From Pseudomonadota bacterium (lineage in GTDB: Bacteria > Desulfobacterota > Syntrophorhabdia > Syntrophorhabdales > Syntrophorhabdaceae), in assembly GCA_026388215.1 (NCBI GenBank), contig JAPLKF010000036.1:1-42892 (forward strand): a stretch of 42,892 bases of DNA, given 5' to 3'. Both the position numbers and the translations under genes were made by a program. Positions 1 through 42,892 of this stretch are shown here, piece after piece. A model generated the notes under the pieces. That model was not told the DNA's origin. It was given only the letters and a program-made list of their open reading frames with translations, and searched no databases. Every line of letters starts with the position of its first letter. Position 1 is the first letter of the stretch.

Positions 1-751
1 GTACAAAGTTGATTATCTTTTTTGTTCCGTCTTTGCATGTTACTGTATAGGTTCTTGGTCTCTTTTCACCTTTTTTGACATTTTTTAAGTCATCTATCCA
101 TGTAGAGATGACCGTGTGTCTATATAAAGCATCAGGGTATGTCTTTCTAAACCACGTTTTCCCGTCAGGAAGGTCATGAAGATCATAGCCAAAAATTTCC
201 TTGAATTTATTGTTAAGGTAAGTAAAGGTATTATTCTTCCCAATAACCATAATACCATAAGGTGCATTATCTGCGAGGACCTGGAATCTTTTTCGTTCTT
301 TTAATATTTCTTCCTCTGCCTGCTTTCGCTCGGTAATATCCTCATAGAACAATAAATATTTTGAATTCTCTAAAAACCCGGTTTCCAAGATTACAGTAAT
401 GATACTTACTACCTTTTTCTCTCCATTTTTGCATGTTACTTCAAGGATTTTTGCTTCTCTTTCGCCCTCTTTTTTGTCTTTTATATCTTCTTCCCATGCT
501 GCTATTACTTTATTCCTGTATCCGGAATCAGGATATGCCTTTCTATACCATTCTTTTTTGGAAGGAATATCCTGCAGGTCATAGCCAAATATTTCTTTAA
601 ACTTAGGATTGAGATACATAAAACTCTTATTTTTATCTATGATTGATATTCCAAGTGGGGCATTTTCCGCAAGAGCCAGAAATTTTTGCTTCTCATGGAG
701 GGGTACCGGTTCGCTTATTAGTTGTTCCTCTGGTTTATCTTTGTCTTTCAT
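1..751 (-). CDS. PAS-domain sensor protein, N-terminal part (cut by window edge)
   Basis: The reverse strand is open from an ATG at 751 to the left edge (250 codons) and an AAGGGAG ribosome-binding site lies about 9 bases upstream. Two PAS domains are visible, at about residues 24-141 and 155-250, joined by the typical DITERKQAEEE linker. The two modules are close copies: both contain an (F)KEIFGYDL motif, a W(Y/F)RK.YPD motif and a VTCK(N/D)G motif at matching positions. PAS domains bind small ligands or cofactors and pass the signal to an output domain, which lies outside the window, so histidine kinase or GGDEF output cannot be decided. No membrane segment or signal peptide is seen in the visible part, so it is probably cytoplasmic. 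It follows the broken permease gene on the same strand after 103 bases. Confidence 0.85.
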   Translation of the reverse strand, partial: MKDKDKPEEQLISEPVPLHEKQKFLALAENAPLGISIIDKNKSFMYLNPKFKEIFGYDLQDIPSKKEWYRKAYPDSGYRNKVIAAWEEDIKDKKEGEREAKILEVTCKNGEKKVVSIITVILETGFLENSKYLLFYEDITERKQAEEEILKERKRFQVLADNAPYGIMVIGKNNTFTYLNNKFKEIFGYDLHDLPDGKTWFRKTYPDALYRHTVISTWIDDLKNVKKGEKRPRTYTVTCKDGTKKIINFV

Positions 752-854
752 CCTGCGTATCTCCCTTGCTGGTTCAGATAGATAACAAGTATTGTAGCAA
801 TTTTTTCCAGTATAGCCTTATTTTCTCACAAAAACATCCTTTTTTTCGAGTCGC

Positions 855-1795
855 TTACCCGATCCTTATCCTCGGGTCTGCCACTGCATAAGAAATATCA
901 GCAAGCAGGTTACCGAGAAGTGTTAAGAAGGCACCGATTACAAGGATGCCCATGATGGTGGGGTAATCCCTCGCCATAACGCTCATATAAAATAGCTGGC
1001 CCATACCCGGTATGGAGAATATGCTCTCAAATATAACACTCCCGCCGATAAGCCCTGGGACAGAAAGCCCTAAAATCGTAATGACAGGGAGAAGTGCGTT
1101 TCTCAGGGCATGTTTCCTGAGCACAACACCCTCTGGAAGTCCTTTTGCGTAGGCGGTTGTGATGTATTCCTGTCCTAAAACCTCAAGAAGGCTGCTCTTC
1201 CAGATATACATACAGGCAATATAAGATGCTTCAATACATCGATTACCTTCTCAAAGGGTGAGAGCTCACTAAAGTTGAAGGATTTTATGCCTGATATGGG
1301 CAGTAGTTCAAGGTAGACACCTAAAAACATCATTAAGAGAAGCGCAAGCCAGAAGGTTGGGGCAGCATACCCTGCAAATACAAAGGAGGTTAAAATCTTA
1401 TCCATCACGCTATCCTTATATCTTGCGCAATAGATACCGATTGGAATACCCACAAGGAAGATTAATACCATTGAAAGAAGGTTTATTATTATTGTGATAG
1501 GAAGCCTCTCTTTGATTTTGTCTATTACCGGTCTTCGATCAGTGGCAAAGGACATACCAAAGTCGAGCTTTACTATTCTTTTCAACCACAGGTAATATTG
1601 AACATGCATAGGTTTATCCAGCCCATAAAAACTCCTTATGCGCTCTCTTACCTGTTTTGTAACCTTCGGATTCATCTCGGCTTCAAGAACCCCTGGCTCA
1701 CCAGGTGTAAGATGAATTACAACAAAGGAAATCAGTGTAATACCAAACAGCATCGGTATCATAAAAAATAATCTTTTAAGGAGATAGCGCAGCAT
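855..1795 (-). pseudogene. Oligopeptide/dipeptide ABC permease (DppB/OppB type), disrupted
   Basis: The gene is split between two reverse frames. The N-terminal part (1795 to about 1215) starts MLRYLLKRLF and carries the usual permease beginning, with several membrane segments up to HLILPV. The C-terminal part (about 1211-855) resumes at [20 protein letters not shown], includes the EAA-loop region and ends in the family-typical DPRIRIG. In intact DppB/OppB proteins about fifteen residues separate the ILPV and (R/K)SSLLEVL motifs; here only about five fit, and the frame changes. This indicates loss of roughly 30 bases, not divisible by three, near 1205-1220. The start overlaps the end of the binding-protein gene by 20 bases. 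No second permease or ATPase gene follows. An assembly or sequencing error is possible but would have to remove about 30 bases. Confidence 0.8.
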
Positions 1796-3410
1796 TTATC
1801 TTATACCTCTTCTGTCCCTCCGGGACGTACCATTTTATAAAATTATGGGTCAAGCCGGATGGGGAAGGCTCTATCCCCTTAAATCTTTTGTGGATTGCGA
1901 GTGTAGCATACGGTACGAATAGAAATGTATGGGGCTCCTCCTCTGCCAGTATCTCCTGTATCCTGAAATAATATTTTTTTCTTTCTTCCTTGTTTAACGT
2001 ATGCCTCGCCCTTACAAGCAACTCGTCAACCTCTTTATTTTCAAAGGATATAAAATTTAATTCCTTTACCCCCTGTTTTGATGAATGCCAGATGTCATAT
2101 ATATCAGGGTCGTTGGGAATAGTCCAGCCCAATATCACTGCTTCAAAGTTCCTCTTGTCTATGAATTCATTAATAAAGCTGGCCCACTCGATAACCCTGA
2201 TCTTTACCGTTATTCCAATTTCCGAGAGCCTGTTCTGTACAAGCTCTGCACATTTTATTCTCACATCGTTACCCTGATTAACGAGTAAGGTAAATTCAAA
2301 AGGATTCCCATTTTTATAGAGAATGCCATCTGAACCCTTTTTAAACCCTGCCTCATGTAAAAGAGAAAGCGCCTTTTCTTTATTATATTCATACCTCTTC
2401 ACATCTTTGTTGTATGCCCACATATCAGGCTTAAACGGTCCTGTTGCCTCCACACCCTGGCCAAGGAGTATCCCTTCAATAATCTCCTTTTTATTGATAG
2501 CGTAGCTTATTGCCTGCCTCACCCTCTTATCCTTAAAAAATGGGTGTTTAAGATTATAACCAATGTATGTATAACTAAAGGAAAGGTATTTGAATTTATT
2601 AAATTCTCTATTAAACCTCGGGTAATCTGTCTGTCTCACAAATTGTAATGGAGTAAGCCCCATCATGTCTATGCTGTAATGTTTCAATTCGAGGAACATT
2701 GTCGCACTGTCAGGGATGATCCTCATGATGTACCTCTCTATATATGGTTTGCCCTCAAAGTATTGTTCATTCGCCAAAAGTACAACGCGATCGCCCGGGA
2801 TCCATTCTTTAAAAACATACGGACCTGTCCCCACCGGTTTCCGGGAAAGGGGGGATGTCGTGATATCGCGGCCTTCCAGGAGGTGTCTGGGGAGTATGGC
2901 GGTAGACCAGCTTATAAGCGCAGGTGCGAAGGGTTTACTGTATGTCACCTTGAACGTGTAGTCATCGAGGACCTTTGCTTCCTTGACGAGCAAAAAGTCC
3001 CCCGCATAGGCGGTTGGCGTTTTCGGGTCAACTGTTACTCTATATGTATACATCACGTCATGGGCAGTGAATGGTTTTCCGTCATGCCATTTCACATTCT
3101 TCCTTAAATGGAACACTATGGATAGGTTGTCCCTGGAAAGCTCCCATGATTCTGCAAGGTCGCCAACAATATTAAGGTTTTTATCGTATTTGACAAGACC
3201 GTTATATACAAAAGATGCAACATCATGGGATGGGCTATCCGTTGAAAGTATCGGTATCAGGTTTGATGGCTCACCAATCGATGCAGTAATAATCGTATCA
3301 CCGTATGTCGGTGTTCCAGGATTATCATACAATGCCACATCCTCTCTCTGAGAGCATGAAATGGACAAAAAGATAAATAATGCATATATAAGAAGTCTCT
3401 TCACAGGCAT
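1776..3410 (-). CDS. Peptide/nickel ABC transporter substrate-binding lipoprotein (SBP_bac_5)
   Basis: This is a periplasmic solute-binding protein of the OppA/DppA family (544 aa). The start at 3410 is preferred because it begins a lipoprotein signal peptide: MPVKRLL, a hydrophobic stretch, then SISC with the lipidated cysteine at residue 19. The open frame continues upstream to 3563, but that extension runs into the divergent promoter region and has no signal character. The family signature is visible as LAESWELS, FHLRKNVKWHDG and GTGPYVFKEW, and the length fits the family. It should deliver a peptide or similar ligand to an inner-membrane permease. The neighbouring permease is broken and no ATPase genes follow, so the protein is either orphaned or serves another transporter. 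Confidence 0.9.
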   Translation of the reverse strand: MPVKRLLIYALFIFLSISCSQREDVALYDNPGTPTYGDTIITASIGEPSNLIPILSTDSPSHDVASFVYNGLVKYDKNLNIVGDLAESWELSRDNLSIVFHLRKNVKWHDGKPFTAHDVMYTYRVTVDPKTPTAYAGDFLLVKEAKVLDDYTFKVTYSKPFAPALISWSTAILPRHLLEGRDITTSPLSRKPVGTGPYVFKEWIPGDRVVLLANEQYFEGKPYIERYIMRIIPDSATMFLELKHYSIDMMGLTPLQFVRQTDYPRFNREFNKFKYLSFSYTYIGYNLKHPFFKDKRVRQAISYAINKKEIIEGILLGQGVEATGPFKPDMWAYNKDVKRYEYNKEKALSLLHEAGFKKGSDGILYKNGNPFEFTLLVNQGNDVRIKCAELVQNRLSEIGITVKIRVIEWASFINEFIDKRNFEAVILGWTIPNDPDIYDIWHSSKQGVKELNFISFENKEVDELLVRARHTLNKEERKKYYFRIQEILAEEEPHTFLFVPYATLAIHKRFKGIEPSPSGLTHNFIKWYVPEGQKRYKINAALSP

Positions 3411-3562
3411 TTTGATTTCCGTTATTCTAACAAAGGTAAAACTTAAAGTAAAGTTAGGCATCTTAAGTATTTGAGCAGGATTAAAAAACTTGTGGATGTT
3501 TGTATAAAGTCTTCTTGAAAAAAGGGGGTCAATGTTGTAATTATCATAGTATGGTTTAAGCA

Positions 3563-5173
3563 ATGGGATATAAAAATCGCACGTACAAAAAAAGAAGACG
3601 ATTGTTTATCCTTTTTTTCTGCCTATTAGCTTTTCTGGCAATTTCAGTAACCTTCCTTATAAGGTTTTCAACAAAGTACATCAGGACAGAGCTTGAGCAA
3701 GCCCTTGGAGACAATGTAAAAACAGAGACCGTAGCTATTGGTTGGGGCAGTATCCATGTGAAAGGCCTGGTATTCATTAAGGATGGCGAGATTTCAGGCA
3801 GGATAAAACAGCTCAGTATCAGACCAGATTTTCTTAGCCTGCTGAAACGAAGCATTTCCGTCTCAAGCCTTTACCTTGAGGAGCCTTATTTCAAACTTCA
3901 GCTAAAAAAAGATGGTCAATTAGTGATACCAATTTCTATACCTGAGAGTAAAAAACAGACAACCCCGGATACAAAAGAACCAACGACGGTGAAGCTAAAA
4001 AGAATTTACGTGAAGGATGGAAAAATCGATTTCGAGGACAAAAGACCTGTCCGGCCCACAATAGTTCAAATAACAAATCTTAAGGGAAGACTGGATAATC
4101 TGTCATTTCCACTAAAAAACAATCCTTCGTATATAGAGATTCAGGCAAAGGTGAGCGGCACATTGTTATCGGGGTTCATAAAATGTAAGGGCCATACAAA
4201 TTTTAAAACAGGTGTTTCCAACGTACAATTTAATGTTCAAGGAGTAAATGTCCTGGACGAGTTTGACAGATCAGTGGTGAGCGCTGAAGGTGTCAGCTTC
4301 CATCTTTCCCGGGAGAGAGAGGAGGATCCAAGAACCCTTCTTTCTGGCGTTATCATTACAAGACCACATTTCAGGATCGAGGTTGACAAAAAGGGGGGGA
4401 TTGCGCAACCAGTTGCAGGGGTTAACCCTTCCCAGAAACCTTCAAAAGAGCAAAAGCATGCAGTGGTAGCGATAAAAGACCTTCAGATAAGGCAAGGAAC
4501 ACTCCTCTATCTGGATGGCAAGGTTTCACAACCAGCTCACTCTATAAAAATTGAGGACATAGAATCAACTATTAAGAATATCGCCTTTCCGCCCGAGGAT
4601 AAAAAAACAAGTTATACCCTATCAGGTCAGACTGTGGGAAAGAACAGCAGGGGAGCCATCGCGATATCAGGCATAACGAACTTCAAATCAAAAGATACCA
4701 CTGCAAAGATAAAATTAAAAGATATTGATCTGACCACCCTAAGACCCTATATTGAGAACAAAGGCGACCTGGAGATTTCAAATGGTTTTCTCACCATGAA
4801 TATGGACCTTGGAGTACTAAAAAGACATATACACGCACCAGGAACAGTGGTGCTCAGGGACCTTCAATTTAATTCTACAGGCGGCTTCCGGGATGTCTTT
4901 CTTGGAGTCCCAAGGTCTCTGGTGATGAATTTGCTTCAAACAGGCAACAATGAGATCGTCCTGGACTTTACTGTTGAAGGTGACCTTGATAATCCAAAAT
5001 TTAACATCAGAGAAAGCCTCCTGAGAAGATTGACTGTAGGTCTTGCTGGAAAGGTAGGTCTATCCGTGAAAGAGACTGGAGAATCATTGATTGTACTCGG
5101 TGGTAAAGGCATCAAAGAGACTACAAAAACATTAAAGAAGGGAATAGATAAGCTTTTAGGAGGCAAGCGATAA
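3563..5173 (+). CDS. AsmA-like / DUF748 protein
   Basis: A 536-aa protein with a positively charged N-terminus (KKRRR) followed by one membrane segment at about residues 13-33, then a long extracytoplasmic part made of beta-rich repeats. Phrases such as LYLEEPYFKLQLKKDGQL and IKDLQIRQGTLLYLDGK are characteristic of the AsmA/DUF748 superfamily. These are N-terminally anchored periplasmic proteins thought to affect outer-membrane assembly or lipid traffic. The C-terminal region (LDNPKFNIRESLLRR) resembles the usual end of such proteins. The start has no strong Shine-Dalgarno sequence. It is divergent from the binding-protein gene and 33 bases upstream of the transporter gene. The family call is fairly firm; the cellular role is inferred only. 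Confidence 0.75.
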   Translation: MGYKNRTYKKRRRLFILFFCLLAFLAISVTFLIRFSTKYIRTELEQALGDNVKTETVAIGWGSIHVKGLVFIKDGEISGRIKQLSIRPDFLSLLKRSISVSSLYLEEPYFKLQLKKDGQLVIPISIPESKKQTTPDTKEPTTVKLKRIYVKDGKIDFEDKRPVRPTIVQITNLKGRLDNLSFPLKNNPSYIEIQAKVSGTLLSGFIKCKGHTNFKTGVSNVQFNVQGVNVLDEFDRSVVSAEGVSFHLSREREEDPRTLLSGVIITRPHFRIEVDKKGGIAQPVAGVNPSQKPSKEQKHAVVAIKDLQIRQGTLLYLDGKVSQPAHSIKIEDIESTIKNIAFPPEDKKTSYTLSGQTVGKNSRGAIAISGITNFKSKDTTAKIKLKDIDLTTLRPYIENKGDLEISNGFLTMNMDLGVLKRHIHAPGTVVLRDLQFNSTGGFRDVFLGVPRSLVMNLLQTGNNEIVLDFTVEGDLDNPKFNIRESLLRRLTVGLAGKVGLSVKETGESLIVLGGKGIKETTKTLKKGIDKLLGGKR

Positions 5174-5206
5174 ACATGAATTGAGACATACGGGTCAGGG
5201 AACAAA

Positions 5207-6421
5207 TTGGATATAAAAAAAATACTTTCATGGTGTCTGTTTGACTTCGCCAACTCAAGTTACTCCGCTGTTATCGCTGCGGTAATCTTTCCTGTCTATT
5301 ATACAAATGTAATAGTTGGAAATGAATGTGGTAAGGGTGATTTATGGTGGGGTAGAGCGATCGCTTTAAGCATGGCGATTGTGGCAATAAGCTCCCCTTT
5401 CCTCGGTGGAATTGCTGATTACGCAAGGATAAGAAAGAGATTGCTTGCTCTTTATACCATCCTCTGTATTGCTGCAGTGGCTTCTTTATATTTCCTTCAA
5501 AAGGGCATGATTATTGAAGGCTTCATTCTTATTGTCCTTGCAAATATTGGACTGGAAGGCGGTGTTGTTTTCTATAATTCCTTCCTCCCGGATATTACAG
5601 AAACAACGCACCATGGCAGGGTATCAGCCTGGGGCTATGGAATTGGTTATCTGGGTTCCATACTTTCACTATTTCTGGCCCTTTTCCTGATAAAAAATGG
5701 TTTTCTGAACATCACATGGCCTGTGGTGGCTCTATTTTTTGGAATATTCTCCTTGCCTGCCTTTCTGTTTCTTCCTGCAGACCTTAAGAAAGAAATAAAA
5801 ATATCCCGTGCGGCAAAAAGTGGTCTTCATTACACATGGAAAACTTTAAGAAAGATATGGTCGAATAAAGATCAGAGGAGGTTCTTGATAGCCTATCTCC
5901 TATACGAGGATGGCGTGAACACGGTTATAGTCTTTTCAAGCATATTTGCTGCCACAACCCTTCGATTCAAATCCGAGGAATTGATCGGTATGTATATTAT
6001 TGTGCAGGCTACAGCCCTTATAGGGGCATTCTTTATGGCAAGACCAACAGATTACTGGGGGCCCAAAAAGGTAATTACCATATCGTTGAGCCTGTGGATT
6101 GCTGTCTCTTTTGCCGTCTTTTTTGTTCAGGAAAAGGGTCATTTTATGATTATCGCTTCTGTTGCAGGGCTTGGCCTTGGCACAGTGCAGGCAGCAACGA
6201 GGGCATTCTATACCCAATTTATTCCAAAAGGACAGGAGTCAGAATATTTTGGTGTTTATACCCTTGTAGGCAAATCATCAGCAATTGTTGGTCCCCTTGT
6301 GTTTGGCTATACATCTTCAATGTTGGGAAACCAGAGGCCTGCTGTATTATCAGTTGCCTTATTCTTTCTCGTGGGGTTAATTATTATCCAGACGGTTAGA
6401 GGTGGAACACCAAATGTATAA
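5207..6421 (+). CDS. MFS transporter, UMF1 (Atg22-like) family
   Basis: A 404-aa protein with about 11-12 hydrophobic segments. The beginning SWCLFDFANSSYSAVI is the hallmark of UMF1/Atg22-like major facilitator proteins (family consensus W.LYDFANSA), and SSPFLGGIADYARIRKR fits the conserved loop 2-3 motif. It starts at a TTG (5207) with AGGG about 7 bases upstream. In eukaryotes Atg22 exports amino acids from the vacuole; the substrates of bacterial members are largely unknown, so no substrate is assigned. It is probably co-transcribed with the AsmA-like gene and converges on coaX, with a heptamer repeat hairpin between them. Confidence 0.85.
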   Translation: MDIKKILSWCLFDFANSSYSAVIAAVIFPVYYTNVIVGNECGKGDLWWGRAIALSMAIVAISSPFLGGIADYARIRKRLLALYTILCIAAVASLYFLQKGMIIEGFILIVLANIGLEGGVVFYNSFLPDITETTHHGRVSAWGYGIGYLGSILSLFLALFLIKNGFLNITWPVVALFFGIFSLPAFLFLPADLKKEIKISRAAKSGLHYTWKTLRKIWSNKDQRRFLIAYLLYEDGVNTVIVFSSIFAATTLRFKSEELIGMYIIVQATALIGAFFMARPTDYWGPKKVITISLSLWIAVSFAVFFVQEKGHFMIIASVAGLGLGTVQAATRAFYTQFIPKGQESEYFGVYTLVGKSSAIVGPLVFGYTSSMLGNQRPAVLSVALFFLVGLIIIQTVRGGTPNV

Positions 6422-6433
6422 AGCTTTTCTTCG

Positions 6434-6547
6434 ATTCAGACATTGGATTAAAGACATTAGACCTTAGACCATAGACTGACGTCCAATGTCCAATGTCCAA
6501 CGTCTGCTTTGGCTCGTGGTCTATAGTCTAAAGTCTTGTGTCTGAAT
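6434..6547. repeat. Heptamer arrays in inverted pair between convergent genes
   Basis: Three arrays with exact 7-base spacing lie between the UMF1 and coaX stop codons. GAC starts at 6453, 6460, 6467 and 6474. GTC starts at 6481, 6488, 6495 and 6502 (units GTCCAAT/GTCCAAC). GTC also starts at 6519, 6526, 6533 and 6540. The left and right sides are reverse complements in character, and the perfect 9-base pair ATTCAGACA (6434-6442) and TGTCTGAAT (6539-6547) closes the structure. It could fold as a bidirectional hairpin and may serve as a terminator for both genes. Confidence 0.8.
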
Positions 6548-6560
6548 TACAATAAGGCTT

Positions 6561-7343
6561 TTACTTGAACTTATGATAATCTTTATTTCTTTCGTAGAGC
6601 ATCTTGAGCCCTCTTAGGGTGAGAAATTCATCCACCTCATCGATAGTCTCTGATTCTTTATATATCAGGCTGGCAAGACCCCCTGTGGCAATTATATATG
6701 GGTCTGTTTTTACTTCTTCTTTCATCCTTTTTACTATCCCATCCACAAGGCTCACATATCCGTATATGATACCTGATTGCATTGCATATACTGTATTTTT
6801 CCCTATGATACTTTTTGGCTTAATCAATTCTACCCTTGGAAGTTTAGATGCCCTCTCAAACAGGGCTTCAAGGGATATCATAATCCCGGGCGCAATAGCG
6901 CCTCCTACATACTCCCCCTTAGGTGTTATGTAATCAAAGGTTGTTGCCGTACCAAAATCGACAATAATGAGGGCCCTTTTATATTTTTCATACCCTGAAA
7001 TTGCATTTACAATTCTATCTGCTCCAAGCTCAGAGGGGTTTTCATAAAGGATGGGCATTCCGGTTTTTATCCCCGGTTCAACGAGTATTGGTCTTATACC
7101 AACATATTTCCGGCAGATAATTTCGAATGGAATCAAAAGCGGTGGAACTACACATGATATGACGGCACTGTCTATCTGGTTAAGCTTGATTTTTTCAAAG
7201 TAAAGCAGGCTATTAAGCAGTATTGCATATTCATCTACTGTCTTCTGAATTGATGTGCTAAGCCTCCAGTGATTTATAAGTACATCGTCCTCATAAACCC
7301 CGAAAACTATATTGGTATTTCCAATATCAATTACAAGGAGCAT
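6561..7343 (-). CDS. coaX: Type III pantothenate kinase
   Basis: Phosphorylates pantothenate, the first step of coenzyme A synthesis, in the cytoplasm. The 260-aa protein shows the CoaX hallmarks of the ASKHA fold: LVIDIGNTN at residues 3-11, GADR at 107-110, DFGTATTFD at 129-137 with the catalytic aspartate, and the GGAIAPGI segment at 147-154. The length matches the family. Its start overlaps the end of birA by 17 bases, the common birA-coaX arrangement, so translation is probably coupled. It ends just before the heptamer repeat block. Confidence 0.97.
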
Positions 7344-8322
7344 TAATATTCACATCCCCCGCAATAATCCTTTTTACCTTTCCACCTATGTTAAGGAGCA
7401 TCGCACCATTTTTATCTATACCTTCAGAAAATCCCTTATAGTGTTCCCCCATCTGGACTACTTCTACATACTTACCTTTTACTTCTGCCCTTTTTTCCCA
7501 GACCTTACAGATTTCTTCTTCTCCCTTTTCTTTAAAAAATGTATAGTATTTCTCCAGATTTGCAAGCAGGATACCACACACGGGAGCTCTTTCATATATC
7601 CTTTTCGTTTCCATGAATAGAGAAGTGGCCTTTTGTTTTATCTCTTCCTCTATCTCCATTTCTTTCATATTTACGTTAAATCCGATACCCACAATAACAA
7701 AACTTACAATGTCAGCTTCAGTTGAAAGCTCAAGAAGAGTGCCGCACACCTTCTTCCCCCTGATTAGCACATCATTGGGCCACTTTAGTGTGGGTCTTTC
7801 CCCTGTAAGGGCCTCCACTGTATCATATACGGCAAGGGATGATATAAATGTTATTGGATATACATTTGATGGATGAATATGGGGTTTAAGGATGACAGAT
7901 AAATACAAGTTTTCCCCGCGAGGTGAAAACCACCTTCTCCCAAGCCTGCCTTTCCCCGTCTCCTGCGATTCTGCAATAACGCATGTACCTTCTGGTTCAC
8001 CTCCAAGGGCCAGCCTGAATGCAAAGGTATTTGTAGAATCAATGTGTTCTTTGTAAATAATCTTCCTTCCAATGAGTTTTGTATTGAGATGTCTATCGAC
8101 CTCCCATGTGTAAAGTTTATCGGGCGTTTCAACAAGCCTATACCCCTTACCCTTTAATTTCATAATGGAGTATCCCAGGCGCTCAAGTTGATTGATATAT
8201 TTCCATACCGCTGTCCTTGATACACCCAGTCTGCTGGCGATATAATCCCCGGATATAAAATCCCCTTTCTCCCTTAAAAATGTGAGCGCTGTTCTTATTC
8301 TATCCATTTTCGATGTTATCAT
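7327..8322 (-). CDS. birA: Bifunctional biotin-protein ligase / biotin repressor
   Basis: Attaches biotin to carboxylase carrier proteins and, through its N-terminal winged helix, probably represses biotin genes. The 331-aa protein has the DNA-binding domain at about residues 8-65 ([14 protein letters not shown]), the ligase loop GKGRLGRRW at 123-131, DSTN at 95-98 and KWPNDV at 180-185, followed by the small C-terminal SH3-like domain. It overlaps coaX downstream and the EF-G gene upstream (23 bases). Two possible starts exist (8322 and the internal methionine at residue 6). No biotin biosynthesis gene lies in the window. Confidence 0.96.
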
Positions 8323-10342
8323 AATGTGAGAAATACATAGTAAAAGATGCCCTGCCCTGTGAAAGAGATCTCACGTCTGTTGAATAACCAAACATCTTTG
8401 TTAAAGGTGCATAAGCCTGAATGACAGTAACCTTATCTTTCGTTGATAAATTTGTAATCTGGCATTTTCTTCCATTTAAATCCCCTATAATATCCCCAAG
8501 AAACTCGTTTGGTACCGTTATTGTAAGTGACATAACAGGGACAAGGAGAACGGGCTTTGCCTCCATGCATGCCTTCCTGAATGCTTCATAAGCTGCCATC
8601 TTAAGGGTAAGCCTTGCAAACTCAGGATTGTTAAAAGAAGCATCCTGAATGTCAACCATTATATCCGTTAAGGGAAACCCTTTGATAACACCCATATTGG
8701 AAGCTTCCATAACCCCTTCTTCAATCGCTGCAATATACGGGAACACAGGATGTTCTTCTGTGATATGGGGTACAATAATAATACCTTTGCCTCTATTGTT
8801 AGGCGAAACCCTTAATGATACCCATCCTTTACAGGAAACATTATTTATCAATTTTTCAAAGGACTGCTCTATTGATGCATCCTTTTCGATAGCCTCTTTA
8901 TAAACTACCTGAGGTTTGCCCACCAGGAGGTCAATTCCAAATTCTTCTTTTATTCTCCTTACAACTACATCAAGATGCAACTCTCCCATGCCTGAAATTA
9001 CTGTCTGATATGAATCTTCATCGGTTTTTAAAATAAATGTAGGGTCTTCTTCTGTAACCCTCTGCAGTGTAAGAAGAAGCTTATCCTGGTCTATATTCCT
9101 TTTTGATTCCACGGCCACCGAGATTACAGGCTGATAGATTTCAATGGGTTCCAAAAGTATTGGTTTAGTTTTGGTTAATGTGTGGCCGGTTGAAGTTTCC
9201 TTCAATCCCACAATTCCAACTATTGCCCCTGTTCTGGCTTCCTCTATCCTTCCCCTGTGGTTGGCATGGATTCTAAATATTCTTGAAATCTTTTCTTTCT
9301 TTTCAATGTTGACGTTATATACTTCATCACCTACCTTCAATACCCCTGAGTATATCCTGATATAGGTGAGTTTCCTTCCCTCTTCTATAACAACCTTAAA
9401 TGCAAGGGCAGTGAAATCTTCATCGTCTTTTGCTTCTCTATATTCCCATTCACCTGTCTTAGGGTTTTTGCCCTGAACCGGTGGGACATCAAGGGGCGAA
9501 GGAAGATAGTTTATAATTCCATCCAGAAGGGGTTGTATACCCTTATTCCTTAATGCAGCACCACATAATACAGGTACACATTTTAGTGAGATGGTGGCTT
9601 TTCTCAAGGCACTATGGATTATGGGCTCTTCTATTTCTTTCCCATCCAGATAGAGTTCCATAAACTGGTCATCGACTAACGATAATTTTTCAAGGAGTTT
9701 TTCTCTATATTTGCGGGATTGCTCCCTGTACTCCTTTGGAATCGATATATAATTATATGTTGCGCCAAGGTCTTCTTCGTCCCAGACAATGCCTTTCATC
9801 ATTATCAAATCAATAACACCAAAAAAACCGTCTTCCTTACCGAGAGGTATCTGCAAGGGGATTGGATTTACCCCAAATTTGTCAATCATCATGTCCATCA
9901 CATGAAAGTAATCAGAGCCAACCCTATCGAGCTTGTTTACAAAGGCAATCCTTGGTACCTTGTATTTATCTGCCTGATGCCAGACAGTTTCTGACTGGGG
10001 CTCTACGCCTCCAACTCCGCAGAAGATTGCTACCATCCCGTCAAGAACCCGAAGCGACCTCTCCACTTCAATGGTGAAATCTACATGTCCTGGCGTATCT
10101 ATAAGCTGAATTTCATGATTATCCCAGTATAAAGTTGTTACCGCAGAAGTAATGGTTATACCTCTTTCCTGTTCCTGAGGAAGATAATCCATTATCGCAG
10201 TCCCTTCATGTACCTCTCCTATCCTATGAGTTTTTCCTGCATAGTAAAGTATGCGTTCTGTAACGGTTGTTTTACCAGCGTCTATATGTGCTGCAATACC
10301 GATATTCCTTATCCTTTTTATTCTCAAAGTTTCCCTCTTCAT
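8300..10342 (-). CDS. Elongation factor G family GTPase, divergent paralog
   Basis: A 680-aa translational GTPase with all G motifs: AHIDAGKTT at 18-26, RGITIT at 60-65, DTPGH at 82-86 and NKLD at 136-139. Domains II to V are also present, ending in [18 protein letters not shown]. It differs from housekeeping EF-G in domain IV. The usual glycine-rich GGRGQYGHV segment is replaced by [14 protein letters not shown], and the tip loop normally reading DGSYHEVDSSE reads [11 protein letters not shown]. The gene also lies outside a ribosomal-protein (str) operon. It is therefore probably a second EF-G, with a role in translocation under special conditions or in ribosome recycling. It overlaps birA by 23 bases. 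Confidence 0.88.
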
Positions 10343-10458
10343 TTCGGTAAAGATATTGGACTATTATGCTGAAAAAGTCAATAAATTAAGGGTAGAGAGC
10401 GGGGTACAATATGCAGAATATGAAAGTCAGCATTGTTTAAAATATTTTTTCTTGATGT

Positions 10459-10506
10459 CCAGCATAAAGCTGGATTAAACCATACTGACTACTGGTTACT
10501 GAACTC
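10459..10506. repeat. Short heptamer array and small hairpin
   Basis: ACTG recurs at 10484, 10491 and 10498, i.e. every 7 bases, immediately beyond the stop codon of the Na/Pi cotransporter gene. Next to it lies a small perfect hairpin, CCAGC (10459-10463) and GCTGG (10469-10473). It is a short member of the heptamer family described elsewhere in this annotation. The spacer also has to contain the leader of the EF-G gene. Confidence 0.55.
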
Positions 10507-12108
10507 TCATATTTCTTCAAGACCATTAATATATTCAGCAATGACCTGACAGTGATCTGATATCCTGCCAAGGTTTATCAGCATATCAATAAATATCGGG
10601 CCTGCCTCTGCCCGACAAATCTTCTTGTAGAATCTTTCTAAATGTTTTTCCATTGCTCCATTAATTTTAAAATCAACTTCTTTCTTACGCTCAAAAACGT
10701 TTTTTATTTTCCCATCATCCCTTTCCTCAATCAGAAAGGCAGCATCTTCAAGATTTTCAATAACCAGTTTCTCAATCTCCTTTAGTTCCACTTTCGCTGC
10801 TATAGAAAATACTGCTTTCCGCTTATATTTTGATTCAGACAGGTCAACCAGGTTTATTGAGTGATCGCCTATTCTTTCAATATCATAAACAATTGCAGCA
10901 AAAGCAAACAGTTTTTTAGACAATTCGGGGGAAAGTTGCCCACAGGAAATATTCCACAGATACCTTGTTATTTCAGCCTGCAAATTATCAACTACCAGCT
11001 CAATATACATAATATCCCTTCTTTTCACTTCACTATACGTTGATATTAGACCCAAACTCTCAGAGAGCATCCTCTGGGCAAGGATAATCTCTCTTTTTAA
11101 CTCCTTTTTCACACAAATAAGTGCATCTTCAGCTTTTGATAAACATTTTTCATCAAGAAATTCTGGCCATAGCGGTAATGTTTCATCTTTGCCAGGAATG
11201 ACCCTTTTAATCAATTCAGAAAAAGGGGTGAGCAGAAAGATAAAAATAAAAACAACCAAAAGGTTAAACAAAAAGTGACTGAGGGCAATCTGTTGCGCCA
11301 CATTTGAAGACATTTTTTTAAGAACCACAATAAAAAAAGGAAAAACTATCAGGCCTATTATTACCCCAAAAAATTTAAAAAAGATATGGGAAACAGCGCT
11401 TCTCTTTCCATTGATATTTGCAACAATACCGCCCATTAGAGCAGTTACTGTTGTACCAATATTTGCTCCTAATACAACAGGAAAGGCATTCTCAATGGTG
11501 ATTAAACCCTGCTGGCCCAGAATAATGAGTATACTAATTGGAATAGCCGAGGCATGAACAATGCCGGTAAAAATAATCCCGATACCCACACCAAACAGGG
11601 GGTTTTTTGTTTTTTGAAAAAAATTGACAAATGTCTGATTATCCTTTAAAGGAAGGGTTGCTTCTGCTGCCAGACTTAAACCAAAAAATATTAAACCAAA
11701 ATATAGTATTGCCTCACCGATTGGTTTCCACCTTTCCCTCCCCAAAAGCCAGAGGATACCGCCTAAGAATATAAAAATTGGCGAGATGGCAGTGAAATTC
11801 CATACAACGAGTTGAGCTGTGAGCGTTGTTCCAATATCGGCACCTAAAATTATACCCAGTGAGTGGTAGAAGCTTATTAAACCGGCGCTCACTATCCCGA
11901 CGGTAAGAAGTGTAGTTGCAGAACTACTCTGAAAAAGAACAGTTGCTACTATACCCATAAATAAACCGTAAAGCGGTTTTTTAACAGAAAATTTAATATA
12001 TTCACGGATACGAACGCCAAAAAGCTTTTGTATTCCAGCGCTCAATTTTATCATCCCGAACAAAAAGAGGGTCAAGCCTGTAATGAAAAGAAGAATGCTA
12101 TTAATCAT
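10507..12108 (-). CDS. Na/Pi cotransporter family protein with PhoU-like C-terminus
   Basis: A 533-aa membrane protein. The first about 310 residues form the NptA/Na-Pi-cotransporter II core of two inverted repeats, each carrying the substrate motif: FQSSSATT near residue 60 and the related VHASAIP near 185, with GADIGTT and GANIGTT segments beside them. Residues from about 330 to the end are hydrophilic and helical with DIERIGDH, as in PhoU domains. The family imports phosphate driven by sodium, and in some bacteria exports it. It sits between the tRNA-binding protein and EF-G genes on the same strand, with no other phosphate gene nearby. Confidence 0.93.
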   Translation of the reverse strand: MINSILLFITGLTLFLFGMIKLSAGIQKLFGVRIREYIKFSVKKPLYGLFMGIVATVLFQSSSATTLLTVGIVSAGLISFYHSLGIILGADIGTTLTAQLVVWNFTAISPIFIFLGGILWLLGRERWKPIGEAILYFGLIFFGLSLAAEATLPLKDNQTFVNFFQKTKNPLFGVGIGIIFTGIVHASAIPISILIILGQQGLITIENAFPVVLGANIGTTVTALMGGIVANINGKRSAVSHIFFKFFGVIIGLIVFPFFIVVLKKMSSNVAQQIALSHFLFNLLVVFIFIFLLTPFSELIKRVIPGKDETLPLWPEFLDEKCLSKAEDALICVKKELKREIILAQRMLSESLGLISTYSEVKRRDIMYIELVVDNLQAEITRYLWNISCGQLSPELSKKLFAFAAIVYDIERIGDHSINLVDLSESKYKRKAVFSIAAKVELKEIEKLVIENLEDAAFLIEERDDGKIKNVFERKKEVDFKINGAMEKHLERFYKKICRAEAGPIFIDMLINLGRISDHCQVIAEYINGLEEI

Positions 12109-12165
12109 ATAGCAACTGCGATAGGGTTCAAGGAGTCCTTGTCCCCTTGATTCCTGATCATTATT

Positions 12166-12495
12166 TTATGAAATCCTGCTGCCATCTGGAATATCACTAT
12201 CAGGGGTTATCAACACTATAGAAGTTCTATCTTCATTCGATGCCGCAAGAAGCATCCCATGGGATGTTACCCCCTTTATGGTTCTTGGCTCTAAATTGGT
12301 AACCACCACTATCTTTTTACCAACCAATGCCTCTCTTGTATAAAAAGGCTTGATGCCGGCAACAATGGTACGTTCCTCCCCGATATCTATTGTCAGCTTG
12401 TAGAGCTTGTCAGCTCCCTTGATCTCCTCACATGCCTTAACCCCTGCAACCCTCAAATCCATCTTCTGAAAATAGTCAAAGGTGATATCCTCCAT
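12166..12495 (-). CDS. Stand-alone tRNA-binding domain protein (MetG beta / CsaA-like)
   Basis: A 109-aa OB-fold protein of the EMAP/CsaA type, equivalent to the C-terminal domain of methionyl-tRNA synthetase. Visible features are the FDYFQKMDLRVA opening, KLYKLTIDIGEERTIVAG, and NLEPRTIKGVTSHGMLLAA, which fits the family motif. As a free domain it could bind tRNA in trans for MetG or act as a CsaA-type chaperone; the sequence alone does not decide. It begins only four bases after the FAH-family gene, so the two are co-transcribed. Confidence 0.9.
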   Translation of the reverse strand: MEDITFDYFQKMDLRVAGVKACEEIKGADKLYKLTIDIGEERTIVAGIKPFYTREALVGKKIVVVTNLEPRTIKGVTSHGMLLAASNEDRTSIVLITPDSDIPDGSRIS

Positions 12496-12499
12496 AGTT

Positions 12500-13111
12500 T
12501 TACTCCTTTGCCACTATATTTTTTAAAATACCAATGCCTTCAATTTCCACCTCAACTTCATCGCCAACCTCAATTGGACCCACCCCTGGAGGTGTCCCTG
12601 TGATTATCACATCACCGGGCAACAGGGTCATAATTGCAGAAATAAAGGCAACCAGCTCATATACATCAAAAATCATGTTTTTTGTGTTTGAATGCTGTTT
12701 GGTAACTCCATTCACTCTTGTGGTGATATCCAGATGAGGAGTGTCTACATCCGAAACAATTCTGGGACCCAGAGGACAGAATGTATCAAAAGACTTTGCC
12801 CTCGTCCACTGCCCGTCTATCCTTTGCAGGTCTCTTGCGGTAACATCATTCGCACAGGTATAACCAGCAATATAGTGATGGGCCTCCTTTTTAGAAATAT
12901 TTCTAACCTTATCCTTAATCACGATTGCCAGCTCCCCTTCATAGTGGACTTCCTTACTTTGCGGGGGATACATTATCAACCCTTCATTTTCGATGACGGC
13001 AGTCGGCGGCTTAAGAAATATCAGTGGATAGTCCGGCACCTGTACATTCATTTCTTTTGCATGGTCATGGTAGTTTAGCCCTATGGCGATTATTTTCGTT
13101 GGATGGAACAT
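12500..13111 (-). CDS. Fumarylacetoacetate hydrolase family protein
   Basis: A 203-aa enzyme of the FAH/HpcE superfamily, which acts on acylpyruvates, oxaloacetate or related 2-keto compounds through a metal at a conserved Glu/Asp site. Visible motifs are GLNYHDHAKE near the N-terminus, VHYEGELAIVI with the metal-binding glutamates, GYTCANDVTARD, and GDVIITGTPPGVGP near the end. The length is that of the short single-domain members. The start has a strong AGGGAGGA ribosome-binding site. A TTGACA-like box lies on this strand at 13170-13165, but its spacing to a TAAAAT box is 19. The substrate cannot be named from sequence. Confidence 0.92.
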   Translation of the reverse strand: MFHPTKIIAIGLNYHDHAKEMNVQVPDYPLIFLKPPTAVIENEGLIMYPPQSKEVHYEGELAIVIKDKVRNISKKEAHHYIAGYTCANDVTARDLQRIDGQWTRAKSFDTFCPLGPRIVSDVDTPHLDITTRVNGVTKQHSNTKNMIFDVYELVAFISAIMTLLPGDVIITGTPPGVGPIEVGDEVEVEIEGIGILKNIVAKE

Positions 13112-13199
13112 AATTCCTCCCTTTCTTAATGTTTAATCTATTTTACGCTTCTCATATTATATGCTGTCAAGAAAGAAATTGTTGCACAACTGTAGTCTA

Positions 13200-13227
13200 T
13201 TGACAAAAAAAATGTTTGCAGTAAAAT
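13200..13227 (+). promoter_or_regulatory. Sigma-70-type promoter for the M48 protease gene
   Basis: TTGACA at 13200-13205 and TAAAAT at 13222-13227 are separated by 16 bases. Transcription would start near 13234, just ahead of the first in-frame ATG at 13249. Confidence 0.55.
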
Positions 13228-13248
13228 ATTAATTAATAGTGTATTACC

Positions 13249-14715
13249 ATGCATAATTACCAAATACAACCAATGGCAATTAAAAAAATCCTTATAATAC
13301 CTTTCACTTTTCTTTTTTTATTTGCCCTTATCGGTTGTGCCATAAACCCTGTAACAGGAAAAAGTGAGTTGATGCTCGTATCTGAACAAGAGGAAATAGA
13401 AATGGGCAGAAATCTGTATCCAAGCGCCATGTGGGGGGCTGAAGGAGGTGGAGGGGAATACAGAGACGAGAAACTAAAGGCTTATCTAAAAGATATTGTG
13501 CTGAACATTCACAGGGTCTCTCATAGACCGAACTTGCCAGTGGCATTTGCAATCCAGAATAGCTCCGTACCCAATGCGTGGGCAATTCCAGGTTATGTGG
13601 TGATTACGAGAGGGCTGCTCACAGGACTTGATAATGAGGCAGAATTTGCCTATGTTATGGGGCATGAAATGGGCCATGTATCTGCAAGACACTCTGCAAG
13701 TCAAATATCCTATGGGATGTTGACCCAGCTTGCGCTGGCAGGTGCGGGGGTTGCTCTCACAGGGAGTGACTATTCGGATATTGCACTAACGCTTGGATCA
13801 GTCGGGGGTAGCCTATTACTCCTGAAATATAGTAGAGATGACGAATTGGAAGCCGATAGATTGGGCGTATCATATATGTCGAAACTTGGATACAGCCCGA
13901 GAAACGCAATAAGTGCCCACAGGAATCTTGAAAGGGTATCAAATGAATACATGAAGTCCCTGGGAAAAGATCCACAGGAGAGGGGATTTTTTGAAGATTT
14001 ACTTTCTACACATCCGAGGACTTCGGTAAGGATGGAGGAGTTGCAACATATCATAAATACCACACAACCTGCTGCTGTGAGGGGAGATGGCACCAACAGA
14101 AACAAATTTCAGACATTGATTGGGGATATAAAAAATATAAATAATGTTTACCTGGAATATTATGATAAAGCAGTAAGGGCATTGAGAAAAGGCAACACAT
14201 CAGAGGCTACAACCCTTGTATCAAGGGCTATAGCTATAAACAAAGCACAACCACCCTTTCATGCACTAAATGGTTTCGTAATGCTCAAAAACAAAAATTA
14301 CGCGAGCGCTGAAAGATCATTTAACAATGCACTGAGCCTGGATAACAATTATCAACCTGCATATAGGGGATTAGGAGCCGCTTGCTACCTCCAAGAAAAC
14401 TATGCAGAAGGTATACAATACCTAAAAAAGAGTATATCCCTTTTCCCCGAAGATGTTCCCTCCCATTACTTCCTGGGTATGAGTTATTTTAAAACAAGGG
14501 TGTACGGGTCAGCAATTCCACATCTGAGATTGTTTGCCAAGGCACAACCAAAGCACCCGAGCATACACGGTGTGCTGGGTATATGTTATGAAGGCGTAAA
14601 CGACCTTTCTTCCGCCTATAATGAGTATGCTTTGCAACTCAAAGTAAACCCGAATAACGAAATGGGGAAACGCTCTGCCGCACGGGTAGAGGTGCTAAGA
14701 CAAAGAATCAGATAA
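13249..14715 (+). CDS. M48 family metalloprotease lipoprotein with TPR repeats
   Basis: A 488-aa protein resembling BepA/YfgC. It has a lipoprotein signal with ALIGC ending at Cys30, then INPVTGKSELMLVSEQEE, the zinc site HEMGH at 139-143 and the third ligand in DELEAD near 201. From about residue 300 on there are tetratricopeptide repeats (ALRKGNTSEA, NYQPAYRGLGAACYL, PEDVPSHYFLGMSYF). Such proteins are periplasmic, often attached to the outer membrane, and degrade or help assemble outer-membrane proteins. A second methionine at 13273 (MAIKK) would also give a good signal peptide; neither start has a clear Shine-Dalgarno sequence. It is divergent from the FAH gene. Confidence 0.93.
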   Translation: MHNYQIQPMAIKKILIIPFTFLFLFALIGCAINPVTGKSELMLVSEQEEIEMGRNLYPSAMWGAEGGGGEYRDEKLKAYLKDIVLNIHRVSHRPNLPVAFAIQNSSVPNAWAIPGYVVITRGLLTGLDNEAEFAYVMGHEMGHVSARHSASQISYGMLTQLALAGAGVALTGSDYSDIALTLGSVGGSLLLLKYSRDDELEADRLGVSYMSKLGYSPRNAISAHRNLERVSNEYMKSLGKDPQERGFFEDLLSTHPRTSVRMEELQHIINTTQPAAVRGDGTNRNKFQTLIGDIKNINNVYLEYYDKAVRALRKGNTSEATTLVSRAIAINKAQPPFHALNGFVMLKNKNYASAERSFNNALSLDNNYQPAYRGLGAACYLQENYAEGIQYLKKSISLFPEDVPSHYFLGMSYFKTRVYGSAIPHLRLFAKAQPKHPSIHGVLGICYEGVNDLSSAYNEYALQLKVNPNNEMGKRSAARVEVLRQRIR

Positions 14716-14720
14716 AATAT

Positions 14721-14815
14721 AGTATGCAGTAGGGAGTAAGCAGAAGACAAAAGCAAACACCAGCAGGCACCAATAAAATCCTAAATCAGCAATCCAGCAT
14801 CCGCTATCAAATATC
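14721..14815. repeat. Two heptamer arrays between convergent genes
   Basis: AGT recurs at 14721, 14728 and 14735, continuing as AGA at 14742. ATC recurs at 14778, 14785, 14792, 14799, 14806 and 14813. All spacings are exactly 7 while the other four bases of each unit vary. The block fills the spacer between the stop codons of the M48 protease and thiamine-binding protein genes. Confidence 0.75.
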
Positions 14816-14821
14816 AAGAAA

Positions 14822-15136
14822 TCACTTCTTCAATTCTTTTCCGATTCTTTTCTCTACAGATTCTATCTTTTGCTTTAATCTGCCACCCTTTCCTTTTCTT
14901 ATATCCATTTTTACGGATGAATAAACCCTGTTACAATCCGGTTCAAGTACCCTGTATGCATTTTTTACAATATTCAGAGCTTCCTCAAGGGTATCGACTT
15001 CAATAATGGTTCCCATCGCAGTTAATCTGTATGAAGTTTTGCTCTCGTCTATCATCTTTATAATCCTGCTCACATATTCACTCATACTTTCCCCCTTATC
15101 AATGGGAAACATAGCAAACTCCAATAAAACAGACAT
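14822..15136 (-). CDS. MTH1187 / YqgV family thiamine-binding protein
   Basis: A 104-aa ferredoxin-like-fold protein of the UPF0045/DUF77 family. It shows the typical LLEFAMFPID opening, MSEYVSRIIKMID, the YRLTAMGTIIEVDTLEEAL core and a basic C-terminal helix. Family members bind thiamine or related ligands as dimers or tetramers; their exact role is unclear. A strong AGGGGGTGA ribosome-binding site precedes the start. It is divergent from the GlcD-like gene and shares a 124-base promoter region with it. Confidence 0.9.
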   Translation of the reverse strand: MSVLLEFAMFPIDKGESMSEYVSRIIKMIDESKTSYRLTAMGTIIEVDTLEEALNIVKNAYRVLEPDCNRVYSSVKMDIRKGKGGRLKQKIESVEKRIGKELKK

Positions 15137-15213
15137 ACTTCACCCCCTTTCTATCATCAGGAACTATTATATATAACGCTCATCCTTTCATCATATTCCC
15201 CTCATATTTATTA

Positions 15214-15222
15214 TGATATAAT
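15214..15222 (+). promoter_or_regulatory. Extended -10 promoter of the GlcD-like gene
   Basis: TGATATAAT at 15214-15222 is an extended -10 element (TG-N-TATAAT) with no convincing -35 box. It is followed by a good ribosome-binding site, TAGGAGAG at 15247-15254, in front of the ATG at 15261. Confidence 0.5.
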
Positions 15223-15260
15223 AACCTGAACAATACAATCCTAACTTAGGAGAGCATGTT

Positions 15261-16640
15261 ATGAATATTGATAGTTTTTTAAAGGGCCTTGAGGATTTTT
15301 TAGGAAAGAACCAGATAATTCTGGAAAAAGAGGGACTTTCACATTTTTCTTACGATGCTACAGAACAGCAATTCATGCCAAATGTTGTTGTTATGCCGGA
15401 GAATACCGAGCAGGTATCAAAGATTATGAGGCTTGCCTATGAACATGATGTGCCCATAACCCCCCAGGGTGGAAGAACAGGGCTTTCCGGAGGAGCATTG
15501 CCTGTTAAGGGTGGTGCGGTGTTATCTCTGCTAAGATTTAACAGAATATTAGAGGTAGATGAGAGGAATATGCTGGTGGTGGTAGAGCCTGGGGTTATAT
15601 CGAGCAACCTTCAAGAAGAGTTAAAAAGGTATAACCTCTTTTTTCCACCTGACCCTTCAAGTACAGTTGAAAGCACGATAGGCGGGAACGTGGCAGAGAA
15701 TGCAGGTTATACAAGGGCAGTAAAATACGGTGTTACGAGAGATTATGTTCTGGGAGTTGAAGCGGTCCTTCCAGACGGTGAAATATTGCAATTAGGTGGT
15801 AAAACGATAAAAAATGTGGCCGGGTATGATATGGTTTCTCTACTTGTAGGATCCGAAGGAACCCTTGCTATTATAACAAAAATTATTTTTAAGCTCCTCC
15901 CACGTCCTAAAGTGAGAAACACCATTATCATATACCTGAACGATCTTTTTAGGGCAGCAGATTTAATCGTTAATGTATTCAAAGCAGGTATCATACCCTG
16001 TGCAATGGAACTTATGGATAATACTACAATAAATACTGTAGCGGATTATCTAAACACAATGTTAAGGAGGGATGCTGATGCGCTGGTACTAATAGAAGTA
16101 GACGGGCACCACGAGGAAGCAGTGCGTGAGGAGGCTAAAGAAATTTTTACACTGTGTAATAAACTTGACGGGGTCATAGAGGCAAGGCTCGCAGGGGATG
16201 AGGAGGAAGCAGACCGATTCTGGAGAATAAGAAGGGAGGTCCTTCCATCTTTAAAGGCGCTCGGCAAGGACCATCTGGAGGCAGACGTGGTTGTCCCCCG
16301 TTATCAACTGCCACTTCTCGTAAAGGCTATAAGGGAGCTCGAATATAACAAAGCAATAAGGGTTGCAACATACGGACACGCGGGAGATGGAAACCTCCAT
16401 GTGACAATACTTCACCGCAGGAGGAATTTTAATGAGTTAAACGAAGCATATAACCTTTTAGAAAAGGTCTACCGGAAGGCATTAGAAATGGGGGGAAGCC
16501 TCACAGGGGAACATGGTGTGGGCATTACGGTTAAAGACTATCTAACCCTTCAAATGTCAGATGCAGAAATAGCCCTGATGAAACGTATAAAACAGGCCTT
16601 TGACCCGAAAGGGCTTTTAAACCCTGGTAAAATCTTTTAG
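15261..16640 (+). CDS. FAD-linked oxidase, GlcD / D-lactate dehydrogenase type
   Basis: A 459-aa flavoprotein that oxidises a 2-hydroxy acid such as glycolate or D-lactate. The FAD_binding_4 domain covers about residues 35-215, with PQGGRTGLSGGALP and IGGNVAENAGYTRAVKYG. The C-terminal FAD-oxidase cap carries YGHAGDGNLHVTI and GGSLTGEHGVG, typical of this family, and ends in FDPKGLLNPGKIF. No GlcE or GlcF iron-sulfur subunit gene is adjacent, so it may act alone or with an electron-transfer flavoprotein. The substrate is not determined. Confidence 0.94.
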   Translation: MNIDSFLKGLEDFLGKNQIILEKEGLSHFSYDATEQQFMPNVVVMPENTEQVSKIMRLAYEHDVPITPQGGRTGLSGGALPVKGGAVLSLLRFNRILEVDERNMLVVVEPGVISSNLQEELKRYNLFFPPDPSSTVESTIGGNVAENAGYTRAVKYGVTRDYVLGVEAVLPDGEILQLGGKTIKNVAGYDMVSLLVGSEGTLAIITKIIFKLLPRPKVRNTIIIYLNDLFRAADLIVNVFKAGIIPCAMELMDNTTINTVADYLNTMLRRDADALVLIEVDGHHEEAVREEAKEIFTLCNKLDGVIEARLAGDEEEADRFWRIRREVLPSLKALGKDHLEADVVVPRYQLPLLVKAIRELEYNKAIRVATYGHAGDGNLHVTILHRRRNFNELNEAYNLLEKVYRKALEMGGSLTGEHGVGITVKDYLTLQMSDAEIALMKRIKQAFDPKGLLNPGKIF

Positions 16641-16718
16641 GATTGATAATAAAAATTCAGCTTTTGGGAGAAAAAACTTATAAATGTCCCTTCTCATATA
16701 ATCGTATAATATTTATAG

Positions 16719-16747
16719 TTTACAAATTCTGATCGATAATATATAAC
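16719..16747 (+). promoter_or_regulatory. Sigma-70-type promoter for the PAS-GGDEF gene
   Basis: TTTACA at 16719-16724 and TATAAC at 16742-16747 are separated by 17 bases, 43 bases upstream of the ATG at 16790. Confidence 0.4.
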
Positions 16748-16789
16748 TGTATATTCAAAAGATCCTCCATTCTAAAGTGGTAGATATAG

Positions 16790-19672
16790 ATGGACACCAA
16801 AATTAAGTCAAATAAGTCATTTACAGAAATGCACCGGCAAAAGAAGAAAATCCCCCATGATAGCCAGGATAGCACATCCAGATATAAAGCCATCTTTAAA
16901 CATGCAAATGACGCTATATTTCTCATGAAGGGCGATATATTTATCGATTGCAATCCCCAAACCCTGGAGATGTTTAAATGCACGAGAGAGCAGATTGTTG
17001 GGCAACCCCCTTATAAATTTTCACCACCACTTCAACCAGATGAACGTGATTCCAAAGAAAAAGCCCTTGAGAAGATAAATGCCGCCCTCTCTGGTAACCC
17101 CCAGTTTTTTGAGTGGAAACACTGTCACTATGATGGTACACCCTTTGACGCAGAGGTAAGCCTCAATTCTATAGAATTAGGCGGTGAAACACTTATACAG
17201 GCAATAGTACGTGATATCACAGAACGAAAGCAGACAGAGAAAGAGCTCCGTGAAAGTGAAGAGCGTTTCAGGGATATCTCCAATAGTATTGCTGACTGGA
17301 TCTGGGAGGTTGATGAAAATGGTGTATACAGATATTGTTCAGAGAAAACCAAAGAAGTGCTGGGCTATACCCGGGAAGAAATCATTGGAAAAACTCCCTT
17401 TGATTTCATTTCACCAGATGATAGAGAACGGGTTTCAGGCATTTTCTCAGAGATAGCCCGGGATCGAAAACCTATCATAGACCTTGAAAACTGGAACATA
17501 AGAAAGGATGGTAAACCTGTCTGTCTTCTCACTAACGGGTTTCCTGTATTTGATGAGCAGGGAAATTTTAATGGATACCGCGGCGTAGACAAAGATATTA
17601 CAGAACGTAAGAAGGCAGATATAGCTTTAAGGGAGAGCGAAGAGAAATATCGTACCCTTATTGAGGATTCAAGGGATGCGATATTTATCACGACTAAAGA
17701 AGGGAATTTTATTGATGTAAATAAATCGTTTTTAACCCTTTTTGGTTATAAGAAAGAAGAGTTGAAAAAACTTAATGCCAGAGATACCTATCTCAACCCC
17801 TCTGAAAGAGAAAGGTATAAACAGGAAATGGAAAAAAATGGTTCTTTAAGAGATTTTGAGGTCAGGTTACAGAAAAAGGATGGGAAGGTAATGGACTGCC
17901 TACTTACAGCAACTGCCAAGCGCGCCGATGATGGAAGTCTCCTGGGTTATCAGGGTATCATCAGGGACATTACAGGGCGTAAACAAATAGAAGATACAAT
18001 CAAAGATTCCGAACGGCGGTTAATCGACATCATTAATTATCTTCCTGATACAACATTTGTAATAGGTCTTGATGGCAAGGTAATAGCATGGAACAAAGCC
18101 GCAGAAGAAATGACCGGTGTTAAGGCTAAAGATATATTGGGCAAAGACAATTACGAATATGCCCTGCCATTCTATGGAAAAAGAAGACCCATATTAATAG
18201 ATTTAGCGCTGTCCTTTCATGACGAGACAATTGAAAAGCGGTATCCATTCGTGAAACGGGAGGGTAGTACCCTTGTTACGGAACTATACGTTCCTGCTTT
18301 TAAGCCTGGCGGGTCTTATCTATGGGCAAAGGCTAAACCCCTGTATGATGTCCATGGAAATATTGTTGGAGCAATCGAAACGGTGCGTGACATTACTGAC
18401 ATTAAGCACACCGAGGAAAACCTCAAAAATGCTTACAAGACAACCCACGAGATTATAGAAAATGCCCCTTTCGGTGTTTCTGTGTTAAACGAGGAAGGTA
18501 GTATCGAATATACAAACCCTGCACAGCTCAGGATAACAGGCGCTACCTACGAACAGTTGATAGGTCTTAACCTGTTGACCTTCCAATCCTACATAGAAAC
18601 GGGTCTTGTTGAAAAAATCCTTGCAGGTTTACGAGGTGAGCCTTTCAGGGTAGATGCTGTTAAATACACATCACATTTTGCTAAAAAAACTACTATTAGA
18701 AACTTTATTGGAATACCATTAGAACAAGAAGGAACAAAAAAGCTGCTTTTATTTGTTGAGGATATTACTGAACGAAAGTTCGCAGAAGAGGCATTAAAGG
18801 AAAGCGAAGAAAAATTCCGTTCTATTTTTGAGGGATCGAGAGACGCTATATACACCACCACAGGGGATGGCAAACTCACCAGTGTCAACCAGTCCTTTCT
18901 GGACCTCTTTGGCTATGCAAAGGATGAAACAATGAAGCTCAACGCAAAGGCTGCATATGCAACATCTGAAGACCGTGAAATATTTAAACAGGCTATAAAA
19001 GAAAGCGGTTCTGTCAGGGATTTGGAACTTAAGCTTCGAAATAAAGATGGAAGAATAATGGATTGCCTGCTCGCAGTCACCACAAAACAGGCCGGTGATG
19101 GTAGAATTCTTGAATACCAGGGCATCATCCGTGACGTCACCGAACGTAAGAAGGCAGAAGAGACAATCACACATATGGCTTACCATGACGCCTTAACCGG
19201 CTTACCCAACAGAATGCTCTTCAATGACCGTCTTAACATGGCAACGATTAGTGCACAGCGGAACAAACAAAAATTAGCTGTAATGATGCTCGACCTGGAT
19301 AAATTCAAGGATGTGAACGATACATTAGGGCACAATACAGGTGACATGCTGCTGAAGGCTGTTGCAAACTGTCTCACAGTTGTCCTCAGAAAAGGTGATA
19401 CCACTGCCCGTCTGGGAGGAGATGAATTCTTATTACTCCTGACGGATATAGTAAAAACAGAAAATGCAGGGGGGGTTGCTCAGAAAATCCTTGAAGCCTT
19501 TCAAAAACCTTTTGTCTTTGATGGTCAAGAAGTCTACATTACCACAAGTATTGGGATCGCCATTTATCCTGAGGATGGTGAAGACATCGATACTTTAATA
19601 AAGCATGCAGATATAGCCATGTACAGCGCTAAAAAAGGTGGTCGAAACGCATATCAATACTATAAGGCATGA
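16790..19672 (+). CDS. Six-PAS diguanylate cyclase (PAS/PAC-GGDEF)
   Basis: A 960-aa soluble sensor that should make cyclic di-GMP. Six PAS domains end at the repeated (D)ITERK-type linkers near residues 142, 269, 393, 534, 658 and 782. A GGDEF domain occupies about 795-957 and contains [18 protein letters not shown] and an intact RLGGDEF near 875. The inhibitory I-site RKGD lies exactly five residues before GGDEF, so product inhibition is expected. No EAL domain, membrane segment or signal peptide is seen. PAS 3 and PAS 6 are close copies (LTLFGY/LDLFGY, MDCLL, YQGIIRD), pointing to internal duplication. The gene stands alone, with its own likely promoter. Confidence 0.95.
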
Positions 19673-19735
19673 AAGAACCCAAAAAGGAGTCTAAAACTCA
19701 ACATTTTGTGTGGAAACGTAATGAGACTTCTTCAT

Positions 19736-20209
19736 TTAATCCGTATCACAGGGCGGGACCTTTTCCTTTAAGGTCTTTAGCTTTATATCGGTAAGTTCTG
19801 GTTCAATCTCATAAGAGGACTTGGCATATTCATCCTTTTTCTTCATAATAAGCCATTCCTTTGCCTTGCCCTTAAGCCTTGTCATCACGAAGGCCCCTTT
19901 GAGCTTTTTCCCTTTAAGTACAAATTCAAGCTGTCCCTTATCCATATAACCCTTTATGAGCTCATATGTCCCAGAATCCCAGACAAGCACCGGGCCTGCC
20001 CCATAGTACCCCTCAGGGATTATACCCTCAAAAGTTCCATAATCGAGAGGATGGTCATCTACCATAATGGCAAGCCTTTTGTCGCCCGGAGACATGGAGG
20101 GCCCCTTTGGTATTGCCCATGATTTAAGAACACCATCCATCTCCAGTCTAAAGTCGTAGTGGAGTCTTCTTGAATGGTGTTCATGAACAACAAAGTATGC
20201 CATGTTCAA
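19736..20209 (-). CDS. Stand-alone LigD-type 3'-phosphoesterase domain protein
   Basis: A 157-aa protein equivalent to the PE domain of bacterial DNA ligase D, which trims 3'-phosphate or 3'-ribonucleotide ends during non-homologous end joining. It has HEHHSRRLHYDFRLE (histidines 9-17, Asp19), GVLKSWAIPKGPS, DDHPLDYGTFEG with His53, and YGAGPVLVWDSGTY. No ligase, polymerase or Ku gene is present here. It begins inside the end of the PP2C gene (29-base overlap), so the two are translated from one message, an unusual partnership. Free-standing PE proteins are known from archaea and some bacteria. Confidence 0.93.
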   Translation of the reverse strand: MNMAYFVVHEHHSRRLHYDFRLEMDGVLKSWAIPKGPSMSPGDKRLAIMVDDHPLDYGTFEGIIPEGYYGAGPVLVWDSGTYELIKGYMDKGQLEFVLKGKKLKGAFVMTRLKGKAKEWLIMKKKDEYAKSSYEIEPELTDIKLKTLKEKVPPCDTD

Positions 20210-21011
20210 ATAATACCATACTCGCTAAACTAAAATTCCTCGTATACCCTCTCAGGTCAAGCACAATAACGGTAATATTATCAGTACTCCCTTCATCAAT
20301 TGCCCTTTCCTTTACCAGTTCTGCTGCCTTTTGAGGGCTTTCCGCTTTTCTCACCAACTCCAAGACTTCCTGAGGGATCAGCACGTCCCATACACCATCA
20401 CAGGCAAGGATGGCATAATCATTCTCTTTACCCGGGTATCCCACAATTATTCTCGGTTCGCAACTTACGTAAGGTTTAAGGGATGCATCTCCAAGGGCAC
20501 GGCTCATTGCAAGCATACCCTGAACCCTTGGAACATCGTAAAAAATCACCTTCCCACCGAGGGATTCTATTCTCGATTTTTCTTCAGGCAGGTGCGGTTT
20601 ATGGTCAACCGTTAGTGCAAAAGCCCCGTGGGCTGTGCCAATTATTATCCTTGTGTCGCCAACGTTTGCAGCTATAAATCTATCATCTATAATATAGAAA
20701 TTGGCAGCAGCGGTACCACTCTCAATACCACTACTCACAATATAGTCATCAACTATGCGATATGCATCTCTCAAGAGCTCGTACTCATGGCCCTGTTCTC
20801 TCAATGGCTTATCTGACTCCCTTGACCATGCATGCAAAAAATGGGGTGTTAACATCTCAGCCGCAACCTGTGCTGCTCTCCTCCCTGCATGACCGTCGTA
20901 TATCTCGGCACTGAAAAAGTTTTTCTCTGGTATCTGATAAATCGCATGTTCGTCCTCCATCCTCTCCCGCCAGCCAATATCTTCACTGATGCCAATGAGA
21001 ATATTCATCAA
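20181..21011 (-). CDS. PP2C family protein serine/threonine phosphatase
   Basis: A 276-aa metal-dependent phosphatase with all PP2C motifs in order: RERMEDEHAIY at 15-25, YDGHAGRRAA at 38-47, ANVGDTRIII, MSRALGDASLKPYV, LACDGVWDVL and GSTDNITVIVLD. The motif set resembles eukaryotic-type PP2C (MED and DGHAG) more than RsbU/SpoIIE forms. It should remove phosphate from serine or threonine residues in the cytoplasm. No Hanks-type kinase is adjacent. The coding end overlaps the phosphoesterase gene by 29 bases. Confidence 0.95.
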   Translation of the reverse strand: MMNILIGISEDIGWRERMEDEHAIYQIPEKNFFSAEIYDGHAGRRAAQVAAEMLTPHFLHAWSRESDKPLREQGHEYELLRDAYRIVDDYIVSSGIESGTAAANFYIIDDRFIAANVGDTRIIIGTAHGAFALTVDHKPHLPEEKSRIESLGGKVIFYDVPRVQGMLAMSRALGDASLKPYVSCEPRIIVGYPGKENDYAILACDGVWDVLIPQEVLELVRKAESPQKAAELVKERAIDEGSTDNITVIVLDLRGYTRNFSLASMVLFEHGILCCS

Positions 21012-21143
21012 CCCACCCTGAGTTCTTCTGTATATATTAGCCTTATATCTTTAAAAATTCCAGCTTTGTGAAACTGGTATATTAAATTTCCTGGGGAATA
21101 CCTTAATTCCCTGTATACCCTTGTATATAAGGGTTTGAATAAT

Positions 21144-21173
21144 TTGACAAATCTCAGGTAAGGTAGGTATTAT
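21144..21173 (+). promoter_or_regulatory. Promoter-like element in cysE leader
   Basis: TTGACA at 21144-21149 and TATTAT at 21168-21173 are separated by 18 bases. Transcription would begin near 21180. Confidence 0.45.
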
Positions 21174-21431
21174 ATTAGCATGGCAAATAAGAAAAAACTG
21201 GTATCAGGCCAAAAACTCTCTGAAAAATTTGTCATTTACAAACCGGATCAACTAAGTTACCAAAAACTACACCTCTGTAATTACTTACGAGAATTACCCG
21301 AAATCAATCCTGATGAGGCTGGCAATTCGGGATCAGCACACCAGGGCAATAAAGAAAATCGCGTAACGGTATCTATAATTAAACAATCGAAGACTGCATT
21401 CACATAAGGGCTTAAAAAAACAAGAGTTTAA

Positions 21432-21460
21432 TTGACAGATAAAGACAGGACTGTTATATT
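21432..21460 (+). promoter_or_regulatory. Consensus promoter immediately upstream of cysE
   Basis: TTGACA at 21432-21437 and TATATT at 21455-21460 have the ideal 17-base spacing. The expected transcription start (about 21467) lies only a few bases before the preferred cysE ATG at 21471, implying an almost leaderless message. Confidence 0.5.
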
Positions 21461-21470
21461 TAACTCCATC

Positions 21471-22124
21471 ATGTTTGACAGGATACGTGAGGATATCAAT
21501 GCAGTTTTCGAAAGAGACCCCGCTGCGAAAAGCGTAATCGAGATTATATTCTGTTACCCTGGTTTTCATGCAGTTATATTTTACAGGGTTTCTCGGTGGT
21601 TCTGGATTCACAGGATGTACCTGATCGGAAGGCTTATATCGCACATAGGGAGATTTCTGACAGGGATAGAAATACACCCAGGTGCGAGGATTGGTAAAAG
21701 ATTTTTTATAGACCACGGCATGGGGGTGGTTATAGGAGAAACGTCAGAAATTGGTGATAATGTTACGTTGTACCATGGCGTAACACTTGGAGGCACCACG
21801 TGGAAAAAAATAAAAAGGCATCCTACGATTGGAAATAACGTAGTCGTGGGTGTTGGTGCAAAAATACTTGGTCCTGTTAAAATTGGGGACAATACAAAGA
21901 TCGGAGCCAATTCAGTTGTAGTGAATGAAATACCGCCCAATTCAATTGTTGTGGGCATCCCTGGAAAGGTTGTATTCAGGGTTGAAGGCGAAAAACGGAT
22001 TCAGATGGACAGTGCATTTATGCCAGATCCCCAATCAAGGGCCATTACAAACCTACTCGAGAGGGTGAAACAACTTGAGGAGAGACTCGATAAGCCAGTG
22101 AATAGTGATAAAGCCAGTGAATAG
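21471..22124 (+). CDS. cysE: Serine O-acetyltransferase
   Basis: Makes O-acetylserine from serine and acetyl-CoA for cysteine synthesis. The start at 21471 ([19 protein letters not shown]) aligns with the short CysE proteins; the frame also opens at a TTG at 21432, which coincides with the promoter -35 box. The 217-aa protein has the N-terminal helical part followed by the left-handed beta-helix of hexapeptide repeats ([48 protein letters not shown]) and the catalytic DHG histidine. The last codons (about [10 protein letters not shown]) lie in a duplicated 17-base repeat, not in conserved protein. It heads the sulfur-handling block. Confidence 0.93.
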
Positions 22125-22217
22125 TGAACAGTATAAAATAAATATTCAGAATACAGGGGTCAGAAGTCAGAATTTAAAAAAGGCCGAACTCCGAACTTAT
22201 AACTCCGAACTAATACC
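22092..22217. repeat. Heptamer arrays and 17-base direct repeat at 3' end of cysE
   Basis: A 17-base sequence (AAGCCAGTGAATAGTGA) occurs at 22092-22108 and again at 22111-22127, the second copy containing the cysE stop codon. Further on, CAG recurs at 22147, 22154, 22161 and 22168. AACT recurs at 22187, 22194, 22201 and 22208, with TACC at 22214. All spacings within arrays are 7. It belongs to the dispersed heptamer family. Confidence 0.8.
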
Positions 22218-22245
22218 TCAAACAGTCAAATTATTGGATTAAATC

Positions 22246-22968
22246 GTGTACGAGGAGAGATTTTACAGGGGTATAACAAAACCAAAGGATCTGATATGTT
22301 ACGAAGTCAAATTGAAAGAAACAGACCTTTTATGCTGTACTAAAGTGGATATAAAGTCATTTATAGAGGATAGGGTATTTTTTTACAGAAATCAGCTTGA
22401 GGAATACATAAGGGTGAGGCCTGTATTTAAAGATAGTTTATTGCCCATTGATTACGATGCCTTCGCACCGGAAATTACAAAGGAGATGATAAAGGCTTCG
22501 ACACTGGTTGGCGTTGGGCCCATGGCTACCGTTGCAGGAGCAATTGCTGAATTTGTGGGAAGGGATATCTCCCCTTTGACGGATGAGTATATTATAGAAA
22601 ATGGTGGTGATATTTATCTTAAGACAAATATTGAAAGGGTAATCCTCGTATATGCAAAAAACTCCCCATTCAGTGAAAAGATCGGGATAAAGCTGAAACC
22701 CGGTAATTCGCCTTATGGGGTGTGCACGTCTTCAGGAACTGTAGGGCATTCCTTGAGTTTTGGGAAGGCCGATGCAGTATGCATTGTGGGGACTTCTTCA
22801 CTTTTTACAGATGGACTTGCAACTTGCCTGGGTAATATTGTAAAAAATAAGGATGATATCCCGGTTGCCCTTGAAAAGGGGAAGACATATTTAGATGTAA
22901 TGGGCATATTAATCATCCTTGGAGAAAACCTTGGTGTATGGGGTAATTTAGATATAGTAAAAGTGTGA
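22246..22968 (+). CDS. UPF0280 / COG2122 family protein (ApbE-like fold)
   Basis: A 240-aa protein of the UPF0280 family, with the conserved VGVGPMATVAGAIAEFVG and ENGGDIYL motifs and GVCTSSGTVGHSLSFGKADA. It starts at a GTG. The family is distantly related to ApbE flavin transferases. In methanogens COG2122 genes have been genetically linked to sulfide assimilation into homocysteine or cysteine, together with NIL-ferredoxin proteins. Here the next gene is exactly such a NIL-ferredoxin, and cysE and a cysteine desulfurase flank the pair, which supports a sulfur-transfer role. The stop codon overlaps the following frame (GTGA). Confidence 0.9.
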   Translation: MYEERFYRGITKPKDLICYEVKLKETDLLCCTKVDIKSFIEDRVFFYRNQLEEYIRVRPVFKDSLLPIDYDAFAPEITKEMIKASTLVGVGPMATVAGAIAEFVGRDISPLTDEYIIENGGDIYLKTNIERVILVYAKNSPFSEKIGIKLKPGNSPYGVCTSSGTVGHSLSFGKADAVCIVGTSSLFTDGLATCLGNIVKNKDDIPVALEKGKTYLDVMGILIILGENLGVWGNLDIVKV

Positions 22969-22976
22969 GGTTTATG

Positions 22977-23384
22977 ATGAAGAAAAGAATAATTCTGAGA
23001 TTTAAAAGAAATACGGTGGATAAGCCCATAGTGTATAGACTCGTAAAAGATTATAACCTGATTTTCAACATATTGAGGGCTAATTTTTCGCCAAGGGCTG
23101 ATTCTATGATGGTGATGGAAATAGAAGGTATGGAAGAAAACTTTGAAAGGGGCATTGAGTATCTGAAAAGCTGGAATATAGATATAGAACCTATAGAGCA
23201 GGATATAAACAGGAACGAGTCAAAATGTGTTCATTGCGGGGTATGTACAAGTGTGTGTGCACCTGATGCGTTGTATGTTGATAGAAAAACAATGAAAGTG
23301 GGGTTTGATTACGAGAAATGTGTAGCCTGCGAGTTGTGCGTGAAGGTCTGTCCCGTGAAGGCTATGAATGTATTTTTTGATTAG
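22977..23384 (+). CDS. NIL domain - 2[4Fe-4S] ferredoxin
   Basis: A 135-aa protein: an N-terminal NIL domain (about residues 1-70, a ferredoxin-like ligand-binding fold also found on methionine ABC transporters), then two 4Fe-4S motifs, CVHCGVCTSVC and CVACELCVKVCP. The frame opens at GTG 22965, overlapping the previous stop; ATG 22977 is preferred because GAGG lies 6 bases upstream, while ATG 22974 is another option. It probably supplies electrons in sulfur transfer together with the COG2122 protein. In methanogens and sulfate reducers such NIL-ferredoxins accompany COG1900 (homocysteine synthesis) proteins, but no COG1900 gene is in this window. Confidence 0.9.
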   Translation: MKKRIILRFKRNTVDKPIVYRLVKDYNLIFNILRANFSPRADSMMVMEIEGMEENFERGIEYLKSWNIDIEPIEQDINRNESKCVHCGVCTSVCAPDALYVDRKTMKVGFDYEKCVACELCVKVCPVKAMNVFFD

Positions 23385-23392
23385 AGAGAAAC

Positions 23393-24553
23393 ATGAAAAA
23401 GGTATATTTCGACAATAATGCCACTACCCCGATTCACCCGGAAGCAGCACATTTTGTAAAGCCTTTTTTTAATGAACTCTTTGGTAATCCATCAAGCCTC
23501 CACTGGGCAGGAAGAGAGGCGAGGGTTTATTTTGAGAAGGCACGGGAACAGGTAGCGGGTATAATTCATGCAGAGATAGGAGAGGTTGTCTTTACGAGTT
23601 CCGGAACAGAAAGCGATAACCATGCAATAAAAGGTGTAGCCTATGCAAAAAGGGACAAAGGGAATCATATCATAACAACAAAGGTTGAACACCCGGCAGT
23701 GTTAAACACATGTAAATATCTTGAGAGTAAAGGGTTCGATGTTACCTATCTTCCCGTTGATGGTAATGGACAGATAGACCTTGAAGATTTAAAGAGGGCG
23801 ATAAGAAGGAACACTATCCTTATTTCTGTCATGTATGCAAATAACGAAACAGGCACCCTTTTACCGATAAAGGAAATCGGGGAGATAGCAAAAGATTCTA
23901 ACATTATTATTCACTCAGATATGGTGCAGGCCATGGGGAAGATAGACATTGACATGAACTTTCTGAATGTGGACCTGGCAAGTTTCTCAGGTCATAAGGT
24001 GTATGCACCGAAGGGTGTGGGAGCCATCTATATAAGAGAGGGGTTAGAAATAGATAACCTGATTCATGGAGGTCATCAGGAGGCGTCGAGAAGAGCAGGA
24101 ACAGAAAACGTGATCGGGATAGTAGCCTTTGGCAAGGCCTGTCAAATAGTAAAGTCTGAAATGAAAGAGGATAACAGACGGATTGAAAATTTGAGAAAAA
24201 GATTGCTCGAAGGCATTATGGAAAAGGTCGAGCATGTGAGGCTAAACGGACATCCATCGAACAGATTGCCAAACACATTGAATCTGAGTTTTGAATACGT
24301 AGAAGCTGAATCATTACTCATTGCCCTTGATTTGAATGGAATTGCAGTTTCTTCAGGTTCTGCCTGCTCATCAGGTTCAACAGAACCTTCCCATGTGCTC
24401 CTTGCTATGGGTATCCCGTCAGAGGCATGTCAGAGCGCAGTAAGGTTAAGCCTGGGAAGGGAAAACACCGAAGAAGATGTTAATTATGCACTCTCTGTTA
24501 TACCAGGCGTTGTAAATAGGCTCAGAGAAATGTCACCGTTCTACAAGAAATAG
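23393..24553 (+). CDS. Cysteine desulfurase (NifS/IscS family)
   Basis: Removes sulfur from cysteine as an enzyme persulfide for Fe-S clusters or tRNA thiolation, using PLP. The 386-aa protein begins YFDNNATTPIHPE, binds PLP at Lys202 (SFSGHKVYAPKG), has TSSGTESDNHAI at 68-79, and carries the catalytic Cys325 in the SSGSACSSGS loop, which marks class I (NifS/IscS) enzymes. It lies 8 bases after the NIL-ferredoxin gene and just before a 4Fe-4S methylthiotransferase gene, so it is well placed to supply sulfur. No iscU/nifU scaffold follows. Confidence 0.95.
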   Translation: MKKVYFDNNATTPIHPEAAHFVKPFFNELFGNPSSLHWAGREARVYFEKAREQVAGIIHAEIGEVVFTSSGTESDNHAIKGVAYAKRDKGNHIITTKVEHPAVLNTCKYLESKGFDVTYLPVDGNGQIDLEDLKRAIRRNTILISVMYANNETGTLLPIKEIGEIAKDSNIIIHSDMVQAMGKIDIDMNFLNVDLASFSGHKVYAPKGVGAIYIREGLEIDNLIHGGHQEASRRAGTENVIGIVAFGKACQIVKSEMKEDNRRIENLRKRLLEGIMEKVEHVRLNGHPSNRLPNTLNLSFEYVEAESLLIALDLNGIAVSSGSACSSGSTEPSHVLLAMGIPSEACQSAVRLSLGRENTEEDVNYALSVIPGVVNRLREMSPFYKK

Positions 24554-24573
24554 GGCTAACCCCTGATTTTAAT

Positions 24574-25845
24574 ATGAAATTCTTCATACACACAACAGGT
24601 TGTAAGGCAAACCAGTGGGATTCATATATAATCTCAAACAAACTCCAGAAAGAAGGTCTTACTCTATGCCCCTTGCCCTATGCCGATTTTATCATTATAA
24701 ACGCCTGTACATTAACGGCTGGAGCAGAACGGGACATAAAGAGGTTCATAAACCGGGGCAGGAGTATAAACGAAAAGGCAAAAATAATCCTCGCAGGCTG
24801 CCATGCTCAAGTCTATCCAGATAAAGCATTTGGTGCAGATATTATACTGGGGCAAAATGATAAATTTCATATCGAAAGATTCTTAAATAAAGAAGGATGT
24901 TTTGTGAAAAGTACAAGGGCATTTCCTATGGAAGAAAGTATAATTAATGGTCTTCCAGAGGGCAGAACAAGATTTTTCTTCAAGATACAGGATGGCTGTG
25001 ATAAGTTTTGCAGTTATTGTATCGTCCCATATGCAAGAGGAAAATCGAGAAACAGGCCCATATCAGAGATTATAGAGGTGATGAAACTCCTGAAAGAGAG
25101 GGGCATAAAAGAGGTTGTTCTTACTGGTATTGAAATATCTTCATACAAGGATTTAACAACAGGTATGGATTTAAAGGGGCTTCTGAATTTACTTGAAAAG
25201 AGCGATACGCCACAACGGATACGGATCAGTTCAATCGACCCCCTATACATCGATAGGGAGTTCATGAAAACTATTGCACACTCCAAAAAGATTACTAAAA
25301 GCCTGCACATACCCTTACAGAGCGGATCTGATAGGATACTCGAGACAATGGGAAGGAAATATTCGAAAGCATTTATAATGGATACCGTGGAAATGCTGAA
25401 AAAGGGCATAGAGGATATCGGGATAGGCATGGATGTTATGGTAGGTTTTCCAACGGAAGATGAGGATGCATTCCTGGAAACATATAGACTCCTGGATACA
25501 ATTGATATCTATTATCTCCATATTTTTCCATATTCCGTTAGAAAGGGGGCTATTTCATCATCTATGGAAGATGATGTGCCGGAATCTATAAAAAAAGAAA
25601 GGGCCCACAGGCTTAAGAAACTTGATATAAACAAAAGAAAGGTATTCTACAATCGATTCATAGGCAAGAAGGCATGGATTATCCCTGAAGGAAAAGTATA
25701 TAAGGGTCTTTTTATGAGGGGGTATACTGATAATTATATTCCTATTTACATACCTTATAAAAAAGGTCTTGAAAACAATCTGACCGAGGTTACAATAAAA
25801 GGGATACGTGATAATATGGTAATAGGAGAAGTCAGCAGACAGTAA
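24574..25845 (+). CDS. mtaB: Radical-SAM tRNA methylthiotransferase, MtaB-like
   Basis: A 423-aa MiaB-family enzyme that adds a methylthio group, most likely to t6A37 of tRNA. The N-terminal UPF0004 domain has cysteines 10, 45 and 76 (TTGCKANQ, NACTL, AGCHAQ) for one cluster. The radical-SAM CxxxCxxC is C142, C146, C149 in GCDKFCSYCIVPYARGKSR. LHIPLQSGSD and DVMVGFPTE follow, and a TRAM-like tail ends the protein. The KAN Q-type opening and the length favour MtaB over MiaB or RimO. The final residues SRQ and the stop lie within a heptamer repeat array. It is part of the sulfur block. Confidence 0.9.
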   Translation: MKFFIHTTGCKANQWDSYIISNKLQKEGLTLCPLPYADFIIINACTLTAGAERDIKRFINRGRSINEKAKIILAGCHAQVYPDKAFGADIILGQNDKFHIERFLNKEGCFVKSTRAFPMEESIINGLPEGRTRFFFKIQDGCDKFCSYCIVPYARGKSRNRPISEIIEVMKLLKERGIKEVVLTGIEISSYKDLTTGMDLKGLLNLLEKSDTPQRIRISSIDPLYIDREFMKTIAHSKKITKSLHIPLQSGSDRILETMGRKYSKAFIMDTVEMLKKGIEDIGIGMDVMVGFPTEDEDAFLETYRLLDTIDIYYLHIFPYSVRKGAISSSMEDDVPESIKKERAHRLKKLDINKRKVFYNRFIGKKAWIIPEGKVYKGLFMRGYTDNYIPIYIPYKKGLENNLTEVTIKGIRDNMVIGEVSRQ

Positions 25846-25900
25846 GGAGTAGACAGTAGGCAGTAGGTGGTTTTTCACTGCTTACTCCATACTGCATACT
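25834..25900. repeat. Inverted pair of heptamer arrays after mtaB
   Basis: The left array has AGC at 25834, then AGT at 25841, 25848, 25855 and 25862. The right array has ACT, its reverse complement, at 25877, 25884, 25891 and 25898. Every step is 7 bases. The two arrays can pair into a long imperfect hairpin with a T-rich loop (TTTTT at 25871-25875). The mtaB stop codon lies inside the second unit. Confidence 0.85.
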
Positions 25901-25923
25901 GCTTATTTAAAGCAAGGGGGTTT

Positions 25924-26223
25924 ATGTTTATTTACGGGAACCTTCTTACAAGTATAGCTTATGTATTGAATATTTTACTTGAGATATACCTGTGGGTAAT
26001 TATTATAAGGGCTATTCTCTCATGGATTAGACCCAATCCCTATAATCCCCTTGTCAGGATTATATATGGACTGGTAGACCCTATAACATACAGGATTTCA
26101 AGATTATTTCCCACAAGGATAGGCATGATAGATATTTCCCCATTTATACTCCTGATTTTTATTATATTCCTTCAGAAATTCCTTATCAGAACGCTTTTTG
26201 ATATCGGGATGAGGATGGGATAA
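25924..26223 (+). CDS. YggT family membrane protein
   Basis: A 99-aa inner-membrane protein of the YggT/YlmG family, usually with two hydrophobic segments per repeat; here one repeat is present (LLTSIAYVLNILLEIYLW and ISPFILLIFIIFLQKFLI). The motif AILSWIRPNPYNPLVRIIYGLVDP is diagnostic. The start at 25924 follows AGGGGG; an upstream extension would be translated from the heptamer repeat and is rejected. The family has been linked to envelope or division functions. It precedes yggU, as in many bacteria. Confidence 0.92.
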   Translation: MFIYGNLLTSIAYVLNILLEIYLWVIIIRAILSWIRPNPYNPLVRIIYGLVDPITYRISRLFPTRIGMIDISPFILLIFIIFLQKFLIRTLFDIGMRMG

Positions 26224-26228
26224 AATTT

Positions 26229-26259
26229 AGGGTATAGGGTGTAGGGTACAGGATATAGC
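26229..26259. repeat. Heptamer array AGGGTNN between yggT and yggU
   Basis: Units AGGGTAT, AGGGTGT, AGGGTAC and AGGATAT start at 26229, 26236, 26243 and 26250, followed by AGC at 26257. The array sits six bases behind the yggT stop codon. Confidence 0.8.
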
Positions 26260-26276
26260 TTATCCCTGACGTTAAT

Positions 26277-26549
26277 ATGAATATCGAGATAAGGGTCATA
26301 ACAAACGCAAAAAAGAAAGAGATAAAGAGAGAAGATTCCGGGTGGAAAGTGAAACTCACATCTCTGCCCCGGGGCGGTAAAGCAAATGAAGAACTTATTG
26401 AATACCTTGCAAGTCTATTTTCTGTCAAAAAGTCTGAAATAAAGATTTTAAGGGGAAAAAAGGATAAGAAAAAGTTGGTTTTCATACCTGTTGATGAGGA
26501 GACATTAAATGCTTTTTTGAAAGAAAAGGCAAGGGTTACAACAAGTTAA
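26277..26549 (+). CDS. DUF167 / YggU family protein
   Basis: A 90-aa basic protein of the DUF167 (YggU) family with the conserved core LTSLPRGGKANEELIEYLA and KSEIKILRGKKDKKKLV. The function of the family is unknown. The length is typical. It sits between yggT and the DUF177 gene, and its stop codon is followed after one base by the next start. No clear Shine-Dalgarno sequence is visible. Confidence 0.92.
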   Translation: MNIEIRVITNAKKKEIKREDSGWKVKLTSLPRGGKANEELIEYLASLFSVKKSEIKILRGKKDKKKLVFIPVDEETLNAFLKEKARVTTS

Positions 26550-26550
26550 T

Positions 26551-27123
26551 TTGCTTGACAACCAAAGGTCAAACCCATTATATTATCAAACTCAAAAGAA
26601 GGCAACATTGATTATCAAAATTTCAGCGATTGAAGATAAATTAGTGGTAAGGGGCAATATGGAGAGTTCACAGTTTACAAGAACCGACGAAAATGAATTT
26701 GTTTCTCTTTCACCGGTAAGTTATGAGCTTACTATTAAAAAGATTGAAGACCTCGTAACTGTGGAAGGTCCGATTAGCTGCACACTGACCATGACCTGCG
26801 TAAAATGTCTGGATGAATTCACCTTACCAATGAATGTAAATCTTGATATAGAGCTCGCACCAAGGGTTCCCACCCCTCATGTATCTGAACTTGAACTAAA
26901 AGACAATGATATGGATGTATATTATTATGAAGGAGATGAGATAGATTTAGACCCATTTGTATATGACGAGGTAGTACTGAATATACCTATGAGACCCATT
27001 TGTAAAGAGGAATGCAAGGGACTTTGTGATGTTTGTAGAAAAAACAAAAATTACGAAGAGTGTAATTGCAATAAGGTTTCTGACACATTGCTGGGAGAAA
27101 AATTAAAATCTTTTTTAACTTAA
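26551..27123 (+). CDS. DUF177 (YceD-like) protein
   Basis: A 190-aa member of the DUF177/YceD family, which almost always precedes rpmF; in E. coli and plants the homologues affect 23S rRNA processing or accumulation. The conserved middle is CTLTMTCVKCLDEFTLP. A cysteine-rich end, CKEECKGLCDVCRKNKN followed by CNC, may bind zinc. It opens at a TTG right after yggU. A later start is possible because the first about 20 residues are unlike the family. Confidence 0.88.
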   Translation: MLDNQRSNPLYYQTQKKATLIIKISAIEDKLVVRGNMESSQFTRTDENEFVSLSPVSYELTIKKIEDLVTVEGPISCTLTMTCVKCLDEFTLPMNVNLDIELAPRVPTPHVSELELKDNDMDVYYYEGDEIDLDPFVYDEVVLNIPMRPICKEECKGLCDVCRKNKNYEECNCNKVSDTLLGEKLKSFLT

Positions 27124-27139
27124 GTAAGGAGAGACTGAT

Positions 27140-27322
27140 ATGGCTGTTCCAAAGAGAAAAACCACAAAATCTAAAAGAGACAAAAGAAGGACCCATTACA
27201 AGGCAACACCTTTAAATGTTGTTCTCTGCCCAAACTGTAAAGAACCCAAGTTACCTCATATTGTGTGTCCCAAATGCGGGATGTACAAGGGCAAAAAGTA
27301 TTTGGAGATAGAGGAAACTTAA
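27140..27322 (+). CDS. rpmF: 50S ribosomal protein L32
   Basis: A 60-aa ribosomal protein with the expected MAVPKRKTTKSKRDKRR start and an intact zinc ribbon, CPNC near residue 30 and CPKC near 43, i.e. the zinc-binding C+ form of L32. A GGAG ribosome-binding site precedes the ATG. It occupies the classical DUF177-rpmF-plsX position, which links ribosome and membrane-lipid synthesis. Confidence 0.98.
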   Translation: MAVPKRKTTKSKRDKRRTHYKATPLNVVLCPNCKEPKLPHIVCPKCGMYKGKKYLEIEET

Positions 27323-27326
27323 CATA

Positions 27327-28337
27327 ATGGTGAAGATAGCGGTAGATGGTATGGGGGGGGATTTTGCACCCAATGTCGTGGTATTGGGAGCAGAATCTGC
27401 ATGTAAAAAAAAGATAGCAGATGTAGTTCTCGTAGGTGATGAAAACGCTATAAAACCCCTGATAAATAATATAGATGGTATAGAGATTGTTCATACCCCC
27501 GTATATGTGGAGATGGACGATACTCCCTCAAGTGCCCTGAGAAGAAAAAGGGATTCTTCTATAAATAAAGCCTTTGAATTACTTAAAGCTAAAGATGTTC
27601 AGGCCGTTGTTACTGCTGGCAATTCCGGTGCAGCAATGGCCTTTGCAATCTTTACCCTGGGAAGATTGCCGCTGGTTGACAGACCGGCAATTGCAACTCT
27701 ACATCCAAATATAAAGGGCAGTATATCAATACTTTTAGATGCAGGTGGCAATGTGGACTGCAAATCTATGCATCTTGTTCAATTCGCCGTCATGGGTAAT
27801 GCATTCGCGCGATGCATCCTCGGGATAGATAGACCCAGGATTGGCCTTTTAAGCAATGCCGAGGAAGAAACAAAGGGGAACGAACTGACAAGGGAGGTTC
27901 ATGCTATCATCAAGACATTAAACCTCAATTATATTGGTTATGTTGAGGGCACAGACATGTATAATGGGAATGCGGATGTGGTTGTTAGTGACGGTTTTGT
28001 GGGCAATGTGGTAGTGAAGGTAAGCGAAGGGGTAGCAGAAATTCTAAACACCTTTCTTAAGGAGAACATTCGCAAGAGTTTCAGGAGGAAGATGGGGTAT
28101 TTACTTTTGAAAGATACCTTTGAAGAGCTTGCGAGAAAGATGGACTACTCAGAATATGGTGGAGCACCTCTTTTAGGGGTAGATGGTATCTGTATCATAT
28201 GTCATGGTAAATCCAATGAAAGGGCTATAAAAAACGCAATAGCATTAGCAAAAAGTTTCATTGAGAAAAATTTAAATGAGGCTATTAAAGAGGGAATGCA
28301 AAGTTATCAATCGGTTGAGAGGACAAAGGAGAAATAG
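27327..28337 (+). CDS. plsX: Phosphate acyltransferase
   Basis: Converts acyl-ACP to acyl-phosphate, the first step of phospholipid synthesis with PlsY. The 336-aa protein has [10 protein letters not shown] at the start, [23 protein letters not shown], and [16 protein letters not shown], all typical of PlsX. It begins four bases after rpmF and ends two bases before the acyl-CoA dehydrogenase gene, so the genes form one transcript. In most bacteria fabH follows plsX; here it does not. Confidence 0.97.
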
Positions 28338-28339
28338 AC

Positions 28340-29500
28340 ATGGACTATTTTATTACAGAAGACCAGAAACACATTCAGGCACTGGCTCGCAGGATTGCAG
28401 AGGAAAGGATAGTCCCGATCAGGGCAGAGCTTGATGAAAATGAGGAATTCCCCTGGGGTATAATGAAAATATGTGCAGAGACAGGCCTTTTTGGTGTGAG
28501 CATACCCGAAGCATACGGAGGAATGGGCGGGGGATGCTTTGAAAACTGTATAGTTGTTGAGGAATTAAGCAGGGCATGTCTTGGTGTTTCTGTGAGTTAT
28601 GCGGCAAGTCTTCTCGGGGCACATCCTATCTTACTCGGCGGTTCAGAAGAACTGAAGAAAAAATACCTTACCGATATAGCGAGCGGCAAAAGACTTGCAG
28701 CCTTTGCCCTTACTGAACCAAACGCCGGCAGTGATGCTCAGGGTATCAGGACAGAGGCCAAAAAATTGGGTGATGAATACATTCTGAATGGCACAAAACA
28801 ATGGATTACAAATGGTGGCGAGGCTGAAATATATACTGTGATTGCAAAGACTGACAGGAGTAAGGGCGGAAGGGGTGCAACAGCGTTCATATTAGAAAAA
28901 GGGATGGAGGGCTTTTCCTTTGGCAAAAAGGAGAAAAAGCTTGGTATTAGAGCTTCTGCAACAAGGGAGCTCATATTTCAGGATTGCAAAGTTCCCAAAA
29001 AAAATGTTATAGGTAGAGAAGGCATGGGTTTTATTTTAGCCATGAGGACCTTCGACAGGACAAGGCCGGGTATTGGTGCTCAGGCAGTGGGAGTGGCCCA
29101 GGGTGCTCTTGAGGCTGCCATTAACTATGCAAGGGAAAGGGAACAGTTTGAAAAGAAGATTATCTCTTTTCAAGCAATACAACACATGCTTGCAGATATG
29201 GCAACGCAGATTGAGGCTGCCCGTGCCCTTGTCTATGCAGTAGCCCGCTATGTAGACAGTGGTGGAAAAGATTTTTCCAAGGTTTCTGCCATGAGCAAGG
29301 TATTTCCTAGTGATACGGCCATGAAGGTGACCATTGATGCAATCCAGATTCTGGGAGGATATGGATATATGAGGGATTATCCTGTGGAAAAGATGATGAG
29401 GGATGCAAAGATACTCCAGATATATGAAGGAACAAACCAGATTCAGAGAAATGTCATTGCCCTTGAGCTCGTCAGGGAAGCTGCATCGAAGAGGAGATAA
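28340..29500 (+). CDS. Acyl-CoA dehydrogenase
   Basis: A 386-aa FAD enzyme that introduces a double bond into an acyl-CoA or a related thioester. Motifs are [17 protein letters not shown] and [13 protein letters not shown] (flavin and substrate binding), [12 protein letters not shown], and [12 protein letters not shown] with the catalytic base at Glu363, as in short-chain and butyryl-CoA dehydrogenases. Its location between plsX and fabD, where fabH normally lies, is unusual. It ends exactly where fabD begins. It may link acyl-CoA degradation or synthesis to the fatty-acid operon; the substrate is not known. Confidence 0.95.
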
Positions 29501-30439
29501 ATGAAAAAGATAGGCATTGTTTTCCCCGGCCAGGGTTCTCAATATGTCGGCATGGGGAAAAAGCTTCACGACCGTTTTGATGATGTGAAAGGGTTGTTCA
29601 ATACAGCCGATGCAACACTTGGTTTTTCTATCACAAACCTATGTTTTAACGGGCCAGAAGATGAATTGAGGCAGACCTACAACACACAACCAGCAGTGTT
29701 GCTTGTAAGCTACGTTATCTGGCATGTATTAAAAAAAGAAATGGACATTGAACCATATCTCGCTTCAGGACATAGCCTCGGCGAATACACTGCACTGCTT
29801 GTAAGCGGCTTTTTTAATTTTGAAGATGCACTAAGGATCACAAGAAAAAGAGGGTTGCTCATGGAAGAATCGTGCCCAAAGGGCAGAGGTGGTATGGTAG
29901 CACTAATCGGAGCAGATATGAAAAAGGTGGAACCTGTTTTAAAAGAGGTGTCTCACAATGATTATGTTGCTGTTCCTGCAAATTTAAACTCCCCTGAACA
30001 GGTCGTTTTATCAGGCAATATTGATGCATTAAAGGAAAGTGTGGATAAGCTAAAGGGTATAGGATATAAAAAGGCTATCTTTTTAAATGTTTCAGGCCCG
30101 TTTCATAGTCCTCTTATGAAAGAGGCAGCAGAAAAATTGAAGGACGAGTTGAATAAGACTCTAAAAGGAGATATGCGTATACCTGTTGTATCGAATGTGG
30201 ACGCGACCCCGGGGCAAGAAAAGGATCAGGCCCTTGATAAACTTTACAGACAGATGTTTTCGCCTGTTTTGTGGGAAATGTGTGTCAGGAGAATGACAAA
30301 AGAGGGTGTGGAGATATTCCTTGAAGTTGGTCCACAAAAGGTGCTTACGAACCTGATAAAGAGGATAGAACCTAATGTCCCGTGCTACAGTATAGAAGAG
30401 ATGAAAGACATTGAATCATTAAAGGATATTCTGACATGA
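29501..30439 (+). CDS. fabD: Malonyl-CoA:ACP transacylase
   Basis: Loads malonate onto ACP for fatty-acid synthesis. The 312-aa protein has FPGQGSQYVGMG at 8-19, the nucleophile Ser92 in GHSLGEYTAL, and His202 in VSGPFHSPLM, plus a VGPQKVL ending typical of FabD. The ATG directly abuts the stop codon of the acyl-CoA dehydrogenase gene. About 100 bases of structured, non-coding sequence follow before fabG. Confidence 0.97.
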   Translation: MKKIGIVFPGQGSQYVGMGKKLHDRFDDVKGLFNTADATLGFSITNLCFNGPEDELRQTYNTQPAVLLVSYVIWHVLKKEMDIEPYLASGHSLGEYTALLVSGFFNFEDALRITRKRGLLMEESCPKGRGGMVALIGADMKKVEPVLKEVSHNDYVAVPANLNSPEQVVLSGNIDALKESVDKLKGIGYKKAIFLNVSGPFHSPLMKEAAEKLKDELNKTLKGDMRIPVVSNVDATPGQEKDQALDKLYRQMFSPVLWEMCVRRMTKEGVEIFLEVGPQKVLTNLIKRIEPNVPCYSIEEMKDIESLKDILT

Positions 30440-30541
30440 ATAAGTTGATAGACGCGGGTACCCACTTGTGGGTGGGGGGAATGATCGTCCTTCGTCCTTC
30501 GGTAAGGCATCGCAATGCGAAATACCGAACGGGGTTTTAAG
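30440..30541. other. Structured spacer between fabD and fabG
   Basis: This 102-base gap interrupts an otherwise tightly packed operon. It holds GGGTACCCACTT (30456-30467), which can fold with the following GTGGGT, two CGTCCTT heptamers in tandem (about 30486-30499), and a 7-bp stem TTCGGTA/TACCGAA (30498-30504 and 30523-30529) around an inner GCAT/ATGC pair. The first 12-mer recurs in inverted orientation in the 41720-42041 element. It may be a mobile-element remnant or a transcript-processing site. Confidence 0.55.
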
Positions 30542-31267
30542 ATGAACGGTACTGTTACAATAATTACAGGCGGTTCTCAAGGGATAGGAAGAGGTATAGC
30601 AGAGTTTTTAGCAGATAAGGGCGGAGATATTGCAATATTCGATATTATTGATGGAAGCGATGTAATAAGTGAAATTATAAAGAAAGGCGGAAGGGCAGAG
30701 TTTTTCCATGTTGATGTAACAGATTTTCATGCTGTCGAGGAGGCTGTAGAAGGCGTTATGAGAAAGATGGGGAGAATTGATAATCTTGTAAATAACGCCG
30801 GTATTGCAATAGATAAATTGCTGGTGAGAATGAAAGAAGAAGATTGGGATAGGGTCATTCAGGTAAATTTGAAAAGTGCATTTAACTGCACAAGGGCTGT
30901 TATTAAGCATATGTTAAAAACAGGTGGCAATATAGTAAGTATCTCGTCAATTACCGGAATAATGGGCAATGCAGGTCAATCAAACTATGCTGCAAGCAAA
31001 GCGGGCCTTATTGGTTTTACAAAGAGTATTGCAAAAGAATATGGGGAAAGAGGTATAAGGGCAAATGCTATTGCCCCTGGATACATAAAGACAAAAATGA
31101 CAGAATCGTTAGATGATAAAACCAGGGAAGAAATGTTTAAGGCAATCCCTTTAAAGAGGTTTGGGAAACCATTAGATGTTGCCCATGTGGTATATTTCCT
31201 TCTTTCAGAGTATGGAGGTTATGTGACTGGAGAGGTGATAAATGTTAATGGAGGTTTATATATGTAA
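30542..31267 (+). CDS. fabG: 3-oxoacyl-ACP reductase (FabG-like SDR)
   Basis: Reduces 3-oxoacyl-ACP with NADPH. The 241-aa short-chain dehydrogenase has the cofactor motif TGGSQGIGRGIAE, NNAG near residue 85, the Ser-Tyr-Lys site (SISSITG, then YAASK), and the GEVINVNGG ending. The start at 30542 is chosen because the residues before it come from the structured spacer; GGGG lies about 7 bases upstream. The genes after it (acpP, fabF) confirm its place in fatty-acid synthesis. Confidence 0.95.
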   Translation: MNGTVTIITGGSQGIGRGIAEFLADKGGDIAIFDIIDGSDVISEIIKKGGRAEFFHVDVTDFHAVEEAVEGVMRKMGRIDNLVNNAGIAIDKLLVRMKEEDWDRVIQVNLKSAFNCTRAVIKHMLKTGGNIVSISSITGIMGNAGQSNYAASKAGLIGFTKSIAKEYGERGIRANAIAPGYIKTKMTESLDDKTREEMFKAIPLKRFGKPLDVAHVVYFLLSEYGGYVTGEVINVNGGLYM

Positions 31268-31272
31268 TGTTT

Positions 31273-31303
31273 GGGGTATTTCCCCTATAAAAAATGAGGA
31301 GGT
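31273..31303 (+). promoter_or_regulatory. Hairpin and strong ribosome-binding site before acpP
   Basis: A small stem GGGG/CCCC (31273-31276 and 31282-31285) is followed by an A-rich linker and a near-perfect Shine-Dalgarno sequence GAGGAGGT (31296-31303), six bases before the acpP ATG. This is the strongest ribosome-binding site seen in the operon and fits the high demand for ACP. Confidence 0.65.
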
Positions 31304-31309
31304 AGTTAG

Positions 31310-31552
<243 letters not shown>

Positions 31553-31566
31553 AGAGGTGGAAAGCG

Positions 31567-32808
31567 TTGAAGAGAAGGGTCGTTGTCACCGGTGTTGGTC
31601 TTGTTACACCTCTTGGTATAGGAATAGACAATGTATGGGATAACATACTGAATGGTAAATCGGGTATTTCGGCGATAACAAGGTTTGATACATCCCAGTT
31701 CGAAACAAAGTTCGCAGGTGAGATTAAAGGGTTTAACCCCGAAGATTACATATCTCACAAAGAGGTCAAAAAGATGGATCTTTTTATCCATTATGCCCTC
31801 GGCGCTACAAAGATTGCAATGGACGATGCAGGTCTCGATATGTCGAGGGAAGATGCCGAGAGGGTAGGAGTAATTGTCGGAACCGGGCTTGGCGGACTCC
31901 CAACACTTGAAAAATACCACAGTGTCCTTCTGGAAAGGGGACCTGGCAGGATAACACCTTTTTTTATCCCCATGCTTATAGCCAATGAAGCGCCGGGTCA
32001 TATAGCCATTCAATATGGGATTAAAGGGCCCAATCTATGTATTGTAACCGCCTGTGCTACGGGAGCACATTCCATTGGAGATGCATATAGGGTCATCCAG
32101 TATGGTGATGCAGATGTAATGTTGGCAGGAGGATGCGAAGCAAACCTGACCCCCCTTACCGTTGGTGGTTTTAATGCAATGAAAGCGCTTTCCAGAAGAA
32201 ACGATGAGCCTGAGAAAGCCTCCAGGCCTTTCGAGAGGGATAGAGATGGGTTTGTTGTGGCAGAAGGGGCCGGGATAATCATCCTGGAAGAACTCGAGCA
32301 TGCACTCAAAAGGGGTACGAAGATCTATGCAGAGATAGTAGGTTATGGGTACAATAGTGATGCATATCACATTAGTGCGCCCTGCCCGGATGGGGATGGC
32401 TTTATACGGTGCATGAGAATGGCACTAAAGGATGCCCAATTATCAACAGAAGATGTGGATTACATCAATGCTCATGGGACATCTACTGAACTGAATGATC
32501 GTGTTGAGACAATTGCTGTAAAGGAAGTTTTTAAAGAACGGGCCTACAAGATACCTGTAAGTTCAACAAAATCCATGACAGGTCATCTATTAGGGGCAGC
32601 AGGTGCGATAGAAGCCATATTTACCATCCTGAGTATAAGGGATCAAATCTGCCCCCCAACGATCAACTATGAAAACCCTGACCCCGAATGTAACCTTGAT
32701 TATGTGCCCAATAAAGCACGGAGCCACAAAATAAATGTTGCAATGTCAAATGCTTTTGGATTTGGAGGAACAAATTGTACACTTGTATTCAGGAGATTCA
32801 GATCTTGA
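31567..32808 (+). CDS. fabF: 3-oxoacyl-ACP synthase II
   Basis: Condenses acyl-ACP with malonyl-ACP. The 413-aa protein carries the catalytic triad Cys163 (VTACATGAHS), His303 (NAHGTSTELND) and His340 (MTGHLLGAAGA), and ends NAFGFGGTN...FRRF as in FabF. It opens at a TTG 14 bases after acpP, with a GAGGTGG ribosome-binding site. Its stop codon overlaps the rpiB start (TTGA). Since no fabH is seen nearby, how chains are initiated in this organism is an open point. Confidence 0.97.
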   Translation: MKRRVVVTGVGLVTPLGIGIDNVWDNILNGKSGISAITRFDTSQFETKFAGEIKGFNPEDYISHKEVKKMDLFIHYALGATKIAMDDAGLDMSREDAERVGVIVGTGLGGLPTLEKYHSVLLERGPGRITPFFIPMLIANEAPGHIAIQYGIKGPNLCIVTACATGAHSIGDAYRVIQYGDADVMLAGGCEANLTPLTVGGFNAMKALSRRNDEPEKASRPFERDRDGFVVAEGAGIIILEELEHALKRGTKIYAEIVGYGYNSDAYHISAPCPDGDGFIRCMRMALKDAQLSTEDVDYINAHGTSTELNDRVETIAVKEVFKERAYKIPVSSTKSMTGHLLGAAGAIEAIFTILSIRDQICPPTINYENPDPECNLDYVPNKARSHKINVAMSNAFGFGGTNCTLVFRRFRS

Positions 32809-33254
32809 AGATCGCTATTGGATCAGACCACGTAGGGTATGAATTAAAGGAATACTTGAAGCAGAAATTAAAAGAAAAAGATTACCATTTAATTGATGCC
32901 GGAACAGAAACCGATGCATCAGTAGATTACCCGGATTTTGGCATAAAGGTGGCAAAACTTGTATCAGATGGGGAAGTAGAAAGAGGCATTCTTATCTGTG
33001 GAACAGGTGTAGGCATGAGTATCACGGCAAATAAGGTTAGAGGCATAAGGGCAGCACTTGTATATGACCTCTATACTGCCATACAGAGCAGAAAACATAT
33101 TGATGCAAACATTCTTGTACTTGGAGGCAGAGTAACAGGAAAAGGGCTTGCAGAAGAGATTGTTAAGGTCTGGCTTGATACTCCATTCGACGGGGGAAGA
33201 CACAAGAGAAGGATAGAAAAAATAGAACAGTGGGAAAACAAACATTTAAATTAA
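32805..33254 (+). CDS. rpiB: Ribose-5-phosphate isomerase B
   Basis: Interconverts ribose 5-phosphate and ribulose 5-phosphate. The start is taken at TTG 32805 because the protein then opens MKIAIGSDHVGYELKEYL, the family beginning, with AGGAG 9 bases upstream; the frame also opens earlier, inside fabF. The 149-aa protein contains DYPDFGIKVA, the catalytic Cys in GILICGTGVGMSITANK, and NILVLGGRVTG. It supplies pentose phosphate and precedes glyA, the usual deltaproteobacterial order. Confidence 0.95.
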   Translation: MKIAIGSDHVGYELKEYLKQKLKEKDYHLIDAGTETDASVDYPDFGIKVAKLVSDGEVERGILICGTGVGMSITANKVRGIRAALVYDLYTAIQSRKHIDANILVLGGRVTGKGLAEEIVKVWLDTPFDGGRHKRRIEKIEQWENKHLN

Positions 33255-33257
33255 AGT

Positions 33258-34505
33258 ATGAATATGAAAGATAAAGATAGAGAAATCTCCGAGCTTATCA
33301 GACACGAGATAGAGAGGGAAGAATACAGCCTTATACTTATCGCATCTGAAAACTATGTGGATGAAGAAATACTCGAGGTACAAGGCTGTGTATTAACAAA
33401 CAAATATGCAGAGGGTTATCCAGCAAAGAGATACTATAGCGGCTGTAGATATCTCGATGAAATCGAGACTATAGCAATAGAGAGGGCAAAAGCATTATTT
33501 AAAGCAGAACACGCAAATGTTCAACCTCATTCCGGCTCTGCTGCGAATATGGCTGTATTTTATGCTGTCCTCAATATAGGAGATAAAATACTCGGGATGG
33601 ATATAGCCCATGGGGGTCACCTGACACACGGTTCCAATGTGAGTTTTTCTGGAAAATTATATAAGTCTATTGGTTACAAAGTATCGGCAAAAGATGAAAT
33701 GCTGGATTATGATGAAATCAGAAGCATCGCTTTAAAAGAAAAACCAAAATTGATTATAGCAGGAGCAAGTGCATATTCAAGGACTATAGACTTTAAGAGA
33801 TTTAGAGAGATTGCAGATGAGGTGGGTGCTTATCTAATGGTAGATATGGCTCACATTGCAGGTCTTGTGGCTGCAGGATGCCACCCAAGCCCCATGGAAT
33901 TTGCCCACTTTGTAACAACAACAACCCACAAAACCCTCCGCGGTCCACGAGGGGGTATAATTCTCTGTAAAAAAGAGTTTGCAAAAATCATTGATCAGGC
34001 TATATTTCCAGGAACACAGGGTGGTCCACTTATGCATGTAATTGCGGCTAAGGCCGTTGCACTGAAAAAAGCAATGAGCGAAGAGTTTAAACAATATCAA
34101 AGGCAGATCATTGCGAATGCAAAATATCTATGCAGTTGCATGGAAAAACGTGGTTACAGGATAGTTTCTGGAGGTACGGATAACCACCTCTTTCTTATCG
34201 ATCTCTCGAATAAAGGGATAACCGGAAAGGAAGCTCAGGAAGCACTTGAAGAAAGTGGTATCATGGTCAATAAAAATCTTATACCCTTTGACAGCAAAGG
34301 CCCAAGCGTTACAAGCGGTATAAGAATAGGGACTCCGGCAGTTACTACACGGGGCATGAAAGAGAGAGAAATGGATGTGATTTCTGAACTAATAGATAAA
34401 GTTTTAAAATCCCTTGAGGACGAAAGATTACATTCTGATATCAAAGAAAAAGCGAAGGCGTTATGTAAGAAATTTCTTTTTTATTCTCATATATACAAGA
34501 TATGA
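33258..34505 (+). CDS. glyA: Serine hydroxymethyltransferase
   Basis: Makes glycine and methylene-tetrahydrofolate from serine using PLP. The 415-aa protein has [13 protein letters not shown] at 27-39, the [12 protein letters not shown] segment at 89-100, PLP Lys225 in [14 protein letters not shown], and [13 protein letters not shown] near the end. It begins three bases after rpiB; a second ATG lies at 33264. Its stop codon overlaps the start of the dCMP deaminase gene (ATGA), so translation is coupled. It supplies one-carbon units for thymidylate and purine synthesis. Confidence 0.97.
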
Positions 34506-35071
34506 AAACATGCCGACCGGATTGGGATTCCTATTTCATGGAAATAGCAAAAATTGTTTCAAAAAGGTCTACCTGTATAAGGAGGAATGTGGGGGCTTTA
34601 ATCGTTAAGGACAAAAGAATACTCTCTACAGGCTATAACGGTGCGCCAATAAATTTAAAGCACTGCATGGATAGAGGATGCCTGAGACAGACGTTGAACG
34701 TGGCATCAGGTGAAAGGCATGAGCTATGCAGGGGGCTTCATGCGGAACAAAATGCAATTATACAAGCCGCATACCATGGTGTATCGATAGATGGTGCCCA
34801 GCTCTATTCCACCCATCTGCCCTGCTCTATATGTATAAAAATGATTATCAATGCAGGAATATCAAGGGTATTTTATCTTGATGGTTATCCGGATAACCTT
34901 GCCTCTGAACTTGTTCGCGAATCAGGTATTGTTCTACACAAAGTTAAAATCAATGAGCATTCAGAGTTCGGGGTTCGGCCTGCCCTGCTTCGCAGAACGA
35001 GGTCAGGGGGTTCGGGGTCTAAAAACTCAAAACTTAAAACTCGAAACTCGAAACTTCATTCGAAGCCATGA
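34502..35071 (+). CDS. dCMP deaminase (ComEB family) with repeat-derived tail
   Basis: A 189-aa zinc deaminase that should convert dCMP to dUMP for thymidylate synthesis. Zinc ligands are His80 in LHAEQNAI (with the proton-shuttling Glu82) and Cys108/Cys111 in PCSIC; TGYNGAP is also typical. Family proteins usually end near residue 150. The last about 35 residues (from 155) are translated from a heptamer repeat block and read as a basic, low-complexity tail (for example [17 protein letters not shown]). The stop overlaps the nrdR start (ATGA). The tail is probably neutral, an example of repeat exaptation. Confidence 0.9.
34966..35057. repeat. Heptamer arrays inside the end of the dCMP deaminase gene
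   Basis: GTTCGGG and GTTCGGC stand in tandem at 34966 and 34973. ACTC/ACTT recurs at 35025, 35032, 35039, 35046 and 35053. All steps are 7 bases. Between them lies a small hairpin, CTGC-TTC-GCAG near 34985-34995. Unlike the other sites, almost all of this block is coding. Confidence 0.8.
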
Positions 35072-35532
35072 AATGTCCTTTCTGTGATTATTTAGAGAGT
35101 AAAGTGCTTGATTCGAGGATGAGTAAGGAGATGGATACTATAAGGAGACGTAGAGAATGTCTCAAGTGCGGAAAGAGATTTACTACAGCAGAAAGGCTCG
35201 AAGAGGGGCTCCCCTTAGTAATAAAAAAGGATGACAGAAGAGAGGTATTTGATAGAACAAAGATCTTAAGCGGGTTAAAGAAGGCGTGTGAGAAGAGACC
35301 CATAAGTATTACAAATCTTGAAAAAATCGTTTCGAGAATTGAATATAATCTTTTGGAGAAAGGTGAAAGAGAAATCAAGGCTTCTGAGGTTGGGGAAATG
35401 GTGATGGAAGAACTAAGAAAGCTTGATGAAATTGCATATGTACGGTTTGCATCGGTTTACAGGCAATTCAGGGACATCAACGAATTCATGGAGGAATTGA
35501 AAAACCTTCTCTTAAAAAAGGGTGAAGAGTGA
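35068..35532 (+). CDS. nrdR: Transcriptional repressor NrdR
   Basis: A 154-aa nucleotide-sensing repressor of ribonucleotide reductase genes. It has the zinc ribbon (C3, C6, C31, C34: [16 protein letters not shown] and [11 protein letters not shown]) and an ATP-cone domain from about 49 to 139 ([32 protein letters not shown]). The length matches the family. The gene is coupled to the dCMP deaminase gene upstream and to ribD downstream (GTGA overlap); nrdR before ribD is widespread in bacteria. No NrdR box could be recognised within the window. Confidence 0.97.
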
Positions 35533-36632
35533 AAGAAGAACAATACATGCGCATGGTTCTTTCTCTCGCACGGAGAGGGCTTGGTTCAACATCTCCCAAC
35601 CCAATGGTTGGTGCAATTCTGGTTAAGGGGAAACGTATTGTCGGGAAGGGGTATCATAAAAAGGCAGGACTTCCCCACGCTGAGATCATTGCAATAAACG
35701 AGGCAAAGGAAGAAGCGAGAGGTTCCACGCTTTATGTAAACCTGGAACCCTGTGTTCACGTCGGGAGAACACCCCCCTGTATACACACAATAATAAAGGC
35801 AGGGATAAAAAAGGTAATAATCTCCATGCTCGATCCGAACCCCAGTGTAAATGGAAAAGGTATTGAGGCGTTAAAGAAAGCGGGAATAGATGTAAAGGTT
35901 GGCCTCCTTGAGAAAGAAGCGAGAAGATTGAATGAAGCCTTTATAGTTTATATGGAGAAAAAAAGACCCTTTTTTGTAATGAAAGCAGCGGTAAGCCTTG
36001 ACGGGAAAATAGCAACAAAAACCTGTGATTCAAAATGGATATCAAATGAGGAGTCAAGAAGATATGTAAATAAATTGAGGTCGGAAATGGATGGGATAAT
36101 GGTTGGAATTAATACTGTGATACTGGATAATCCGCTACTTATTCCAAAGGTTTTAAGACCCAAAAAGCACCCTGTTCGAATTATACTTGATTCGAAGCTA
36201 AGAATACCGCTTACATGTGACGTTGTGAAGACCTCTGAGAAATATAAAACATGGATATTTACCTCTGAAGATTCCAGAATCGATAAAGAAGCAAAACTTA
36301 AATCTATGGGTCTGGAGATTATCAGGATCCCCAAGGATGAGAATGGAAGGGTATCATTAAAACATGTAAATGAAGAATTATATAAAAGAGAGATTGTGGG
36401 TGTTCTTGTTGAGGGAGGCGGGGAGATAAACAGCGGTCTTTTAAAAGAAGGTTTTTTAGATAAGATTCTTCTATTCTATGCCCCGATGTTAATCGGCGGC
36501 AAGGGCGCCTTAAGCCTCATAGGCGGCAGGGGTGTAGATTTTTTAAAAGATGCATACAGAATAGACATTACTGCTATGAAAAGGTTTAAAGAAGATATAT
36601 GTTTAGAGGGTTATGTTCACAGGAATTATTGA
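35529..36632 (+). CDS. ribD: Bifunctional riboflavin deaminase/reductase
   Basis: Carries out the second and third steps of riboflavin synthesis, deamination and then reduction of the pyrimidine intermediate. The 367-aa protein has the zinc deaminase domain first (His50 and Glu52 in LPHAEIIAI, Cys75 and Cys84 in [11 protein letters not shown]) and the reductase domain from about 145 ([26 protein letters not shown]). It opens at a GTG overlapping the nrdR stop, and its end overlaps ribE by 20 bases. I see no FMN riboswitch upstream, where nrdR leaves no room for one. Confidence 0.96.
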
Positions 36633-37260
36633 AAATATTGGAACTATAGTCAGTATAAACAAAATGAGCGGAAGATGGGAGTTTTCTATAAAAACAACCG
36701 TCATGCCTAATGATATCCGGGAAGGCGATAGTATCTCAATAGACGGGGTATGCTTAACTGTTAAAAGGGTAGCAAAAAACATGTTCTATGTCGATGCCTC
36801 CCTTGAAACTCTAAATTTAACAACGTTCAAGGAAAAAAAGACGGGTGACAGGGTAAATATTGAGAGGGCAATGAAGTCTGATGGTAGATTCGGAGGACAC
36901 ATTGTCATGGGACATGTGGATGGAATTGGCACAATTGTGGAGATGAAACAGTCAGGCGATTCAGTAAGATTAGAAATTCAAGTACCCGCCGATATATCTA
37001 AATATATCGTTAAGAAAGGGTCAATTGCAATCGATGGAATAAGCTTGACAGTGAATGAGCAAAGTGATAATAAATTTACGGTTAACATAATCCCGTACAC
37101 GTTATCCAAAACCACTTTAGGTGAAAAAAACTTACGGGATAAGGTAAATATTGAAACGGATGTAATCGGAAAATATGTAGAGAATTTTATTACAAAAGGT
37201 AAGAATAAAGGGATAGACCTTGATTTCCTTTATAAGCATGGGTTTATAAAAGGGGAATAA
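36613..37260 (+). CDS. ribE: Riboflavin synthase, alpha subunit
   Basis: Converts two molecules of dimethylribityl-lumazine to riboflavin. The 215-aa protein starts with the diagnostic [12 protein letters not shown] and contains two lumazine-binding halves, with SISIDGVCLTV and GSIAIDGISLTVNE at matching places, and GGHIVMGHVDG between them. The start lies 20 bases inside ribD, and ribBA follows after three bases. Confidence 0.97.
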   Translation: MFTGIIENIGTIVSINKMSGRWEFSIKTTVMPNDIREGDSISIDGVCLTVKRVAKNMFYVDASLETLNLTTFKEKKTGDRVNIERAMKSDGRFGGHIVMGHVDGIGTIVEMKQSGDSVRLEIQVPADISKYIVKKGSIAIDGISLTVNEQSDNKFTVNIIPYTLSKTTLGEKNLRDKVNIETDVIGKYVENFITKGKNKGIDLDFLYKHGFIKGE

Positions 37261-37263
37261 GAA

Positions 37264-38469
37264 ATGGCAATTTCAAAAATAGAGGATGTTATCCAGGACG
37301 CTCGAGAAGGCAAAATGGTGATAATCATCGATGATGAGGACAGAGAAAACGAAGGCGATGTCATGATAGCTGCCGAAAAGGTTACCCCTAAAGCCATAAC
37401 GTTTATGGCGAGATATGCCTGCGGCCTTATATGCGTTTCTCTCACTGAAGAAAGGGTAAGGGAATTAGACCTTCCCTTAATGGTTAAGGATAATACTTCC
37501 CCATATAATACTGCCTTTACAGTTTCAATAGAGGCAAAAAGAGGAGTTACAACGGGTATCTCTGCCCATGACAGGGCAAAAACAATACAGGTGGCAATAG
37601 ACGAAAAAACAACCCCCGATGACCTTGTAAGACCAGGCCACGTATTTCCTCTCATGGCAAGAAAAGGCGGGGTGCTTTTCAGGGTTGGTCATACAGAAGC
37701 CTCTGTGGACCTGGCAAGACTTGCAGGACTTAAGCCTGCTGGTGTTATATGTGAGATAATGAAAGAAGATGGTACTATGGCCCGGCTCCCAGACCTTGAA
37801 ATTTTTGCGGAGCGCCATAATCTCAAGATAGCAACTATTGCAGACCTGATTAAATATAAGACGAAGAATGAAAAATTGGTAAGGAGGGTGGCGGAAACAA
37901 AAATTCCAACAAGATACGGCGGGGAATTCAGGTTAATCGGCTACGAGAATGACGTGGATAAAGAAATGCACATAGCACTTGTTAAGGGTGAAATAAAACC
38001 TGAAGATGTTGTGCTTGTAAGGGTTCATTCTGAGTGCTTCACGGGGGATGTGTTTGGCTCTATGAGGTGTGATTGCGGGGAACAATTGCATACTGCCCTG
38101 AAGATGATTGAGAAGGAAAAGCAAGGTGTTTTTCTTTACATGAGACAGGAAGGCAGGGGCATAGGGCTACTAAATAAACTTAAAGCTTATACCCTTCAAG
38201 ATAATGGTAAAGATACCGTAGAGGCGAATATTGCCCTTGGGTTCTCCCCTGACCTGCGCGACTATGGTATTGGTGCACAGATCTTGAGTGACCTTGGCGT
38301 GAGAAAGATGAGGCTTTTAACAAACAATCCACGGAAGATAAAAGGACTTGAAGGTTATGGTCTTACAGTAGTTGAGAGGGTACCCCTTGAAATGTCGCCC
38401 ACAAAAGACAACATTGCTTATCTTAAGACCAAACAGGAGAAGCTTGGTCATATTCTCAATAAAATATAA
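37264..38469 (+). CDS. ribBA: Bifunctional DHBP synthase / GTP cyclohydrolase II
   Basis: Supplies both precursors of riboflavin. The N-terminal half (about 1-200) is 3,4-dihydroxy-2-butanone 4-phosphate synthase, with [14 protein letters not shown] and [14 protein letters not shown]. The C-terminal half (about 205-401) is GTP cyclohydrolase II, with [19 protein letters not shown] carrying the three zinc cysteines and [11 protein letters not shown]. Both active sites look complete. The 401-aa length is that of the fused enzyme. Confidence 0.97.
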
Positions 38470-38478
38470 GGAGTAAAT

Positions 38479-38967
38479 ATGATATATGAGGGAAAGCTCA
38501 ACGCTAAAGGTTTCAAGTTTGCAATAGTAGTGAGCAGGTTTAATAGCTTCATAACTGACAAACTTCTCGAAGGAGCAATTGATGCCTTAAAAAGACACGG
38601 GGCGGAAGACAGGCAGATTAATATATACAAAGTCCCCGGTTCTTTTGAAATACCACTAATAGCCAAGCTCCTGGCGAAAAAGAGAGACATTGATGGCATT
38701 ATATGTCTCGGTACAGTAATAAAAGGGGGAACATCTCATTTCCATTATATTGCATCCGAAGTTGCAAAAGGTATAGCTCAAGCTTCGCTTGAGAGTGAAA
38801 AACCTATCTCCTTTGGTATCATCACCAGTGAAAATATCGAACAGGCGATCGAGAGGGCAGGGACTAAATCTGGAAACAAAGGTTATGATGCGGCAATCTC
38901 CGTTATAGAAATGGTAAATCTTTTAAAGGAAAAGGCCTTGTGCGGAGACGTAAAGCAAGAGAGTTAG
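38479..38967 (+). CDS. ribH: 6,7-dimethyl-8-ribityllumazine synthase
   Basis: Makes the lumazine substrate of RibE. The 162-aa protein has [46 protein letters not shown] (with the catalytic histidine) and [17 protein letters not shown]. It starts nine bases after ribBA, with AAGGAG upstream, and its end overlaps nusB by 28 bases. Confidence 0.97.
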
Positions 38968-39374
38968 CCTTAAGAATGCTTTATCAGATGGAAACAAATG
39001 GTGATAACCCGGAACTTGCTCTCACTAAATATTGTGAAACCTTTCCTTATCATGCAGATGTTGTAGATTATACAAAATTTTTATTATCAGGGGTCTTAAA
39101 AGAAAAAGAGACAATAGACAGGTATATAGAGGATACATCTGAGCATTGGAGGCTTGGGAGAATTACTTATGTAGATAAGAATATCTTGAGACTAAGCATA
39201 TTTGAAATGCTTTTTTCTCCGGATGTCCCTCCAAAGGTTGCAATCGATGAGGCAATCGAGTTAGGTAAAAAGTATGGCAATGAAAACTCAAAAGACTTTA
39301 TCAATGGAGTTTTGGACAGAATTTTAAAAGACTATTATGAAAAGGAGAACAGGGTAAAAAATGATAGCAGATAA
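38940..39374 (+). CDS. nusB: Transcription antitermination factor NusB
   Basis: A 144-aa all-helical protein that works with NusE in rRNA antitermination. It opens at GTG 38940 as [18 protein letters not shown], the family start, and ends with [17 protein letters not shown] and [10 protein letters not shown]. The long overlap with ribH (28 bases) implies coupling; ribH-nusB is a widespread pair. The next gene overlaps its end by 14 bases. Confidence 0.96.
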
Positions 39375-40272
39375 GATCTGGATGGATGGAAAGTTTATTA
39401 ACTGGAATGATGCAAATGTTCATGTGTGCACCCATACACTCCACTATGGTGTTGGTGCATTTGAAGGGATCAGATGCTACGAATGCCATGATGGGAAAAG
39501 CGCCATATTTATGCTCAAGGAACATATCGACAGGTTATTCGATTCTGCCCATATCGTACAGTTAGAAATCCCATACAAAAAGAGCGAGATAATAGACCTT
39601 TGCAAGGAGATAGTAAGGGTCAATGGCTTTAAAGAATGTTACATACGCCCCATTGCATTTATGGGGGATAGCCAGTTGGGTCTTTATGTAAAGGACTTTA
39701 AGGTCAGGGTGGCAATAATAAGCTGGGTATGGGGTGCATATCTCGGGGATGAAGGTTTAAAAAATGGTATAAGGGCAAAGGTATCCTCCTTTTTAAGAAA
39801 CCATGTAGATGCCTGTATGTCAAAGGGAAAGATCTGTGGACACTATGTAAATTCCATTTTAGCAAAGAGAGAGGCAATATCAGCAGGATATGATGAAGCA
39901 ATTATGCTGGATACAGAAGGTTATGTGTCTGAGGCAAGCGGGGAAAATATTTTTATTGCAAAGAAGGGAAAGATAAAAACAACCCCCCTTACATCAATAC
40001 TGCCGGGAATAACAAGAAGCGCCGTTCTTAAAATTGCATCTGACATGGGGTTTGAGGTGAAAGAAGAGCGGTTTACAAGGGATGAACTCTATATTGCGGA
40101 TGAAGTCTTTTTCACAGGCACTGCAGCAGAGGTTACACCTGTGAGAGAAGTGGATAGCAGAAAGATTGGAGAAGGAAAACCGGGGCCTGTCACCCTTAAG
40201 ATTCAAAAGAAATTTTTTGAAGTAGCACGGGGCATGCATAAAGAATATGCAGATTGGCTCATGTATCTGTAA
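39361..40272 (+). CDS. ilvE: Branched-chain amino acid aminotransferase
   Basis: Transfers the amino group in the last step of valine, leucine and isoleucine synthesis. The 303-aa fold-type IV PLP enzyme has [16 protein letters not shown] at 25-40, the PLP lysine at about 157 ([11 protein letters not shown]), [23 protein letters not shown], and [14 protein letters not shown]. IlvE of this type is preferred over D-amino acid transaminase or PabC because of the VGAFEG and AAEVTP segments. It overlaps nusB and is the last gene of the superoperon; a heptamer hairpin follows. Confidence 0.93.
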
Positions 40273-40280
40273 CTGATTTC

Positions 40281-40351
40281 GCATAGGGCATGGAGCTAAG
40301 AGCTTGGAGCCAAAGATTTAAACTCTATGCCCTCTGCTCTCTGCTCTCTGC
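40281..40351. repeat. Inverted pair of heptamer arrays after ilvE
   Basis: GC recurs at 40281, 40288, 40295, 40302 and 40309 on the left (GCATAGG, GCATGGA, GCTAAGA, GCTTGGA). On the right, read on the opposite strand, GCAGAGA, GCAGAGA, GCAGAGG and GCATAGA follow each other, with GC at 40350, 40343, 40336 and 40329. The halves can pair into a long imperfect hairpin that might end the operon transcript. Confidence 0.85.
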
Positions 40352-40377
40352 AAATATCACCATACTATTGAAAAACC

Positions 40378-40863
40378 ATGACCCACATCATTATCGACGG
40401 ATATAACTATTTACACAGGATAAGGTCTTCAGGCATGCAAGATGGCTCCAATCTTGATATACAAAGAAGATATCTGCTTGAAAAATTGGTGCAGTACAAG
40501 AAACAGAGAAATGTCAAAGTAACAGTGGTGTTCGATGCCTATAACAGCTTTTCCTTAAATAGACAAAGAGAAAACTATAAGGGTATTAATGTTGTATATT
40601 CAAAGGAACATGAAACCGCAGATGATGTTATTATGGGATGGATTCGGGAAAAGAGATCAGGAATTGTTGTGGTTAGTTCTGACCGTGCCATCATAGATGA
40701 AGCAAAAAAATACAGTGTTGCGTTTATCACACCTCTTAGAATGGAAGAAGCAATAGATGGGGATTATCCGGATGAAGAAGAAAGAGATACTGAGAAAAAG
40801 GGAAACCCGAGAAGGCTTCCAAAAAGATTAAGAAAGGTTAAAAAAACAATAGATAAAATATAA
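40378..40863 (+). CDS. NYN domain protein (YacP-like)
   Basis: A 161-aa protein with a PIN-like NYN fold. It begins HIIIDGYNYLHRI (conserved Asp7 and Asn10), has VVFDAYNS and HETADDVIMGWI with further acidic residues, and VVSSDRAI. The YacP family includes the RNase Rae1 of Bacillus; the acidic residues for metal binding are present here, so an RNA-cutting role is plausible but not shown. The C-terminus is highly charged (RRLPKRLRKVKK). It is probably transcribed on its own. Confidence 0.85.
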   Translation: MTHIIIDGYNYLHRIRSSGMQDGSNLDIQRRYLLEKLVQYKKQRNVKVTVVFDAYNSFSLNRQRENYKGINVVYSKEHETADDVIMGWIREKRSGIVVVSSDRAIIDEAKKYSVAFITPLRMEEAIDGDYPDEEERDTEKKGNPRRLPKRLRKVKKTIDKI

Positions 40864-40892
40864 TCTCAGAAGACACATATATAAAACAGGTC

Positions 40893-40922
40893 TTGATAGT
40901 ATGCTAAAAAAACACGTAGTAT
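40893..40922 (+). promoter_or_regulatory. Possible promoter of the CBS-domain gene
   Basis: TTGATA at 40893-40898 and TAGTAT at 40917-40922 are separated by 18 bases, 33 bases upstream of the ATG. Confidence 0.3.
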
Positions 40923-40954
40923 TTAATAAATAAAACAATATGAGAGGCTAAAAT

Positions 40955-41596
40955 ATGTTAGTGCGAGATATAATGACCCATAATGTGATAACAATAACCA
41001 GCGACACCTATGTCCTTGACGCCGAGCGAACCATGGAGCTTCACAAAATTGGCCGTCTTCCGATAGTTGACAAGGGGAAGCTGGTAGGTATTGTAACCAA
41101 AGACAATATCTTAAAGGCAAGTCCCTCATCAACTACTCCATATAATCAACGGCAGCTCTTCTATCTTATGTCAAAACTAACCGTAAGGGAAATTATGAAA
41201 ACAGATGTAGTTACGGTAACAGCCGATACTACTATAGAAAAGGCAGTGGCAATTGCTCAGAAGAATCGGGTTGGATCCCTTCCGGTTGTTGATGGAGAAA
41301 GGGTGGTGGGGATATTAACCACAAATGATGTCTTTTACAAAATCCTGAATCCCCTTCTGGGGATAGGAGAAATAGGTAAACGCATTACTATATATGGGGC
41401 TGGAAAGAAAGAAGAGATACAGAAGGTTCTGGACTACGTGAATAAAACAGGCACAAAGATAAAAACCTTCTGGTTTCCTGCTGATCTCGAAAAAAAGGAC
41501 CTTGTCATCCACCTCGATACAGATGATGCTACACCTATAATTTCAGGGCTCAAAGAAATGGGATACTCAGTAGACCTAAGGGAGTTCTCTGCATAA
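40955..41596 (+). CDS. CBS-domain pair protein with ACT-like C-terminus (AcuB-like)
   Basis: A 213-aa cytoplasmic protein. Two CBS domains (about 7-56 and 78-130) each carry the usual MTHNVITITSD / MKTDVVTVTAD opening and (G)RLPIVDKGKLVGIVTKD / GSLPVVDGERVVGILTTND core, which together bind an adenosyl nucleotide. The last about 75 residues look like an ACT-type fold, as in AcuB proteins. It is likely an energy- or ligand-sensing regulator. The partner is not evident from the neighbourhood. An AGAGG ribosome-binding site precedes the start. Confidence 0.9.
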   Translation: MLVRDIMTHNVITITSDTYVLDAERTMELHKIGRLPIVDKGKLVGIVTKDNILKASPSSTTPYNQRQLFYLMSKLTVREIMKTDVVTVTADTTIEKAVAIAQKNRVGSLPVVDGERVVGILTTNDVFYKILNPLLGIGEIGKRITIYGAGKKEEIQKVLDYVNKTGTKIKTFWFPADLEKKDLVIHLDTDDATPIISGLKEMGYSVDLREFSA

Positions 41597-41644
41597 AAGC
41601 TGTCCGCCTTCAGCAATCACCGGAAAGAAGAAAGGGAAGCTTAA

Positions 41645-41684
41645 AGTATGGAGTAGGGAGTAAGAAGTATGAAGCAGACAGTAG
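41645..41684. repeat. Heptamer array AGTANGN after the CBS gene
   Basis: AGT recurs at 41645, 41652, 41659 and 41666, followed by AGC at 41673 and AGT at 41680, always 7 bases apart. It begins about 50 bases behind the CBS stop codon and precedes the GC-rich element. Confidence 0.8.
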
Positions 41685-41719
41685 TCCCGCCAAAATGTAT
41701 TTCTTCATAAAAAATGGTC

Positions 41720-42041
41720 GGCCATAACAGGTTGTTGCCCAAACAAAATTGTCTGCCGGAACACTGTTTCCCTCGCTGCCGGGTACCCTCTGGGTGTGCG
41801 CGCGGCTTCATCCCGCCCATAGCGGGATTTACCCACTAATGACCCGCCCTCGCTCAATCCACGAACTCGGACTTTGTCCTCAGACAGCGTGGATTGTCCC
41901 CTCGGGAGCACTCGGACGTGCCAAAGTGGGTACCCAAGCCGTACTCGATGTCGCACTCACGAAACAAGTCCCGGCTCGAAGGAACCGTAAGGTTCTTCCG
42001 GCAGTGATGTTCACGAAGCAAAAACTTTGGGCAACAAGGCC
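41720..42041. mobile_element. Putative MITE-like non-coding element with terminal inverted repeats
   Basis: A GC-rich block with no credible gene. TTGTTGCCCAAA (41732-41743) is perfectly repeated in inverted orientation as TTTGGGCAACAA (42026-42037). A second matching pair lies inside it: CTGCCGGAA (41753-41761) and TTCCGGCAG (41996-42004). GGCC flanks both outer ends (41720-41723 and 42038-42041). Internal stems are ATCCCGC/GCGGGAT (41810-41828), a 9-bp stem CAATCCACG/CGTGGATTG (41855-41896) enclosing GGAC/GTCC, and GAACC-GTAA-GGTTC (41982-41995). This fits a small non-autonomous element or a structured RNA. No target-site duplication was identified. Confidence 0.45.
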
Positions 42042-42070
42042 GTCAAGGACAGACCCCTCTCCTGGCTCTC

Positions 42071-42088
42071 TACCGCTTACCGCCTACT
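42071..42088. repeat. Short heptamer array at the end of the flavoprotein gene
   Basis: TAC recurs at 42071, 42078 and 42085 (GTA units on the reverse strand, GCAGTAG, GCGGTAA, GCGGTAG). The array supplies the last two to three codons and the TAA stop of the reverse-strand flavoprotein gene. Confidence 0.65.
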
Positions 42089-42892
42089 GCTTGGACTTTC
42101 TGGTTCAATCCACTCACCAATATCTTTATGCCTGATGGTATTCTTCAGGATTTCCTTTCTTCTCTCAAGGAACCTGTTCTTCATGCCCCTCAGCCATTCC
42201 TTATGCAAGAGCATATGCTCTGGACTGCCGAATATGCCCTCGTCTTTTATTTTTATTCTTTTACCATATTCATCGATTGAAAAATGGCCATGGCAGAGGG
42301 TGCAGATGAATTTTCCCTTTTCCATCCTGACAATTTCGCATCCACAAAAAGGACAACCATATCTGTTCTTGATCATTTCTCTGGAGAAAAGAATCTTTCC
42401 CAGCCTCTTTGCCTTTTCTATATTTCTTTCATCTGTAAGTATCTCCCCAGGCAAGGCGGCTCTCATGTTTAAACTCGCCTTTATATTAAGCCCGAGAAAG
42501 GATGCAAGGCTCATCAGAGTGTGAGGAGCTACCCCTACCCTCTCCTTAACACCATAAATATTTACAAGGATACATGGTTTGCTGTAAGTATTTTCAATAA
42601 AATTATAAAAGAGAAGGCCTCTGTCCAGTATCCTCTTGAATATGCTATGGGCACCAAGAAAATATACAGGTGAAGCAACAATAATTGCATCTGATTGGAC
42701 AATATGGTTTAGCAAAAATTCCATATCATCTTTGTTTGGACATGGTTTATCCATTATGCATCCATAGCATGCCCTGCACGGCAATATCTCAAGGGACGGC
42801 ATTCTTATAAGGTGAAGTTTATGATCAAGCTCAATGTGTCTCGATATCTCCTTGACAAATACTTCGCAGTTCCCAAGTTTTCTTGGAGAACC
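42077..42892 (-). CDS. NADPH-dependent FMN reductase / iron-sulfur flavoprotein-like, N-terminus beyond window
   Basis: The reverse frame is open to the right edge, so the gene starts outside the window. Visible are GSPRKLGNCEVF, the phosphate-binding loop of flavodoxin-like FMN reductases, then the cysteine-rich PCRACYGCIMDKPCPNKDD, which resembles the compact 4Fe-4S motif of iron-sulfur flavoproteins. IVASPVYFLGAHSIFKRILDR follows. The C-terminal about 100 residues add a zinc-ribbon-like CPFCGC...CTLC pair, which is unusual in this family. The protein ends in SPSSRR, whose codons come from a heptamer repeat. A role in electron transfer is inferred. Confidence 0.88.
   Translation of the reverse strand, partial: GSPRKLGNCEVFVKEISRHIELDHKLHLIRMPSLEILPCRACYGCIMDKPCPNKDDMEFLLNHIVQSDAIIVASPVYFLGAHSIFKRILDRGLLFYNFIENTYSKPCILVNIYGVKERVGVAPHTLMSLASFLGLNIKASLNMRAALPGEILTDERNIEKAKRLGKILFSREMIKNRYGCPFCGCEIVRMEKGKFICTLCHGHFSIDEYGKRIKIKDEGIFGSPEHMLLHKEWLRGMKNRFLERRKEILKNTIRHKDIGEWIEPESPSSRR

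Follow-up and report, generated by a model that had tools for sequence, protein, structure and literature searches.

A MITE-like element with IS1182-type ends around a structurally conserved palindromic core in Syntrophorhabdaceae

The window analysed here (that is, the whole 42,892-nucleotide stretch of a Syntrophorhabdaceae contig) carries, near its right end, a CBS-domain gene (40955–41596, plus strand) and an FMN-reductase-like gene (42077–42802, minus strand) that converge on a gap of about 480 bp. An element richer in GC than its surroundings (56.5% for 41732–42037 versus 40.8% for the whole window) lies in this gap and, with its imperfect outer terminal repeats included, spans approximately 41716–42057 as judged from the aligned ends of 38 A-type copies and an insertion sequence (IS), slightly wider than the 41720–42041 of an earlier note on this DNA. 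The same convergent pair stands element-free in G009 (22 bp apart), G005 (73 bp) and G016 (96 bp), these gaps being distances between protein alignment ends that place the insertion point at the level of the gene pair rather than of the exact base. As the earlier note had described, the element carries perfect 12-bp inverted repeats (TTGTTGCCCAAA, 41732–41743, plus strand; TTTGGGCAACAA, 42026–42037, minus strand), for which we estimate a chance expectation of about 0.01 within roughly 500 bp, and an inner matched pair of 9 bp (CTGCCGGAA, 41753–41761, plus strand; TTCCGGCAG, 41996–42004, minus strand). Its internal 9-bp helix (41855–41863/41888–41896) and GTAA-closed hairpin were found as well, the latter (GAACC-GTAA-GGTTC, 41982–41995, plus strand) being an optional part for which many copies have a replacement or nothing. 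The block is indeed non-coding, given that long open reading frames across 41732–42037 are not kept among copies, which differ by insertions of various lengths and therefore share no conserved frame. Both strands fold better than 100 of 100 dinucleotide shuffles (z = −4.25 on the plus and −4.87 on the minus strand), in line with the strong stems noticed before.

The element is a dispersed mobile element. BLASTN, which the earlier note had proposed for finding further copies, matched the block at 20 sites in the own genome and also in 10 of 59 genomes of relatives. Full copies (about 160–354 bp) share the ends TGTTGCCCAAA/TTTGGGCAACA, and six of the seven genomes tested each contain 10–31 occurrences of the exact 12-mer CTGTTGCCCAAA, the family motif of both terminal repeats, compared with 0–1 of the reversed control. 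Among the two-ended A-type copies gathered (n = 38, 46–354 bp), aligned together with the IS, a looser consensus, GTCAnnnnTTnACGGCC, continues outside the 12-mer at both ends, and the terminal repeats are thus about 28–30 bp long and imperfect. Phages, plasmids and viral contigs gave no match to the element, to a synthetic tip query or to the exact tip pattern; a Pirellulales contig with the A-type end pattern was set aside, as it carries no core (described below).

A transposase with matching ends, a further point raised by the earlier note, is present in relatives. The complete IS of G018 (L105) is about 1.6 kb long, has perfect 20-bp ends (GGCCTGTTGCCCAAATCCCT) and encodes a single intact transposase of 469 amino acids that carries Pfam DUF772 and DDE domains and scores 348 bits against the NCBIfam model NF033551 (IS1182; cut-off 270). 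An IS with the element's ends also occurs in G006, in G016 (where left and right IS ends lie on two contigs, L099/L103) and in G014, several contigs of which are cut off within an element that opens with this terminal sequence and codes for a transposase N-terminus. The own assembly holds no close copy of the G018-type transposase; its best relative there is only 32–35% identical, and the partner IS is therefore either missing or unassembled. Repeats are often lost from assemblies of this kind. The own genome contains a second, only distantly related IS1182-family transposase gene (L101 211–1683, contig C259), which is without CTGTTGCCCAAA ends. A 1848-bp A-ended stretch in G008 (L076) was considered as an autonomous copy and rejected, its open reading frames being without a transposase and resembling host genes.

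As its ends are common to an IS1182-family IS, the identification as a MITE-like element with IS1182-type ends is well supported: it is 0.3 kb long without a transposase gene, has its ends in common with an autonomous IS, occurs as dispersed copies and shows insertion polymorphism. Where the earlier note had left the choice between a MITE and a structured RNA, the first half accordingly stands, upheld by the copies, the IS ends and the empty sites. Target-site duplications, which that note had named as a mark to look for, were not visible by eye beside the window copy or in the flanks listed for A-type copies, and for this reason we keep the label to 'MITE-like'. Their absence is not diagnostic, because the IS1182 family includes palindrome-targeting members, among them IS1272, which replaces a stem-loop without leaving a target duplication (PMC5678879). 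A palindromic target is not supported by a copy's own flanks in the present family, given that complementarity between the two flanks of one copy does not exceed that between flanks of different copies or in shuffles; having no flanking palindromes above chance is a difference from IS1272.

The simplest account of such an element (that is, an ordinary internal-deletion MITE of an IS1182-type element with a meaningless interior) would explain why the ends are identical to those of the IS and why very short A-type copies (46–127 bp) occur, but the interior is not IS sequence and is conserved inside other ends, even in G036, where the core is present and the CTGTTGCCCAAA count is zero. We consider this account hardly credible. 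The interior instead contains a conserved core, which a covariance model built from 16 copies (R1) matches at 41819–41969 on the plus strand with 138 bits. By this model the core is present in 19 of 46 genomes of the order, with 22 copies in the own genome, 37 in G008, 34 in G016, 25 in G023 and 14 in G018, and matches appear sporadically across the phylum (18 of 395 genomes, with a few copies in other families).

At least three kinds of ends enclose the core: among the copies classified, 25 have A-type ends on both sides and 8 on one, 10 have ends of the ATTCCAATTTGC..TCAA type or a close variant, and 46 stayed unassigned. In G018, 13 core copies have arms of their own, which change together. 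The type-B motif is dispersed, with 4–18 matches per genome, and with controls at 0–2 its enrichment is weak in the own genome; an autonomous partner or transposase for type-B ends was not found in the loci examined.

Several further element classes were observed in passing. Dispersed elements of 110–270 bp with ATACCAAGTTGCNNTCAA inverted repeats at their ends (L262–L291), some of them containing the core, showed no partner transposase, and a distant core copy in another family of the phylum (L212, G207) is bounded by GTCAAGGGCTTGTTGCCCAAA and ...GGCAACAGCCCGTCAACATTTGAC, which are near-A-type ends. A second class with CTGTTGCCCAAA ends has another interior (CCATCCATAACTG..., GGAAGGTRTTCC...; L092 662–788, L094 478–775, L077 563–909, L066 and L048) and includes a tip, CTCAGGCAG, that resembles the loop of the core. 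In addition, elements of different classes (L006, L010, L008, L093, L077, L188 and L196) contain, in varied positions and orientations, a module of some 30 nt that forms a hairpin (ACGGTTTCATTGCGAAC...GAGCAACA).

The inner matched pair at 41753–41761/41996–42004 forms the basal stem of the core (P1), the arms of which complement each other more within copies (2.67 of 4 outer pairs) than between copies (1.98 of 4). Further in lie an optional hairpin module (ATCCCGC..GCGGGAT, 41810–41828) seen in the alignments of only some copies (L002, L011 and L036) and a core stem, recognized by pairing, alignment and covariation, in which TACCCACT (41830–41837, plus strand) pairs with AGTGGGTA (41925–41932, minus strand). 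The strongest covarying stem is the 9-bp helix (CAATCCACG, 41855–41863, plus strand; CGTGGATTG, 41888–41896, minus strand), in which nine of nine pairs have changed on both sides. Next to it lies a near-invariant asymmetric internal loop, AACTCG/CTCARACA, represented in the window by AACTCG at 41864–41869 and CTCAGACAG at 41879–41887 (both on the plus strand). Its columns are mostly 89–95% conserved, lower at two positions (82–95% per column for the left side), versus a stem mean of 65%. In distant families the stem has a different sequence, with pairing at 6–10 of the flanking positions, whereas neither side of the loop has more than one change. A literature search on the loop motif brought up only unrelated papers with primer-like strings.

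Covariation in the core is strong. An alignment of 100 distinct copies has paired bases in 92.7% of cells and changes on both sides in 391 cells, versus 98 in shuffles, and the covariation score is 0.487 versus 0.172 in shuffled and at most 0.085 in slid alignments; this alignment was fitted to the covariance model, and the counts are not independent, because exchange links the core copies to one another. The same double changes appear when 16 copies are aligned independently with MAFFT. Such a pattern might also arise purely by mutation, if template switching during replication copied one arm onto the other with no selection on the fold. Perfect stems can be both generated and preserved by template switching (PMC8794818), the tips of the core are replaced as blocks, and double changes (114) are far above the wobble intermediates (29 GU); the asymmetric loop, however, is unpaired and near-invariant where the stems are wholly different, and since homogenization would erase such a loop, its constancy counts against template switching alone. 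This makes a purely mutational origin quite unlikely.

Covariation of base pairs usually counts as proof of a functional RNA. RNA tolerates G-U pairs and rejects A-C mismatches, and the RNase P RNA of the same genomes, used as a control, shows this clearly (GU:AC of 80:15 in independent changes and 231:16 in cells, with 9.1% of cells GU and 0.6% AC). Read on the plus strand, the core has GU:AC of 30:58 in changes and 37:69 in cells (1.8% and 3.4% of cells, respectively). Read on the minus strand, the changes become 58:30, or 42:29 once one loop-closing column is removed, a weak tilt, and neither strand has an RNA-like excess. Because G-U pairs in the core do not exceed A-C mismatches, these data favour pairing that is maintained as DNA and not as RNA.

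As for the control itself, the own RNase P RNA (L235 1501–1969; C12:21141–21609) is 469 nt long instead of approximately 367, with the extra 100 nt or so in one hairpin, and long forms also occur in G005 (L243, 465 nt) and G016 (G016:C87, 422 nt).

The main rival reading, a structured non-coding RNA that rides in transposon ends, has the minus strand as its likeliest source and is kept for its RNA fold, would account for the strong covariation around near-invariant loop bases, for the slightly better fold score of that strand (−4.87 versus −4.25) and for its slight wobble excess (58:30). Against this, wobble pairs are rare and the corrected asymmetry (42:29) is weak next to that of RNase P (80:15). 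Moreover, the orientation of core copies relative to genes is unbiased (+E+ 17, −E− 12, convergent 14, divergent 7), no neighbour genes recur beside them, and no Rfam family matches near the element at the gathering threshold or at E values up to 5 (only sub-threshold chance matches appeared among the other loci), in agreement with the earlier note, which had recognized no known family in the element. We judge the RNA reading unlikely: of the RNA half of the earlier alternative, the covariation held and the G-U signature did not. The missing G-U signature, together with copies in either orientation to their neighbours, is better fitted by folding at the DNA level.

The hairpin tips turn over in a manner of their own. 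In three orthologous sets, the flanks are about 83–98% identical, but a hairpin tip or side module has been exchanged as a block: L188 and its paralogue L015 have an identical 83-nt tip, whereas the orthologue in G008 (L195) has a different tip. The 47-nt tip of the window copy is likewise identical in L002 and L003. Tips that are identical in paralogues and differ in orthologues indicate that copy-to-copy exchange occurred repeatedly, and we suggest that this hairpin-for-hairpin replacement may resemble the stem-loop-replacing transposition of IS1272, an IS1182-family member that leaves no target duplication (PMC5678879).

Taken together, the reading that we hold to be probable is a non-autonomous MITE-like element with IS1182-family ends built around a separately conserved palindromic core that can fold as DNA. 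That the core is a structurally conserved mobile DNA is supported, and we infer the mechanism as follows. Given that the ends of the element are those of an IS1182-family IS, the IS transposase could move it in trans, and the core, a branched palindrome of about 230 bp, also travels inside other ends. The core keeps its capacity to fold into a DNA hairpin or cruciform, with stem sequence free to change and pairing and loop retained, perhaps through recognition of the folded DNA or of its AACTCG/CTCARACA loop; IS1272-like stem-loop replacement (PMC5678879) plus gene conversion between copies is a plausible route. A bolder version, in which the core is selfish DNA defined by its folded shape (that is, a protein reads the loop, and stem-loops replace stem-loops inside any transposon ends), is a possibility that we offer tentatively and regard as rather doubtful. 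Movement as a REP/REPIN-type hairpin, with folded single strands as the substrate of a Y1 (RAYT/IS200-like) transposase, appears very improbable: the hairpins are dispersed and intergenic, as in REPINs (PMC3116915), and Y1 transposases are common among these genomes, but G037 and G036 have the core without a Y1_Tnp match, many genomes with Y1_Tnp have no core, and the A-type ends correspond to an IS1182-family transposase of the DDE type.

The element is therefore of a known kind (MITE-like) and an unusual variant of it, the unusual part being the interior core. Like other bacterial MITEs, it is short and gene-free, has ends in common with an IS (the transposase of which is here of the IS1182 family), has many intergenic copies and is absent from the locus in relatives; it differs in that its interior is a structurally conserved core found in other ends and not a deleted IS. 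RU-1 is the imperfect palindrome known as ERIC. RU-1 (127 bp) and RU-2 are enterobacterial intergenic repeat units that, like the present family, are small, mobile and MITE-resembling (PMC2759123), whereas the family described here, compared with ERIC by description, is larger, has covarying stems and extends over several families of another group. REP/REPIN sequences with RAYT (PMC3116915) are also dispersed, intergenic, non-autonomous hairpin DNA, yet REPs are only 20–40 bp long (PMC3733652) and conserved in sequence, whereas the fold here covers 150–230 nt, leaves its stems free in sequence and shows no co-occurrence with Y1 transposases. Because this family combines massive covariation with the lack of an RNA wobble pattern and looks like mobile DNA, it can serve as a test case for distinguishing DNA folds from RNA folds, and its many natural copies, some of them at orthologous sites, offer material on how IS1182-type elements and palindromes replace one another.
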